A DNA stretch of 64,000 bases, taken from Chloroflexota bacterium (GTDB lineage: Bacteria > Chloroflexota > Anaerolineae > Aggregatilineales > Phototrophicaceae). Where the stretch lies: contig JACRPS010000003.1 of the NCBI GenBank assembly GCA_016223085.1, forward strand, positions 1-64,000, given 5' to 3'. Shown in pieces: positions 1 through 64,000 of this stretch. Position 1 is the stretch's first letter. Each line of letters opens with the position of its first letter. The notes beneath the pieces were generated by a model, which worked only from the letters and a program-made list of their open reading frames with translations, did no database searches and had not been told where the DNA came from. The translations under genes were made by a program, and so were the position numbers.

Positions 1-1
1 A

Positions 2-280
2 GAAGAGGAGTTGGCCTTCTACGATGCGCTGGCCGAAAACCAGAGTGCGCGTGAGGTTATGGGGGACAGGCAGCTTGCCGTAATCGCGCTCGAACTGGTG
101 AAGGCTGTGCGAACGAACGTGACGATTGACTGGTCAGTCAAGCAGGGCGCGCGGGCAAAAATACGGGTGCTGGTCAAGCGAATTCTCCGGCAATACGGTT
201 ACCCTCCAGACTTGCAGGATGCCGCCACTGACCTTGTGCTGGAACAGGCAGAACTGCTGGCAGCAGAGTGGACAAATTGA
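2..280 (+). CDS. hsdR: Type I restriction endonuclease subunit R, C-terminal fragment (truncated by window start)
   Basis: Frame open from base 2: [90 protein letters not shown]. This matches the usual HsdR C-terminal (DUF3387-type) pattern 'VRxNVTIDW...RxxVKRILRxYGYPPD'. Confidence 0.8.
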
Positions 281-448
281 ACAGGAGTGACTCTCGCTAT
301 TACGCCTTCGCAGCCAAGTTAATCATGGCTGGAAAAAGAGTATGATGACTGACCTGAAACAGCAATCCTTTAGGTGATCAATTTCTTGAATGTCAAGATA
401 CCATTCCGTTCGTAACAGAGTAGTTCCACAATCCAGGAGCATCGCACA

Positions 449-3400
449 ATGAGTACCAGCTTGCCAGGGTATTTCGAGATCTACAGAGATGTCATTAACA
501 AATCTGGTTTCAAAACAGGATTTAAGCTCATTGGTGGCGGCACTGGTTTTGGCAAAACCAGAGGCATTTCCGAACTGATAAGACAAAACTCAACAGACCG
601 CAAGATTATTTACTGTTCGCATCGTAAACAGCTTATTGAGAATATGAAACGCGAAATCGGTGATCCTGATCGCTATATCGTTCTGCCCAGCAACGCAGAA
701 GCTGTTTATAATGCTCTGCAAGTTCCGTCCCCGACGCTAGAAGAAGTAATTCACAACGAGCAGATTTTTAAGTGGGCGGGCAGTGATCCCCAAAAGCAAA
801 AAGGTGTGCTTCGAGCCTTACGTCAATTGCGCAGGTTAATTGAAAAATACGGAGAGAAGGCTGTAAAACAATTTCAGGACGAAGCACACCATGAGGCTAA
901 TGAAGTCATCAAATATGTTCGGGCAGCTTTAAAAGCGAAGGCGAAAGAAGAAACGAAGTCAAAGAAACAGAATACCAGTGTCAGGTACGAACGATCGAAA
1001 TCGTCCAAACAGGGGAAATCAGCGAATAAAGATAACTGGCTGGATCATGCTGTCGTCTATGCGCTCTTTCCGTTCATCCAATTCCAGCGGACAGACAAAC
1101 AGGTTTTGCTGACCACCGTACAAAAAGGGTTTGATAGCTTCTTTGATGGCAAGCGGAGCACGAACCTTACCCGCCTACGAGGAGGCGATGGCTACATTAT
1201 TCTTCTTGATGAGTTTGACTTTCTTGAGGAGGAACTGCTGGGCATTATATGTAAAACACCGCTGGTGGATGACCCCTTTATGTTCGTGGAGTTATTTTAT
1301 CAGGAAATGACACGCCACAAAATGCTGCATGAAGAGTACGCTACGGAGGAGATACGGGCGCGCATCAAGAATGACATCATTCCGTTAATCGCTAGGATTG
1401 CCGACTACGGCATTAATTATCCAACGATTAATCAGTTTACCACTCACCTCGAAAAGAAAAAACCGCGTCCAGCGATCTTTTCTACCAGCGTGACCCATCT
1501 GAATCAACAGTTATATTTAAAACAGGGGCAGCGCTCGTTTGAAATCTACGATAGCCCAAAGCCGGATAGTGTTGATGCAGTAAGGGTCTTTGAGTTCATC
1601 TATCAAGCTACCCAGGAAATTCTTATCCTGCTACTGGAACTCCGGGAAAATGACACAACCACCTATTACGAAATGTTACAGCAGTGTTACGGAAAGACCG
1701 ACTTTTATCAACAGGTCGAACGTATTCATGAGGTAGGGCGACGGACATCCGAAAAAGCTCATCATATTCCGCTGGATGTGCTGTTTGATGAAGGGTACGG
1801 TGTTTATGAAATTAACCACATTGGCTACAGGTCGGATAAAGATGAGGCTGAATTCCGATATTACGCTATTTTCAATACCCCTGAACGCATGCTCCGTGAT
1901 TTAGTCAAACATAATCTTGTTTTCGCACTTTCGGCAACAGCAGACATACCCCGCGTTGTTAAGCATTTTGACTTAGCCTGGTTTGAGCGGCAGGATGGGG
2001 TAAATGTAATCCCCTCATCACCTTCCGAAGAAAAAATTATTCGGGATTTGAGCCATACTAAAAATGAAAAGAGGGCATCATCAATAACAGTGGAGCGATT
2101 GCCAGAACTTGATCCAGGGAATCGCTTGCATCTCCAAATAAAAACGCTTGCTGAACAGGTCGCTAAAAATAACCCGGATGGTAAAGATGATGAGACAACA
2201 CTTTTTCATCGTCAACAGCGTGCAGAAATGTTCTATCGCGTTCTCCTGTGGGCGTTTAGCGACCCAGATCGAGAGACGGAGATAAAAACCCATCTGGTTT
2301 TTGTCAATTCATTTCGAGAGATTCGGGAAAGTTTTGAAACGCTCAATGATGTTATAAGAATAGAGAAAATTCGTGAAAACAACAGCCTTAATGTTTATGA
2401 AATTAGGAATTTCCAAAATCCCCAAGAAACTATAGCCGTTGCGATTTTGTATAATGCGGAAGCAGCACGCGCTTTAAATGATCCTGTAACGATGCAAATT
2501 TATAAGGAGCAGTTTTGGAAAGGGTTGCCTGTTTTCGTGGTGACGCAGTACAGCTCAGCAGGCAATGGCGTCAATCTGCAATATCTACCGACACCAGAAA
2601 GCCATGAGGGTGATGAGGTTGATTTTTCCTGTCTGCATCTTTTGGAAGCGCCCTACTATTTCTTTAACGGATGGGACAATGAACGTAACGATGCAGAGAA
2701 TATTGCCGCCTTGAAACAGGATATTTGGCACTGTGCCAAGTTGTATATGTCCCACCATTTCTCTCGAAACGAATTTTTATACATCTTGAGTGATCTGCGG
2801 GATGCTGGTATCAACTACCGGTACCACCGAAACAAAAACACTCGTTTTGACCTGATATGTAACCAGGTTGCTGCACTCATCCAGGCACTGGGACGCATCG
2901 AGCGGGTGTGGAAACCAATGCAGGCACAAACGTTGATGTTGTCGGAAGACGTATTCCAGATTTTTCAGGCGTATTGCACCCGTCCAGAATTTGCCTCTGT
3001 GCGTGAAGCGCGAGAAGCGTTCCTCTCTGCCAACTTACGCGCTGTACAAGAGCGGATCACGCAAATGGCGCAGTACCAGGACGAGCAATCGCAGAAGTAC
3101 ATCAACACGCAGTTAAGCCGCGCGCAAAAGCTTTCTATAGAAGCAGTAAACGGGCTTTTAAGGCGTTTAGAGCGTTTGCGTGCAGGTCATGATGACACTA
3201 TGGCGCGTGCGGATTGGACTGAACTACGCAAAGCCATGCTTCGTCATGATTTTGCTGCGAAGGTTATACAACGCTACTGTGGAACATGCTCGACTAGCCA
3301 TTATCAGGATGGCATAATCTGGGTTGATAAAAATCTAGCAACTTATCCACCGAACAAATGGCCCACAGATGCCCAGAAATGGGATTTTAACTTTATCTAT

Positions 3401-3991
3401 CGTACTGTGAAGCAGAATACGCTCATCCGGCGACGTTTCGAGGAGCAGGGTTATCCTTTACAATTCCCATCTCATCTGGAACGCATTCCGACGCGCTATT
3501 TTTACCAGGCAATCCTGATCGGAGCCATCGGCGAAGAAGCGATACAGGCGCTCCTTGAGGAACACGTTGAGTTAGGGAAAATTGACGATATCATGTTTGA
3601 AATTGCCGATTTAAAAATTGCCTCCTCCCCGTGGTACATGGATTGTAAGAATTATGGCGAAATAACCCTGGATACGTTCTCTTTTGACGATGATGACGAT
3701 CTGCGTGAACCGCATCCCAAACTCAATTCAGACGCATTTCTTAAGACTGCACAACACAAGATTGATGTGCTTCAGGCATTTCACCAGAGTGACAATGTGA
3801 AGCTGATATATCTCAACCTCTTCTCGTATAAATCCCGTCGCCCAAACTATCTTACACAATCTCTTGATAGAGTAAACACGTTTGAGGAAGCCCAAATCAT
3901 TATTCTGCCATCTGTACTTGATACCGATGATCCTGCCCGTCTTCACCGCGATTTTTCTGCCCTTTTAAATGAGATTGAACGCTGGAGTTAA
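449..3991 (+). CDS. Large SF2-type helicase with C-terminal PD-(D/E)XK-like nuclease region; putative defence protein
   Basis: 1180 aa. Walker A GGGTGFGKT, Walker B ILLDEFD, motif III SAT (FALSATADIPR), motif V-like YSSAGNGVNL, motif VI-like QALGRIERV. C-terminal EEAIQALLEEH...FEIADLKI...WYMDCKNYG resembles a PD-(D/E)XK core. Confidence 0.75.
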   Translation: MSTSLPGYFEIYRDVINKSGFKTGFKLIGGGTGFGKTRGISELIRQNSTDRKIIYCSHRKQLIENMKREIGDPDRYIVLPSNAEAVYNALQVPSPTLEEVIHNEQIFKWAGSDPQKQKGVLRALRQLRRLIEKYGEKAVKQFQDEAHHEANEVIKYVRAALKAKAKEETKSKKQNTSVRYERSKSSKQGKSANKDNWLDHAVVYALFPFIQFQRTDKQVLLTTVQKGFDSFFDGKRSTNLTRLRGGDGYIILLDEFDFLEEELLGIICKTPLVDDPFMFVELFYQEMTRHKMLHEEYATEEIRARIKNDIIPLIARIADYGINYPTINQFTTHLEKKKPRPAIFSTSVTHLNQQLYLKQGQRSFEIYDSPKPDSVDAVRVFEFIYQATQEILILLLELRENDTTTYYEMLQQCYGKTDFYQQVERIHEVGRRTSEKAHHIPLDVLFDEGYGVYEINHIGYRSDKDEAEFRYYAIFNTPERMLRDLVKHNLVFALSATADIPRVVKHFDLAWFERQDGVNVIPSSPSEEKIIRDLSHTKNEKRASSITVERLPELDPGNRLHLQIKTLAEQVAKNNPDGKDDETTLFHRQQRAEMFYRVLLWAFSDPDRETEIKTHLVFVNSFREIRESFETLNDVIRIEKIRENNSLNVYEIRNFQNPQETIAVAILYNAEAARALNDPVTMQIYKEQFWKGLPVFVVTQYSSAGNGVNLQYLPTPESHEGDEVDFSCLHLLEAPYYFFNGWDNERNDAENIAALKQDIWHCAKLYMSHHFSRNEFLYILSDLRDAGINYRYHRNKNTRFDLICNQVAALIQALGRIERVWKPMQAQTLMLSEDVFQIFQAYCTRPEFASVREAREAFLSANLRAVQERITQMAQYQDEQSQKYINTQLSRAQKLSIEAVNGLLRRLERLRAGHDDTMARADWTELRKAMLRHDFAAKVIQRYCGTCSTSHYQDGIIWVDKNLATYPPNKWPTDAQKWDFNFIYRTVKQNTLIRRRFEEQGYPLQFPSHLERIPTRYFYQAILIGAIGEEAIQALLEEHVELGKIDDIMFEIADLKIASSPWYMDCKNYGEITLDTFSFDDDDDLREPHPKLNSDAFLKTAQHKIDVLQAFHQSDNVKLIYLNLFSYKSRRPNYLTQSLDRVNTFEEAQIIILPSVLDTDDPARLHRDFSALLNEIERWS

Positions 3992-3995
3992 TTTT

Positions 3996-6284
3996 ATGGC
4001 GCGCAACGCTCTACATCCCGTTTCCACAACTACCCTTCGCGTGACCATCCCAGACGCGAGCACTTACACGCAACTCGATAATCATTTTATGCTTGCAAGA
4101 TATGTCATTCCCAACGATTTCAGTCGGTTACCGGACAGGGATAAAAGCTATTCACTCCTGCACATCGCTCTCAAAACTCAGCTTAACCGACCCTATATGA
4201 CTTATCAAAATGATGAGTTGGACGGAAAGCAGCAGATGGTCGTTTATGCGTTGTACCGGCGCGAACCGAGCAACCAGGACTTCAGAGTTGTGGACATTGA
4301 TTTGAGGGAGACTTTCCGCTTTGTTCACGGTCTGCTCGACAAACGCGAAATATCCTTCGCCGATCTTGAGTTACATATGGCACTCAAACTACTCCTGACC
4401 GATTATTTTCACGGGGGCTGGAACAAAGCCTTCATCGGTCAAGGTAAAAAATACATCTATGTCTCTGGTTTTAACGGATTTCACAAGTGCCTGGAAGTCC
4501 AGCTTAACGGCCACCGTGACAACAAAAATCAGAAAGAGGCGCAGTGGTTTCAGATCACGGGACACGCACGACAATTTAGAAATCTCCTTCCTGATGAACG
4601 TTTTGATGAGGTTTCACGCAAGTATAAAGAGTTCTACACTCCTGTAATCCAACACGGGCAAACGACACTTGCCCAGCTCTTGCCAGATACGACTATAGAT
4701 AAAGATAGGGTTTTAAAACCGTATATTGATGAAGATCACCCTGCAAAACTCCCCTACCATAATCACACACACCTGGATCAAGGGCGTGGCAAGCTGTTAT
4801 ATGACTTTCATCAGGGGTTTATCCAGTATCTCAGCCAATACGGACTTGAGGCATCCAGCCAGACCCGAATGTTTCAACGGTTTCCGTCAAGATACAAAAA
4901 CCAAACTCTGCCCGTTAATGATATGGGGACAATCGCAGTGCTGGATCTATGTTTCGATACTGAAAACATCGCTCAAGAGCGACCCGAATTTTGGGCAACG
5001 CTGCACCGGCTATATCCTAATTATCAAGCAATAACTGAAGAAGACTTAAGTGAGGAGGACTACCAAACACCGGTATTGATTTTGCAGAATTATGGCAAGA
5101 AGGATTTTGAAGCGGGCGGTGTTTATGAGGGGCAGGTAGACCCCAAGCCATCCATTTACCGCGAGTACCCTCACGTCCCGAAACAAACACTTGATATTCG
5201 GCCAAAAATTCTGAAGCCGCAAGCGGATGATGACAAAGATACTGAGGACGAAGCAGCACCAGAAGCTCTCGCTCTTCGATTACAAGTAAGCCTCAACGAA
5301 CTGTATCTCAAGTATCTGCTTCTCAACAATCTGCCTGTTGCCGGACGCTTACCCGGCTACGGGGAAGCATGGGCAAGGCGGAAAATTTCGCCGGCTGAAT
5401 CTGAACAATCACCACTCGAAGCCTATGCCTTCCTTCGCAAGCAAACCTATGATGGTGTTCCCAGAGAAATTTTGCTGGCATACGACCAACAGAATGAATG
5501 CCTCGCATTATACGATGTTGGAAGCGACCCTGAGGCGAGAAATGCCGTACTGCAAACCCTCGATCTGGATTGGAGTGTGATACATCGTCAACTTCTTAAA
5601 CGGAGATTTGCGTGGGATGAGGACAAACAGAACGCTAAAGAAGGCAAAGAATTAAAACGTTACGATCTGATTTTCTCGCCCGGTTTGGCTATTGAAATTG
5701 AGGATATTAACGAGAGCGTTTTCTACGATTATGACCGTATTGCGGAACGGCAACGGCAAAACCAGCAACTCCGTCCCATCACGCGATTTCAACTGCCCTA
5801 CGACGACTCAATCTTTACCCCTGAGCAGTGCGAGGCTTTCAATACCTTTCTCTTGCGCGAAGTAAAAGAGGACACCATAACATATAGACTCTTAAAGAAA
5901 ATGTACGGTGAGCAGATTATTCAAATCTTGGACTTACGAGACAAAAACGGCAACCCGCGCTTTCAGGAATTGACCAAAGCGTACCAGCGGATGGGGTTGC
6001 TTGCGAGTCTAAAGGCCGCTGATCTTCTCGTAACCTCACAAGGCATTTGGTTCGATGATGAGGGAAGATATGTGATAGGCAATCCCGATGCTATCAACAA
6101 GAAACAAGCTGTGGCACATAAGATACGTCAGTTAACTCGTGTCAGGGGAGAGAAAGAAATTGATGTATCGCTCATGATGAGCCTGATGGCTGTAGATTTT
6201 GTTCGGAACAAACGTTTCACAGTATATCCGTATCAGTTTAAGCTCATTGATCTTTACGCTGAAATGACACACTGGATGCTTTGA
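3996..6284 (+). CDS. Uncharacterised ~762-aa protein encoded directly downstream of the helicase-nuclease
   Basis: ORF track 3969..6284. The internal ATG at 3996 lies 4 nt after the upstream stop, with a GGAG-like SD. No family recognised by eye. Confidence 0.7.
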   Translation: MARNALHPVSTTTLRVTIPDASTYTQLDNHFMLARYVIPNDFSRLPDRDKSYSLLHIALKTQLNRPYMTYQNDELDGKQQMVVYALYRREPSNQDFRVVDIDLRETFRFVHGLLDKREISFADLELHMALKLLLTDYFHGGWNKAFIGQGKKYIYVSGFNGFHKCLEVQLNGHRDNKNQKEAQWFQITGHARQFRNLLPDERFDEVSRKYKEFYTPVIQHGQTTLAQLLPDTTIDKDRVLKPYIDEDHPAKLPYHNHTHLDQGRGKLLYDFHQGFIQYLSQYGLEASSQTRMFQRFPSRYKNQTLPVNDMGTIAVLDLCFDTENIAQERPEFWATLHRLYPNYQAITEEDLSEEDYQTPVLILQNYGKKDFEAGGVYEGQVDPKPSIYREYPHVPKQTLDIRPKILKPQADDDKDTEDEAAPEALALRLQVSLNELYLKYLLLNNLPVAGRLPGYGEAWARRKISPAESEQSPLEAYAFLRKQTYDGVPREILLAYDQQNECLALYDVGSDPEARNAVLQTLDLDWSVIHRQLLKRRFAWDEDKQNAKEGKELKRYDLIFSPGLAIEIEDINESVFYDYDRIAERQRQNQQLRPITRFQLPYDDSIFTPEQCEAFNTFLLREVKEDTITYRLLKKMYGEQIIQILDLRDKNGNPRFQELTKAYQRMGLLASLKAADLLVTSQGIWFDDEGRYVIGNPDAINKKQAVAHKIRQLTRVRGEKEIDVSLMMSLMAVDFVRNKRFTVYPYQFKLIDLYAEMTHWML

Positions 6285-6581
6285 CAAATGCTTCTTAGGA
6301 CTGGCGACATGTAGGGCTGTACAATGCAGGCAGGGATAATAATGCCAAGACTAAATCCCAATTTCGCATCATTGATGAAGACCGACAAGGACTTAATCGC
6401 TAGGTGCGGCTACGACGGATTTTGTTTGCAAGGTTAGCAACTTAGGCTCAATAACTTTGATATTTTGTAGGCTAGGCTCATTTACTCTGGTATAGAAGCT
6501 CCTTCTGCTTCTCTTATAACCAAGTAGGAATTTATAGGAAGTTTTTGGATTCAGGGTAATTCCATCCTCACGGTTGTTACT

Positions 6582-6610
6582 CAGCCGTCGGACGACCTCC
6601 GACTCGGCTG
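6582..6610. repeat. Imperfect inverted repeat / hairpin in intergenic region
   Basis: CAGCCGTCGGA-CGACC-TCCGACTCGGCTG: the arms pair with a 2-nt bulge. Confidence 0.4.
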
Positions 6611-6714
6611 GTCTGGGTGCTTGCGAGGTATTTGACTTCCTTCTACAGCTATTTTTTATCGCCAGCCTGGAGAAGTTTGTAGCACCAGACTGATGACAAT
6701 TGCAGGGTACTCAC

Positions 6715-6728
6715 GTGATTATTTTCAC
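6715..6728. promoter_or_regulatory. CRP/FNR-like palindromic operator (GTGA-N6-TCAC)
   Basis: GTGATTATTTTCAC; near-identical to GTGATTTTTTGCAC at 22402. Confidence 0.55.
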
Positions 6729-6783
6729 TTGTCAAGCTGGTCATATCTGCCCCACCATTTAAATTAAAGAAGTTTGGTACGTT

Positions 6784-6875
6784 CTAAATCGTCGCTCAGC
6801 CCACCGAAGCGGCGGATCGCAACCAGGCCCCAGTACAACCGCTGCCAATCCCCTCAGACAACGGGGATTTTCTTA
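6784..6875 (+). ncRNA. Candidate structured 5' leader / attenuator of the acs operon (copy 1)
   Basis: CTAAATCGTCGCT-CAGCCCACCGA-AGCGGCGG forms a 7-bp stem (6790-6796/6808-6814). AGCGG can also pair with CCGCT at 6839-6843. Followed by an AATCCCC...GGGGATTTTCTT hairpin. Paralogous to 22470-22567. Confidence 0.5.
6847..6874 (+). terminator. Terminator-like hairpin upstream of the acs operon
   Basis: AATCCCC-TCAGACAAC-GGGGATT followed by TTCTT; ends about 93 nt before the first ATG. Confidence 0.45.
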
Positions 6876-6929
6876 CCACCTTCTCTCATAAGAAAAACCT
6901 ATAGCACGACCGGTCTAGTATCACGAATT

Positions 6930-6943
6930 GTGAAATAAATCAC
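6930..6943. promoter_or_regulatory. Second CRP/FNR-like palindrome close to the first acs-operon start codon
   Basis: GTGA-AATAAA-TCAC within ATTGTGAAATAAATCACGAT, overlapping TCACGAATTGTGA (6921-6933); start codon at 6967. Confidence 0.5.
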
Positions 6944-6966
6944 GATCTATTAAAAAGTGAGCGATT

Positions 6967-7356
6967 ATGGCAACCATTCGTTTCGACCTTCCGTTCCTCT
7001 ACGGCGATCATCATGTCCTTGAAGTCCGCCGCCTGCTATCGGAGATGCCCGGCGTCTTAGAAGTGTACGCAAGTAGCTGCTTCCAGCTGGTTGAAGTGAG
7101 CTACGACCCTACCCTGGTTGATGCTGACGCAATCGAATCAACGTTGTCCCAAGCGGGTTATCTGCAAGACCTGATGTTACCCACTGAAAAAGGTCTGCCC
7201 GCTTATGGGATAGACGAACCAGGCACCTTTCTCCGCCATACGGCTGCCTACACCCCTGTCAAGCAGGTTGTCAGCTTCGCGCAGCGTGTTCCTTATTCCG
7301 GCGCTCCACTCTGGCCGTGTCCCGGTATCGGTTTGCTTCAGAAAGGGGATGAATAA
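6967..7356 (+). CDS. HMA-like small protein encoded directly before CODH
   Basis: 129 aa with HMA-like pattern (VLEVRRLLSEMPGVLEVYASSCFQLVEVSYDPTLVDADAIESTLSQAGY); stop overlaps the cooS start. Confidence 0.5.
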   Translation: MATIRFDLPFLYGDHHVLEVRRLLSEMPGVLEVYASSCFQLVEVSYDPTLVDADAIESTLSQAGYLQDLMLPTEKGLPAYGIDEPGTFLRHTAAYTPVKQVVSFAQRVPYSGAPLWPCPGIGLLQKGDE

Positions 7357-9371
7357 TGCCTAAAGAAAAACGAAGCCCCGAACAGTACAGCATTGACCCG
7401 GCAGCGCAGGAGATGCTGATTCGCGCCGAGGAAATCGGCATCGGCACGGCCTTCACCCGCGCCGATAACATGGTACCCTGCAACATCGGCGGCGCGGGTA
7501 TGTGCTGCAAGCTGTGTGGGATGGGACCGTGCCGCCTGACCAAAGATGGGCAGACCGGCGTCTGCGGCGCGACGCTTGATACCATTCAGGCACGCAACCT
7601 CATCCGCGCGATTGCGGCAGGGTCGGCGGCGCACTCCGATCACGGGCGCGATATGGCCTTTACGCTCAAGGCGGTCGCCAACGGCGAGGCGGAAGGGTAT
7701 ATCATTCGAGACGTTGCTAAACTTCGCGTCGTGGCCGCCCGGTACGGCATCCCGGTGGATGGCCGCGCCCCGGAGGAAATCGCCAATGATTTAGCCGATT
7801 TATACATTGCCCAGTTCGGCCAGCAAAAAGGTGAAATTGCTCCCATCATCCGCGCGCCGGAGAAACGCCAGAAACTGTGGAAAGAGCTGAAAGTTGTACC
7901 GCGCGGCATTGATCGAGAAGTCGTGGAAGCCCTGCATCGCACCCATATGGGCGACGATCAGGACCCCGAACACATCCTGCAACACGCCGTTCGCACCTCC
8001 CTGGCCGACGGCTGGGGCGGCAGCATGATCGCCACCGACGTGGCCGACATCCTGTTTGGCACGCCTGCGCCCCTGCTGGGGCAGGCCAACCTGGGTGTTC
8101 TCAAACAGGATATGGTCAACGTGGTGGTACACGGCCACGAACCGACCCTGAGTGAGATGATTGTAGCCGCCTCGCAGACGCCGGAAATTATCGAATACGC
8201 CAGGGCTGCCGGGGCAAAAGGTGTCAACCTGGCCGGCATCTGCTGCACGGCCAACGAAATCCTGATGCGCCAGGGCATTCCGGCGGCTGGCAACTTCCTC
8301 CAGCAGGAACTGGCGATCCTCACCGGCGCGGTGGAAGCAATGGTGGTGGATGTGCAGTGTATCATGCAGGCGCTGGTTGGGCTGGCCGAGAATTTCCACA
8401 CGAAGGTGATTACCACCTCACCCAAAGTAAAAATCAAAGGCGCGACGCACATCGAATTTGACGAGCGTCACGCGCTGACCATTGCCAAGCAGATTTTGCG
8501 GGTTGCCATTGACAATTACCAAAATCGCGGCGCGACCCACATCCCCGATGTGCGCGAAAGTCTTATCCCCGGCTTCTCGCACGAATACATCAACTACATG
8601 CTCGGCGGCAGCTACCGCGCCTCGTTCCGTCCGCTCAACGACGCCATCGTCGCCGGACGTATTCGCGGCGTGGCGGCCATCGTCGGCTGCAACAATCCCC
8701 GCAGCACCCACGATTATCTGCACACGAAAGTCACGCGCGAACTGCTCAGGCAGGATGTTCTCGTCGTACAAACCGGCTGCGGCGCAATTGCCAGCGCCAA
8801 ACTCGGCCTGCTGCTCGGCGAGGCCGGGTTAGACCAGGTAGGACTGGGGCTGCGGGAAGTGTGCGAAACCATCGGCATTCCACCCGTCCTGCACATGGGG
8901 TCATGCGTGGATAACACCCGCATTCTGACGGTGCTGACGCAGATGGTCGAGGAAGGCGGTCTGGGCGACGATATTGACCAGATACCGGCGGTTGGCCTCG
9001 CGCCGGAGTGGATGAGCGAGAAGGCGCTCGCTATCGGCACCTACTGCGTGGCCTCCGGTGCTTACGTCATGTTTGGCGGTTCGTCGCCGGTCAGCGGTAT
9101 GCCGGACAAAGTGGAGGACAGCGACATCGTGGCGCGTTACCTCAGCGAGGGCTGGGAAAAGATTTACGGTGGCAAACTGGAATTTGTGGCCGACCCGGAC
9201 GAGATGATCCGCCGCGCGCTGGCCCACATTGACCACAAACGCGCTGCGCTTGGTCTGGCCGAATATAAACCAGAACGCTTCGGGCGCAGCGGCGATGACC
9301 GGATGCGCCAGCTCGAACAGTTGCCGCTGGTGGAGCGCCAGCAGGCGCTTTATGGCTCGCCGGTCAAATAG
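7356..9371 (+). CDS. acsA/cooS: Anaerobic carbon monoxide dehydrogenase catalytic subunit
   Basis: 671 aa; CNIGGAGMCCKLCGMGPCRL, TGCGAIASAKLGLL, HMGSCVDNTRI and the acs operon context. Confidence 0.95.
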   Translation: MPKEKRSPEQYSIDPAAQEMLIRAEEIGIGTAFTRADNMVPCNIGGAGMCCKLCGMGPCRLTKDGQTGVCGATLDTIQARNLIRAIAAGSAAHSDHGRDMAFTLKAVANGEAEGYIIRDVAKLRVVAARYGIPVDGRAPEEIANDLADLYIAQFGQQKGEIAPIIRAPEKRQKLWKELKVVPRGIDREVVEALHRTHMGDDQDPEHILQHAVRTSLADGWGGSMIATDVADILFGTPAPLLGQANLGVLKQDMVNVVVHGHEPTLSEMIVAASQTPEIIEYARAAGAKGVNLAGICCTANEILMRQGIPAAGNFLQQELAILTGAVEAMVVDVQCIMQALVGLAENFHTKVITTSPKVKIKGATHIEFDERHALTIAKQILRVAIDNYQNRGATHIPDVRESLIPGFSHEYINYMLGGSYRASFRPLNDAIVAGRIRGVAAIVGCNNPRSTHDYLHTKVTRELLRQDVLVVQTGCGAIASAKLGLLLGEAGLDQVGLGLREVCETIGIPPVLHMGSCVDNTRILTVLTQMVEEGGLGDDIDQIPAVGLAPEWMSEKALAIGTYCVASGAYVMFGGSSPVSGMPDKVEDSDIVARYLSEGWEKIYGGKLEFVADPDEMIRRALAHIDHKRAALGLAEYKPERFGRSGDDRMRQLEQLPLVERQQALYGSPVK

Positions 9372-9382
9372 GAGAAAAAATT

Positions 9383-12196
9383 ATGTCCCGTTACATTGCA
9401 ACCCGCGCCATTCGCGGCGCCAACGCGCTTGTCGCCGAAGCGGAGATAATGCTCCGTAAAACGCTGGCGGACAAAGGGCCAGATACACCGGTCGCTTTTC
9501 CCAATACCGCTTACTATCTGCCGCTGATTTTTGGTTTGACCGGACAGCAGGTGGAAACGGTCGGGCAGCTAGAACCGGTGCTGGCACACGCCCGCGCGCT
9601 GCTACATCCCATCCCCGCGCAAAAATATTGGACGCCCTACCTGGGCGAAACGCTGGACAGCGGTATGGCAACGCTGCTGGCTGCCGAAGTCATCGAAGCG
9701 ATTCGTTTTGTCTACGGCCTGCAACCGGAACCAATGGCCGGTTTTCACCTGGCCGGTGGCACTTCTTTCACCAGTCCTGATATGGCAAACGGCGGCGCGA
9801 ACGGGCACGACGGCCACCTCAACGGCCCGATAGATGACATTCAACTGCGCACCTGGGGCATCCAACTGGTAGATGGGCGTATGCCCGGTTTCGCGGCTAT
9901 TGTCGGCGCGGCGAAGTCGAACGAGGTCGCGGTGAAGATCGTGCGCGAACTTCAGCGCCGCAACATCCTGTGTTTCCTGTCCGGCAACGTCAACGGGCGC
10001 AGCATCATTCACCAGTTGGCGGAAGAAGGCGTTGAACTCGGTTACGACACCTATACCGTCCCGTTTGGCACGGACACCATCAGCGCCATATACGCGCTTG
10101 GTTTCGCGGTGCGGTCGGCGCTGACCTTCGGCGGCATGAAGGGCGGCATGGCGCGCGACATTCTGATGTACAACAAGGAGCGCGTGTTCGCCTTCGTGCT
10201 GGCGCTGGGCGAGGTGGACGACCTGAAATATGCTGCCGCAGCCGGGGCGATCAACTTCGGCTTCCCGGTTATTGCCGACACGGTGATTCCCGAAATTCTG
10301 CCGACCGGTATCACCACCTATGAACACGTCGTCAGCCTGCCCTTCAATGAAATCGAGGGCGCGGACGACCTGGAACGCGCCGAACGGCTGGTGCAGAAGT
10401 GCATCGAAGTGCGCGGCGTCAAGGTGAAAGTGGCGAACGTCCCCGTACCCGTGCCCTATGGTTCAGCCTTCGAGGGTGAGGTGGTGCGGAAAGCCGACAT
10501 GCGCATTGAGTTCGGCGGCAAATACTCGCGCTGCTTTGAATTCCTGCATATGGCCGAACTGGACGAGGTGACGGACGGTAAGATTGAAGTCGTCGGCCCC
10601 GGCTTTGAGCAGGTCGAAGCCCAGGGACACATGGACGTGGGCATCGTCGTCGAGGTGGCCGGGCGCGGGATGCAGAAAGATTTCGAGCCGGTGCTGGAAC
10701 GCCAGATACACTATTTCGTCAACGGCGCATCCGGCATTCAGCACATCGGCCAGCGTGATATTGCCTGGATACGGGTATCCAACGCCGCCGCCGACAAAGG
10801 CTTTAATCTGGAACACTTCGGCAAGATTCTCCATGCCCGGCTGCACGCCGACTTCGGCGCGATTGTGGACAAGGTGCAGGTGACGATCTATACCGAACCT
10901 GCTCCTATGCAGGCGTGGCTGGCAAAGGCACGCGAGGCATATGACTATCGCAACAAACGACTATCTGATTTGACTGACGATAGTGTTAGTGAATTCTTTA
11001 GCTGTGTATTATGCCAGTCTTTTGCGCCCGATCACGTCTGTATCGTCAGCCCGGAACGGCTTGGCCTGTGCGGCGCGTATAACTGGCTGGACTGCAAAGC
11101 CTCGTACAGCATCAATCCTACCGGCCCGAACCAGCCAATCAAACTCGGCTCGAATACCGATGACCGGAAAGGCTACTGGACAGGCATCAACCAGTACGCC
11201 CAGAACGCTTCACACGGCAAAGTCAGCGAAGTCGCCATGTACTCGATCATGGAAAACCCGATGACAGCATGCCTTACTGCTGATGCCGAAGTTGTCATTG
11301 ATGGCCGGGTTACCACTATTGGCGAATGGGTGGACACCCACTACGGTCACCAGGGGCCATTTGATGCAAGCGTTCTGACACTGAATGATGCCGGTCAGAT
11401 TGTACCGAGCCAGATTCTTGGCGTGCATCGTAACCCTGCACCGCCTTTCCTGGTGCAACTCGAAACCAAATCCGGGCAGCGATTGATCTTGACACCTAAC
11501 CACCCCATCGCCGTTGACCGTCCCGAAGGGCAAGTCTGGATACGGGCTGATGAGATAGCAGTTCATGACCGGGTGTACGCAGTGAAACGTATTCGAGAAC
11601 TTCCTGCGCTTGTCCCCATTCCTGCTGGTGTAGCCCCTCGTTCAAATCAGTGTATGGATTCGTTGAGCAGTTTCCTTGACACCATCACCGAAGCGGTAAC
11701 CATCCAAAATGACGGACAATACGAATCGGTCTACAACCTGAGTCTGCTGGACATCAACAGCTATCTGGCAAACGGCCTGCTGGTCAAAAACTGCGGCTGC
11801 TTTGAGTGCATCGTCATGCTGATACCGGAAGCCAACGGCGTGATGGTCGTCAACCGCGAGGACACCAGCATGACCCCGGCGGGCATGACCTTCAGCACGC
11901 TGGCCGGCATGGCCGGCGGTGGCTTGCAGACCCCCGGCGTCATGGGTGTGGGTAAGTTCTATCTCGTCAGCCCCAAGTTCATTTCGGCGGACGGCGGCTT
12001 CAAGCGCGTGGTCTGGATGAGCAGCGTCCTGAAACAGACGATGGCCGACGAACTGCAAGCGGTGGCCGAACGGGAAGGTGACCCGGATTTGATCGGTCGC
12101 ATCGCCGACGAACGCAGCGTAACAACGGTGGATGAACTGCTAGCCTGGCTGGAAGAACACAACCACCCGGCGCTGGTGATGGACCCGATTTTCTAG
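9383..12196 (+). CDS. acsB: CO-methylating acetyl-CoA synthase (AcsB) precursor interrupted by a mini-intein
   Basis: 937 aa. A-cluster ligand regions FSCVLCQSFAPDHVCIVSPERLGLCGAYNWLDC and CGCFECIVMLIPEANGVM, with ~174 extra residues before CGCFEC. Confidence 0.95.
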   Translation: MSRYIATRAIRGANALVAEAEIMLRKTLADKGPDTPVAFPNTAYYLPLIFGLTGQQVETVGQLEPVLAHARALLHPIPAQKYWTPYLGETLDSGMATLLAAEVIEAIRFVYGLQPEPMAGFHLAGGTSFTSPDMANGGANGHDGHLNGPIDDIQLRTWGIQLVDGRMPGFAAIVGAAKSNEVAVKIVRELQRRNILCFLSGNVNGRSIIHQLAEEGVELGYDTYTVPFGTDTISAIYALGFAVRSALTFGGMKGGMARDILMYNKERVFAFVLALGEVDDLKYAAAAGAINFGFPVIADTVIPEILPTGITTYEHVVSLPFNEIEGADDLERAERLVQKCIEVRGVKVKVANVPVPVPYGSAFEGEVVRKADMRIEFGGKYSRCFEFLHMAELDEVTDGKIEVVGPGFEQVEAQGHMDVGIVVEVAGRGMQKDFEPVLERQIHYFVNGASGIQHIGQRDIAWIRVSNAAADKGFNLEHFGKILHARLHADFGAIVDKVQVTIYTEPAPMQAWLAKAREAYDYRNKRLSDLTDDSVSEFFSCVLCQSFAPDHVCIVSPERLGLCGAYNWLDCKASYSINPTGPNQPIKLGSNTDDRKGYWTGINQYAQNASHGKVSEVAMYSIMENPMTACLTADAEVVIDGRVTTIGEWVDTHYGHQGPFDASVLTLNDAGQIVPSQILGVHRNPAPPFLVQLETKSGQRLILTPNHPIAVDRPEGQVWIRADEIAVHDRVYAVKRIRELPALVPIPAGVAPRSNQCMDSLSSFLDTITEAVTIQNDGQYESVYNLSLLDINSYLANGLLVKNCGCFECIVMLIPEANGVMVVNREDTSMTPAGMTFSTLAGMAGGGLQTPGVMGVGKFYLVSPKFISADGGFKRVVWMSSVLKQTMADELQAVAEREGDPDLIGRIADERSVTTVDELLAWLEEHNHPALVMDPIF
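11270..11791 (+). other. Mini-intein within AcsB (174 aa, no homing endonuclease domain visible)
   Basis: Starts CLTADAEVVIDGRVTTIGEW (block A), LILTPNHPIAVDR (block B, TPNHP), VYNLSLLDINSYLANGLLVKN (blocks F/G), then Cys+1 of CGCFEC. Flanks ENPMTA / CGCFECI match uninterrupted AcsB. Confidence 0.92.
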
Positions 12197-12208
12197 GAGG
12201 ACGCAGCC

Positions 12209-12712
12209 ATGGCGGAACGTCGTTTTGTACGTGACCTGATGACGGTGGGGGTGGCGACCTGCGCCGAAGATGCCCCGGCAACGGACATCGCGCGATTGCT
12301 GTTGGACAAGAACCTGGAGGCTGTCGTCGTGCTGAACGACGAAGGGCACGGCGTCGGCGTGGTGAGCCAGGATGACCTGGTGAAAGCGTACTCGCGGGAT
12401 GGCTGCCATGACTTGACCGCCGCCGACATCATGAGCGACGACGTTCCCCAGGTTCCGCCGGACATCCCGCTGACGGCAGCGGCGCAGATCATGCGTGACC
12501 GGCGCGTTCGCGCGCTGTTCCTCATGCATCACGCCGATGGTGTCACCTACCCCGCCGGGGTGCTGACCTATCGGCACTTGCTGCGCCATCTGGCCGCGCG
12601 TGACGACGGCGAATTGAACGACCTGGGTATCAAAGCGGCGCGGCAGGCTCCGCTGGAAACATTCATCGAACGACGCGAGGCGGCGCGCCGCCAGTCTACC
12701 AATAGGGAGTAA
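12209..12712 (+). CDS. CBS-domain-pair protein
   Basis: RDLMTVGVATCAEDAPATDIARLLLDKNLEAVVVLNDEGHGVGVVSQDDLVKAY ... TAADIMSDDVPQVPPDIPLTAAAQIMRDRRVRALFLMH. Confidence 0.85.
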   Translation: MAERRFVRDLMTVGVATCAEDAPATDIARLLLDKNLEAVVVLNDEGHGVGVVSQDDLVKAYSRDGCHDLTAADIMSDDVPQVPPDIPLTAAAQIMRDRRVRALFLMHHADGVTYPAGVLTYRHLLRHLAARDDGELNDLGIKAARQAPLETFIERREAARRQSTNRE

Positions 12713-12719
12713 AAAATTT

Positions 12720-13694
12720 ATGTCGGCGGAAATTCCAAAAGATTCGTGGTCTGGAACTGTCCGTACCGTGACCCTGGGCGCAACCCCGGCAGAGGGCGGC
12801 ACGCGCTCCCACGTCGTAACGGTCGGTGGGCAAAAGACCCTTCCTTTTATGCACTTTGAGCAGGTCGCGCCCAATCGCCCGGTTGTGGCCGTCGAAATCA
12901 AAGACCGCTGCCCGGAGGACTGGTCGCCGCTGCTGCTGGAAGTATGGGGAGACGCTGCCATCAGCCCCGCTGCCTGGGCCAAACAGGCCGAAGCAGCCGG
13001 CGCCCATGTGCTGGTGCTGGCGCTCAGTTTGACCGGCGACGATGGCAAACCGACCACACCGCAGGCCGCCGTCGCAGCGACTAAAGCTGTACTTGAGGCC
13101 AGCGGTCTGCCCCTGCTGGTGTTTGGCCCAGGCCAGGCCGAGGCGGATAACGAACTGCTGGTTGCCGTTGCCGAAGCCACCAAAGGCGAACGCATTGCCC
13201 TGGGCATCTGCGAGGACAAAAATTACCGGACGATTGTCGCCGCTGCGCTGGCGAACGGCCATTGTGTCACGGCTCGCTCGCCGATGGACGTGAACCTCGC
13301 CAAACAGCTCAACATCCTCATTCACGATATGGGCCTGCCGCTGGATCGAATCCTGATGGACCCGACAACGGGCGCGCTCGGCTACGGCATCGAGTATGGT
13401 TATTCGGTGATGGAACGGCTGCGGCTGGCGGCGCTCCAGGGGGACGCGATGACGCAGTTGCCCATGATCGTCACGCCCGGCTTTGAAGCCTGGAAGACAA
13501 AAGAGTCCAAAGTCGGCAGGGACGTGCCGGAAGCCTGGGGCGACTGGCGGGAGCGGGCGATCACCTGGGAAACGCTGACTGCCGTTACGCTGATCGAATC
13601 CGGGGCGGACATCGTGGTGCTGCGCCATCCTGAAAGCGTCCGGCGTGTGCGCCAGGCGATTGACGACTTAATGACGGTGCCGGAAACGGTATGA
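12720..13694 (+). CDS. acsD: Acetyl-CoA decarbonylase/synthase, corrinoid iron-sulfur protein small (delta) subunit
   Basis: VTLGATPAEGGTRSHVVTVGGQKTLPFMHFE...RPVVAVEIKD typical of CdhD/AcsD. Confidence 0.93.
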   Translation: MSAEIPKDSWSGTVRTVTLGATPAEGGTRSHVVTVGGQKTLPFMHFEQVAPNRPVVAVEIKDRCPEDWSPLLLEVWGDAAISPAAWAKQAEAAGAHVLVLALSLTGDDGKPTTPQAAVAATKAVLEASGLPLLVFGPGQAEADNELLVAVAEATKGERIALGICEDKNYRTIVAAALANGHCVTARSPMDVNLAKQLNILIHDMGLPLDRILMDPTTGALGYGIEYGYSVMERLRLAALQGDAMTQLPMIVTPGFEAWKTKESKVGRDVPEAWGDWRERAITWETLTAVTLIESGADIVVLRHPESVRRVRQAIDDLMTVPETV

Positions 13695-13710
13695 AGGCGA
13701 GGATAAAACG

Positions 13711-15051
13711 ATGGCACTCTCCGGTATTCAAATCTACAAACTGCTGCCGCAAACCAATTGTAAAGACTGCGGTTTCCCCACCTGCCTCGCGTTTGCCATG
13801 AAACTGGCGGCGAAACAGGTCGAACTGGCGGCATGCCCGCACGTTGGCGACGATGCGAAGGCGCAGTTATCCGAAGCATCCGAGCCACCGGTGCGGCTGG
13901 TTTCGCTGAAATCCAACGGCTACGAAGTCAAAGCCGGTAACGAAGTGGTGCTGTTCCGGCACGAAAAGACGTTTTACAACAAACCCGGCCTGTTCATCCG
14001 CCTGCGCGACACCGAATCGCCGGATGAAATTAAAACCAGAGTCGCGGCGGCAGACGGCTACAAAGTCATCTACGTCGGCAGGGAACTGGCGCTGGATGGC
14101 TTCGCGGTAGAAGCCGCCAGCAGAACACCGGCAGCATTTTCGGCGGCCATCAACGCGGTACGACAAATCAGCCACCGCCCGCTGATTCTCATCAGCCGTG
14201 ACCCGGCCATCATGGCCGCCGGGCTGCGCCTGGTAGACGGCGAACGCCCGCTGATGGTCGGCGCGGACGCGGCTAACTGGCAGGCGATGGGCGACCTGGC
14301 GAAACAGCACGGCGCGGCGCTGGCTGTTACCGCCGATACCCTGGATGGGCTGGCCGACCTGACAGTAAAGCTAAAAGACCTGGGCGTTCAAGACCTGGTG
14401 CTCGACCCGACAGCGCAGCGGTTGGGCGCATCACTGGCGCTGAACACGCAGATTCGGCGGCTGGCGCTCAGGAAAAACTTCCGCCCCCTGGGGTATCCCG
14501 TCATCGCCTTCCCCGGCGACGCTGACGAACCAGCGCAAGAGTCCATCCTGGCGGCGCACGCTATCGCCAAGTACGCGGGTTTCATCGTGCTCGACCACTT
14601 CGCGCCCGAAACGGCCTATCCCCTGCTGGTACTGCGCGAAAACATCTTCACCGACCCGCAGAAGCCAATCCAGGTGCAGCCGGGTGTGTACGAAATCAAC
14701 AACCCGAATGCCGACTCGCCGGTGCTGGTGACGACCAATTTCAGCATCACCTACTTCAGCGTCGCCAACGAGGTCGAAAGCTCCGGCCTGCCCGCCTGGT
14801 TAGTCGTCACCGACGCCGAAGGCATGAGCGTGCTGACCGCCTGGGCTGCCGGTAAGTTCGACGCGGAACGGATTGCAAAGGCGATCAAGACCTTCAACGT
14901 GGCCGATAAAGTCAGCGTTAAACGAGTGGTGCTGCCGGGGCATGTGGCCGTGCTGTCGGGCGAACTGGAAAACGAACTGCCTGACTGGGAAATTCGTGTC
15001 GGCCCGCGCGAGGCCGTTGACCTGCCGGCGTTCATCAAACAATCGCTTTAA
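13711..15051 (+). CDS. acsC: Corrinoid iron-sulfur protein large (gamma) subunit
   Basis: GIQIYKLLPQTNCKDCGFPTCLAFAMKLA (4Fe-4S motif) plus TIM-barrel/corrinoid C-terminus. Confidence 0.95.
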   Translation: MALSGIQIYKLLPQTNCKDCGFPTCLAFAMKLAAKQVELAACPHVGDDAKAQLSEASEPPVRLVSLKSNGYEVKAGNEVVLFRHEKTFYNKPGLFIRLRDTESPDEIKTRVAAADGYKVIYVGRELALDGFAVEAASRTPAAFSAAINAVRQISHRPLILISRDPAIMAAGLRLVDGERPLMVGADAANWQAMGDLAKQHGAALAVTADTLDGLADLTVKLKDLGVQDLVLDPTAQRLGASLALNTQIRRLALRKNFRPLGYPVIAFPGDADEPAQESILAAHAIAKYAGFIVLDHFAPETAYPLLVLRENIFTDPQKPIQVQPGVYEINNPNADSPVLVTTNFSITYFSVANEVESSGLPAWLVVTDAEGMSVLTAWAAGKFDAERIAKAIKTFNVADKVSVKRVVLPGHVAVLSGELENELPDWEIRVGPREAVDLPAFIKQSL

Positions 15052-15062
15052 TGGTGAATCAC

Positions 15063-16976
15063 ATGGCCGAACACACGGTCACCTTTGACACCGCTCCTCA
15101 GCCCATCCACGTACCAACCGGCACGCTGCTGGTCGAAGCGGCTCGTCTTGCGGGCGTGGACATTCACCAACCCTGCGGCGGGCAGGGACGATGCGGGCGC
15201 TGCGCGGTAGTGGTGCGAGAAGGAACGGTGCGCCGCCGCAGCACCCTTCGCCTGTCGGGGGAAGACGTGGCGAACGGGTACGCGCTGGCCTGCCAGTCGG
15301 TTGTCGAGGGGAATGCCTTCATCACCGTACCGCCGCAGGAGGCCATCGAACGGCGGCTGACCACCGATCTGACGGCGGCAGCAGTTGCAGTTCCGGCAGG
15401 TTACAACCCAACACAGGCGCAAACCGTCCAGCGCGTCAGGCTGTCACTGCCGCCGCCGAGCATGGACGACCAGCGCGACGATTGGAGCCGCCTGCAAACA
15501 ACGCTCCGCCAGCAGGCCGGAATCGAACTCATCCGGGCGTCGCTGGCTCAGTTCCAGCAGATCGGGCGCGCGCTGCGTGAAGGCAACTGGCGGGTGACGG
15601 CGGTTCTCGATGCCGACGCCTGGGACTGCCCCGGCTGCCCGGCGCGGCTGATTGATCTCCAGGCCGGTCATTGTCCCGAAGATACGCCCTTGTGGGGTGT
15701 TGCCGTTGACATCGGCACGACGACCGTCACGCTGTGGCTGGTGGATTTGCTCACCGGGCAGGCGCGGGCGCAGGTGGCCGAATACAACCGCCAGATCACA
15801 CGCGGGGAAGACGTGATTTCGCGCATCATCTACGCCGGCAAAAACAATGGCGCTGTTGAACTGCGCGACCTGGTGCTGGAGACGATCAACGGCCTGCTGG
15901 AAACCGCCTGCAAGCGGGTGCAGGCGCAGCCGGCAGACGTGGTGAAAGCGACCATCTCCGGCAACAGTACCATGATACACCTGCTGCTCAAAGTCCCCGC
16001 CGAAAGCATCCGCCTGTCGCCGTTCGTGACTGCCGTCAATGACATCCCGACGCTGACCGCCCGTGAGGTTGGATTGAACATCCACCCCGAAGCGACGATA
16101 GACTGTTTGCCAGGCGTTGCCAGCTACGTCGGCGCGGACATCACCGCCGGGGTGTTGGCATCAGGTCTGGAGGATAGCGACGGGATCACGCTGTTCATTG
16201 ACGTAGGAACGAACGGTGAAATCGTGCTCGGCAGTCGCGATTGGCTTGTCACCTGTGCCTGCTCAGCCGGCCCGGCGTTTGAAGGCAGCGGCGTCGTGAA
16301 CGGCATGCGCGCCACGAAGGGCGCAATCGAAGAAGTCTGGGTGAACGGCGCGACCTTCGAACCAACCTACCGCGTGGTCGGCGGCGGCAAACCGCGCGGG
16401 CTGTGCGGCAGCGGCTTAATTGCCCTGCTGGCGGAAATGTCCCTGACCGGCGTGGTGGACAAAGGCGGAAACATCAACACCGTTTTGCCAACGCCGCGCG
16501 TGCGCCTGGGCGAGCATGGCCCGGAATACGTGGTGGCGTGGGCGGACGAAACCGCGCACGGGCACGACATCACAATTACCCGCGTGGACGTGGATAACTT
16601 GGTGCGCGCGAAGGCCGCGATTTACGCCGGGTTCACCGTGCTGGCGGAGCGTGTCGGTCTGCCGTTAGAAACGGTGGAACGGGTGCTGGTGGGAGGTTCA
16701 TTTGGCAAATACATCAACGTAGAAAAAGCCGTCGAAATCGGCTTGCTGCCGGATAAACCCTGGGACTGCTTTCACTTCCTGGGGAATACCTCGGTGCGCG
16801 GCGCGTACCTGGCGCTGATTGACCGGGAAGCGCGGGCGCGCGTCAAAGCCATCGCCGCCCGTATGACCTATATCGAGTTGTCGGCAGACAACACCTTTTA
16901 CGAAGCCTTTACTTCCGCGCTGTTCCTGCCCCACACCGATCTCTCGCGTTTTCCCAGCGTGCAGGCAGTACCATAA
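15063..16976 (+). CDS. acsV: Ferredoxin/ASKHA-domain corrinoid protein reductive activator (AcsV/RACE-like, DUF4445-type)
   Basis: N-terminal 2Fe-2S CGGQGRCGRCAVVV; DIGTTTVTLWLVDLLTG, LLLKVPAESIRLSPF, FIDVGTNGEIVLG. ORF track start 15051; ATG at 15063 also plausible. Confidence 0.88.
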   Translation: MAEHTVTFDTAPQPIHVPTGTLLVEAARLAGVDIHQPCGGQGRCGRCAVVVREGTVRRRSTLRLSGEDVANGYALACQSVVEGNAFITVPPQEAIERRLTTDLTAAAVAVPAGYNPTQAQTVQRVRLSLPPPSMDDQRDDWSRLQTTLRQQAGIELIRASLAQFQQIGRALREGNWRVTAVLDADAWDCPGCPARLIDLQAGHCPEDTPLWGVAVDIGTTTVTLWLVDLLTGQARAQVAEYNRQITRGEDVISRIIYAGKNNGAVELRDLVLETINGLLETACKRVQAQPADVVKATISGNSTMIHLLLKVPAESIRLSPFVTAVNDIPTLTAREVGLNIHPEATIDCLPGVASYVGADITAGVLASGLEDSDGITLFIDVGTNGEIVLGSRDWLVTCACSAGPAFEGSGVVNGMRATKGAIEEVWVNGATFEPTYRVVGGGKPRGLCGSGLIALLAEMSLTGVVDKGGNINTVLPTPRVRLGEHGPEYVVAWADETAHGHDITITRVDVDNLVRAKAAIYAGFTVLAERVGLPLETVERVLVGGSFGKYINVEKAVEIGLLPDKPWDCFHFLGNTSVRGAYLALIDREARARVKAIAARMTYIELSADNTFYEAFTSALFLPHTDLSRFPSVQAVP

Positions 16977-16986
16977 GGAAAAGACC

Positions 16987-17922
16987 ATGTATATCATTGG
17001 CGAAAATATCCACATTATTTCGGAAAAAGTGAAAGAGGCGCTGAAAGCCCGCGACGCACACTTTTTTCAAAACCTGGCCGTCAAGCAGGTTGAGGCCGGG
17101 GCACAGGCGCTTGACCTGAACCTGGGGCCGCGTAAGGCCGACTGGGAAGAAGTGTTCCCCTGGATGGTGCAGACGGTGGAAGCCGTGGTGGACGTGCCGT
17201 TGAGTTTCGACAGCACCAATATCCTCGGCATCGAGGCCGGGTTGAAGAAAATCACCAAATGCCAACCCATCATCAACTCCACTTCTGCCGAACCGGAACG
17301 GCTGGAGAAAGTGCCGCTGATCGCCAAACAGTACAACGCCCGCCTGATCGCGCTGACGATGGGCGCGAGCGGCATTCCGGTCAGCGCCGACGAGCGTGTC
17401 AATATTGCTATCGAGAAACTCATCCCACGTATGATGGAGATTGATTTCCCGATGAGCGACCTGATTATTGACCCGCTGGTGCTGACGGTGTCCGGCTGCC
17501 AGGAGTACTGCCCGGAACTGGTCGAAGCCATTCGCACCCTGCAATACGCCTGGGAGCCGCCGCCTGCCATTTCGGTGGGGCTATCGAACGTATCCAACGC
17601 GGTCCCTGCCGAAAACCGCCCGATCATCAACCGCACCTACTGCGTCATGCTCATGGGCGCGGGCCTGAAGATGATGATCGCCAACCCGCTGGACGAGCCG
17701 CTCAAGGAAACCATTCGCATCATCGAAACGCGCGACGACACTACACCGGTAGGCCGGCTGTACCTGAAGCTGCATGATCGCGTCGCCGCGTCGGAGACCC
17801 CGACGATTGAGGATGTTGACATGAGCGACCCGGAACAGGCCGCCATCTGGAAGACGGTGCAGATTTTGCTGAACAAAGTCATTTACGCCGATTCGTATTT
17901 GCAGCAGGAAGCGACGGCTTAA
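16987..17922 (+). CDS. acsE: Methyltetrahydrofolate:corrinoid/iron-sulfur protein methyltransferase
   Basis: MYIIGENIHIISEKVKEALKARD...VEAGAQALDLNLGPRK...INSTSAEPERLEKV: pterin-binding TIM barrel. Confidence 0.93.
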   Translation: MYIIGENIHIISEKVKEALKARDAHFFQNLAVKQVEAGAQALDLNLGPRKADWEEVFPWMVQTVEAVVDVPLSFDSTNILGIEAGLKKITKCQPIINSTSAEPERLEKVPLIAKQYNARLIALTMGASGIPVSADERVNIAIEKLIPRMMEIDFPMSDLIIDPLVLTVSGCQEYCPELVEAIRTLQYAWEPPPAISVGLSNVSNAVPAENRPIINRTYCVMLMGAGLKMMIANPLDEPLKETIRIIETRDDTTPVGRLYLKLHDRVAASETPTIEDVDMSDPEQAAIWKTVQILLNKVIYADSYLQQEATA

Positions 17923-17945
17923 AGATAACACAAGGAGAACGGGTT

Positions 17946-19430
17946 ATGCCTGGCTTTACCCCTGGCCGCCGCTGGCAGCCGCCCTTTTACCCGTTTAAAC
18001 GCGAGCCGTTTCGCCACCGGATGCTGGCACGAGTCGAACGGTGGGTGAAGGGGCCGCTGTGGGGCTGCCGCATGTGCGGCAACTGCCTGTTACAGGAAAC
18101 CGCCTTTATCTGCCCGATGGAATGCCCGAAAGGCGCCCGCAATGGCCCCTGCGGCGGCTCGACTTCCGGGCATTGTTACGTGGACGAAACGCGCCCCTGT
18201 ATCTGGTACAAAATTTACGAACGCTCGTTTGCTTTTGGGCGCGAGCATAAGCTGCTGGAAGTCCTGCCGCCGCTGGACTGGGATAAAGTGGGAACGGAAA
18301 CGTGGGGTGATGTCGTGTTGCAGGCGCGTAAAGTTGGCACGCGCAACGTTGTGAAGGGGATGCTGACCCGCGACGCGGCGCAGCGTGCCCGCACCTGGGA
18401 CTCGGTCTTTCGCCCGGTGCGCCAGCCGGACTGGTGGCAGGGTGACGCGGAGTACCACGCTCCGGCCTACACCGAACCGCTGTCCGAACTGGAACGCCGC
18501 CTGCGCGCCGGGGAATTTGTCGTGACAGCGGAAGTCGCGCCGCCGATCAGCACGGCGACGGGCAAGCTCATCAGTAACATGAATATGGTTAGGCCCTACG
18601 TCGCGGCAGTCAACTTCACCGATAACTCGTCGGCCACGCCGCGTATGTCAAGTTTTGCGTGCAGCACACTGGCCGTTCAACATAACGTCGAGCCGGTGAT
18701 GCAAATCGCCGCGCGCGACCGCACCCGCATGGGGCTGCAATCAGAAGTCATCGGCGCCAGCGCGCTCGGCATTCACAACATCTTGTGCCTGTCCGGCGAT
18801 CACAGCCGGCTGGGGCCGGCCCCGTTAGGGCGCTCCGACATCATTGACCTGGACTCGGTGCAGATGTTGTGGCTGCTGCGCCGGATGCGCGACGAAGGGC
18901 ACTACCTGGATGGCCGCAAACTCAAAGACCCGCCGAAGTTGTTCCTGGGTGCGGCGGCATCACCGTTCGCGTCCGAACCGCGTTTCCAGGCACTGCGCGA
19001 ACACAAGAAGGTGAACGCCGGCGCGCAGTTCTTCCAGACCAATCTGGTCTACGACCCGGACGGGCTGGAAGTCTGGCTGAACGAACTCGCCAAGCGGAAC
19101 ATCCTGGACAAGGTTTTTATCCTGGTGGGTGTCACACCGCTGAAATCGCTGAAGGTGGCCGAGTACATGCACAACGAAGTGCCCGGCGTGTTCATCCCCG
19201 AACCCTTACGGAAACGTTTGGAAGCGGCAGGGGATGGCGCGGCGGAAGAGGGCGTGCAGATCGCACTGGAACTGATTGAAGCGATTAAAGGCAGGCAGGG
19301 CGTGCACGGCATTCACCTGATGGCTGTCGGTTGGGAAGAAATCGTGCCGCGCATCGTCACCGAAGCCGGGCTGCTGCCGCCGGATTTTGTGCAACCGGAA
19401 ACGGTTGAAGCGGTGAAAACTCTCAGTTAA
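17946..19430 (+). CDS. Fused MetV-like zinc/Cys domain + methylenetetrahydrofolate reductase (MetF)
   Basis: N-terminal CRMCGNCLLQETAFICPMECPKGARNGPCGGS (MTHFR_C/MetV-type); C-terminal MetF barrel FVVTAEVAPPIS...NILCLSGDHSRLG...GAQFFQTNLVYD. Confidence 0.9.
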   Translation: MPGFTPGRRWQPPFYPFKREPFRHRMLARVERWVKGPLWGCRMCGNCLLQETAFICPMECPKGARNGPCGGSTSGHCYVDETRPCIWYKIYERSFAFGREHKLLEVLPPLDWDKVGTETWGDVVLQARKVGTRNVVKGMLTRDAAQRARTWDSVFRPVRQPDWWQGDAEYHAPAYTEPLSELERRLRAGEFVVTAEVAPPISTATGKLISNMNMVRPYVAAVNFTDNSSATPRMSSFACSTLAVQHNVEPVMQIAARDRTRMGLQSEVIGASALGIHNILCLSGDHSRLGPAPLGRSDIIDLDSVQMLWLLRRMRDEGHYLDGRKLKDPPKLFLGAAASPFASEPRFQALREHKKVNAGAQFFQTNLVYDPDGLEVWLNELAKRNILDKVFILVGVTPLKSLKVAEYMHNEVPGVFIPEPLRKRLEAAGDGAAEEGVQIALELIEAIKGRQGVHGIHLMAVGWEEIVPRIVTEAGLLPPDFVQPETVEAVKTLS

Positions 19431-19510
19431 AGCTGTAGTATAGGGGCGCTCATCCATGCGTCCCACTCCTATCAGGTTAAGGACAAAATGGTTGTCTTGC
19501 TGCGCTTGTG

Positions 19511-19606
19511 ACCCCTCCCCCTAACCCCCTCCCCGAATTCAGGGAGGGGGAAATGAGGGTGAGCGCGCCCTCTCCACCGAATTCGGGGGAGGCCGGGAGG
19601 GGGTCG
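19511..19606. repeat. GC-rich inverted-repeat element in intergenic region
   Basis: CCCCCTCCCCGAATTCAGGGAGGGGG followed by CCGAATTCGGGGGAGGCCGGGAGGGGG: two GAATTC-centred palindromic units. Confidence 0.6.
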
Positions 19607-19641
19607 AAAAAGGTGGTATGTTAATCTGGAGAACCTGAACA

Positions 19642-20445
19642 ATGAAACTCGCCATCAGCGGTAAAGGCGGTGTCGGCAAAACCACGTTGACGGCACTGCT
19701 GGCGCAGGTCTACGCCGATGCCGGGCGTGACGTGCTGGCGGTAGACGCCGACCCGGCGCCGTGTCTGGCCGGGGCGCTGGGGTTTCCGCCGGAACTGCGC
19801 GCGCGGCTGCGCCCAATTGCCGAAATGGATAACCTTATCGAAGAACGCACCGGCGCAAAACCGGGCACGGTCGGCGGTTTTTTCACGTTAAACCCCCGCG
19901 TGGACGACCTGCCGGAACGTTTCACCGTGCAGCATCGCGGCGTGCGGCTGCTGGAAATGGGCGGGATCGAAACCGGCGGCTCCGGCTGTATCTGTCCCGA
20001 AAGCGCCATGCTCAAGACGCTGTTCACCCACCTGCTGTTCCGCCCGGACGACATGCTGCTGCTGGATATGTACGCTGGCGTGGAACACCTGGGGCGCGCC
20101 ACCGTTGATTTTGTGGATGCGCTGCTGATCGTGGCCGAACCGACGCGCCGCAGTCTGGGCACAGCGGCGCAGATCAGGACGCTGGCAACCGACATCGGCC
20201 TGACGCGCCTGTGGCTGGTCGGCAACAAGGTGCGGAACGCCGACGAAATCGCGTTCCTGCAATCCGAGTCGCCCGGTGTTCCTCTCCTCGGTATCCTGCC
20301 GGCGCATCAGGCCGTGCAGGACGCCGACCGCCTGGGCGTAGCTGTCTACGATTACGTTCCCGTTTTGCGCCAGGCCGCCGAAAGTATCGCTTCAGCCATC
20401 GTCAGCATTTTGGCTGAACCTTATAACAGGGAGTCTTCATCGTGA
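19642..20445 (+). CDS. cooC: CODH/ACS nickel-insertion ATPase, CooC/AcsF family (copy 1)
   Basis: MKLAISGKGGVGKTTLTALLAQ; GSGCICPESAML (CxC motif). Confidence 0.88.
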   Translation: MKLAISGKGGVGKTTLTALLAQVYADAGRDVLAVDADPAPCLAGALGFPPELRARLRPIAEMDNLIEERTGAKPGTVGGFFTLNPRVDDLPERFTVQHRGVRLLEMGGIETGGSGCICPESAMLKTLFTHLLFRPDDMLLLDMYAGVEHLGRATVDFVDALLIVAEPTRRSLGTAAQIRTLATDIGLTRLWLVGNKVRNADEIAFLQSESPGVPLLGILPAHQAVQDADRLGVAVYDYVPVLRQAAESIASAIVSILAEPYNRESSS

Positions 20446-21230
20446 CCACCACTATCGCGCTGGCGGGCAAAGGCGGCGTTGGCAAGACTACCGTCGCCGC
20501 CATGATAATCAAATACCTCATGCAAACCAAGTCCGGCGCGGTCCTGGCGATTGACGCCGACCCCAGCAGCAACCTGAATATGGTGCTCGGCCTGGCTTTG
20601 GAATGGACGGTAGGCGACATCCGTGAGGATATTCTGGGACAGGTTAAACAATCGCTGACTGCCGGGGGCGCGGCAATGGGTTCGCTGCCCGGCGGCGTGA
20701 ACAAACGGGACTACCTGGATTATCATATCCGGGCGGCGCTGGCCGAAGGGTCGAAATTTGACCTGATCGCTATGGGACGTTCGGAAGGCCCTGGTTGTTA
20801 CTGCGCCGTCAATCACAACCTGCGCGAAGTGATAGACGGTATCAGCCGGAATTACCAGTATGTGGTGATTGACAACGAAGCCGGTCTGGAACACCTTAGC
20901 CGGCGCACCACACGCGATGTCCAGTTTATGCTGGTGGTCAGCGACCCCACCCAGCGCGGCCTGGTAGCCGCCCAACGGGTCGCAGCTTTCCGTCACGAAC
21001 TGGACATTCACATCGAAAAAGCCTATTTGATCTTAAATGGTCTGCGCGGTGGTTCCGTTCCTCCATCCCTTCAATCCTATATGGACTCGATGGATATTCC
21101 CCTGCTTGGTATCATCCCTGACGACGAGCAACTGATGCAGTTTGAGTCGGATGGCCGTCCGCTGGTGGAACTGGATGACGACTCGCCGGTTTACCGGGCG
21201 GTGGCGGCTATGATGCAGCGAATCCTTTAG
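20442..21230 (+). CDS. CODH/ACS nickel-insertion ATPase, CooC/AcsF family (copy 2)
   Basis: TIALAGKGGVGKTTVAAMIIK; GPGCYCAVNHNL (CxC motif); start overlaps upstream stop. Confidence 0.88.
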   Translation: MTTTIALAGKGGVGKTTVAAMIIKYLMQTKSGAVLAIDADPSSNLNMVLGLALEWTVGDIREDILGQVKQSLTAGGAAMGSLPGGVNKRDYLDYHIRAALAEGSKFDLIAMGRSEGPGCYCAVNHNLREVIDGISRNYQYVVIDNEAGLEHLSRRTTRDVQFMLVVSDPTQRGLVAAQRVAAFRHELDIHIEKAYLILNGLRGGSVPPSLQSYMDSMDIPLLGIIPDDEQLMQFESDGRPLVELDDDSPVYRAVAAMMQRIL

Positions 21231-21254
21231 GCATCGCAGACAGAGAGGCAGGCA

Positions 21255-22277
21255 ATGATTATTGGCATCCCTAAAGAACACCGCCGTTTTGAATACCGCG
21301 TCGGTATGACTCCGGCAGGCGTGTCTATTCTGACCGCGCGTGGGCATTCATGTTATGTCGAAACCGGCGCTGGCCTGGGCAGCGGTTTTACTGACGCCGA
21401 GTACGAGCAGGCCGGAGCGCGCATCGCCTATGGCACCGATGAAGTCTTCCGCCGGGCGGATCTCATCCTGAAAGTCCAGCGCCCGACCGAAGAGGAAGTG
21501 AGCTGGCTGCGCGGTGACCAGACAATCATGGCGTTTATGATGCTGGCGAGTGCTTCTGAGAACCGGATTAAGGCGCTGGAAGACAAACATATCACCAGCA
21601 TCGCTTATGAACTGATCGAGGACGAGCGTGGGCGGCTGCCGGTGCTGTATCCGCTGAGTCAGATCGGCGGGCGGATGGCGGCACAAATTGCCGCGCAGTG
21701 TCTGCAAAATGACAACGGCGGTAAGGGCATTCTGCTCGGCGGAGTCGCCAGCGTGCCACCAGCAGATGTGGTCATCGTCGGCGCCGGTGTGGTGGGCACC
21801 AATGCCGCCCATTCGTTTCTGGGCATGGGCGCGCGGGTCATCATGCTCGATCACGACCTGCGCCAGCTACAGGCCATCCAGGAGCGTTTCGGCGGGCAGG
21901 TGACGACAATGGTGTCCCATGACTTTAATCTGGCGCGGGTCTGCAAATTTGCAGACGTGCTGGTTGGGGCTATTCAGGTGCCGGGGCATCGTCCGCCGCG
22001 CATCATCACCCGCGACATGGTGCGCTCGATGCGGCCTCGCTCGGTCATTATTGACATGAGCATTGACCAGGGTGGGTGTGTCGAAACCAGCCGTCCAACA
22101 CAGCATGACGAACCTACGTTTATAGCCGAAGACGTAATTCATTATTGCGTGCCGAACGTGCCGGGTGTCGTCGGGCGGACGGCAACCCACGCCTTCCTGA
22201 ACGCCGCCTGGCCTTACATCCTGCGAGCCGTTGACGAAGGCGTTCAGGCCAGCATTGAATCGCATCCTACACTTTAG
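21255..22277 (+). CDS. Alanine dehydrogenase / PNT-alpha-like oxidoreductase (divergent)
   Basis: MIIGIPKEHRRFEYRVGMTPAGV...VETGAGLGSGFTD...IGGRMAAQIAAQ...VVIVGAGVVGTNAA...SIDQGGCVETS; region matching the catalytic His reads MAFMMLAS. Confidence 0.85.
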   Translation: MIIGIPKEHRRFEYRVGMTPAGVSILTARGHSCYVETGAGLGSGFTDAEYEQAGARIAYGTDEVFRRADLILKVQRPTEEEVSWLRGDQTIMAFMMLASASENRIKALEDKHITSIAYELIEDERGRLPVLYPLSQIGGRMAAQIAAQCLQNDNGGKGILLGGVASVPPADVVIVGAGVVGTNAAHSFLGMGARVIMLDHDLRQLQAIQERFGGQVTTMVSHDFNLARVCKFADVLVGAIQVPGHRPPRIITRDMVRSMRPRSVIIDMSIDQGGCVETSRPTQHDEPTFIAEDVIHYCVPNVPGVVGRTATHAFLNAAWPYILRAVDEGVQASIESHPTL

Positions 22278-22401
22278 CGAGGCGGTCCCGGCCAGAAGAT
22301 TAACCAGAGCGTTACGAGACCATTTCAGGACAATGAGCATTACACACAGCAGACCACCACCCGCCTTTATATCCGTCCAGTGACAAACGGAGAGGATATT
22401 T

Positions 22402-22415
22402 GTGATTTTTTGCAC
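22402..22415. promoter_or_regulatory. CRP/FNR-like operator upstream of the hdr operon (GTGA-N6-GCAC)
   Basis: GTGATTTTTTGCACTTG; matches GTGATTATTTTCACTTG at 6715 in 15/17 positions. Confidence 0.5.
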
Positions 22416-22469
22416 TTGCTGTTTCGAGTGCACATGGCTCACCATCAAGTTAAATAAACTTTATCAATA

Positions 22470-22567
22470 CTAAATCGTTGTTACATCGCATCGAAGCAGC
22501 GGCAAACCATCCAGTTTCATCACACCTGCTGAAAGTGAGCTTACGCTGCTTTCAGCTTTTGTTTTTT
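22470..22567 (+). ncRNA. Candidate structured 5' leader / attenuator of the hdr-mvh operon (copy 2)
   Basis: CTAAATCGTTGTT-ACATCGCATCGA-AGCAGCGG stem (22476-22482/22495-22501). AGCAG can also pair with CTGCT at 22526-22530. Followed by a hairpin and T-tract. Confidence 0.5.
22528..22567 (+). terminator. Rho-independent terminator-like hairpin in the leader of hdrC
   Basis: GCTGAAAGTGAGC-TTAC-GCTGCTTTCAGC followed by TTTTGTTTTTT; hdrC ATG at 22643. Confidence 0.7.
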
Positions 22568-22642
22568 ACCGGCTGAAACCAAAGGAGAAGCATTTAACCC
22601 CCTGTCACATGCTATCCCTGCATTGCGCGGAGGAGGTATCTC

Positions 22643-23248
22643 TTGACCGACCAGCAATCGTTATCCCTGCGTCGTGATTCTCTATCGCCGCCCCTCCCAA
22701 GTCCTGGCAGCTTCCTCGAAGAAGTGATGGACGCTACCCCTGGCGACTCGCGTCTCCAGATGTGTATCCAGTGTGGCACCTGCGGAGGGTCGTGCCCTTC
22801 GGCAGCCGATATGGATAACACCCCCCGGCAAATCTTTGCCATGATTCGAGCCGACATGCGCGAGGCCGTTCTCCGCAGCAACACACCCTGGTACTGTGTG
22901 TCCTGTTATTACTGCACCGTGCGCTGCCCACAGGAAGTGCACATCACCGACGTGATGTACACGCTCAAAAGCATGGCAATCCGTGACAAACTTTACGACG
23001 ACTCGACGGCCCCCGATTTTTCCCAGACGTTCATTGGCTACATTGAAAATTTCGGTCGCAGTTTTGAATTCGGTTTGGCGACACGCCATAACTTACGACA
23101 TCGCCCCTTCCAGCTTCCTTCGATGGTTCCGATGGGGCTGGGGATGCTCACCAAAGGCCGCATGGATTTAACGCCGCAGCGGATTGACAGGGTGGAGCAG
23201 CTTCAGGCGATTCTCAGCCGCGCCATCGAACTGGAGGTGACGGGATGA
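22643..23248 (+). CDS. hdrC: Heterodisulfide reductase subunit C
   Basis: CIQCGTCGGSCPSAADMDNTPRQIFAMIR...PWYCVSCYYCTVRCPQEV. Confidence 0.92.
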   Translation: MTDQQSLSLRRDSLSPPLPSPGSFLEEVMDATPGDSRLQMCIQCGTCGGSCPSAADMDNTPRQIFAMIRADMREAVLRSNTPWYCVSCYYCTVRCPQEVHITDVMYTLKSMAIRDKLYDDSTAPDFSQTFIGYIENFGRSFEFGLATRHNLRHRPFQLPSMVPMGLGMLTKGRMDLTPQRIDRVEQLQAILSRAIELEVTG

Positions 23249-24252
23249 GAAAATATCTGTTTTACCCCGGCTGTTCGTTACAGCGTAACGCGCGGGCCTA
23301 TCTGGACTCACTGATGGCAATCCGTGAGTTCATCGGGACGGAGTTTGAGGAAATCCAGGACTGGAACTGCTGCGGCGCGACCGAATACGTCGCCGTCCAC
23401 CATCTTGCCGCGCACGCTCTGGTCGGGCGAAATCTGGCGCTGGCAGAGCAGCAGGTGAACGGCACTCGTACCGTTATGGCAGCGTGCAGCGCCTGTTATC
23501 TCAATCTCGCCAAGACCGACAGCTACCTGCGGCAGGATGCCCATCTTGCTCAACAGGTGAACACCGCCCTTGCGGCGGGCGAACTGCACTACACGCCCGG
23601 TTCGGTGCGGGTGCGCCACCTGCTGGACATCATCGTCAACGACGTGGGGATTGATGCCGTCAAACATAAAGTGGTTCACCCGCTGAAAGGGCTGCGCGTT
23701 GCGCCTTACTACGGCTGCATGATCGCGCGGCCTGACCGCGACAATCGCTGGGATAATGTCGAGCATCCCGTCGCGCTGGACAGACTGGTGAAGGCGCTGG
23801 GCGCGGAAGTGATTGACTTCCCGATGAAGACGCACTGCTGCGGCGGGCACATGACGCAGATCAACCTGCCGGTGGCCTATGAACTCATCCGGCGCCTGAT
23901 TCACGGCGCGGCGGAATATCGCGCTGATGTGCTGGTCACGCTGTGCCCGATGTGCCAGTTGAATCTGGACGCCTATCAGGGTGAGATGAACCGTTACTTC
24001 CACACCAATTATCAGGTGCCCATCATTTACTTCACGCAGCTTATGGGGCTGGCCTTTGGCCTGGAAGCGGAAACCCTGGGATTGGGTAAGGAATTTGTGG
24101 ATGCTCGCCCTGCGCTGGGCCGGATAGGCATCGAATTACCGGCGGCTGAACCGGAAGCCGAACCCGTCGCCGCCCAACAACCCCGCCGGAAGCAGAAAGA
24201 ACAGGGCTTGCCCATGCCCCGGATGCCCGGCAGTGAGGAGGCGGACGCATGA
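23245..24252 (+). CDS. hdrB: Heterodisulfide reductase subunit B
   Basis: YLFYPGCSLQRNARAYLDS...DWNCCGATEY...THCCGGHMTQ (CCG motifs). Confidence 0.92.
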   Translation: MRKYLFYPGCSLQRNARAYLDSLMAIREFIGTEFEEIQDWNCCGATEYVAVHHLAAHALVGRNLALAEQQVNGTRTVMAACSACYLNLAKTDSYLRQDAHLAQQVNTALAAGELHYTPGSVRVRHLLDIIVNDVGIDAVKHKVVHPLKGLRVAPYYGCMIARPDRDNRWDNVEHPVALDRLVKALGAEVIDFPMKTHCCGGHMTQINLPVAYELIRRLIHGAAEYRADVLVTLCPMCQLNLDAYQGEMNRYFHTNYQVPIIYFTQLMGLAFGLEAETLGLGKEFVDARPALGRIGIELPAAEPEAEPVAAQQPRRKQKEQGLPMPRMPGSEEADA

Positions 24253-26282
24253 CAGCGCACAACGGCCATAGCGAGCAGGAACGAATCGGCGTGTACGTCT
24301 GCCACTGCGGCAGCAACATCGCCGGCACGATTGACGTGGAAGACGTTGCCCGCTGGGCAGCCGACAAGTTGAACCGGCGCGGTGTCGTGATCGCCCGCGA
24401 CTACAAGTTTATGTGTTCCAGTCTCGGTCAGGAATTGATCGAAAAGGACATCAGGGAACTGGGGCTGACGCGCGTGGTCGTCGCCGCCTGTTCGCCGCAC
24501 CTGCACGAGCAGACGTTCCGCGTCGCCTGCCGGCGTGCCGGCTTAAACCCGTACCTGTGCGAACTGGTTTCCATCCGCGAACAGGCGTCGTGGGTGCATA
24601 CCGACAAAAAGGCAGCCACCGAGAAGGCGAAAGCCATCCTGTCCGGCGGCGTCGAGCGGGTGATTCATCACCAGCCGCTTGAGCCGCTGCATGTGCCGAT
24701 TCACCCGGCCACGCTGGTTGTCGGCGGCGGCATTGCCGGTATCCAGGCGGCGCTGGAGATCGCGGACGCGGGCTTCCACGTTTACCTCGTCGAGCGCGAA
24801 CCGTCTATCGGCGGGCACATGGCCCAGTTTGACAAAACCTTCCCAACGATGGACTGCGCGGCCTGCATCCTCACCCCGCGTATGGTATCGGTGGGTACGC
24901 ACCCCAACATTACCCTGCTCACCTGGAGTGAAGTCGTTGACGTGCAGGGCTACGTCGGCAACTTTACCGTCACGGTGAACAAAAAAGCCCGCTACGTCAA
25001 AGAGGAACTCTGCACCGGCTGCGGCATCTGCCAGGAAAAATGTCCCAAAAAAGTGCTTGATGAAACCTTTGAGGCCGGCCTGGGCTACCGCAAAGCCGTT
25101 TATACACCATTCCCGCAGGCTGTGCCCAAATTCCCGGTGATTGACCGCCCCAACTGCACCTTCTTCCAGAAGGGAACGTGTCGCGCCTGCGAAAAACTGT
25201 GCCCGACCGGCGCGATTGACTTCAACCAGCAGGACGAACGGCTGACGTTGCAGGTCGGCAACATCATTCTGGCGACTGGCTTCGACATCCTCGACGCCCG
25301 GCGCATCGCCCAGTATGGCTACGGACGGCTGGCGAACGTCTTCACCAGTCTGGAATTTGAACGCCTGAGTAACGCCGCCGGCCCCACCAACGGCCAGATT
25401 GTGCTGCGCGACGGTGTGACCCAGCCGAAAACGGTTGGCATTATCCACTGTGCCGGCAGCCGTGACCGTAACTTCAATAACTACTGCTCGGCCATCTGCT
25501 GTATGCAAAGCCTCAAGTTCGCCCACCTCGTCCGCGAACGCACCGGCGCGACCGTCTATAACTTCTACATTGACATCCGCACGACGGCCAAAGCCTACGA
25601 CGAGTTTTACCAGCGTGTGCTGGACGAAGGCGCCATTCTCATTCGTGGCCGCGTGGCCGAAGTGACCGACGCCGCGCGCCTGCCCGGCGAAGACGGCAAG
25701 CTCATCATTCAGGTGGAAGACACGCTCGCCGGCAAGCAGCGCCGGATTCCGGTGGATATGGTTGTGCTGTCGGTGGCGCTCGAACCCCGCCATGATGCTA
25801 AGGAGGTGGCGAAACAGTTTGGCATCTCGTGCAGTTCCGACGGCTGGATTATCGAAAAACACCCCAAGCTCGACCCGGTGGCGACGATGACCGAAGGCGT
25901 TTTTGTGGCGGGCTGTGCCCAGGGGCCGAAGGACATCCCAACCAGCGTCGCTCAGGGCGCGGCGTCGTCGGCGCGGGTGCTGGCGCGGATTCAGCAGAAA
26001 GAAATCGCGCTGGAGCCGGTGCGCGCCAGCGTGGATGAAAGCAAATGCTCCGGCTGCCGCATCTGCAACGGCCTGTGCCCGTTCAACGCCATTCTGTTCC
26101 ACGAAGACCGGATGGTGACGGAGATCAACCCGGCGTTGTGCCAGGGCTGCGGCACGTGTGTGGCCGCCTGCCCGGCAGGCGCGATCAGCGGCACGGTCTT
26201 CAGCAACGAACAGGTGCTGGCACAGATCGAAGGGCTGCTGTTGCAGCCACTTGGCGCGTTAGAAGAACCGGTGCCGGTGTAG
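24249..26282 (+). CDS. hdrA: Heterodisulfide reductase subunit A (flavin and multiple 4Fe-4S)
   Basis: VYVCHCGSNIAGTIDVE; VVGGGIAGIQAALEIADAGFHVYLVEREPSIGGHMAQFDKTFPTMDCAACI; several CxxCxxCxxxCP motifs. Confidence 0.95.
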   Translation: MTAHNGHSEQERIGVYVCHCGSNIAGTIDVEDVARWAADKLNRRGVVIARDYKFMCSSLGQELIEKDIRELGLTRVVVAACSPHLHEQTFRVACRRAGLNPYLCELVSIREQASWVHTDKKAATEKAKAILSGGVERVIHHQPLEPLHVPIHPATLVVGGGIAGIQAALEIADAGFHVYLVEREPSIGGHMAQFDKTFPTMDCAACILTPRMVSVGTHPNITLLTWSEVVDVQGYVGNFTVTVNKKARYVKEELCTGCGICQEKCPKKVLDETFEAGLGYRKAVYTPFPQAVPKFPVIDRPNCTFFQKGTCRACEKLCPTGAIDFNQQDERLTLQVGNIILATGFDILDARRIAQYGYGRLANVFTSLEFERLSNAAGPTNGQIVLRDGVTQPKTVGIIHCAGSRDRNFNNYCSAICCMQSLKFAHLVRERTGATVYNFYIDIRTTAKAYDEFYQRVLDEGAILIRGRVAEVTDAARLPGEDGKLIIQVEDTLAGKQRRIPVDMVVLSVALEPRHDAKEVAKQFGISCSSDGWIIEKHPKLDPVATMTEGVFVAGCAQGPKDIPTSVAQGAASSARVLARIQQKEIALEPVRASVDESKCSGCRICNGLCPFNAILFHEDRMVTEINPALCQGCGTCVAACPAGAISGTVFSNEQVLAQIEGLLLQPLGALEEPVPV

Positions 26283-26293
26283 GGAGGTGAACC

Positions 26294-26752
26294 ATGACTG
26301 ATTCCTTTGAACCCGTACTCATCGGCTTCACCTGTAACTGGTGCAGTTACCGGGCTGCCGACCTCGCCGGCACGGCGCGGGTCAAGTACCCGCCCAATAT
26401 CCGCCTGCTGCGGCTGATGTGTTCTGGCCGGCTGGATCCAACGTTTGTGCTCAAGGCGCTGACGTCCGGCGCGGACGGCGTGCTGATTACCGGCTGTCAT
26501 CCCGGCGAGTGCCATTACCTGGAACAGAACTACAAGGCGCTGCGGCGCTTCCTGCTGCTGCGCCGGATGCTGACCCAGATGGGCATCGAACCGGAGCGCG
26601 TCCGGCTGGTGTGGGCCAGCGCCGCCGAAGGTGTCAGGCTGGCGCAGGAGATCACCAGCATGGTTGAGGAAATCCGCGCGCTTGGCCCGTTGAACTGGCC
26701 GCAAAACGGCAGTGTCCGCCAGCAGACCGAGGTGAAGGAGGAGCCGGTATGA
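26294..26752 (+). CDS. mvhD: Hydrogenase/heterodisulfide reductase linker subunit MvhD (FrhD/VhuD family)
   Basis: PVLIGFTCNWCSYRAADLAGTARVKYPPNIRLLRLMCSGRLDPTFVLKAL...GVLITGCHPGECHY. Confidence 0.92.
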   Translation: MTDSFEPVLIGFTCNWCSYRAADLAGTARVKYPPNIRLLRLMCSGRLDPTFVLKALTSGADGVLITGCHPGECHYLEQNYKALRRFLLLRRMLTQMGIEPERVRLVWASAAEGVRLAQEITSMVEEIRALGPLNWPQNGSVRQQTEVKEEPV

Positions 26753-27774
26753 GCGCCAACGGCAAACCCAGATTTGCGATGTACTGGGCGGCGGGCTGTG
26801 GCGGCTGCGAAATCGCCGTCCTGAACATCCACGAAAAAATCCTTGACGTGGATGCCAACTTCGAGGTGGTCTTCTGGCCGGTGGCGGTGGATACCAAATA
26901 TAAAGACGTGGAAGCCATGCCGGATGGCTCGATCACCCTGACACTGTTCAACGGCGGCATTCGCAACTCCGAAAACGAGGAACTGGCGCACCTGCTGCGC
27001 CGCAAATCCCAGATTCTGGTCGCCTTTGGCGCGTGTGCCTGCGAGGGCGGCATCCCGGGGCTGGCAAACCTCAGCACGCCGCAGGCCGTGTTTGAGGCCG
27101 CTTACGACAGCGTTTCCACCGACAACCCCGACAGCATCCGTCCTCAATCCGTCTGGAACGTCCCGGAAGGCGAACTCCACATACCGGAATTTTATCCGGT
27201 GCTGAAGACGCTCGATCAGGTCGTGCCGGTGGATTACTTCATGCCCGGCTGTCCGCCCGAATCGCACCAGATCGCCGCCGTCGTTGATCTCGTCATCCAG
27301 GCGCTGCAGGGCAAGGCTGAACTGCCGCCGCCGGGCAGTGTGATCGGCGCGGGCAGTTCGACCGTGTGCGACGAATGCCCGCGCGCGCGCAATGTGAAAC
27401 TCATCAGACAGTACCGGCGCATCCAGCATCTTTCGCGCGTGGACCCGACCTTGTGCCTGCTGGAACAGGGTATCCCCTGCAACGGCCCGGCTACCCGTGA
27501 CGGCTGTGGCGCGCTGTGCCCGAAGGTGGGCGCGCAGTGTATCGGCTGTTACGGTCCGGCGCAGGGCACGCTGGACTACGGCGCGCGCCTGTTGAGCGCC
27601 CTGGCATCGGTGGTGGATGGCAAAGAGCCGGAGGAAATCGAGCAGGCTCTCGCCGGCATCCCCGACCCTGCCGGTCAGGTGTACCGCTTCAGCCTGGCGA
27701 ATTCGCTGCTGGGAGCAAGCAAGGAAGCCTGGGAACAGGAGGAAGAAATCCATGAAGCAGCGCATCACGATTGA
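26749..27774 (+). CDS. mvhG: F420-non-reducing [NiFe] hydrogenase small subunit
   Basis: MYWAAGCGGCEIAVLNIHEKILDVDANFEVVFWPVAVDTKYKDVE; YFMPGCPPES; TVCDECPR. Confidence 0.88.
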   Translation: MSANGKPRFAMYWAAGCGGCEIAVLNIHEKILDVDANFEVVFWPVAVDTKYKDVEAMPDGSITLTLFNGGIRNSENEELAHLLRRKSQILVAFGACACEGGIPGLANLSTPQAVFEAAYDSVSTDNPDSIRPQSVWNVPEGELHIPEFYPVLKTLDQVVPVDYFMPGCPPESHQIAAVVDLVIQALQGKAELPPPGSVIGAGSSTVCDECPRARNVKLIRQYRRIQHLSRVDPTLCLLEQGIPCNGPATRDGCGALCPKVGAQCIGCYGPAQGTLDYGARLLSALASVVDGKEPEEIEQALAGIPDPAGQVYRFSLANSLLGASKEAWEQEEEIHEAAHHD

Positions 27775-29257
27775 CCCCATCACCCGGCTGGAAGGTCACG
27801 GCAAAATCGAAATCTTCCTCGACGAAGCGGGCAACGTCGCTAACACCTATTTCCAGATTCCCGAACTGCGCGGGTTTGAACGCTTCTGCGTCGGTCGCCC
27901 GGTTGAAGAAATGCCGGTGCTGACCAACCGCATCTGCGGCGTCTGCCCGGAAGCGCACCATATGGCCGCAGCTAAAGCGGGCGATGCCGTTTATCACGTT
28001 GATCCTCCATCTGCCGCCAAAAAACTGCGCGAACTGCTGTACAGTGCCTTTTACGTCACCGACCATACCACCCACTTCTACGCGTTGGGTGGCCCGGACA
28101 TCATCATGGGCGCAGACGCACCGCCTGCCGAACGGAACATTCTGGGGGTGATACATAAGGTTGGGCTGGAAATCGGCAGCAAGGTTATCCAGGCGCGCAA
28201 GTACGGCCATGCCGTCGTGGAGATGATCGGCGGGCGGAAAGTGCATCCCTGCACGTCCATCCCCGGCGGGCTGACGACCGGCATCACCGAGGAGCAGCGC
28301 CGCGACATCGAAAGCATGGGGCGTTGGGCGGTGGAGTTTGCTCAGTTCAGCCTGAAGCTGTTTGACGATCTGGTGCTGAAAAATCAGGCGTACATAGACC
28401 TGATTCTGGGTGAAACCTACACCCACCGCACCTACTACATCGGCATGGTGGATGACAACAACCATGTGAACTTCTACGATGGTAACATCAGCGTGGTCGC
28501 GCCGGACGGCGAGCGCATCGGCAAATACGCGCCGCATGAATATACCGACTGGATTGCCGAACACGTCGAACCCTGGACCTACCTCAAGTTCCCCTATCTC
28601 AAGAAAGTGGGCTGGAAAGGTTTTGTTGATGGCAAAGCCTCCGGCGTCTACTGCGCCACGCCGCTGTCCCGGCTCAATGCCGCCGATGGCATGGCAACGC
28701 CCTGCGCCCAGGAAGAATACGAGCGTTTCTACGCGACGCTGGTTTACGAGGAAGGGGAGCGTTACATCAGCGCCGGGCCAACGAAGGTGGTTCATCACCG
28801 GCTGGCGACCCACTGGGCGCGCCTGATCGAACTGCTGTATGCTGCCGAACGCTGGGTGGAACTGGCAACCGACCCGGAAATCACCTCCGATAACGTCCAC
28901 ACCGTTCCAACCGGGGTACCAACCGAAGGCGTGGGCTGCGTGGAAGCGCCGCGCGGTACGCTGACCCATCACTACTGGACGGACGAACGCGGCGTCCTGA
29001 CGCGGGTCAACCTGATCGTCGGCACAACCAACAACTATGCGCCGATCAGCATGTCCATCAACAAGGCCGCGCAGCATCTGATTCACGACGGCACAATTAT
29101 TACCGAAGGGCTACTCAACCGGGTGGAGATGGCCTTCCGCACTTACGACCCGTGTTTTGGCTGCGCCACCCACTCGCTGCCGGGACAGATGCCGCTGGAG
29201 GTGACGATTCGGGACGCAGCGGGCGAGCCGGTCAAAGTCTTGCGCCAATGCTGTTAA
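27752..29257 (+). CDS. mvhA: F420-non-reducing [NiFe] hydrogenase large subunit
   Basis: MKQRITIDPITRLEGHGKIEIFLD; RICGVCPEAHH; DPCFGCATHS with ~27-aa C-terminal extension. Start moved from ORF-track 27617 to ATG 27752. Confidence 0.92.
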   Translation: MKQRITIDPITRLEGHGKIEIFLDEAGNVANTYFQIPELRGFERFCVGRPVEEMPVLTNRICGVCPEAHHMAAAKAGDAVYHVDPPSAAKKLRELLYSAFYVTDHTTHFYALGGPDIIMGADAPPAERNILGVIHKVGLEIGSKVIQARKYGHAVVEMIGGRKVHPCTSIPGGLTTGITEEQRRDIESMGRWAVEFAQFSLKLFDDLVLKNQAYIDLILGETYTHRTYYIGMVDDNNHVNFYDGNISVVAPDGERIGKYAPHEYTDWIAEHVEPWTYLKFPYLKKVGWKGFVDGKASGVYCATPLSRLNAADGMATPCAQEEYERFYATLVYEEGERYISAGPTKVVHHRLATHWARLIELLYAAERWVELATDPEITSDNVHTVPTGVPTEGVGCVEAPRGTLTHHYWTDERGVLTRVNLIVGTTNNYAPISMSINKAAQHLIHDGTIITEGLLNRVEMAFRTYDPCFGCATHSLPGQMPLEVTIRDAAGEPVKVLRQCC

Positions 29258-29281
29258 CACCGGATTGGCGTCGGTGACGAT

Positions 29282-29794
29282 ATGAACGAGTCGTTTTCGA
29301 CAACGGATCGCTGCGGTGTATTAGTGGTTGGGCTGGGCAATCCACTGCTCGGCGACGACGGTGTTGGCTGGCGCGTCGCCGAGCAGGTTCAACGCGATCT
29401 TGAAAGCGTCGTTGAGATTGACTGCCTGGCGGTTGGCGGGCTGCGGCTGATGGAGCGCCTGGTTGGCTACGAACACGCCATCCTTGTTGATGCGATGACC
29501 ACCAGGCGTCAGCCGCCTGGCACGGTCTGCTCATTCTCGATTGACGACCTCCCCGCGCCAGTCGCCGGGCATCTCAGTTCTGTTCATGACACAAGCCTGC
29601 AAACGGCGCTGCGGTTAGGCCGTGCCCTCGGCTTGCCCCTGCCCGATGATATCTGGGTCGTTGGCGTGGAGGCCGAACGAACCCGCGATTTCGCGGAAGA
29701 ACTGACCCCGCCCGTTGCGGCAGCAGTGCCATACGCCACTCGGATGGTCATCGAACGGCTTCGCCAACTTATCCAGGAGGAACAACAGTTATGA
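29282..29794 (+). CDS. Hydrogenase maturation protease
   Basis: VVGLGNPLLGDDGVGWRVAEQV; ILVDAM; next to the hydrogenase large subunit. Confidence 0.9.
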   Translation: MNESFSTTDRCGVLVVGLGNPLLGDDGVGWRVAEQVQRDLESVVEIDCLAVGGLRLMERLVGYEHAILVDAMTTRRQPPGTVCSFSIDDLPAPVAGHLSSVHDTSLQTALRLGRALGLPLPDDIWVVGVEAERTRDFAEELTPPVAAAVPYATRMVIERLRQLIQEEQQL

Positions 29795-30258
29795 TTTCTC
29801 CGGAACTCCTGCGCCGTTATCCCTTCTTCGGCCGCTTGAGTAACACTCACCTGAAGGCTATCGCCATGCTGACTGAAGAAACCAGCTATGAAGCTGGCGA
29901 CACGATCTTTGAGATCGGCCAGCCTGCCAATCGCTTCCATTTTCTCATGCGAGGAGGTGTTGATCTACATTATATTGTCACAGATATGGACAACTTCAGC
30001 CTCCGCAAGGATTTTTTTGTAGGGCAGATCAACCTCGGCGAGCCTTTTGGTATCTCGGCGCTCATCGAACCCTACTGTTACACCGCGACGGCACTTGCCA
30101 ACAGCCTGTGCCACGTCCTGGAAATCGAAGCCGCTGGCCTGCGCACGCTGTGCGACGCCGATGCCGAACTGGCGGCTGTTCTCATGCGCCATCTGGCCCA
30201 GGTTGCCATGTCGCGCCTGCATGAAACTCGAATCCAGCTCATGGCTGCGCGAGCCTGA
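29791..30258 (+). CDS. Stand-alone cyclic-nucleotide-binding domain protein (no HTH visible)
   Basis: YPFFGRLSNTHLKAIAMLTEETSYEAGDTIFEIGQPANRFHFLMRGGVDLHY; ends at 155 aa without a Crp-type HTH. Confidence 0.82.
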   Translation: MISPELLRRYPFFGRLSNTHLKAIAMLTEETSYEAGDTIFEIGQPANRFHFLMRGGVDLHYIVTDMDNFSLRKDFFVGQINLGEPFGISALIEPYCYTATALANSLCHVLEIEAAGLRTLCDADAELAAVLMRHLAQVAMSRLHETRIQLMAARA

Positions 30259-30301
30259 CAACATCGTCGAAAAGCGCATAACATCTACAAGGAGCAAGAA
30301 C

Positions 30302-30772
30302 ATGGAAACGCTAGAGCCGATTCTGACCAAACATCCGTTTTTTGAGGGGCTTGAGAAACACTACCTCGAACTGCTGACCGGCTGCGCCACCAACGAGCGT
30401 TACGATGCCGATGAGTACCTTTTCCGCGAAGGCGATGAAGCGACCAAGTTTTTTATCATCCGGCACGGACGTATCGCCATCGAAATCGCAGCCCCCGGCG
30501 GCGCCAACGTCATTTACACCCACGATGCCGGCGATGTGGTTGGCTGGTCCTGGTTATTTGAACCTTATCACTGGCACTTCAGCGGGCGGGCGCTGGAACT
30601 GGTGCGGGTGATCGCCCTGGACGGCGTGTGCCTGCGTGGCAAGTGCGAGCAGGATCATTCGCTTGGTTACGAGTTTATGAAACGGTTCTCGCATAAAATG
30701 ATGCATTCGCTCGATTCGACCCGAATGCAACTGCTTGACCTGTACGGCGTTCGCCGGGAACCGGCCCGCTAG
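30302..30772 (+). CDS. Stand-alone cyclic-nucleotide-binding domain protein (no HTH visible)
   Basis: HPFFEGLEKHYLELLTGCATNERYDADEYLFREGDEATKFFIIRHGRIAIEIAAPGG; 156 aa. Confidence 0.85.
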   Translation: METLEPILTKHPFFEGLEKHYLELLTGCATNERYDADEYLFREGDEATKFFIIRHGRIAIEIAAPGGANVIYTHDAGDVVGWSWLFEPYHWHFSGRALELVRVIALDGVCLRGKCEQDHSLGYEFMKRFSHKMMHSLDSTRMQLLDLYGVRREPAR

Positions 30773-30853
30773 GCGTCAACCGCAGGGATAACCCGGCACG
30801 GTGGTTATCGCCAGGCCGGAATACCGCGCGAGAGGGACGAGGTATGCCTCGTC

Positions 30854-30902
30854 CCAGGTGACTTTCGCGCTCAGCCGGACGGCTTTCAGCGTCTGGCGCC
30901 GC
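30854..30902. repeat. Dispersed 49-bp repeat, copy 1
   Basis: CCAGGTGACTTTCGCGCTCAGCCGGACGGCTTTCAGCGTCTGGCGCCGC; 42/49 identical by eye to 56005-56053. Confidence 0.6.
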
Positions 30903-31038
30903 CAGGTGAAGCCTTGGCTTGGTGCATCTGAAACATGATGCCGCTATGTCCTCACCCTTCCCCACGCTCCATTTACCGCACAATGGCACGGCATCCACAA
31001 CTGCTGTTATAGTTAATGCCGCTACAGGAGAGAATAAC

Positions 31039-32373
31039 ATGCGTGCCGTTGATATAATCGCCAGGAAACGGGATGGCCTTGCTCTGACCGACGACGAAAT
31101 CCGCTGGTTCATCAGCAGCTATACGCGCGGTGATGTACCCGATTATCAGGCCGCCGCGTTTTTGATGGCCGTGTTTCTGCGTGGTATGTCACGTCAGGAA
31201 ACTGTCAGCCTGACGCTGGCGATGGCCCATTCCGGTGACGTGCTCGACCTGTCCGACATCACCGATTATGCCGTAGACAAACATTCCTCCGGCGGCGTCG
31301 GCGACAAAACCACGCTGGTGGTGCTGCCGCTGGTGGCCTCCTGCGGCGTTCCGGTCGCCAAAATGAGTGGGCGCGGCCTGGGCTTCTCCGGCGGGACGCT
31401 GGACAAGCTGGAGTCCATCGCCGGTTACAACGTTAATCTGTCGAACGAAGATTTTCGTCGCCTGGCGCGGGAAAATGGCATTGTGCTCTCCGGGCAGTCG
31501 CACGATCTGGCGCCCGCCGATGGCAAACTGTATGCCCTGCGTGACGTAACCGCGACCGTGCCCAGCCTGCCATTGATCGCCAGCAGTATCATGAGCAAAA
31601 AGATCGCTGCCGGCGCAAACGGCATCGTGCTGGATGTGAAAGTAGGCCGGGGCGCGTTTATGACCGATTTGGACGAAGCGCGCGCACTGGCACAGATCAT
31701 GGTGGACATCGGCCAGGATGCCGGGCGGGACATGATCGCGGTGCTGTCGGACATGAACCAGCCGTTGGGCCGCGCTGTTGGCAACGCGCTGGAAGTGGCG
31801 GAGGCGATTGACACGCTGAACGGCGGCGGGCCACCGGATTTCCGCGAACACTGTCTGGAACTGGCAGGTTATATGCTCCGGCTGTATGGGCGCGGCCAGC
31901 GTTGGATTGATGAAGGTGACATCCGGCAAACGCTGCTCAAACACCTCGACAGCGGCACAGGGCTGGCGAAGTTCCGCCAACTGGTGACCGCGCAGGGTGG
32001 CGATGTTCGGTTGATTGACGACCCATCGCTGCTGCCGACCGCCTCCATCGTCGAAACCTATCCGGCGGCGCAGGCTGGCTACATCGCCCAGGTGGCGGCG
32101 GAAGAAATCGGCATGGCCTCGTTTGACCTGGGCGCGGGCCGGGAGAAAAAAGGCGACCCGGTTGACCTGGCCGTTGGCTTGATCGTCCATGTCAAAGTGG
32201 GCGACCGCGTGGAACCGGGCACGCCGCTGGTGACAATTCACGCCAATGACGAGCAGCGTCTGGCCGCCTGCCGCGCCCGGCTGGACCGTGCTTTTGCCTT
32301 CAGCCCCACGCCGGTTGAACCGCTGCCACTGTTCCACGGCACGATCTTCGGCGGGCGACCAACGCCAGAGTAA
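31039..32373 (+). CDS. Pyrimidine-nucleoside (thymidine) phosphorylase
   Basis: MRAVDIIARKRDGLALTDDEIRWFISSYTRGDVPDYQAAAFLMAVFLRGM...DKHSSGGVGDKTTLVVLPLVASCGVPVAKMSGRGLGFSGGTLDKLESI. Start set to the ATG after AGGAGAG. Confidence 0.93.
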   Translation: MRAVDIIARKRDGLALTDDEIRWFISSYTRGDVPDYQAAAFLMAVFLRGMSRQETVSLTLAMAHSGDVLDLSDITDYAVDKHSSGGVGDKTTLVVLPLVASCGVPVAKMSGRGLGFSGGTLDKLESIAGYNVNLSNEDFRRLARENGIVLSGQSHDLAPADGKLYALRDVTATVPSLPLIASSIMSKKIAAGANGIVLDVKVGRGAFMTDLDEARALAQIMVDIGQDAGRDMIAVLSDMNQPLGRAVGNALEVAEAIDTLNGGGPPDFREHCLELAGYMLRLYGRGQRWIDEGDIRQTLLKHLDSGTGLAKFRQLVTAQGGDVRLIDDPSLLPTASIVETYPAAQAGYIAQVAAEEIGMASFDLGAGREKKGDPVDLAVGLIVHVKVGDRVEPGTPLVTIHANDEQRLAACRARLDRAFAFSPTPVEPLPLFHGTIFGGRPTPE

Positions 32374-32378
32374 GGATG

Positions 32379-32406
32379 GTAGGGACACGGTATACCGTGT
32401 CCCTAC
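32379..32406. repeat. Perfect 28-bp palindrome
   Basis: GTAGGGACACGGTATACCGTGTCCCTAC. Confidence 0.85.
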
Positions 32407-33266
32407 GGCGCGACCCCGTTTTGTGAATCTGCCAGCACCAGACACATCTCCCCACCGCGCTGGACGCAGGCCGCGTCGTATTCATATGCGTATACCGGCG
32501 CGTCTGTCCAGTACCCCTGCTCAAACCGCAGCCGGCCATTAAGGCCGCTGTACGTGCCGGACGAGAGAGCCGCCATAACGTCTGGCTCAGGCGAATGCAG
32601 CGCCGCTAGGAGCCAGCCAAAAACATCGTAGGTCAGCGTTGCCAGCAGCCCCGGCGGGGGTACAAACATCCCCATCTGCTGATACCGTTCGGCAAACGCT
32701 GCGTCCGGTAGACGGGCGCTGGAGAGGACTGTAACACCGGCCAACGTTGGCCGCAGCCGCGCGAACTGCGCCAGCGCAAACACGTCGCCACCGGAGAGAG
32801 GTGTATCCAGCCGCGCCGCTTCAGTCACTTCAATGCGCGAGTCAACCGTTAACAGATCATCCAAACGGGGGCTTGCCAGCACAAACACGTTCTCCGTTAT
32901 GGGCTTTGCCCCCCACCACCCCACCACCACGACCGGCAAATTACCACAGGCTCGCAGTGTTTCCACCTCGGTGGCGGCATAGCCCAGCACGACCGCCGCC
33001 TTCACCAGCGGGTCCTGTGCCAGCGCGCGGGCGCGGTCAATGGCGCTGTCCACCGTGCCGCCGTCGTCTACGGCCAGCAATTCTACCGGGGTTTCCGGCC
33101 ACTCCTGAAACGCCAGTTTGGCGGCATACAGCGCGTTATACCCCACTTCCCGATACCGCCCCTCAAACGGCGCCAGCAGCGCAATCCGGCTGATCTCCCC
33201 TGCCTTCGCGCCGACGCAACCCGCTAGAAACAATACCAGGAAAAACGCAGCGCCCCACACCGGCAA
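32403..33266 (-). CDS. Lipoprotein with periplasmic ligand-binding (Leu/Ile/Val-binding-like) fold
   Basis: Lipobox LFLAGC; ISRIALLAPFEGRYREVGYNALYAAKLAFQE. Confidence 0.65.
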   Translation of the reverse strand: MPVWGAAFFLVLFLAGCVGAKAGEISRIALLAPFEGRYREVGYNALYAAKLAFQEWPETPVELLAVDDGGTVDSAIDRARALAQDPLVKAAVVLGYAATEVETLRACGNLPVVVVGWWGAKPITENVFVLASPRLDDLLTVDSRIEVTEAARLDTPLSGGDVFALAQFARLRPTLAGVTVLSSARLPDAAFAERYQQMGMFVPPPGLLATLTYDVFGWLLAALHSPEPDVMAALSSGTYSGLNGRLRFEQGYWTDAPVYAYEYDAACVQRGGEMCLVLADSQNGVAP

Positions 33267-33299
33267 TTTTGTACTCGGAACTCGGAACTCGGAACTGTC

Positions 33300-34436
33300 T
33301 TAACACCCATTCTCGACGTGTTCCTCGAACGTCCGCGCAAAGTCGTGATACCCATCACTGCGGCAGTCGGCGCGGAAGTAATAAAAATCGCTGGTTGCCG
33401 GGTACACTGCCGCCTGAATCGCGCTGATGCCGGGGCTGGCAATTGGCCCCGGCGGCAGGCCGTCGTTCAGATAGGTGTTGTACGGCGAAACAACGCTGCT
33501 GTAGTGGTCGGCGGTGATGCGCGGCCACCAGTTCCCGGCGCGGCCAATCGGGTACTGCACCGTCGGGTCGGCCTCCAGCCGCATCCCGTCGCGCAGGCGG
33601 TTGCGGTAGACGCTGGCGATCAGCGGCTGCTCGTCAGCGTGGATAGCCTCGCGCTCGATGATCGAAGCCAGCGTCACCACCTCATACAGCGTCAGACCCT
33701 GTGCCTTTGCGTCTATCGGAATCTGCGGCCCGACGCGCTCCAGAAAGGTGTCGGTCAGGAAATCGCGCAGCCATGCCGGTGTAACCTCTGCCGGAAGCTG
33801 GTAGGTGTCGGGATACATAAAACCTTCAAGGGACGCGCCCGGCGGCAAATCCACCTGCTGCGCGAAGGTAGCAGCCACCGGCGCGCCCGGCCCGACGACG
33901 GCCAGGAAATCGTTGCTGGTGAACGGGAAATACGGGTTATCGTCAATCGCGGCGGCCACTTCTTCCAAGCGCCAGCCTTCCAGAATGCGAAAGGCAAACT
34001 GGCTGTTGCGCGAGTCCGTCAGGGCGTTGGCAATTTCCGGGATAGTCTGCGCCCGGTTGAGGAAATACGTCCCCGCCTCAAGCTGGCGGTCAATGTCATA
34101 CAGCCGCACGTAATCCACAAACAGCCGCGCGTCGGTAATCAGGTTTTGCGCGACCAGATTTTGAGCGATGATGGGCGGGGTATCGCCGGGGTTCACCGTG
34201 AAGCGCAGCGGCGTCGTGTCGGTGCTGACCGCGCGGTTCAGGTCGGCCTGCCGCGACGACAGCGACAAGCGTATCAGCGTCTTTTGCACAAAGTCCACCG
34301 GCTGGCCGCCGGAAATCAGGAACAGCGCGCCCGCGCCGAGGATGCCCAGCAAACCGAGTGTAATGACAGCCAGCAGCAAATATCGAATCGGACGGGCCAA
34401 GAAATGCTCCTTGTTTGTGTGGACTACACGCGTCAT
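33300..34436 (-). CDS. mltG: Endolytic murein transglycosylase MltG
   Basis: DTYQLP; LYEVVTLASIIEREAIHADEQPLIASVYRNRLRDGMRLEADPTVQYPIG; YNTYLNDGLPPGPIASPGISAIQAAVYP. Confidence 0.93.
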   Translation of the reverse strand: MTRVVHTNKEHFLARPIRYLLLAVITLGLLGILGAGALFLISGGQPVDFVQKTLIRLSLSSRQADLNRAVSTDTTPLRFTVNPGDTPPIIAQNLVAQNLITDARLFVDYVRLYDIDRQLEAGTYFLNRAQTIPEIANALTDSRNSQFAFRILEGWRLEEVAAAIDDNPYFPFTSNDFLAVVGPGAPVAATFAQQVDLPPGASLEGFMYPDTYQLPAEVTPAWLRDFLTDTFLERVGPQIPIDAKAQGLTLYEVVTLASIIEREAIHADEQPLIASVYRNRLRDGMRLEADPTVQYPIGRAGNWWPRITADHYSSVVSPYNTYLNDGLPPGPIASPGISAIQAAVYPATSDFYYFRADCRSDGYHDFARTFEEHVENGC

Positions 34437-34452
34437 ATCCCAACAATACAGG

Positions 34453-34482
34453 GTAGGTGCGGGTTTCGAAACCCGCCCTTAC
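34453..34482. repeat. Near-palindromic dispersed repeat
   Basis: GTAGGTGCGGGTTTCGAAACCCGCCCTTAC. Confidence 0.55.
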
Positions 34483-34516
34483 GAGTATACCTGTCAAAAA
34501 GACGGTGCACAGGGGT

Positions 34517-34957
34517 TTATTCGGGCGTGGGGGGCGGCGCGGCCAGACCATCGCGCACCGCGTCGAGGTAACTTTGCAGCATCACCCGCGCCGCCAGATC
34601 GTCAATCGGGTCGCGCATTTTGCGGCGCTGGCGAATCGAGATTTCACGCGCGTCCTGGCTGGTGAGCTGCTCGTCCCACAGCACAATCGGCAGTGGCGTC
34701 GTCGCCTGCAAGCGTTCCACCCAGCGGCGCACCGTGTCTGCCTGCGTGTATTCGCCGGCTTTGGCCTGGTCGTTAAACGGCAGCCCAACGACAATCGCCG
34801 TGACTCGCTGCTCCCGCGCGATGCGATTGATACGCTCGAAATCTTCGGCGTTGGTCGTGCGCTTGATAATCGCCACTTCCCGCGCCACCAGCCCGGAAGC
34901 ATCGCTTACCGCCAGCCCGATGCGCTTCAACCCGTGATCTATACCGAGCAGCCTCAT
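34517..34957 (-). CDS. ruvX: Holliday junction resolvase RuvX/YqgF
   Basis: MRLLGIDHGLKRIGLAVSDASGLVA; VGLPFN; LWDEQLTSQDA. Confidence 0.92.
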   Translation of the reverse strand: MRLLGIDHGLKRIGLAVSDASGLVAREVAIIKRTTNAEDFERINRIAREQRVTAIVVGLPFNDQAKAGEYTQADTVRRWVERLQATTPLPIVLWDEQLTSQDAREISIRQRRKMRDPIDDLAARVMLQSYLDAVRDGLAAPPPTPE

Positions 34958-36507
34958 GCCTGCGCTTCAATCAGTTGGATGGTGATACGCATCGGCAGCA
35001 GCGGCATCTGCCCGAACCAGTCCGGCGCGACCGTAATGCGCGGCAGCGTACCGTCCGCCTGCTGGATTTCGTTCACCAGATACGCCGTCGCATCATTCAG
35101 TGATTTGCCCGCCAGCCGTTCCCCCAGCGCCGCCGCGTTGATCTGCTGCGTGACCAGACCACTGCCCGTCAGGCTGAAGGTGATGCGTCCCGTGGCAGCG
35201 TCCACGTTGGACACCCCGCCGCGCTCGTAGGTGACCGTCTGCGGCTTGATAAACTGGCCGTCGCCGATCTGGTTCGACATCTGCGCGTAGACAATCTGCC
35301 GTGCGAACTGCTCGTCAACCGCGATGGCTTCCACCACTGCCCGCATCGTCAGCGACAGCGTATCGGCCACGTCGCCCGGCTGCGCGCTGAAGGTTGTCCA
35401 GTCGCTGCGTTCTTCGGCAATCCGCACCGTTTCGAGGATGATAAACTGCGTGTCGCTTAAACGCGGCTCCATTTCCAGATACGCCCGCGCCTGAAGCTGC
35501 TGCCGCAGCGTCGCCAGCAGGCGTTCCTGGTCATCTTCGCTGACCACGCGTTGCGCCCGTGCCGTACCGCCCGACGTGGGTGCAACGTTGCGCACGCTCA
35601 CGCGGTCCGCCAGTGGGCCGATCACCGTGTTAATCAGACCGCTTTCAACGTTGCCCGCTTCGCCCTGCGAGGTTGGCAGGGCTTCAATCGGCACTTCAAT
35701 CTGCAACCCCAGCCCGGCGGCCAGTTCCGCGCTGGCCGTCGTGCGGAACTGTATCGGCGTGCCCGCGCTGGTGATGACAATCGTGCCGGCAGGAATCGTG
35801 ACCGCCTGGTTGGTCTGGTTGATGAACACCACCGAGCCGGTCGCCAGCGTTTCGCCCAGGTCCTGCGTGCCGGTCGTTTCAATCGTGCCGCTGTCTTCGA
35901 TCTGGGCACTCAGCTTGATCGCCGGAATCAGCCGGTTTTCCACGTCTACCGTTTGCAGGTTTGGGTCGGCGGTGATATCGGCTTCCACTTCAAGACGGCT
36001 TTGTGCCGGCGTCAGCGTGACGACGGCGCTGGGCAGCACGAGAAAAGCCGCGCCACCCAGGACGGCCAGCACGATCAGCAGCGCCAGCAGCCGCCCGACG
36101 AAACGCCAGCGCCGCGAGCGCGGTTCACCCCGCACCCGGCTGGCGACTTCCATCAGTTCGTCCGGTTCGGGTTCGCTGTCTGGCCGCTGGAAGCGGGTGG
36201 TGAACACCTTCGCCCGCCCGCGTTTCCAGCGCCCGCGTTCGCTGGCGCCGATGGTTTCAAAAGTGCTGATGTTCAGTTCTTCGGCGTGTTTCATCACTTC
36301 CGGGTCATGCGTCACCAGCGCCAGCCGGATGGCGCGGCGCATCGCTTCTCGCTGAATCAGCACCAGGTCGAGCTTGCGGGTGAGGACCGTGCCTTCCTCC
36401 GGCCAGATCAGCAGGACACGCTTGCCCCGCAGGAACGATAGCCGGTCACGGACGGACGCCGCGTCTTCACCCGCTTCAAGCTGAATGTAATCCGGTCGGT
36501 CTGCCAT
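34954..36507 (-). CDS. Membrane-anchored baseplate J-like domain protein
   Basis: Cytoplasmic N-terminus (VLLIWPEEGTVLTRKLDLVLIQREAMRRAIRLALVTHD), one TM segment, extracellular region VVFINQTNQAVTIPAGTIVITSAGTPIQFRTTASAELAAG. Confidence 0.65.
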   Translation of the reverse strand: MADRPDYIQLEAGEDAASVRDRLSFLRGKRVLLIWPEEGTVLTRKLDLVLIQREAMRRAIRLALVTHDPEVMKHAEELNISTFETIGASERGRWKRGRAKVFTTRFQRPDSEPEPDELMEVASRVRGEPRSRRWRFVGRLLALLIVLAVLGGAAFLVLPSAVVTLTPAQSRLEVEADITADPNLQTVDVENRLIPAIKLSAQIEDSGTIETTGTQDLGETLATGSVVFINQTNQAVTIPAGTIVITSAGTPIQFRTTASAELAAGLGLQIEVPIEALPTSQGEAGNVESGLINTVIGPLADRVSVRNVAPTSGGTARAQRVVSEDDQERLLATLRQQLQARAYLEMEPRLSDTQFIILETVRIAEERSDWTTFSAQPGDVADTLSLTMRAVVEAIAVDEQFARQIVYAQMSNQIGDGQFIKPQTVTYERGGVSNVDAATGRITFSLTGSGLVTQQINAAALGERLAGKSLNDATAYLVNEIQQADGTLPRITVAPDWFGQMPLLPMRITIQLIEAQA

Positions 36508-39215
36508 TAGCCTTTATGGTTTTTAGCGATGAGTTCGCGCGCTTTGTCGAGCGCCGCTGGCAGCCGGCTGGCGTCCTTGCCTCCTGCCTGCGCCAGGTTG
36601 GGACGTCCACCGCCGCCACCGCCCACCACCGCCGCGATCTCTTTAACCAGGTTGCCGGCATGTAAACCCTGTTTGGTCAGGTCATCGGTGACGGCCACCA
36701 GCAGTTGCGGCTTGCCGTCTACCACGCTGCCCAGCACCATCACACCGCTGCTGACCTTGTTACGGAACCAGTCGGACATTTCGCGCAGGTTTTCCATCGT
36801 CAGGCCGTCCAGGCTGGCAACCAGCGCCGGGACGCCGTTGATGGTTTCCAGATTCGCCACCATCTGATTAAAGGTACTACGGGCGATCTCCCGTTGCAAC
36901 TGCTGCATCTGCTTGCGGGTGGCCGCCAGTTCTTCCTGCAGCGCTTCCACCCGGTCGGCCACCTGCTCCGGCGTTGTACCCAGCCGCTGCGCGATTTCGC
37001 CCAGCGTGTGCCGCGTCCGCTGGATGTACTCCACGGCCCCGCGCCCGGTCAGCGCCTCTACGCGGCGGATGCCCGCGCTCACGCTGCCCTCGCTGACGAT
37101 CACAAACGGCCCGATCTCGCCGGTTTCGTGGACGTGCACGCCGCCGCACAGTTCGTAGCTGTAGCGGTCGCCGTTGTCGGCTACCACAATCGTCCGCACC
37201 CGGTCGCCGTACTTTTCGCCAAACAGCGCCATTGCGCCTTCCTGCCGCGCCTGCGCCAGCGATTTTTCTTCGGCCTGAACCGGGTAATTTTTGAGGATAA
37301 CCTCGTTCACCTGGGCTTCGATGTCCGCGATTTCTTCTGGCGTCAGCTTTTCGTTATGCACGAAGTCAAAGCGCAGCCGGTCCGGCGCCACCAGCGAGCC
37401 GCGCTGCTGGACGTGAGTGCCCAGCCGCCCGCGCAGCGCCGCGTGCAGCAGGTGTGTGCCGGTGTGGTTGCGCGTGATGTCCGCGCGCCGTTCGGCGTCC
37501 ACTTCCGCCCGCGCCGGGTCGCCCTCGCGCGGCGTGCCTTCGATCACTTCGCCGACGTGGACGATCAGGCCGCCGACCGGCTGTTTCATGTCCTCGACTT
37601 CGATCTCCCAGCCGTCGCCGCTGATTCTGCCGGTATCGCTGATCTGGCCGCCCGCTTCGACGTAAAACGGCGTTTTACCGAGCACCACCTCGACCTTTTC
37701 CCCGGCCATCACGCTGTCCACGCGCTGACCGTCGCGGAACAGCGCCAGCACACGGTCGTCTACCGTTGTTGGGCCGTATGGCTGGTACAGTACACCTCTA
37801 TCGCCCACCAGTTTGGCCGCTTTCAACTGTTTCAGCGTGTCGCCGTACAGTTCCGCCAGGTCAATTTCGCCCATGGCCTGGCCGCCGCCGCTGACTTCCG
37901 CGTGGCGCGCTTCTTCCTCGTTGAAGCCGCGCATGTCCACGCTGAAGCCGCGCTCGCCGGCGATGTCCTGAATCACCTGAATCGGCAGGCCGAGCGTGGC
38001 CTTCAGATAAAACGCTACCCGCCCCGGCAGTTCGGTTTTGCCGTTCTGCTGGAGCATGTCGAGTTCGGCTTCCAGTTCGCTCAGGCCGCGATCCAGTGTC
38101 CGGTGGAAGCGGATTTCTTCCTGCGTGATCGTCTTTTTGATCGCGTCAGCGCGTTCCACCAGTTCGGTATAATGCCCGCCCATGATGTCAATCACGGTCT
38201 GCGCCACTTCCGCCAGGAACGGCTGGTTGAAGCCCAGCTTCGCGCCAAACCGTGACGCCCGCCGGATCACCAGCCGGCACACCGAGTCGCGCCCTTTCGC
38301 GCCGGGCAGTACCCCGTCGGCGATCAGGAACACCGCCGCCCGCATGTGGTCGGCAATCACGCGGTACGGCACGATGTTCGCGTCGCGTTTGGCGTCGCTC
38401 TGGCCGGTCAGTTCCTGCGTCCTGAGGATGATCGGCATGAACAGGTCGGTTTCGTAGTTTGACTGGACGCCGTTGACCACGCTCAGGATGCGTTCCAGCC
38501 CCATGCCGGTATCCACACCGGGTGCGGGCAGCGGCACGTCGTACTGGCCGGTGTGGTCGGGGTCAGGCTGTGTCCGGTTGAACTGCATGAACACCAGATT
38601 CCACAGTTCGAGGAAGCGGTCATCTTCCGCTTCCAGCGACGGGATAATGTTGTCCATCCCGCGCTCCGGGTATTTGTCCCAGTGCAGTTCGCTGGTCGGG
38701 CCGCACGGCCCGGTTTCCGCCATCTGCCAGAAGTTGGTTTTGGCGCCCAGCCGCGCCACGCGCCGGGGGTCAACCCCGATCTCATTTACCCAGATGTTAT
38801 AGGCTTCGTCGTCGTTGTGGTACACCGTGAACGCCAGCCGGTCCGCCGGCAGGCCATAGACTTCCGTCAGCAGCGTATAGGCGAACTTAATCGCATCGCG
38901 TTTGAAATAATCGCCGAAGCTGAAGTTGCCGAGCATCTCGAAGAACGTGTGGTGGCGCGGCGACGGACCGACTGTTTCCAGATCGTTATGTTTTCCCGAC
39001 ACCCTTAGACACTTTTGCGAGGTGGTAGCTCTCTTATAAGGGCGCTTGTCCAGACCCAGAAACACATCCTTAAACTGCACCATGCCTGCATTGGTGAACA
39101 GCAGCGTTGGGTCATTCGACGGGATGAGCGACGACGACGGCACCTGCTGGTGTCCCATTTCTTCAAAGTAATCTAAAAATGCCTGGCGCGCTTCGGCGCT
39201 GGTCATTGCTCTCAT
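36507..39215 (-). CDS. alaS: Alanyl-tRNA synthetase
   Basis: FLDYFEEMGHQQVPSSSLIPSNDPTLLFTNAGMVQFKDVFLG; NHTGTHLLHAALR; CGGVHVHETGEIG; GGGGGGRPNLAQAGG. Confidence 0.97.
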   Translation of the reverse strand: MRAMTSAEARQAFLDYFEEMGHQQVPSSSLIPSNDPTLLFTNAGMVQFKDVFLGLDKRPYKRATTSQKCLRVSGKHNDLETVGPSPRHHTFFEMLGNFSFGDYFKRDAIKFAYTLLTEVYGLPADRLAFTVYHNDDEAYNIWVNEIGVDPRRVARLGAKTNFWQMAETGPCGPTSELHWDKYPERGMDNIIPSLEAEDDRFLELWNLVFMQFNRTQPDPDHTGQYDVPLPAPGVDTGMGLERILSVVNGVQSNYETDLFMPIILRTQELTGQSDAKRDANIVPYRVIADHMRAAVFLIADGVLPGAKGRDSVCRLVIRRASRFGAKLGFNQPFLAEVAQTVIDIMGGHYTELVERADAIKKTITQEEIRFHRTLDRGLSELEAELDMLQQNGKTELPGRVAFYLKATLGLPIQVIQDIAGERGFSVDMRGFNEEEARHAEVSGGGQAMGEIDLAELYGDTLKQLKAAKLVGDRGVLYQPYGPTTVDDRVLALFRDGQRVDSVMAGEKVEVVLGKTPFYVEAGGQISDTGRISGDGWEIEVEDMKQPVGGLIVHVGEVIEGTPREGDPARAEVDAERRADITRNHTGTHLLHAALRGRLGTHVQQRGSLVAPDRLRFDFVHNEKLTPEEIADIEAQVNEVILKNYPVQAEEKSLAQARQEGAMALFGEKYGDRVRTIVVADNGDRYSYELCGGVHVHETGEIGPFVIVSEGSVSAGIRRVEALTGRGAVEYIQRTRHTLGEIAQRLGTTPEQVADRVEALQEELAATRKQMQQLQREIARSTFNQMVANLETINGVPALVASLDGLTMENLREMSDWFRNKVSSGVMVLGSVVDGKPQLLVAVTDDLTKQGLHAGNLVKEIAAVVGGGGGGRPNLAQAGGKDASRLPAALDKARELIAKNHKG

Positions 39216-39347
39216 GACAGCCGGTTATCCTTGCTTATTCGGTGGTAATCCCCCAAAATTATAGTGGGTGCGGGAAGGGTTCACAAGGGATAGGATGACA
39301 CGACCGATACAGCGTATAATCCAGTAAGAAGCGAGAGGATAAACTGA

Positions 39348-39599
39348 ATGGCAGCATCGGACATTGTCTCTGTTTACGATGAGTTTCTGGAATACCTGGC
39401 ACAGCAGGCGACGCCTGAGCAAATTCTGGCATTTAAGGCATCTGAAGCCGCTCAACGTCGCGCTGATGAGCTAACCGAACGTAACAAGGCGGGAACACTG
39501 ACGCCGGATGAAGCCTACGAGCTTGAGCAGATGCTACGCTTTAACCGCTTGGTTTCTCGGCTGAAAGCAAAAGCTGTGAAGGCATTACGTCAGCCGTGA
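39348..39599 (+). CDS. Small conserved-type hypothetical protein paired with HNH gene
   Basis: 83 aa; stop overlaps the start (GTGA) of the downstream HNH gene. Confidence 0.65.
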   Translation: MAASDIVSVYDEFLEYLAQQATPEQILAFKASEAAQRRADELTERNKAGTLTPDEAYELEQMLRFNRLVSRLKAKAVKALRQP

Positions 39600-40000
39600 G
39601 TCAGATTCCTAATTCGATACGCTACCAAGTGCGACAGCGAGCGAATAAACGTTGTGAATATTGCGGCTTGCCGGAAGGTTTTAGTTTCTATGGCCACCAG
39701 GTAGACCATATCATCTCGGTAAAACACAAAGATTCGTCAGATTTAAACAATCTCGCTTGGGCTTGTTTTGACTGTAACAACACCAAAGGCAGTGATGTTG
39801 CCGCCTATGATGATGAGACGGGACAGCTTGTACCGTTGTTTAATCCTCGAACACAAAGTTGGAATGAACATTTTGATTTAGATGGGGCAATAATTGTTGG
39901 GATAACCGCCATTGGTCGGGCAACTGTATCATTTCTCAAGCTGAATCGAGACGAACAGGTAAACACACGAAGCGACCTAGTCGAAATCGGCCTCTGGTAA
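39596..40000 (+). CDS. HNH endonuclease
   Basis: RCEYCGLPEGFSFYGHQVDHIISVKHKDSSDLNNLAWACFDCNNTKG. Confidence 0.88.
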   Translation: MSQIPNSIRYQVRQRANKRCEYCGLPEGFSFYGHQVDHIISVKHKDSSDLNNLAWACFDCNNTKGSDVAAYDDETGQLVPLFNPRTQSWNEHFDLDGAIIVGITAIGRATVSFLKLNRDEQVNTRSDLVEIGLW

Positions 40001-40063
40001 TTCCCCCTGTTCGTGTATACTCTTTGAACTTCGGCCTACCCAAATTATTCAGGACAACCTTTT

Positions 40064-41311
40064 ATGCCATCCATTGACGAGCAAGTCGAAATCCTCATGT
40101 CGGGCGCGGAGTACGGCGACCCGCAAATCAAGGAAAATATGACGCGTGAACTGCGCGAACGCCTGATCGAGTCGGAGAAAACCGGGCGACCGCTGAAGGT
40201 CTACTGCGGCTACGACCCGCGCACGTCCGATCTGCACCTGGGGCACACCATCACCATGCGCAAGCTGCGCCAGTTCCAGGACTTCGGCCATGACGTGACG
40301 TTTTTGGTCGGCACGTTTACCAGCCTGATCGGCGATCCCTCCGACAAGGACAAGGCGCGCGACCAGTTGACCCGCGAGCAGGTCGAGGAAAACGCCCGCA
40401 CCTACGCCGAGCAGGCGTTTAAAATCCTCGACCGCGAACGCACCCGCGTCCGCTTTAACGACGAATGGCTGTCTACGCTCGATTTTGCCGACATCATCCG
40501 GCTGGCGAGCAACTTCACGGTGCAGCAGTTTTTGGTGCGCGAGAACTTCAAAAAGCGCCTGGACGCGGGCGAACCGATCTACCTGCACGAGATGTTCTAC
40601 GGCTTGATGCAGGGGTACGACGCTGTTGCCCAGGAAACCGATGTGCAGGTCGGCGGGCAGGACCAACTCTTTAACATCCTCGTCGCCGGGCGCAAACTGC
40701 AGGAGGCGATGGGACAGCGGCCACAGGTGGCAATCATCATGGGCGAAAGCCTGCCCGGCACGGACGGCGAGATCAAGATGAGCAAGAGCCTGGGCAATCA
40801 CATCCCGATTCTGTCCGAGCCGTTTGACATGTTTGGCAAGGTGATGAGCGTGCCGGACAAGGCGCTGCTGATCTACCACAAGCTGCTGCTGGGCTGGACG
40901 CCGCAGCAGTTGGCCGACCTGAAGAATGGCCTCGAAACCGGCGTACTGCATCCCAACACCGAGAAAATGCGGCTGGCGCGCACGCTGGTTAGCATCTTCC
41001 ACAGCCCGGAAGCCGCCGAAGCCGCGCAGAAGAAGTGGGACGAGGTGTTCCGCAGTCACGGCGGCCTGCCCACCGACATGCCGCAGGAAGTGCTGTCGAG
41101 TGAGGAGCGCGTGGTGGACATCCTGCGCCGGCTGAATATGGTTGCCAGCGGCGGCGAGGCCAAGCGCCTGATGGAGCAGAAGGGCATCCGCCTGAATGAA
41201 CTGCCGGTGACCGACCCGCAGGCGGTTATCACCCGCGACATGCTGCCCGCCGTGTTACAGGTCGGCAAGCGCAAGTTCGTGCGGCTCGTCAGCCCGACCG
41301 ATGGGAAATAG
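40064..41311 (+). CDS. tyrS: Tyrosyl-tRNA synthetase
   Basis: KVYCGYDPRTSDLHLGHTITMRKLRQFQDFGHDVTFLVGTFTSLIGDPS; KMSKSLGNHI; C-terminal S4-like region. Confidence 0.95.
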   Translation: MPSIDEQVEILMSGAEYGDPQIKENMTRELRERLIESEKTGRPLKVYCGYDPRTSDLHLGHTITMRKLRQFQDFGHDVTFLVGTFTSLIGDPSDKDKARDQLTREQVEENARTYAEQAFKILDRERTRVRFNDEWLSTLDFADIIRLASNFTVQQFLVRENFKKRLDAGEPIYLHEMFYGLMQGYDAVAQETDVQVGGQDQLFNILVAGRKLQEAMGQRPQVAIIMGESLPGTDGEIKMSKSLGNHIPILSEPFDMFGKVMSVPDKALLIYHKLLLGWTPQQLADLKNGLETGVLHPNTEKMRLARTLVSIFHSPEAAEAAQKKWDEVFRSHGGLPTDMPQEVLSSEERVVDILRRLNMVASGGEAKRLMEQKGIRLNELPVTDPQAVITRDMLPAVLQVGKRKFVRLVSPTDGK

Positions 41312-41320
41312 CGAGATCAA

Positions 41321-41347
41321 AAACGGGGTCAGCATGTGACCCCGTTT
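41321..41347. terminator. Hairpin after tyrS, possibly bidirectional
   Basis: AAACGGGGTC-AGCATGT-GACCCCGTTT: perfect 10-bp stem in a convergent intergenic region. Confidence 0.7.
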
Positions 41348-41352
41348 CGTTT

Positions 41353-41379
41353 GTAGGGACACGATATATCGTGTCCTAC
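41353..41379. repeat. Palindromic dispersed repeat
   Basis: GTAGGGACACGATATATCGTGTCCTAC; one base short of symmetric; same family as 32379-32406. Confidence 0.75.
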
Positions 41380-41397
41380 GTGGTTTAAACGCTGTCC

Positions 41398-42555
41398 CTA
41401 CTGCTGCGCTTCCACGCCCAGCAGCCCGTTAATCATGTGAATCGTGCCGTTGGTGGCCGGGATGTTCACCGCAATCACCTGATTGCCGTTCAGGTAGATG
41501 CCATCTTCGCGGGTTTCCGGCGTCAGCGTTTGCCCGCCCAGCGCGGTCATCGGCTGCTCGGCATTGGCGACATCCATAGACTTGAGGTCGCCTTCCACGA
41601 TGTACCCTTGCAGCCACGTCCTGAGCGCGTCGGCATCATTCATCACGTCCGCCGGGATGTTGTCCATCAGGAAACCCGCCGGCACAAACAGTGTGTACGG
41701 CCCTTCGCCATTCAGCGTTTCCGCCAGCCCGGCCTGTTCCAGCGCGTCGGCAAACGGCGTCAGCGTGTCATCCGCCCGTAGCGCGTCCATGATCGTGCCC
41801 GGTTCTTCCATCTTGCCCTGCACCAGCCAGATGTCAGCCATCGGCGTTTCGTGTACCAGTGTCTGATAACCACCCTCTGGCGTTGGCAGCAGCGCGATCA
41901 GATACACGTTGCCCTCGGTAATGTCAACTTCGCCCAGGTCGGCCACGACCGTATCCGCTGTGCCTGATTCCATGAAACGCATGGTAAATGTCCCGCTGTC
42001 ATCACGCAGACCGGTCCAACTGGTCGTGCCGTCAGGATTACCTAGCGAAGCCAGCGCCGGCACGTACACCACGTCGTCCCGCACCAGATCAACCGGAACG
42101 CCACCGGGAACGGCATTCACAAACGTCACGTAAGACGTGCCGGGAATGAGTTCGGGGAAGGTTTCATCAATCACTTCCAGTTTCACGCTGCCGTCTTCCG
42201 CCGGCACTGCCGCGACGGTTGAGAAAGTATTGGCAGCCAGGTTCAGTTCTGCCGCTTGCGCCGCGCCAGCCGAGGCATTGTACGTGCCCGCCGGGATAGC
42301 CATCCAGTCGCTGACGCTGCCAAATTCAACGTTTTCAAACCCGGTCGCTTCGTCGTCCAGTGTCAGGCTGACCGCGCCAGCATCCGGCGCGAAGTTCGCA
42401 AACCGCACGAAAGCCATGTCTTCCGCGTTCTCGGCGCTCCCGCCAGTGTCGGCCTGCATCGTCGCCTCGGCGGTCGCCTCCGGTGTGCTTTCCTGCGCCA
42501 TGACCGGGAAGGCCACAACCAGTAGCAGAGTCAGTAGAATCAGGACTTTACGCAT
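41398..42555 (-). CDS. Secreted DUF4397-like + fasciclin domain protein
   Basis: Signal peptide; FVRFANFAPDAGAVSLTLDD...; C-terminal FAS1 GTIMDALRADDTLTPFADALEQAGL...YTLFVPAGFLMDNIP...GTIHMINGLL. Confidence 0.88.
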   Translation of the reverse strand: MRKVLILLTLLLVVAFPVMAQESTPEATAEATMQADTGGSAENAEDMAFVRFANFAPDAGAVSLTLDDEATGFENVEFGSVSDWMAIPAGTYNASAGAAQAAELNLAANTFSTVAAVPAEDGSVKLEVIDETFPELIPGTSYVTFVNAVPGGVPVDLVRDDVVYVPALASLGNPDGTTSWTGLRDDSGTFTMRFMESGTADTVVADLGEVDITEGNVYLIALLPTPEGGYQTLVHETPMADIWLVQGKMEEPGTIMDALRADDTLTPFADALEQAGLAETLNGEGPYTLFVPAGFLMDNIPADVMNDADALRTWLQGYIVEGDLKSMDVANAEQPMTALGGQTLTPETREDGIYLNGNQVIAVNIPATNGTIHMINGLLGVEAQQ

Positions 42556-42660
42556 ACATATCCCTCCGTATTGCAGATTTTCGGATAGTTGCAGCGTATA
42601 CAGTCCAGGTTAGAGTGATCGTAAATGCGGGCTGAACCGTAACGACTTTTGATGGACTTC

Positions 42661-43656
42661 TTACGGAAGCAGCACCGCCGCGCCCTGAATTTGCCCCTGT
42701 TTGAGCCGGCGCAGGGCATGGTTGGCGTCGTCGAGGTCAAACCGCTGGGTAGCCGTGTGAATGGGGATTTGCGCCGCGAGAGGCATAAATGCTTCCGCGT
42801 CCTGCCGTGTGGCGTTGGCGACGCTGCGCACTGTGCGCTCGTGCCACAGCAGCGCGTAGGGCATGGCGGGCAGGTCGCTCATGTGAATCGCGTTGATGCA
42901 CAGCGTCCCGCCTTTGCGCAGATGGCCGAGCGCCAGCGGCACAATCCAACCAGCAGGGGCAAAGATGATGCTCCGGTCAAGCGGGCGCGGCGGTTCGTCC
43001 TGCGCCTGCCCTACCCACGAAGCGCCCAGGTCAAGCGCGTGACGCTGATGCTCCGCACTGCGGGTAAACACATACACCTCGCAGCCCCAGTGTCGCGCCA
43101 CCTGGATGCAGATGTGCGCGCTCCCGCCGAAGCCGTACAGCCCCAGCCGTTCGCCCGGCTGTATCTCCGACAGCTTGAGCGAACGGTAGCCAACAATACC
43201 CGCGCACAGCAGCGGCGCGGCTTCCTCATCGCTAAAGCGTTCCGGGATGGCGACGGCAAACGCTTCCGGCACGGTGGTGTAGTCGGCATAGCCGCCCATC
43301 GCGGTGTAGCCGGTGAACAGCGCGTTGTCGCACAGGTTTTCCTGCTCACTGCGGCAGTAGTCGCACGTGCCGCAGGTCTGATGCAGCCACGGGATGCCGA
43401 CCCGCGCGCCCGGCTGAAAGCGCGTCACGCCCGCGCCAACCGCTTCTACCACGCCCACAATTTCATGGCCGGGGATGATCGGCAGCGCCGGGTTCGGCAG
43501 TTCGCCTTCAACCACATGTAAATCCGTATGGCATACACCGCAGGCACGGATTTTGACCAGCAGATGACCCGGCGGCGGGGCCGGTCGGGGAATGTCTTCC
43601 AGCCGCAGCGGCGCGCTTTGTATCGGGGCGGGGGTGTGAAGAACCTGGGCTTTCAT
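42661..43656 (-). CDS. Zinc-dependent alcohol dehydrogenase
   Basis: CGVCHTDLHVVEGELPNPALPIIPGHEIVGVV; GIPWLHQTCGTCDYCRSEQENLC; LGLYGFGGSAHICIQVA. Confidence 0.93.
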   Translation of the reverse strand: MKAQVLHTPAPIQSAPLRLEDIPRPAPPPGHLLVKIRACGVCHTDLHVVEGELPNPALPIIPGHEIVGVVEAVGAGVTRFQPGARVGIPWLHQTCGTCDYCRSEQENLCDNALFTGYTAMGGYADYTTVPEAFAVAIPERFSDEEAAPLLCAGIVGYRSLKLSEIQPGERLGLYGFGGSAHICIQVARHWGCEVYVFTRSAEHQRHALDLGASWVGQAQDEPPRPLDRSIIFAPAGWIVPLALGHLRKGGTLCINAIHMSDLPAMPYALLWHERTVRSVANATRQDAEAFMPLAAQIPIHTATQRFDLDDANHALRRLKQGQIQGAAVLLP

Positions 43657-43672
43657 TCGCCTTAGACCATCT

Positions 43673-43702
43673 GTCGGGGAGGGTTTATAAACCCTCCCCG
43701 AC
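43673..43702. repeat. Perfect 30-bp palindrome
   Basis: GTCGGGGAGGGTTTATAAACCCTCCCCGAC. Confidence 0.85.
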
Positions 43703-43707
43703 TACAT

Positions 43708-44451
43708 CTATTTCGGCTGCGACAGCAGCAGCGCGATACTGGCGAAAAACAGCAGGACGATCATGATCTGTTCAAACACGCGGGGGTTCACCCACCCCAC
43801 AAACTTCCGCCCGAACCAGATACTTGGCGGAATCAGTGGCAGCGCCCACAGGATACCGGTGAAGTGCTGCCAGTCAAGCACTCCGGCCAGCAGCACGCCG
43901 GGCAGCTTCAGCGCGTTGACGATGGCAAACAGCAGCGTGGTATTGGCGATAAACACGACCGGGCTGACGTTTTGCAGCAGCATGTAGGCGGTAAACGGCG
44001 GCGCGCCCACGTTTGCCAGTGCCGATGCGAAACCGGACAGCCAGCCTACCAGCCAGCCATGCCACCGCTGCGGCTGATACTGCACCGTTCGTAGCCGTTC
44101 GCTGCCGATTTTGTACAGGATAACCAGCAGCGTAAACGCGCCCAGAATCCGGCGGAACAGCAGATCGTGCTGCGCCAGCGACGCCAGCAGCAGACTACCC
44201 ATCGCCACGCCGAGCACCGCCATTGGCAGCAGCAGCTTCACCTGCTGCGTGTCCCACCGCTTCCAGTACACCCACAGCGCGAACACGTCCGCCACCATCA
44301 GCAGCGGCAGCACAATCCCAACCGCTTCGCCGGCGGGCATCACGGTGACGAGAATCGGCGTGACCAGCGCCACCGGCACCGGCCCGCCCAGACCGCCTTT
44401 GGAAAGTCCAATCAGCAGCGTTGCCAGCAGGATGGCGACAGCATATGGCAT
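43708..44451 (-). CDS. TauE/SafE family sulfite/anion exporter
   Basis: GLSKGGLGGPVPVALVTPILV...SALANVGAPPFTAYMLLQ; multiple TM segments. Confidence 0.85.
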   Translation of the reverse strand: MPYAVAILLATLLIGLSKGGLGGPVPVALVTPILVTVMPAGEAVGIVLPLLMVADVFALWVYWKRWDTQQVKLLLPMAVLGVAMGSLLLASLAQHDLLFRRILGAFTLLVILYKIGSERLRTVQYQPQRWHGWLVGWLSGFASALANVGAPPFTAYMLLQNVSPVVFIANTTLLFAIVNALKLPGVLLAGVLDWQHFTGILWALPLIPPSIWFGRKFVGWVNPRVFEQIMIVLLFFASIALLLSQPK

Positions 44452-44476
44452 GATGAATCCGGCAGTTCCCTCGGCG

Positions 44477-44965
44477 CTATCGGTTCGGCTGCCAGGTGAG
44501 TTGCTCGCGCACCTGCAAATCGGTGTGGCGGATTTTCATCGCCAGATCGGCGGCCAGGTTGCGCATCAGCCGGTAGCCAAGCTGGGGATAGGTGTCGCAC
44601 AGCAGCATCAGCTTGTCACGCGGGATGGAGATCAGGTGCGTTTCCGGCGCGGAACAGCGCGCCCCGGCGGAGCGCACGCCTTCGTCCACCAGCGACACTT
44701 CGCCGAACGACTGCCCGCGCCGCAGTGTGGCAATCGTGAACATGCTGGTTTCGTTATCCTTCTTGCCCACCAGCGCCGGGTTTACCACGATTTCCACCTC
44801 ACCGTTGGCAATCACATACAGTTCGGTGCCAGGGGTATTTTCTTCAAAAACCAGATCGCCCGCCTGGTAATATTTTTCGCTGCAAATCGAGGCTACCAGC
44901 TCAAGCTGCGTGTTGGTCAATTCATAAAAAATGTCCGCCTGCTTCAAAATGGTAATGAAGGACAT
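44477..44965 (-). CDS. Cyclic-nucleotide-binding domain protein
   Basis: LVFEENTPGTELYVIANGEVEIVVNP...GQSFGEVSLVDEGVRSAGARC. Confidence 0.88.
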   Translation of the reverse strand: MSFITILKQADIFYELTNTQLELVASICSEKYYQAGDLVFEENTPGTELYVIANGEVEIVVNPALVGKKDNETSMFTIATLRRGQSFGEVSLVDEGVRSAGARCSAPETHLISIPRDKLMLLCDTYPQLGYRLMRNLAADLAMKIRHTDLQVREQLTWQPNR

Positions 44966-45149
44966 TCGGCTGCTCCTATCCCTCTGAACCCGTTTTGGGG
45001 AAGATGTGGTCTAGCCGTGATTGTAGCATAACTGTAAGGCGCGTCAAAACAGCCGCAGACCGGGAAGTGGGGAGAATCATGGTCATGGACACTGGACTTA
45101 AGCCCACTGCCAGAAATGACATCTCCACTGTGCGCCCCTACGCACGAAT

Positions 45150-46449
45150 ATGATCTTGCAAAAACGGCGCAGAACCTTTACTCTCAGCCACAGGCACGGC
45201 TTGAGTAAAGGGTTAACCATCGTGGCCGACGAATTACGCGCCCAGCCGCTCCCCTACCCCATCTGGGGCGAGCAGTACATTGACCCTGAATCGCGGGCGC
45301 AGATGGACGCCGCCATGAGCCTGCCCATCAGCGTGGCCGGCGCGCTGATGCCCGATGCGCACGTGGGTTACGGCCTGCCCATCGGCGGCGTGCTGGCGAC
45401 CGATAACGCCGTTATCCCCCTACGCCGTCGGCGTGGACATCGCCTGCCGCGTCCGGCTCTCCATCTTCCCCGAATCCCCGATTGCCTTGAAGCAGCGCAG
45501 CGGCCAGTTTCAGAAGGCGCTGCTGGAACAGACACTGTTTGGCGCCGGCAAGGAATGGACCGGCAGCAGGCGCGCCCAGCACGACGTGCTGGACGACCCC
45601 GCCTGGGAAGCGACGAAGTTCCTGAAATCGCTTAAGGATATTGCTTACGGCCAGCTTGGCACCAGTGGCAGCGGCAACCACTTTGTTGATTGGGGCGCGC
45701 TGCGGCTGGAAAAGGACGCGCCTGACCTGGGGCTGAAAGCCGGGGAATACCTAGCGCTGCTGTCCCACAGCGGATCGCGCGGCGTCGGCTTTAAGATTGC
45801 TAATCTGTATTCGGAACTGGCGATGAAGCTGCACCCTGATCTCGATAAAAAAGTCCGCCATCTGGCCTGGCTGCCGCTGGACTGGCACGAAGGCCAGGAA
45901 TACTGGCTGGCGATGGGACTGGCCGGGCGTTTCGCCTCCGCCAATCACCAGATTATCCACAGCCGCGTGGCAAAAGCGGTCGGTTTGAAGCCGGCAGCGA
46001 CGGTCGAAAATCATCACAATTTCGGATGGGTGGAAACGATCCCTGCCCCGGCTGGATTTGCCGACCGGGAGCGTAAGGTCATCGTCCACCGTAAGGGTGC
46101 GACGCCGGCGGGCAAAGGCGTACTCGGCTTTATCCCCGGCTCGATGGCCGACGCCGGCTATATCGTGCGCGGCAGGGGCGTGGTCGAATCGCTCAATTCG
46201 GCGGCGCACGGCGCGGGGCGGATCATGAGCCGCCGCAAGGCGCTGGACACCATCACCAAAACCGAGCGCGACCGTTACCTGAAAGCGCGCGGTGTAACGC
46301 TGCTGGGCGCGGGACTGGACGAATCGCCGCAGGCTTACAAGCCGATTGAGGACGTGATCGCGGCGCAGGCGGAACTGGTGGACATCGTGGGTAAGTTTAC
46401 GCCTATGATCGTGCGAATGGATGGCACGGGCAGCAAAGCCGAGGATTAA
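45150..46449 (+). pseudogene. rtcB: RtcB-family RNA ligase split by an apparent +1 frameshift at a C5 run
   Basis: Frame 1: MPDAHVGYGLPIGGVLATDNAVIP. Continues in another frame as YAVGVDIACRVRLSIFP...GTSGSGNHFVDWG...ALLSHSGSRGVG...VENHHNF. Removing one C from 45416-45420 joins them. Confidence 0.8.
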
Positions 46450-46451
46450 TT

Positions 46452-47261
46452 GTGGACTTCACCATAGACGAACTGATTTCCGTCTGTATCGCGCGGCAGG
46501 TAAACGACGGCGATTTACTGGCGCAGGGCATCAACACGCCGCTGGTGATGGCCGGGTTTATCCTGGCGAAATGCACCCACGCGCCCAACGTCACCTTTTC
46601 GTCGGCCATTGGGCAGGCACTCGGTCATGACTGGGCGCCGCTGGGTGTGGGGCGCATCGAAGACCTGTGGCTGGGCAAGGCGCAGATTCATTTCAGCTTC
46701 GTGACCGGCGCGGCGGATTTGCTGCCGAGTTATGCTACCAAAGAATTCTTCCGCCCAGCACAGGTGGACGCGGCGGGCAATTTTAACAACGTCGCCTTCG
46801 GTAAGGATTACCACCCCCGGATGCGCCTGCCGGGCACGGGCGGCATCCCCGATGTTACGGTGTGGTCAAATCATATCTACCTGTACGTGCCGCGCCACTC
46901 ACGCGTGACGTTTGTTGAGCAGGTGGATTTTGTTAGCGGCCTGGGGCATGTGCCACAACGTCGGCAGGGCGCGGGCGCGCGGTATCTCATCAGCGATCTG
47001 GGACAGTTCGATTGGGAGCATGGCGTCATGCGCTTGGTCAGCTATCACCCCGGCGTGAGCATCGAACACATCCAGAAGAAAACCGGCTTTCCGCTGGATA
47101 TTGCGCCCGACGTTCACGAAACGCCGCCGCCCACGCCGGAAGAAGTCCGCCTGCTGCGCGAGGAGATTGACCCCCTCGGCGTCCGCAGGCTGGAAATGCT
47201 GGGCGGCAGCGCCCGCAAGGACCTGCTGCGCGAGATTCTGGCGAAGGAAAACGCCCTGTAA
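46452..47261 (+). CDS. CoA-transferase beta subunit-like protein (family I, GctB-like)
   Basis: ISVCIARQVNDGDLLAQGINTPLVMAGFILAKCTHAPNVTF...GAGARYLISDLGQFDWE. Confidence 0.7.
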   Translation: MDFTIDELISVCIARQVNDGDLLAQGINTPLVMAGFILAKCTHAPNVTFSSAIGQALGHDWAPLGVGRIEDLWLGKAQIHFSFVTGAADLLPSYATKEFFRPAQVDAAGNFNNVAFGKDYHPRMRLPGTGGIPDVTVWSNHIYLYVPRHSRVTFVEQVDFVSGLGHVPQRRQGAGARYLISDLGQFDWEHGVMRLVSYHPGVSIEHIQKKTGFPLDIAPDVHETPPPTPEEVRLLREEIDPLGVRRLEMLGGSARKDLLREILAKENAL

Positions 47262-48496
47262 TGGCCGACCGCGCCGACGTGGTGATTATCGGGGCGGGCG
47301 CGGCGGGGCTGTTTGCCGGCATCTGGGCCGGGCGAACCAACCCCCAGCGCCGGATTGTGCTGCTCGACGGCGCGCGCCGGCTGGGCGCCAAAATTCTGGT
47401 GGCGGGCGGTGGTCGCTGCAACGTGACGCACGACGTGGTAGACGAAACCGCCTATGCCGGGTCGTCACGCAACGCCATCAAAAAAGTGCTGCGCCGTTTT
47501 GACGTGCCGCAGACGGTCGCTTTTTTCCGCGAACTGGGTGTGGAACTGAAGCGCGAGGAAACCGGCAAGCTGTTCCCCGTAACCGACGACGCCCACACCG
47601 TCCTCGACGCGCTGCTGGCGGCGGTCCGGCAGGTCAACGCTTTCATCCTGCACCCGTACCGCATCGAATCCGTTGAAAAGGTGGACGGCGGTTTTCGCAT
47701 CAGCGGCAAACGCGGCACGATGGAAGCGGCGAACGTCATCCTGGCGACAGGCGGGCGCGCCCTGCCCAAGTCCGGCTCGGATGGTCACGGTTACACGATT
47801 GCCCGTTCGCTCGGCCACAGCATTACGCCGCGAGTGTTCCCGGCGCTGGTGCCGCTGACCCTGCCGCGCGATCACTTCGTCTGCGATCTCAGCGGTGTGA
47901 CCATCCCCGCCACACTGGAAGTCCGAGCCTCATCGGGTAAAAAGCTGGTTGCGTTCACCGATTCGACGCTCTGCACCCACTTTGGCCTGTCCGGGCCGTC
48001 GGTGCTGGACATCAGCCGCTATTACACCGCCGCGAAATTCGATGACCCCGGCGCGACGCTGTTTATCAACTGGCTACCGGACAAAACACCGGAGCAGGTG
48101 GACGCCGATCTGCTGGCGCTGGGGCGAGTCAGCCCGTTTCGTTATCTGCACGCCTTCATGCCGGAACGCCTCGCCCGCGCGTTGTGCGAACAGGCGAGTG
48201 TCGAACCAACCGTGCCCGCCGACCGGCTGACCCGCGAGCAGCGCAAATCGCTGGTTCGCACCATTACCGCGCTGCCGCTGCCGGTCACGGGTGATCGCGG
48301 CTTCACCTACGCCGAGGTCACGGCGGGTGGCGTGCCGCTGTCGGAAATTCACCTGGAGACGATGGAATCCCGCGTCTGCCCGGGTCTGTACCTGTGCGGC
48401 GAAATCTGCGACGTGGACGGGCGCATCGGCGGGTATAATTTTCAATGGGCGTGGTCCAGCGGCTACGTCGCCGGCGTGTCGGTGGGGAGAGAGTAG
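47261..48496 (+). CDS. HI0933/YhiN-like NAD(P)/FAD-dependent oxidoreductase
   Basis: VVIIGAGAAGLFAGIWAGRT; ARRLGAKILVAGGGRCNVTHD; AEVTAGGVPLSEIHLETMESRVCPGLYLCGEICDVDGRIGGYNFQWAWSSGYVAG. Confidence 0.93.
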   Translation: MADRADVVIIGAGAAGLFAGIWAGRTNPQRRIVLLDGARRLGAKILVAGGGRCNVTHDVVDETAYAGSSRNAIKKVLRRFDVPQTVAFFRELGVELKREETGKLFPVTDDAHTVLDALLAAVRQVNAFILHPYRIESVEKVDGGFRISGKRGTMEAANVILATGGRALPKSGSDGHGYTIARSLGHSITPRVFPALVPLTLPRDHFVCDLSGVTIPATLEVRASSGKKLVAFTDSTLCTHFGLSGPSVLDISRYYTAAKFDDPGATLFINWLPDKTPEQVDADLLALGRVSPFRYLHAFMPERLARALCEQASVEPTVPADRLTREQRKSLVRTITALPLPVTGDRGFTYAEVTAGGVPLSEIHLETMESRVCPGLYLCGEICDVDGRIGGYNFQWAWSSGYVAGVSVGRE

Positions 48497-48546
48497 AGAC
48501 ATCGCCTATGCTATAATTGCCATTAAATATTGACACGGGAAAAACC

Positions 48547-48807
48547 ATGCAAAACGTGACATTGACACTGACCAAAGAAGAAGAAATGCTGGTAGCTGCT
48601 TTAGCCCATGAACGAGGATTAACCGCGCCGGCGGATGTCCTGCGGGCACTGCCGCATGATGCTGGGGAAATTTACGATGCGCTGTGGGACAAAACTTTTG
48701 CCGAAACGCAGGATGCGTTGGATAAACTGGCGGATGAAGCGCATGCCGAATTTCTGGCCGGGTTGACCGAAGACTTTGACCCTGACAACGACCCCGATGA
48801 ACCATGA
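48547..48807 (+). CDS. Small antitoxin-like protein
   Basis: MQNVTLTLTKEEEMLVAALAHERGLTAPADVLRALP...; overlaps the downstream RelE-like gene by 4 nt. Confidence 0.5.
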   Translation: MQNVTLTLTKEEEMLVAALAHERGLTAPADVLRALPHDAGEIYDALWDKTFAETQDALDKLADEAHAEFLAGLTEDFDPDNDPDEP

Positions 48808-48995
48808 GATCAAAGCGAACGCGCCGATTCCTCGAATTGCTGCGCGCCCTCCCGGATGACATTAAACGACAGGTTTACACCGCCTACCGGCTCTTCAAGC
48901 GTGACCCGTATCACCCCAGCCTACAATTCAAGCGTGTCAGCCAGCGCAAGCCGCTGTATTCGGTGCGTATTGGTATCATCTCAGGATATATTTGA
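48804..48995 (+). pseudogene. RelE/ParE-like toxin, C-terminally truncated
   Basis: FLELLRALPDDIKRQVYTAYRLFKRDPYHPSLQFKRVSQRKPLYSVRIGI then ISGYI-stop; typical members continue 'YRA(L)...W.G.H..Y'. Confidence 0.6.
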
Positions 48996-49544
48996 GTGCT
49001 GCTTCATCAGAAGCTCTGCGGCAATACGATGGAATTCTTCCCGTTTGGTATTATAGACATCATCCAATGTTTTTCGTTCATCCGCATGGCTCAGTTGTTC
49101 ATCGGTATCAACAAGCCTTCTACTAAGCATGGTCGAAGCAGCAGCACATGCAGCATTTTTCACTGTTTCCGCCGCTGTCCCAGCAGCTTCTCCTGCTGTA
49201 TGTGCGGCATGGCATACTGAATCGACTGCAAACAAAGCAGACCTTTTTTTCACAATGTACATGGTTTCCTCAGAAACAGCCTCTCCTGCCTCCCACACAG
49301 CCTCAATGCGACTCTCAACTTCTTGCCATTGTGCCTGCCCAGCCAGATATTGGTCAATTGCTTTGCCCACAGACCAGGCCGCCTCAATTGCCTTGCGCGG
49401 CATTTCATCTGAGGGGTAATCCATCTCAAAAATATTCAACATGCTCTCTGCATTTGTTATTGCATCATAAATGCAAAGCCGGATTAGGATCAAGCAGTTT
49501 TGTGCGTTTAGCTGCTGACAAACCTCATCCAATGATACATCCAT
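48981..49544 (-). CDS. Alanine-rich helical hypothetical protein (possible immunity-type)
   Basis: 187 aa; HAAHTAGEAAGTAAETVKNAACAAASTM; AT-richer than flanks. Confidence 0.45.
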   Translation of the reverse strand: MDVSLDEVCQQLNAQNCLILIRLCIYDAITNAESMLNIFEMDYPSDEMPRKAIEAAWSVGKAIDQYLAGQAQWQEVESRIEAVWEAGEAVSEETMYIVKKRSALFAVDSVCHAAHTAGEAAGTAAETVKNAACAAASTMLSRRLVDTDEQLSHADERKTLDDVYNTKREEFHRIAAELLMKQHSNIS

Positions 49545-49712
49545 GAATGCCGTTCACCTCTTGAGCCATCAGATTTACGAACCGACACCCGCAGGACTGC
49601 AAAATCTTTTGATTTTGAGCAATGGTCGTAACCATTACAATAGACCCTTCACGGACACCAGCCTCGACATTTGCGCCTTTGACTTTGAAACTAACGACAA
49701 CGCCAGCGCCTT

Positions 49713-51500
49713 TTACTGACTTTCCGCCGTGATCGTCCAGTTCGGCAGCGTATAAAACCGGCTGGCGGGCGAGCCGATAAATCCAAGCTGCACGCCACTG
49801 ACGCGCGGGGACGTGGCATAGGTATACAGGGGGTAATACAGCGGAATCGCAATCGCCCGCTCGATAAAATCGTGCTGGAACTCCCGGTAGTGGACCACCC
49901 GGTTGATGCCGTTCGGGTCGCTGCGGGCACGTTCCAGGTCTTCGCCGATGCGCCGGTCGTTCACGCCGCCGTAGTTCAGCCCGTCGGGATACTGGCCTTC
50001 ATCCCAGAACGGATACACATCCGGGTCGGCGCTGTTGCCCAGCGACAGTTCCACAATCGCCGCGCCAAAATCGCCCGTGTCCAGCCGCCCCTGGTACTGC
50101 TCCGGCCCTGCCGGTTCCACCATGACCGACAATCCAAGCTGCGACCACTGCGCCGCGATTTCCTGCGCCAGGCTGACCAGCGCCGGGTTATCCGGCACCA
50201 GCAGGCCAAAGCTGGCGCCGCCGCTGTCCGCCCCTTCAGTGGTCGCCTCGGCGGTGGCTTCCGGGTTGGGTGTGGGCGTCCGCTGCGGGCGCGTGTTTTC
50301 CAGCAGGGCGCGGGCGGCGCTGGCGTTAGGCGTCGGCCAGGGCAGATCGCTAGTATACGCCCACGAACCGGGGAACAGCGGGCTGTCGGCGCGAATGGCA
50401 ACGTTGGACAGGTAACGCTCGATGATGCCGGTGCGGTCTAGCCCGGTCATCAGCGCCAGCCGGAATCGCTGCTCGCGGAAGAAGCGGGTTGCGTCGTTCT
50501 GCCAGTTGAAGATCAGCACGCCGAGTGTGGGTTCAATCTGGGTGTGCATGTCCAAACCGGTGTTGATGAGCGCCAGCCGTTCTTCCTGGCTGCGTGCCGC
50601 CAGACCATCTGCCTCGCCGCTGCGCAGCGCCGCCAGCGCCGCGTCAAAGCTGTCGTACAGCCGGAAGCGGAAGCGATCAATCGCAAAACCCGCCTGCCCT
50701 TCTGGGCGCTGGCGGTAAACCGGTGCGAGCCGCAGATCAACCGTGTTAATGCCGCTGCCATCGGTTGAACCGAGTGCTTCCAACTGGTACGGCCCGGTGC
50801 CGATGGGAGTCAGATTAAACGGATGGGTGGCAAGCTGGGCGGCGGTCGTACCGCGCAGGGCGTGTTCCGGCAGCAGGCCGATGCGCAGCATGTCGAGGAA
50901 CTGCGCCAGCGGCTGCGTCAGCCGGAAGCGCACCAGATGATCGCCCAACGGCTGGATTTCGACGGTGCGCCAGAAGCGGCCCAGTTCCGCCGGGCCGGGG
51001 AAGTCCGGCGATTGCAGCAGCGATACGGTGAACATCACGTCCGCCGCTGTGAACGGCAGGCCGTCCTGCCACAGCACATTGTCGCGCAGGCGCACCACGT
51101 ATTCCAGTCGGTCGGACGAAATCACCCACTCCTGCGCCAGCGCCGGCACGGGTTCGCCAAACTGGTTCGAGCGCGTCAGCCCCTCAAAGATCAGCGCGGT
51201 GATATCGGCGTCTACCGGGTTCAGCCCGGCCAGCAGCGGATTCAGCCGCTGCACGTTCCCCACCAGCGCCTCGGTGAAGGTGATTACCTCACCACTGCCG
51301 GTTGGGTTGGATAGTACCACCGGCGCGGCTTCCGGCGTAGGCGCTTCAACCGTTACGTCCGGTTCGGCGGTGCGCGCCGCTGTTGGTTCGCTCGTCGGCA
51401 GCACAGCGGGCGCTTCCGGCTGGCGCGAAACCAGGCTGACGAGGAACAGCGCCAGCGCCGTCACCAGAACGGCCAGTTGCCAGCGGAATCCGCGAAACAT
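49713..51500 (-). CDS. Peptide/nickel-type ABC transporter substrate-binding protein (family 5)
   Basis: LNPLLAGLNPVDADITALIFEGLTRSNQFGEPVPALAQEWVISSDRLEYVVRLRDNVLWQDGLPFTAADVMFT. Confidence 0.92.
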   Translation of the reverse strand: MFRGFRWQLAVLVTALALFLVSLVSRQPEAPAVLPTSEPTAARTAEPDVTVEAPTPEAAPVVLSNPTGSGEVITFTEALVGNVQRLNPLLAGLNPVDADITALIFEGLTRSNQFGEPVPALAQEWVISSDRLEYVVRLRDNVLWQDGLPFTAADVMFTVSLLQSPDFPGPAELGRFWRTVEIQPLGDHLVRFRLTQPLAQFLDMLRIGLLPEHALRGTTAAQLATHPFNLTPIGTGPYQLEALGSTDGSGINTVDLRLAPVYRQRPEGQAGFAIDRFRFRLYDSFDAALAALRSGEADGLAARSQEERLALINTGLDMHTQIEPTLGVLIFNWQNDATRFFREQRFRLALMTGLDRTGIIERYLSNVAIRADSPLFPGSWAYTSDLPWPTPNASAARALLENTRPQRTPTPNPEATAEATTEGADSGGASFGLLVPDNPALVSLAQEIAAQWSQLGLSVMVEPAGPEQYQGRLDTGDFGAAIVELSLGNSADPDVYPFWDEGQYPDGLNYGGVNDRRIGEDLERARSDPNGINRVVHYREFQHDFIERAIAIPLYYPLYTYATSPRVSGVQLGFIGSPASRFYTLPNWTITAESQ

Positions 51501-51526
51501 GGGGTAAAAGGGTGTCAGAAGCCGGG

Positions 51527-51754
51527 TTAGCTTCTGAACGCGACCACCGACAGAATCGAAATCGCCAGGAAGGCGATGGACAGGCCGATGGTAATGTTAA
51601 ACAGGGTCTTTTCCAGGCCACGCCGGGTGCGGGCGATACCGCCGGTTTCGCCACCGAGCAGGCTGCCCAGCGCGCCGCCCTTGACCTGAAGCAGAATCAG
51701 AATAATCAGCACCACCGAAATGATAATCGAAGCGATCTGCAACGCTGCCTGCAT
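51527..51754 (-). CDS. secG: Preprotein translocase subunit SecG
   Basis: 75 aa; two TM segments; ILILLQVKGGALGSLLGG. Confidence 0.85.
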   Translation of the reverse strand: MQAALQIASIIISVVLIILILLQVKGGALGSLLGGETGGIARTRRGLEKTLFNITIGLSIAFLAISILSVVAFRS

Positions 51755-51947
51755 GGAAGCAAACTCCTCATTTTTTCAAAGCCTTCGCAGTATAGCATGG
51801 GCAGGGATGATTGCAAAGACGCAACCGCCTCGCCAGCACTGTCAAGCGAACTGGTCACTTTCCCGAAATTCTATTTTGCGTTAATATGGCGCTATGGGTT
51901 ACGTTGTGTCACGATCTCGCTTACAAAAGCATTGAAAGGGGCAGCAT

Positions 51948-52628
51948 ATGCGTTTCCGCTGGTTGTTTGTGGGACTTCTGTTTGCCATGCTCATTTCAGC
52001 CGGGGTGGTACTGGCCGCCGCGCAGCCAGTCGCCTGTCCGGGCGCGCCCGCCCCGCGCCTGACGGTGGGAACCATCGCGCGCCCGGCGCAGGTCTTCAGC
52101 AGCCTGCGGGCGGACGTGGGCAGCGACGTGGTTTTGCGCGTGCTGTACAAAAGCACCGGTGACCAGTTTAAAGTGCTGGAAGGCCCGCTGTGCAGCTTCG
52201 GCCCGCACAACTGGTACAAGGTGGATTACAACGGCACGGTTGGCTACGTAACCGAAGGCCAGGGCAGCACCTACTGGGTCGAGCCGGTGACGACCACGCC
52301 GGCAACCGCCGTCCCGACGCTCACCCCTGTTCCGACCACGCCGCCGACCAATCCGGTGGCCTGCCCCGGCGCGCCCGCCCCACGCCTGAAAGCGGGGACC
52401 ATCGCGCGCCCGGCCCAGGTCTACAGCAGCCTGCGCGCCGCCCTGGACAGCAACGACATTCTGTTTGTTATGTTTAAGGCCAACCGTGACACCTTCACCG
52501 TTCTGGAAGGTCCGGTGTGCGCCAGTGGGCCATACAACTGGTATCGCGTCCGCCACACGACTTCCAACACTGTCGGTTGGGTAACCGAAGGCACGGGCAG
52601 CACTTACTGGGTCGAGCCGATGCCGTAA
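51948..52628 (+). CDS. Secreted protein with two tandem SH3-like repeats
   Basis: Signal peptide; CPGAPAPRLTVGTIARPAQVFSSLRADVGSD... and CPGAPAPRLKAGTIARPAQVYSSLRAALDSND..., each ending GSTYWVEP. Confidence 0.85.
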   Translation: MRFRWLFVGLLFAMLISAGVVLAAAQPVACPGAPAPRLTVGTIARPAQVFSSLRADVGSDVVLRVLYKSTGDQFKVLEGPLCSFGPHNWYKVDYNGTVGYVTEGQGSTYWVEPVTTTPATAVPTLTPVPTTPPTNPVACPGAPAPRLKAGTIARPAQVYSSLRAALDSNDILFVMFKANRDTFTVLEGPVCASGPYNWYRVRHTTSNTVGWVTEGTGSTYWVEPMP

Positions 52629-52652
52629 TCGCTAGCCCATCCTGCATATAGC

Positions 52653-52680
52653 GGTAGGGCGCACGGCTGTACGCCCTACC
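52653..52680. repeat. Palindromic dispersed repeat
   Basis: GGTAGGGCGCACGGCTGTACGCCCTACC. Confidence 0.6.
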
Positions 52681-52774
52681 AGCCAACCTTTGCCAAGCAA
52701 TCGCACCAACAAAAACAGCGGGGATTCAGCCTGAATCCCCGCTGTGCTGTCTACAGCCAAACGCCATTGACGCC

Positions 52775-54016
52775 TTACTGCTGGTTCACGGCGTCCGGCT
52801 GCTGCACGCTGGCTTGCAGCAGGTAATCCAGCGCCGCCTTGAGCTGCGGATCGTTCGGGTCGTCGCGGTTTTCCGGCGTCCATTCCACCACGATATCGGG
52901 TGTGATGCCCTGCTCGTGAATCCAGTGGCCGTTTGGCGTCAGCCAGCGCGCAATCGTCAGCCGCACGCCGCCGCCGTTCACCAGTTCGCGCCAGGTCTGC
53001 ACCGTGCCCTTGCCAAACGTCGTCTCGCCGACAATTTCCGCCCGTTCCCGGTCCTGCAGCGCCCCGGCCACCAGTTCGGACGCGCTGGCGCTGTCTTCGT
53101 CCACCAGCACCACCATCGGCACGCTGACGCCGATGTAGCTGCCATTGGCCTCGAATGTGCGCTGTTCCCCGTTGCCGAAGTCCTCGACCAGAATCGTGCC
53201 ATCCTTAATAAAGGCGCTGGCGATGTCAATCGCGCTCGTCAGCAGCCCGCCGGGATTGCCGCGCAGGTCAAACACCAGCCCGTCCAGCGAATTTACGTCC
53301 AGCGCCTTCAGCGCCTCGTCCAGTTTGGCGCGCGCGTCAGCGCTGAAATCACGCATTTTGATATAACCGATGTTGCCATCCAGCACTTTATATTCAACAT
53401 TCGGCACCACAATTTTGGCGCGTGTGATCGTAAACTCAACCAGTTCTTCTCCCCGGCGCATGGTTAGCTGAACGGTCGTGCCCGCCGGACCGCGCACCTT
53501 CGTCACCAGTTCCATCTGCGTCAGGCCGGCTACGTCCTCGCCATCCACTTTGACAAACACGTCGCCATCCTGAACGCCGGCGGCCTCGGCGGGAGAGCCT
53601 TCCAGCACGCTGGCGATGCGAATCTCTTTGGTTTCTTCGTCGGTTTCCACCAGCGCGCCTATGCCCTCTACCGTGCCGGAGAGATCGGCATTCATCAGCG
53701 GATAGACGCTGGGGTCCATGTAGCCGCTGAACTCGTCGCCCAGCGCTTCAATCATGCCCTGAATCGCACCATCCACCAGCTTGGCAGAGTCAACCGGTTC
53801 AAGGTATTCGGACTGGATGAGGTTATACACCTGCCAGAACGGTTCAAACGCCGCCTCCGCTTCCGGCGGCGCGACGGTATCGCTCTGTGCCTGGCTGATG
53901 GTAAACTGGTTGCCCAGAAAAAAACCGGCGACAAACACGCCCACAATCACAAAGCTGACCTGAAACGGTCGAAAACGCAGCCAGATGCCGCGTAAGGTTG
54001 CCATACGATACTCCAT
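52775..54016 (-). CDS. S41 family carboxy-terminal processing peptidase (CtpA-like, PDZ)
   Basis: IGYIKMRDFS; GLVFDLRGNPGGLLTSAIDIASAF; VVLVDEDSASASELVAGALQD; TFGKGTVQT. Confidence 0.95.
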   Translation of the reverse strand: MEYRMATLRGIWLRFRPFQVSFVIVGVFVAGFFLGNQFTISQAQSDTVAPPEAEAAFEPFWQVYNLIQSEYLEPVDSAKLVDGAIQGMIEALGDEFSGYMDPSVYPLMNADLSGTVEGIGALVETDEETKEIRIASVLEGSPAEAAGVQDGDVFVKVDGEDVAGLTQMELVTKVRGPAGTTVQLTMRRGEELVEFTITRAKIVVPNVEYKVLDGNIGYIKMRDFSADARAKLDEALKALDVNSLDGLVFDLRGNPGGLLTSAIDIASAFIKDGTILVEDFGNGEQRTFEANGSYIGVSVPMVVLVDEDSASASELVAGALQDRERAEIVGETTFGKGTVQTWRELVNGGGVRLTIARWLTPNGHWIHEQGITPDIVVEWTPENRDDPNDPQLKAALDYLLQASVQQPDAVNQQ

Positions 54017-54107
54017 CGCTACTGACTATGTTATGATTATAACGGCTTCCTGAAATTTGTGTTCTAAATCTGTCATGAGAGATGTCACAATTTTGTGTTA
54101 ATGGTTT

Positions 54108-55157
54108 ATGACCAATACCCTGCTCTTCCGCCTCGACCCCGCCGCGCCTGATGCCGCCCTGATCGAACGCGCCGCCGCTGTACTGCATGACGGTGGTCTG
54201 GTCGCCTTCCCCACCGAAACAGTGTACGGCCTGGGCGCCAACGCGACTGATGCCGCTGCCGTCAGCCGCATCTTCGCCGCCAAAGGCCGTCCTGCGTCTG
54301 ACCCGGTGATCGTGCATCTCTACGACCTGGCGCAGTTGGAACAGGTCGCCGCCAACGTTCCGGCGCTGGCCTACGACCTCGCCCGGCGCTTCTGGCCGGG
54401 GCCGCTGACGCTGGTGCTGCGGCGCGCAGCTGTCATTCCACCGAATGTTTCTGCCGGCATGGATACCGTCGCGGTGCGAATGCCCAACCACCCCATTCCG
54501 CTGGCGCTGTTCAGCGCGGCGGCACTCCCCGTCGCCGCGCCTAGCGCCAATCGCTTCGCCCGCCCCAGCGCGACGACGGCGGCGCACGTGCTGGAAGACC
54601 TGGGCGGACGCATAGATGTGGTACTGGACGGCGGCCCGGCGCCTATCGGCCTGGAGTCCACCATCCTCGATCTGACCAAACCCGTGCCGGAAGTGCTGCG
54701 CCCCGGCGGCATCCCGCTGGAAACACTGCGCGAACTTATGCCGGACGTGCGGCTGATCTCGCGCCAGTTGCAGCCGGATGAAGCCGGCATTGAAGCGCCG
54801 GGGATGCTGCTTAAGCATTATTCACCTCACGCCGAAGTGCTGCTGTTCACCCGCGACACGGCAACCGTGATCGCCTGTATGCAGGCCGCCGCGCAGCAGC
54901 GCGCTGAGGCTGGGCAGCGCGTGGGCATCCTCACGCTGGACGCGGAAGCCGCTTATTTTGAACATCTGCCCGCGCTGCTGTTCCGTCTGGGGACTGATCT
55001 GCCGCAGTTTGCCACCAACCTTTTTCGTGGGATGCGTGAACTCGACCGGCAGGCCGCTGACGTGATTCTCGTCCACATGGTCGAGCCGACCGGGTTAGGC
55101 ATCGCCATCAACGACCGCCTGCTGCGTGCCGCCGAAGGCCGCATTATGGAATGCTGA
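54108..55157 (+). CDS. L-threonylcarbamoyladenylate synthase (Sua5/TsaC family)
   Basis: AAAVLHDGGLVAFPTETVYGLGANATDAAAVSRIFAAKGRPASDPVIVHL; APSANRFARPS; C-terminal Sua5 domain. Confidence 0.95.
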   Translation: MTNTLLFRLDPAAPDAALIERAAAVLHDGGLVAFPTETVYGLGANATDAAAVSRIFAAKGRPASDPVIVHLYDLAQLEQVAANVPALAYDLARRFWPGPLTLVLRRAAVIPPNVSAGMDTVAVRMPNHPIPLALFSAAALPVAAPSANRFARPSATTAAHVLEDLGGRIDVVLDGGPAPIGLESTILDLTKPVPEVLRPGGIPLETLRELMPDVRLISRQLQPDEAGIEAPGMLLKHYSPHAEVLLFTRDTATVIACMQAAAQQRAEAGQRVGILTLDAEAAYFEHLPALLFRLGTDLPQFATNLFRGMRELDRQAADVILVHMVEPTGLGIAINDRLLRAAEGRIMEC

Positions 55158-55207
55158 TGCGCTTTGCGCCTTTGCCTCTTGGCGACTTTGCGTTATGCTT
55201 TTTCTTC

Positions 55208-55564
55208 ATGGATCGAAACGAACTTCGCGCTTACTGTCTTTCCAAACCCGCTGCTGTCGAGGATTTTCCCTTCGGCGATGACAGCCCTGCCGTGTTTAAG
55301 GTCATGGGGAAAATGTTTGGCTTGATGCCCAGAGACGGGGCGGTTTATATCAGCCTCAAATGTGATCCCACCTGGGCGGAAATCCTGCGCAGCACCTACC
55401 CCGCCGTCACGCCAGGCTACCATCTCAACAAAAAACACTGGAATAGCATTGCGCTGGATGGCAGCATCCCTGACGACGAAATCCGCGACATGGTTGACCA
55501 TTCCTACGAACTGGTGGTGAAGGCACTGACCAGAGCGCAGCGCGAAGAATTACAGCGGTTGTAA
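55208..55564 (+). CDS. MmcQ/YjbR family DNA-binding protein
   Basis: MDRNELRAYCLSKPAAVEDFPFGDDSPAVFKVMGKMFGLM...LNKKHWNSIALDGSIPDDEIRDMVDHSYELVV; start after TTCTTC. Confidence 0.88.
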   Translation: MDRNELRAYCLSKPAAVEDFPFGDDSPAVFKVMGKMFGLMPRDGAVYISLKCDPTWAEILRSTYPAVTPGYHLNKKHWNSIALDGSIPDDEIRDMVDHSYELVVKALTRAQREELQRL

Positions 55565-55720
55565 TCGCTATCCCTTACGTACAGGATAAAGATTGCAACG
55601 GTCGCTGCCAGCGGTTAAAAAAACGTGTCCAGCATTCAGGCATGGATCGCCCCATGCCAACATAACAGGCTAGCTGTTCTGGAAACCTCTGATGGCGTTA
55701 ACGTTTTTAATTCGGATACC

Positions 55721-55774
55721 GTAGGGGCAGGCCTATGTGCCTGCCCTGGGGCGACCACGCAGGGTCGCCCCTAC
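55721..55774. repeat. Double palindromic intergenic repeat
   Basis: GTAGGGGCAGGCCTATGTGCCTGCCC-TGGGGCGACCACGCAGGGTCGCCCCTAC. Confidence 0.75.
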
Positions 55775-55860
55775 AGGCATATCCGCTTTATTTTTGTTAA
55801 CAGCATAAGAGGTTCAATACGGTTCTTTCAGCCCCTTCAGTGGGCTTGACAATGGACAGC

Positions 55861-55878
55861 CAGCCGTTTAAACGGCTG
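55861..55878. repeat. Perfect 18-bp palindrome
   Basis: CAGCCGTTTAAACGGCTG. Confidence 0.8.
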
Positions 55879-56004
55879 GCGCCATAGACGCAAGGCAAAC
55901 CCCAAGACCGGACAAGCCTTGTAGATTCCCTGGCTGAATTAACTGGGTAAGCCCGCTTCCACCAGGCTGAAGAACATGGCTCACTTCTTTATTCCAGCCA
56001 CCGT

Positions 56005-56053
56005 CCAGGTGGCTTTTTCGTTCAGCCGGACAGCTTTCAGCATCCGGCGCCGC
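56005..56053. repeat. Dispersed 49-bp repeat, copy 2
   Basis: CCAGGTGGCTTTTTCGTTCAGCCGGACAGCTTTCAGCATCCGGCGCCGC. Confidence 0.6.
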
Positions 56054-56099
56054 TGACCGAAACCTTATGGTTAAATGAAAACCGATACCTGGATTTTTC

Positions 56100-56128
56100 G
56101 TAGGGGCGAACCGGCGGTTCGCCCCTCC
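56100..56128. repeat. Palindromic dispersed repeat
   Basis: GTAGGGGCGAACCGGCGGTTCGCCCCTCC. Confidence 0.75.
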
Positions 56129-56188
56129 ATTCGATGAATCGGTTTTCGGTCATCCATTAGCTTGGTACACATGCGGCACGACATACCC

Positions 56189-56995
56189 CTACTTGACGCT
56201 TTCCCACTTCACTCGCAGTTCCACCGCGTTGTGGTCGGACAGGTGGCGCGGCCTGCTGCCGTGAACCCTGTCCTGATAACGCAATTCGCTGTCGAGCGTG
56301 AATACCCTGCCTGCCGGCACGCGCACGAAGGTGAAGTCAATCGGTGCGGCGTAGCGCGCGCCCATGCCCCGGTGCGGGCGGAAGGTGGGCCGTGTATCGC
56401 CCGCCAGTGGGTCGGTCATGCCGGTGGCTGCCAGGAACGACTCGTACAGCCAGCTTCCGCGTGGGACGTTAAAATCGCCGCAGGCAATCACCAGCGCGGC
56501 GGTTGGCTGCGCCTGCACCGCTTCCGCCAACTGCATCAGTTCGCCCTGTTCCTGCCGGGCGAACGGGTTATTCCGGCTCCAGTCGCCGGTATAGTTGGCC
56601 GTCAGGTGGGTGTTAAGGATCACCACCGGCACATCTTCCGCCTGCCAACGGGTTGCTAATATACCTTTGTGTAAAATCCAGTCGGTAACTGCCGGGGTAT
56701 ACCACAACCCGCGCTCCCGGTAGAGCGTGAACTGTGTTGCTTCCAGCGGCTGCCGCGCCAGCGTCAGCAGGCCACCCATTGGCGCGTGGATAAAAGGCTG
56801 GTAGGCTTGATGCGGATACGCGCTCCGGCACTGGTCGGCGAACAACCGGCGGTAACGGTGTGTCTGCACTTCCTGCAGGCACACGATGTCATACGCGGCG
56901 CGGTTGAGTTCCTCCGCCAGCCGGCGCAGCCGGTGCCGCGTGGAAAAACCGGGCGCGCCGAAGCAGTTAAACGTCAGTAGAGTCAGCGAAACCAT
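56189..56995 (-). CDS. Endonuclease/exonuclease/phosphatase family protein
   Basis: LTLLTFNCFG; YDIVCLQEVQTHRY; VVILNTHLTANY; VIACGDFN; SDHNAVELRV. Confidence 0.9.
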   Translation of the reverse strand: MVSLTLLTFNCFGAPGFSTRHRLRRLAEELNRAAYDIVCLQEVQTHRYRRLFADQCRSAYPHQAYQPFIHAPMGGLLTLARQPLEATQFTLYRERGLWYTPAVTDWILHKGILATRWQAEDVPVVILNTHLTANYTGDWSRNNPFARQEQGELMQLAEAVQAQPTAALVIACGDFNVPRGSWLYESFLAATGMTDPLAGDTRPTFRPHRGMGARYAAPIDFTFVRVPAGRVFTLDSELRYQDRVHGSRPRHLSDHNAVELRVKWESVK

Positions 56996-57024
56996 AGGCT
57001 TATTATAGAACAGGGTCCATCAAC

Positions 57025-57717
57025 GTGAAGATAGAGAAATCCTACCCTACCGCCCGCGACTTCCTGCGTTACGGCCTGTGGGCGCTGCTGGCCTACACCG
57101 CCGACGCCAACCGCCGCGAATACCGGATGCGGACGACCTGGCTGCCGCACCTCATCACCAACTCCCTGTCGCTGCTCCTGCCGGATGCGGTGCGCCTGCT
57201 GTTCCCGCGTGGCTGGCGTCCGCGCAACCTGCTGGAAGAAACGGCGATTACGATGGTGCGCGACAACGACGATTACGCGGTTTACGTCGCGCCGCTGGCG
57301 TTGGGTTACATCACGTCGCACCCGCGTTTTAACATCTACAAGGGCCAATGGGGTGAAGTCCAGTTCGCCGGCTTTGGGCTGGACTCCATTCCCCACGCGG
57401 CCACCGCCTTCGCGCTGACCGGTCTGGTCTGCAATACGCTGCGCGTCATGGCGCATCAGGACGAATTTGAGGGCGGGCTGGCCCAGGCGCTGCGCTGGGG
57501 TAACAACCGCCGCGCCCTGGTCTCGTTTACGATTCTCGCGTTGATTACCTTCTGGTGGGAATATGGCGAGTACCGCGTGCATAACTTTGAACTGAGCCAG
57601 CGCGGCGACGTAACGCAGATCAACATGATGTGGAGCGCCGCCGACACCGCCAGGGACGTGCGCTCGAACTTCCTCGGCTGGCTGCTGGCCGTCCTGTGGC
57701 AGGGACGGCGTCAGTAA
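57025..57717 (+). CDS. Hypothetical protein
   Basis: 230-aa ORF with plausible codon usage; no family recognised. Confidence 0.55.
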   Translation: MKIEKSYPTARDFLRYGLWALLAYTADANRREYRMRTTWLPHLITNSLSLLLPDAVRLLFPRGWRPRNLLEETAITMVRDNDDYAVYVAPLALGYITSHPRFNIYKGQWGEVQFAGFGLDSIPHAATAFALTGLVCNTLRVMAHQDEFEGGLAQALRWGNNRRALVSFTILALITFWWEYGEYRVHNFELSQRGDVTQINMMWSAADTARDVRSNFLGWLLAVLWQGRRQ

Positions 57718-57775
57718 GATTTTTGGCTTTGCGCCTTTATTTCCCTGCGCGTTTGCGTTACGCTTTTAACCCATC

Positions 57776-58576
57776 ATGACTACCTGGATTTCACTCCCTG
57801 ATGCCGCTTCCCTCATCCGTGATTCGTCCACCCTGGCTTTAGGCGGTATGACCGTCTACCGCCGCCCGGTCGCCTTCGTCCGCGAACTGCTGCGCCGTCA
57901 CACCCGCCCAAAAGACCTGACGCTGCTGTGTTTCACCGCCGGCATCGAGTCCGATCTGCTGGTTGGCGCGGGCTGCGTGAGTACGGTGCGTTCCGTCTAT
58001 TTCGGCCTGGAGTCGTTCGGCCTCGCGCCGATGTTTACCGAGGCCGCGCAAAACGGTTCAATCCAGATCATGGAAGAAACCGAGGCCAGTCTGGCGATGG
58101 GCATCCGCGCCGGGCTGTCCGGCGTGGGTTTTATGCCGTCGCGGGCCTGGCTTGGCACCGATCTACCCCGCCTGCGCCCGGATGTCAAAACCGTGACCGA
58201 CCCCTACACCGGCGAAGAACTGACAGCCTTCCCCGCGATTCATTGCGATGTAGCCGTGCTGCATGGTCTGGAAGGCGACCGTCAGGGCAACGTCAAAATC
58301 AACAATAACACCGGCGTGGACATGGAACTGGTGTTCCTGGCCGACACGGTCATTGTCACCGTCGAACGCATGGTGGACAAAGTGGAACGCTCATTGGACG
58401 GCGTGCTGATTCCCACCCCCGGCCCAACCTATGTTGTTCATGCCCCGCGCGGCGCATGGCCGACAAGCTGCTACCCGGATTACCCCATCGGCGGCGGGGA
58501 GTTCCTGCGCTACATTGACTGCTGCAACGCCGGACGCTTTGACGATTACCTGGCGGAATTTTTGTCCATATCGTAG
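57776..58576 (+). CDS. CoA-transferase alpha subunit-like protein (family I, GctA-like)
   Basis: ISLPDAASLIRDSSTLALGGMTVYRRPVAFVRELLRR...ADTVIVTVERMVD. Confidence 0.75.
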   Translation: MTTWISLPDAASLIRDSSTLALGGMTVYRRPVAFVRELLRRHTRPKDLTLLCFTAGIESDLLVGAGCVSTVRSVYFGLESFGLAPMFTEAAQNGSIQIMEETEASLAMGIRAGLSGVGFMPSRAWLGTDLPRLRPDVKTVTDPYTGEELTAFPAIHCDVAVLHGLEGDRQGNVKINNNTGVDMELVFLADTVIVTVERMVDKVERSLDGVLIPTPGPTYVVHAPRGAWPTSCYPDYPIGGGEFLRYIDCCNAGRFDDYLAEFLSIS

Positions 58577-58600
58577 GGGCGCACGGCCGTGCGCCCCTAC
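58573..58600. repeat. Perfect 28-bp palindrome at the 3' end of the CoA-transferase gene
   Basis: GTAGGGGCGCACGGCCGTGCGCCCCTAC. Confidence 0.85.
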
Positions 58601-58617
58601 CTGTACGCGGTCAGTGG

Positions 58618-60051
58618 TTAACCCGTTCGGAACGCAGGTGGCTTGATTTCCGCCATGCAGCTTGCGTCCGGCTCGACCGTTGGATCATCAATGAACCCAA
58701 CCAGCAGCTTCGACGCGCATGGGTGCTGGGTAACGTAATGCATGTGGTACGGCAGCATAAACCCATATCCGTTAGCCAGATGCTCCAGCGTCGAGTCCAT
58801 CCATTCCTGCGAACTGTACGGGTCAAGTGCGCCACTGATGATCAGCACTGGCGTATCGGTAACGGCAGGCTGCTGGTCCGCTTCCGTTGGCACACGCGCT
58901 TCCCATGCCTGGCACTGGGTGATTTCGCGCTGGTTCTCGGTCAGATAGCCATCGTGGAAAACCGGGTTGATGGTTTGCAGCGCGGCATCAAAAGATTCGC
59001 TGGTTGTTACCAGTATACTGTCCGTACAGCGCATGGACAGGTACGCGCCAATTGGGTTTAGGGGGTCAGGCTGCGGCGACAGGGCCGCCACATACGGCAT
59101 CACCACATCATATTGTTCCGCGTACAGGGCGGCGATTAGACCAGGGATGATCGGGATGTTCTTCTCATCCTTCAGCAGTTGCCCCATGCCCGCGAGAATG
59201 TTGAAGCCCGTAAGTTCCGTGTCTACCTTGCCGACCGTTACCGGCAGTGGAGTCGCGTCCAGCCGTTCGACAATAACCGCCAGTTCGTCGTTAAGATCAC
59301 TGGGGAAAGCGGCGGCACAGGCAGCATCAGCCTGACACAGCGCAGAAACAGCGTCAATCGTGCGATGCAGATAGACCGGAATAGACGCCTGCAGGTCACC
59401 GTGCGGCGGTTGCATGGCCGTGATGATCGCGGCGCGGATGTTTTCGGGATGGTCGCGCAGCAGCGTTAACGCGACGGATGAACCATACGAACCGCCCCAG
59501 ATGTTATAGTGGGCGTATCCTAGAGCGCGAATAATGTCCGCAGCATCAGCCGCGTTGTCGCGGGTGGTGAAGTCAGTCACATCCACACCCTGCGCAACGA
59601 AACGTTCCCGACAGTCCGATTCCCAGTTTTTATTCGCGGCATCCAGCGATTCAGGGCAGGTCAGCGCCGGTTCGGAATGACCTATTCCACGATAATCGAA
59701 CAGGATGACGTCGCGTTCGTTGTTGAACTTCGACAGAAAACCGCCCAAGCCACCAGCAAACGAATCCAGTGTGCGCGCGCCGGGGCCGCCGTCGAGGAAG
59801 ATTAACGGATCAGGAGCAGGGTTGCTGTTCCGCGCCTTAAAAACGGCTACTGCGATTTTCAGCGTTCGTTCTTCCCGGTTAGCGCGATCCTGTGGGACGG
59901 TAACTATACCGCATTCAACATCGCCACTATAGGCGAACGAAACCGGGCAGGCCGTCGTTTCAAACACAGGCAGCGTTTCGTTCTGGGCGGCTGCGGGCAG
60001 AACCAGCACGAACAGACCAATCAGGGCGAACAGCGTGAATCGTCGTGGCAT
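58618..60051 (-). CDS. Secreted alpha/beta hydrolase (TAP/proline iminopeptidase-like)
   Basis: PLIFLDGGPGARTLDS; VILFDYRGIGHSEPALTCPE; YNIWGGSYGSSVALTLLRDHPENIRAAIITA. Confidence 0.88.
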   Translation of the reverse strand: MPRRFTLFALIGLFVLVLPAAAQNETLPVFETTACPVSFAYSGDVECGIVTVPQDRANREERTLKIAVAVFKARNSNPAPDPLIFLDGGPGARTLDSFAGGLGGFLSKFNNERDVILFDYRGIGHSEPALTCPESLDAANKNWESDCRERFVAQGVDVTDFTTRDNAADAADIIRALGYAHYNIWGGSYGSSVALTLLRDHPENIRAAIITAMQPPHGDLQASIPVYLHRTIDAVSALCQADAACAAAFPSDLNDELAVIVERLDATPLPVTVGKVDTELTGFNILAGMGQLLKDEKNIPIIPGLIAALYAEQYDVVMPYVAALSPQPDPLNPIGAYLSMRCTDSILVTTSESFDAALQTINPVFHDGYLTENQREITQCQAWEARVPTEADQQPAVTDTPVLIISGALDPYSSQEWMDSTLEHLANGYGFMLPYHMHYVTQHPCASKLLVGFIDDPTVEPDASCMAEIKPPAFRTG

Positions 60052-60219
60052 GGTGTTTCCTTTTAGAGGTTATACGGTTGGCTTGTTTCCTAAGGCTACA
60101 TCCCTATACGCATCACCTTTGTAAAAAGTTTCACAAAAGGAGTGCTGCGCTGGCAAATGAGCCACCTGCTCTATTGCTCACCGGACAGGCGCGGGGTATA
60201 CTGGTAACAACTCAACAGA

Positions 60220-60308
60220 CCAGGGGAGTCCGTGTCAAGCGGGCTGAGAGGGCGCGTATCGCCGCGCCGACCCTTAACCTGATCCGGGTCATACCGGCGT
60301 AGGGAGTG
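60220..60308 (+). promoter_or_regulatory. TPP riboswitch (THI element)
   Basis: CCAGGGGAGTCCGTGTCAAGCGGGCTGAGAGGGCGCG...CGACCCTTAACCTGATCCGGGTCATACCGGCGTAGGGAGTG: GGCTGAGA, ACCCTT, CCTGATCCGG and CGTAGGGA boxes present. Confidence 0.95.
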
Positions 60309-60327
60309 TATCATACCGACATGAACG

Positions 60328-60363
60328 CCACCCCCTACGATGTACCGTAGCGGGTGGTTTTTT
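60328..60363 (+). terminator. Rho-independent terminator forming the likely TPP riboswitch expression platform
   Basis: CCACCCCCTACG-ATGTAC-CGTAGCGGGTGG followed by TTTTTT; 20 nt after the aptamer. Confidence 0.85.
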
Positions 60364-60415
60364 ATTCCGGCTCCCGGTCTGTTACTCAGTGAGTGTTGGT
60401 TGAAGGGAGTACGAC

Positions 60416-61453
60416 ATGCGTTTCCGATTTTTGCTGGTTTTTGTCCTGTTCGCGCTGGGGTTTGTCCCCGTGTTGGCGCAGGACGATACGCTCACGCTCG
60501 TCACGCACGATAGCTTTAACGTCAGCGAGGACGTGCTGGCGCAGTTCGAGCAGGAAGCCGGCGTGAAGGTCGAAATCCTGCGCAGTGGTGACGCCGGAAC
60601 GATGGTGAACCAGTCCATTCTGAGCAGGGAAAACCCGCTGGGCGACGTGATGTTCGGCGTGGACAATACCTTCCTGGGGCGGGCGCTGGCCGAAGACCTG
60701 TTTATCCCCTACGAGTCGCCGCTGCTGGAGGACGTGCCGGACGAGTTTAAACTGGACGAGCAGAACCGCGTGACGCCGGTGGACTACGGTGATGTGTGCC
60801 TGAATTACGACATCGCCTATTTCGAGGACAACGATCTGCCGCTGCCGGAAAGCCTGCACGACCTGACGAAGCCGGACTACCGCGATTTGCTGGTGGTTGA
60901 AAACCCGGCCACATCATCGCCCGGCCTGGCGTTCCTGCTGGCGACTATCGTCCAGTTTGGTACGGACGGTGATTACACCTGGCTCGATTTCTGGCGCGAC
61001 CTGGTGGCTAACGACGTGTATGTGTCGGACGACTGGTCGGACGCCTACTTCAACCAGTTCACCGCCGGTGGAGGGGATGGCACGCGCCCACTGGTCGTGA
61101 GTTACGCCAGCAGCCCGCCGTTCACCGTTGACGAGGATACCGGCCAACCGACCACCGCCAGCATTGTTGCCGATGGCATGTGCTTCCGGCAGATCGAGTT
61201 TGTCGGTATTCTGAACGGTACGGACAATTTGGAAGCCGCGCAGCAGTTTGTGGATTTCCTGCTCGGTGTGCCGTTCCAGGAAGACCTGCCGTTGCAGATG
61301 TTTGTCTTCCCGGTCAATCCCGAAGCCGAACTGCCGCAGGACTTCCAGCAGTTCGGCGCTGTGCCGGAAAAACCGGCTACGATGGATATTGACGACATCA
61401 ACGCCCACCGCGAGGAATGGATTCAGGCGTGGACCGAAACCGTCCTGCGTTAG
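60416..61453 (+). CDS. thiB: Thiamine ABC transporter substrate-binding protein
   Basis: LTLVTHDSFNVSEDVLAQFEQEAGVKVEILRSGDAGTMVNQSILSRENPLGDVMFGVDNTFLGRAL; TPVDYGDVCLNYD; downstream of the TPP riboswitch. Confidence 0.92.
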   Translation: MRFRFLLVFVLFALGFVPVLAQDDTLTLVTHDSFNVSEDVLAQFEQEAGVKVEILRSGDAGTMVNQSILSRENPLGDVMFGVDNTFLGRALAEDLFIPYESPLLEDVPDEFKLDEQNRVTPVDYGDVCLNYDIAYFEDNDLPLPESLHDLTKPDYRDLLVVENPATSSPGLAFLLATIVQFGTDGDYTWLDFWRDLVANDVYVSDDWSDAYFNQFTAGGGDGTRPLVVSYASSPPFTVDEDTGQPTTASIVADGMCFRQIEFVGILNGTDNLEAAQQFVDFLLGVPFQEDLPLQMFVFPVNPEAELPQDFQQFGAVPEKPATMDIDDINAHREEWIQAWTETVLR

Positions 61454-63108
61454 GCGGCCTGTGGCGCGGGCTGCTGCTCGCGCCGCTGGTTTTCCTGGCG
61501 CTGTTTTTCTTCTATCCGCTGCTCTCGATTTTTGCCGTCAGCCTCGCGCCGGACGGCCAGCTAAACCTGGGCAGCTTTGTTGAAATTGTCACGTCGGCGT
61601 ATTACCGGGAAACGCTGTGGTTTACGCTCTGGCAGGCCGCGCTTTCAACCCTGCTGACGCTGGCGCTGGCGCTGCCCGGCGCCTATGTCTTCGTGCGCTA
61701 CCGTTTCCCCGGCAAATCGCTGCTGCTGGCGCTGGCGACGCTGCCGTTTGTGCTGCCGACGGTGGTGGTGGCGACCGCCTTCAGCGCCTTGATCGGCCCG
61801 CGCGGGCTGCTGAACACCGGCCTGATGGCGCTGTTTGATCTGGACGCGCCACCGGTACAGCTTGAGCGCACGTTGGCGATCATCCTGATCGTCCACGTCT
61901 TTTACAACTACGCGGTCGCACTCCGTATGATAACGAGCTTCTGGGCCAACCAGAACCCGCGCATGGAAGAGGCCGCCCGCGTCTTGGGCGCGCATGGCTG
62001 GCGGTTGTGGCGGGACATCCGCCTACCGCTGCTGCGCCCGGCGATTTTGGCGGCGGGTGTGCTGGTGTTTATCTTCACCTTCACCAGCTTCGGCGTGGTG
62101 CTGATTCTGGGCGGCCCGCGCTTCGCCACGCTGGAAGTGGAAATTTACCGGCAGGCCGCCAACCTGTTTAACCTGCCGATGGCCGCCTCGCTCTCCATCG
62201 TACAGATCGGCCTGATGTTCCTGACGATGACAGTCTACACCCGCTTGCAGCGCCGCATCGCCGCCGACGTGGTGAGCGCGGGTTATGTCGCCCGCCGCCC
62301 GCGCAACCTGCGGGAACGGGCGCTGGTGCTGGCGAACCTGGCGCTGCTGGTGGTGCTGCTGTTCGCGCCGCTGCTGGCGCTGGTGCTACGCTCATTTATG
62401 GCGGTTGGCGCGGGCTTCACGACCCAGTATTACCGCCTGCTGGCGGACAATCCGCGCCAGTCGGTGCTGTTTGTGCCGCCCCTGCAAGCCATCGGCAATT
62501 CGCTGACGTTCGCGCTGGCGACCACTGCGCTGGCGCTGGTACTGGGCCTGATAACGGCCTATCTGCTGTCGCGCCGTGATACGGGGTTGGTTCGCTGGCT
62601 TGACCCGTTGTTTATGCTGCCGCTGGCGACCAGCGCCGTCACGCTCGGCTTTGGTTACATCATCGCGCTGGACGAACCGCCGCTGAACCTGCGCGCCTCG
62701 CCGGTCCTGATTCCGCTGGCGCATACACTGGTGGCGCTGCCCTTTGTCGTGCGCAGCGTGCTGCCGGCCCTGCGCAGCATCACGCCCAGCATTCAGGAAG
62801 CGGCGCGCGTGCTGGGCGCGTCGGCGTGGCAGGTGTGGCGCTGGATTGACCTGCCGCTGATTAGCCGGGGATTGATCGTCGGCGCGATCTTCGCCTTTAC
62901 CGTCAGCATGGGTGAGTTTGGCGCGTCCCTGTTTATCGCCCGCCCGGACACGCCGACCATGCCGGTTGTCATCTTCCGCCTGCTCGGTCAGCCGGGCGCG
63001 GCCAACTACGGGCAGGCCCTGGCGATGAGTACGCTGCTGATGGCCGTGTCCGCCGCCGGTTTTGTGCTGATCGAACGGCTGCGCGCCTTCGGGATGGGAG
63101 AGTTTTAA
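61417..63108 (+). CDS. thiP: Thiamine/iron-type ABC transporter permease with two permease domains
   Basis: Two BPD EAA-like loops: MEEAARVLGAHGWRLWRDIRLPLLRPA and IQEAARVLGASAWQVWRWIDLPLISRG. Exact start uncertain (overlaps thiB by 37 nt). Confidence 0.88.
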   Translation: MDSGVDRNRPALGGLWRGLLLAPLVFLALFFFYPLLSIFAVSLAPDGQLNLGSFVEIVTSAYYRETLWFTLWQAALSTLLTLALALPGAYVFVRYRFPGKSLLLALATLPFVLPTVVVATAFSALIGPRGLLNTGLMALFDLDAPPVQLERTLAIILIVHVFYNYAVALRMITSFWANQNPRMEEAARVLGAHGWRLWRDIRLPLLRPAILAAGVLVFIFTFTSFGVVLILGGPRFATLEVEIYRQAANLFNLPMAASLSIVQIGLMFLTMTVYTRLQRRIAADVVSAGYVARRPRNLRERALVLANLALLVVLLFAPLLALVLRSFMAVGAGFTTQYYRLLADNPRQSVLFVPPLQAIGNSLTFALATTALALVLGLITAYLLSRRDTGLVRWLDPLFMLPLATSAVTLGFGYIIALDEPPLNLRASPVLIPLAHTLVALPFVVRSVLPALRSITPSIQEAARVLGASAWQVWRWIDLPLISRGLIVGAIFAFTVSMGEFGASLFIARPDTPTMPVVIFRLLGQPGAANYGQALAMSTLLMAVSAAGFVLIERLRAFGMGEF

Positions 63109-64000
63109 TGCTGGAAGTGCGTGATGTGCGCGTGTCGTTCGGAGACACGCCGGTTTTGCGCGGTGTCAGTCTGGAAGTCGCTCAGGGCGAAATTGTGTGT
63201 CTGCTGGGGCCAAGCGGCTGTGGCAAAACCACGCTGCTGCGCGTGATCGCCGGGCTGGAACAACCTCAAAGCGGTGACGTGTGGTTTGACGGCCAATCGG
63301 TGCTGAACGTCCCCATCCATCGGCGCGGCTTTGGCCTGATGTTCCAGGACTTCGCGCTGTTCCCGCATATGAACGTGGCGCAGAACGTGGCGTTTGGTTT
63401 GAAGATGCTGCGTGTGCCGCCAGCAGAACGCGACCGGCGCGTGCGCGACGCGCTGGAACTGGTCGGCTTGCAGGGGTTTGAACAGCGTGACGTGGCGCGC
63501 CTCTCCGGCGGCGAACGCCAGCGCGTGGCGCTGGCCCGCAGCCTGGCGCCGAACCCGCGCCTGCTGATGCTGGACGAGCCGCTGGGGTCGCTGGACGCGG
63601 CGCTGCGCGAACGGCTGGTGGTGGAACTGCGCGAGATCATCAGGCGCGTCGGGCTGACCGCCGTCTACGTCACCCACGACCAGCACGAAGCGTTTGCGAT
63701 TGCCGACCGGATGGCCGTCATGAACGCGGGTGTGATCGAACAAATCGGGACGCCCCAGGCGGTTTACACCCGCCCGGTTTCCACCTTTGTCGCCCGCTTC
63801 CTGGGGCTGAACAACATCGTGCCGGTGCTGCGTCAGCAGGACGACACCGCGCAGACCGCGCTGGGTAATTTCCATGTCTCAGCGCCGGCGGACGCCTTAC
63901 TCCTGCATCCTGATGGCATCGAGCTGTCCGACCCCAACGCGCCCGGCGCTATCGCTGGTTCGGTCGAGGAATGTGTCTACCTGGGCGATTCGTACCGGCT
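63108..64000 (+). CDS. ABC transporter ATP-binding protein (thiamine-type), truncated by window end
   Basis: Not in the ORF track (no stop before the window end). MLEVRDVRVSFGDTPVLRGVSLEVAQGEIVCLLGPSGCGKTTLLRVIAGLE...LSGGERQRVALARSLAPNPRLLMLDEPLGSLDAALRERL. Confidence 0.95.
   Translation, partial: MLEVRDVRVSFGDTPVLRGVSLEVAQGEIVCLLGPSGCGKTTLLRVIAGLEQPQSGDVWFDGQSVLNVPIHRRGFGLMFQDFALFPHMNVAQNVAFGLKMLRVPPAERDRRVRDALELVGLQGFEQRDVARLSGGERQRVALARSLAPNPRLLMLDEPLGSLDAALRERLVVELREIIRRVGLTAVYVTHDQHEAFAIADRMAVMNAGVIEQIGTPQAVYTRPVSTFVARFLGLNNIVPVLRQQDDTAQTALGNFHVSAPADALLLHPDGIELSDPNAPGAIAGSVEECVYLGDSYR

What the first reader, a model, noticed from the sequence alone, without database searches (positions are those of the whole stretch)
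6784..6875. Candidate novel structured leader RNA before the acs operon, with a matching copy before hdr-mvh
The leader CTAAATCGTCGCT-CAGCCCACCGA-AGCGGCGG and the leader at 22470 (CTAAATCGTTGTT-ACATCGCATCGA-AGCAGCGG) each form a 7-bp stem. Sequence differences keep the pairing: one C-G to T-A compensatory change and one C-G to T-G change. The loop keeps a CnCAYCGA pattern. The 3' arm AGCRG can also pair with a downstream CYGCT: AGCGG/CCGCT at 6808/6839 and AGCAG/CTGCT at 22495/22526. This second pairing is compensated too, and the start-to-start spacing is 31 nt in both copies. A terminator-like hairpin follows in both. Mutually exclusive pairings ahead of a terminator are how riboswitches and attenuators work. 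I do not recognise a known riboswitch class, and the gene context (CODH/ACS, Hdr-Mvh) suggests a C1, redox or cofactor signal (inference).
Basis: partly seen in the sequence, partly recalled or inferred. Interest (0 to 1): 0.88.

Follow-up and report, generated by a model that had tools for sequence, protein, structure and literature searches.

The report
New attenuator-like leader RNA in Anaerolineae
Two operons for carbon and electron metabolism in this Chloroflexota bacterium start with a short RNA switch that appears able to stop transcription before the genes are reached; related switches, absent from the public RNA family library, sit before many unrelated genes in the same bacterial class.

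Summary
The element is real. All 7 held genomes of the genus that carry hdrC have it before that gene; the acs copy occurs only in this genome. Covariance models then found related leaders before unrelated genes (caspase, papain-like and M23 peptidases, esterase, zinc-ribbon protein): 42 accepted loci in 23 Anaerolineae genomes. Shared anatomy: a -10 box, region 1, region 2, a spacer of about 23 nt, region 3, then a terminator whose 5' arm overlaps region 3, then a Shine-Dalgarno. Pairing 2:3 holds in 99.6% of cells with four covarying pairs. Pairing 1:2 is only moderately supported. No Rfam match. Best reading: a transcription attenuator, with 1:2 plus 3:4 OFF and 2:3 ON. The signal is unknown; the gene mix argues against a C1/redox/cofactor riboswitch. 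In the acs copy the terminator is weak and does not overlap region 3, so attenuation there is doubtful. A CRP/FNR-like palindrome is strongly enriched upstream of acs and hdrC across the class.

The parts
22402..22415 (+). CRP/FNR-type palindrome GTGATTTTTTGCAC upstream of the hdr leader; centre 61 nt before CTAAATC
   Evidence: same spacing in the genus homologues
22470..22534 (+). hdr leader element (core of the RNA family)
22476..22482 (+). region 1 (CGTTGTT), pairs with region 2
22495..22502 (+). region 2 (AGCAGCGG): 3' arm of 1:2, and its last 6 nt (22497-22502) are the 5' arm of 2:3
22526..22531 (+). region 3 (CTGCTG): 3' arm of 2:3; its last 4 nt begin the terminator stem
22528..22567 (+). 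intrinsic terminator 3:4 (GCTGAAAG...CTTTCAGC) and U tract
22643..23248 (+). hdrC, first gene of the hdrCBA-mvhDGA operon (TTG start)
6715..6728 (+). CRP/FNR-type palindrome GTGATTATTTTCAC upstream of the acs leader; centre 62 nt before CTAAATC
6784..6847 (+). acs leader element (second copy, only in this genome)
6790..6796 (+). region 1 (CGTCGCT) of the acs copy
6808..6815 (+). region 2 (AGCGGCGG) of the acs copy
6839..6844 (+). region 3 (CCGCTG) of the acs copy
6847..6875 (+). weak terminator-like hairpin (AATCCCC/GGGGATT, TTTTCTT); does not overlap region 3
6967..7356 (+). first gene of the acs (CODH/ACS) operon, HMA-like 129 aa

Best explanation
The element is the 5' leader of an mRNA and works as a transcription attenuator of the 1:2 / 2:3 / 3:4 type. 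Transcription starts just before region 1. If region 1 (CGTYGYTG) pairs with region 2 (AGCRGCRG), region 3 (CYGCYG) is free to begin the terminator hairpin and transcription stops before the genes. If 1:2 is prevented, region 2 pairs with region 3, takes the base of the terminator's 5' arm, and RNA polymerase reads through. Shown here: conservation, position, pairing 2:3, and its overlap with the terminator. Moderately supported: pairing 1:2. Inferred: the start site, termination itself, and OFF as the default. Unknown: what opens 1:2; because the genes share no pathway, a general condition or a trans-acting RNA-binding factor is more likely than a pathway metabolite. At hdr and acs this layer lies downstream of a probable CRP/FNR-family activator site. 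The acs copy has probably lost tight coupling.
For: Found before hdrC in 7 of 7 genus genomes that have hdrC. Model R2, which did not model 2:3, found 7 further loci (G024, G039, G042, G080, G085, G011, G013:C355); in the 14-row alignment with them, 2:3 pairs in 84 of 84 cells, with 0 of 500 shuffles reaching the covariation score. With 40 members: 99.6% of cells paired, 4 covarying pairs, 10 both-side cells against 1.3 in shuffles (0/500), and slid registers much worse; one member has CGGTAG/CTACCG, another CGGCGA/TCGCCG. 40 of 42 accepted loci have a terminator; in 37 of these its 5' arm takes in at least 3 nt of region 3, where the same test fires at 4-6% of window sites. 40 of 41 downstream genes have a Shine-Dalgarno, median 65 nt after the core. 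31 of 42 have a -10 hexamer matching at least 5 of 6 just before region 1, against 21% in shuffles. The 2-to-3 spacer is 21-26 nt in nearly all.
Against: No expression data. Having a terminator was part of the acceptance rule, so the 40 of 42 is partly built in. R3 modelled 2:3, so the 40-member count leans towards it. Pairing 1:2 is violated at outer pairs in many members (80% of cells; a +3 slide has as many both-side changes), and its strength does not separate accepted from rejected hits (Mann-Whitney p 0.57). The acs copy's terminator does not overlap region 3. No signal is identified.
Confidence: 0.68

Rival explanations
1. Metabolite riboswitch for a C1, redox or cofactor signal: the 1:2 hairpin with its loop is the aptamer.
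For: Regulates hdr-mvh and acs in this genome by position; mutually exclusive pairings; spacer after region 2 has a loosely conserved GAAAACA.
Against: Relatives precede genes of many unrelated pathways; the 1:2 loop varies in sequence and length across members; no Rfam match.
Confidence: 0.08
2. DNA operator: regions 1, 2 and 3 are inverted half-sites (CGYYGYT) of a DNA-binding protein just downstream of the start site, not RNA pairing arms.
For: The arms resemble each other, as operator half-sites would, and sit at fixed spacing.
Against: Conserved G-U pairs (UG at 9-30 in 8 of 8), the covariation of region 3 with region 2, and the overlap of region 3 with a terminator stem are RNA features; the TF-like site is separate and upstream.
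Confidence: 0.07
3. Stand-alone small RNA genes, each with its own promoter and terminator, that happen to lie upstream of other genes.
For: Promoter and terminator flank a segment of about 95 nt.
Against: In 24 of 41 loci the start codon lies within 80 nt of the core, nearly all with a Shine-Dalgarno, leaving no obvious room for a second promoter after the terminator; the element lies on the strand of the gene.
Confidence: 0.12
4. Ribosome-mediated attenuation through a leader peptide that overlaps region 1.
For: The hdr core is open in one frame (read); 1:2/2:3/3:4 is the classical arrangement.
Against: Only 2 of 42 cores have a start codon after an SD-like sequence, and each frame holds a stop in about half or more of the members.
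Confidence: 0.05

Closest known systems
Protein- or ribosome-controlled attenuators with anti-antiterminator, antiterminator and terminator (trp, pyr type; from general knowledge)
   Same: Three successive, mutually exclusive helices between promoter and first gene, the last a terminator.
   Different: No leader peptide found, no match to the Rfam families, and the same leader serves unrelated genes in one bacterial class.
Riboswitches of the transcription-terminating kind (a TPP riboswitch lies at 60212-60323 of this window; its mode was not examined)
   Same: 5' leader, alternative pairing, intrinsic terminator.
   Different: No conserved aptamer-like core: the 1:2 loop varies and only the pairing arms are strongly conserved; genes share no pathway.
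Chloroflexi-1 RNA, RF01698 (listed in PMC2864571)
   Same: A structured RNA reported from Chloroflexota.
   Different: Rfam 15 was searched whole and no family matched any member searched here.

Membership tests
transcription attenuator (works like) | intrinsic terminator between promoter and first gene | tested here: met
   40 of 42 loci, against 4-6% of random sites; acs copy weak. Terminator presence was used for acceptance.
transcription attenuator (works like) | antiterminator helix that shares bases with the terminator | tested here: met
   2:3 paired in 99.6% of cells, covarying; overlap in 37 of 40; not met in the acs copy
transcription attenuator (works like) | helix that competes with the antiterminator (1:2) | tested here: inconclusive
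   A9: 90.8% of cells, 0/500 shuffles; A10: 80.3%, 9/500 for both-side cells, +3 register similar; does not separate accepted from rejected hits
transcription attenuator (works like) | conditional termination in vivo | not testable with these tools
   needs transcript ends
known Rfam family | match to a curated covariance model | tested here: not met
   No match at gathering score in the window's leaders and none with E up to 1 in 15 homologous loci; only chance-level matches
metabolite riboswitch | highly conserved ligand-binding core | tested here: not met
   loop of 1:2 and most of the spacer vary
metabolite riboswitch | genes of one pathway | tested here: not met
metabolite riboswitch | ligand binding | not testable with these tools
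   needs in-line probing
leader-peptide attenuator | translated short ORF over region 1 | tested here: not met
   2 of 42 cores with start and SD

The most novel reading that the evidence does not exclude
A previously undescribed family of leader RNAs, spread through Anaerolineae, couples many unrelated genes (peptidases and other exported proteins, and in one genus the Hdr-Mvh operon) to one shared physiological signal read by a dedicated RNA-binding factor or by the RNA itself.
Probability: 0.35. Interest if true: 0.78.

Novelty: new variant of a known kind. Interest (0 to 1): 0.62.

Why it matters
Gene regulation in Chloroflexota is little known. A recurrent leader RNA in front of unrelated genes, with a clear switch anatomy and no Rfam match, gives a directly testable regulon and a handle on a signal that nobody has named. 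It also suggests two layers of control on the Hdr-Mvh operon: a CRP/FNR-like site and an attenuator.

Tried and rejected
Known Rfam family: none. Leader peptide in the hdr leader: one frame is open, but changes between homologues are not synonymous and other members have stops or indels. Element at acs in other genomes: absent; G052, the one other family member whose strong homologue of the first acs gene was found, lacks it. Sister-genus hdrC leaders: element absent. Pairing AAGCAGCG with the terminator's 3' arm (8 bp in hdr): not kept in acs, G013, G002 and G008 (read from the sequences). Copies outside Anaerolineae: of the phylum-level hits outside the class, all but one lack a terminator, and that one (G627) passes only with a marginal hairpin. 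Further copies in this genome beyond hdr, acs and C10: weaker hits are without a terminator. Integron attC or a mobile repeat: judged unlikely because the accepted copies sit in leader positions, but not tested by a genome-wide survey. Literature: nothing relevant found.

Full report
Observation. They align from the A/T-rich stretch before CTAAATC to CYGCTG, and the seed pattern occurs twice where 0.01 is expected. The genome is a 6.0-Mb assembly; close relatives are Chloroflexota MAGs of class Anaerolineae, several labelled Aggregatilineales. The downstream operons are CODH/ACS and hdrCBA-mvh.

Homologues. A model from the two copies (R1) found clear hits in five other genomes of the genus and weak ones elsewhere. 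hdrC occurs in 7 genus genomes, and the element lies before it in all 7; in G008 the R1 score was weak (E 2.6), but the hit is on the same strand about 190 nt before the hdrC match and keeps all seven 1:2 pairs. The acs cluster's first gene was found only in G000 within the genus. Sister genera carry a different hdr leader without the element.

Structure. All 8 sequences form it. Column shuffles gave a 6-bp fully paired helix with a both-side change in 0 of 2000, and a helix like 1:2 in 9 of 2000; relatedness is not controlled there.

A wider family. Model R2 (8 sequences, structure 1:2 only) gave weak hits; some of these, read by eye, have the same plan before unrelated genes. In a 14-row alignment with them, 2:3 pairs in 84 of 84 cells, with two covarying pairs and 0 of 500 shuffles reaching the covariation score; 1:2 pairs in 90.8%. 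R2 did not model 2:3 as pairs (though it did favour the consensus letters of regions 2 and 3, and the seven were picked by eye), so this is largely independent support. Model R3 (structure 2:3) was run on genus, class, order and phylum. The stronger hits were then filtered by a terminator starting in or next to region 3 followed by at least 5 T in 9, and by a downstream gene; two homologues that fail the terminator test (G042z, G080) and G200a, for which no downstream ORF was found, were kept by eye. G390a was dropped because its flank is masked, G143 because an open frame runs across it, and G044:C321 as coding. The terminator test fires at 3.6% of random window sites and 5.8% of intergenic sites. 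42 loci in 23 genomes were accepted, all in Anaerolineae, mostly in the window's order, with G200 from another family of the class. The own genome has three: hdr, acs, and one before a caspase-like gene on C10.

Anatomy. A -10 hexamer, at least 5 of 6 to TATAAT, lies just before region 1 in 31 of 42 (21% in shuffles); 40 of 41 downstream genes have a Shine-Dalgarno-like sequence, median 65 nt after the core; the start-codon picker preferred starts with such a sequence, so that figure is generous. The 2-to-3 spacer is 21-26 nt in nearly all. In 37 of 40 terminators the 5' arm includes at least 3 nt of region 3; the exceptions are G025:C1, G142:C6 and acs. On 40 members 2:3 is paired in 99.6% of cells with 10 both-side changes against 1.3 in shuffles; 1:2 in 80.3%, with 13 against 7.4 (9 of 500), but a +3 slide is similar, and the strength of 1:2 does not distinguish accepted from rejected hits. 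Predicted energies have medians of about -8.5 (1:2), -8.3 (2:3) and -19.9 kcal/mol (3:4), so 1:2 and 2:3 are balanced and the terminator wins if it can nucleate (inference).

Mechanism. The promoter-like sequence noted lies before the terminator, which lies before the Shine-Dalgarno, so the genes would need read-through (inference from position; the stretch between terminator and gene was not searched for promoters). The overlap of 2:3 with the terminator base makes 2:3 the antiterminator; 1:2 would be its competitor. What tips the balance is unknown. Leader-peptide control is unlikely, as is a pathway metabolite. At hdr and acs the palindrome GTGA-N6-TCAC (hdr with one mismatch) has its centre 61-62 nt before CTAAATC, the distance of a class I CRP site if transcription starts there (inference; the -10 boxes of hdr and acs are poor, 4 of 6 at best). 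The palindrome is found exactly in 9 of 22 acs upstreams (0.12 expected) and 23 of 44 hdrC upstreams (0.33 expected); these upstreams are partly related, so the counts are not independent.

Limits. No transcripts were seen. Model E-values are rough; many R3 hits were coding sequence and were discarded. The acceptance rule builds in the terminator. The Rfam library and the papers searched are the only tests of novelty.

Noticed in passing
6930-6943: A second exact GTGAAATAAATCAC palindrome lies between the acs leader and the acs start codon, 23 nt before ATG; possibly a second regulatory site that bypasses or overrides the leader.
   Followed up: partly
6715-6728, 22402-22415 and upstreams of acs and hdrC in relatives: CRP/FNR-type palindrome strongly enriched upstream of acs and hdrC across Anaerolineae, with a conserved TGACAA about 20 nt further upstream in the genus.
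   Followed up: partly
9383-12196: The acetyl-CoA synthase (AcsB) gene carries an intein-like insertion around residues 630-800.
   Followed up: no
L059 and L060, upstream of hdrC: Sister-genus hdrC leaders hold crossing inverted repeats (AGAGGCA..TGCCTCT and GATTGTTTG..CAAACAATC), a possible pseudoknot or other element unrelated to the one studied.
   Followed up: no
60212-60323: TPP riboswitch (RF00059) above the gathering score.
   Followed up: no
L113, L115, L205: The leader precedes a small zinc-ribbon protein in three genomes; the one scanned (G024) weakly matches Anti-TRAP and the DnaJ zinc domain, below both curated cut-offs.
   Followed up: no
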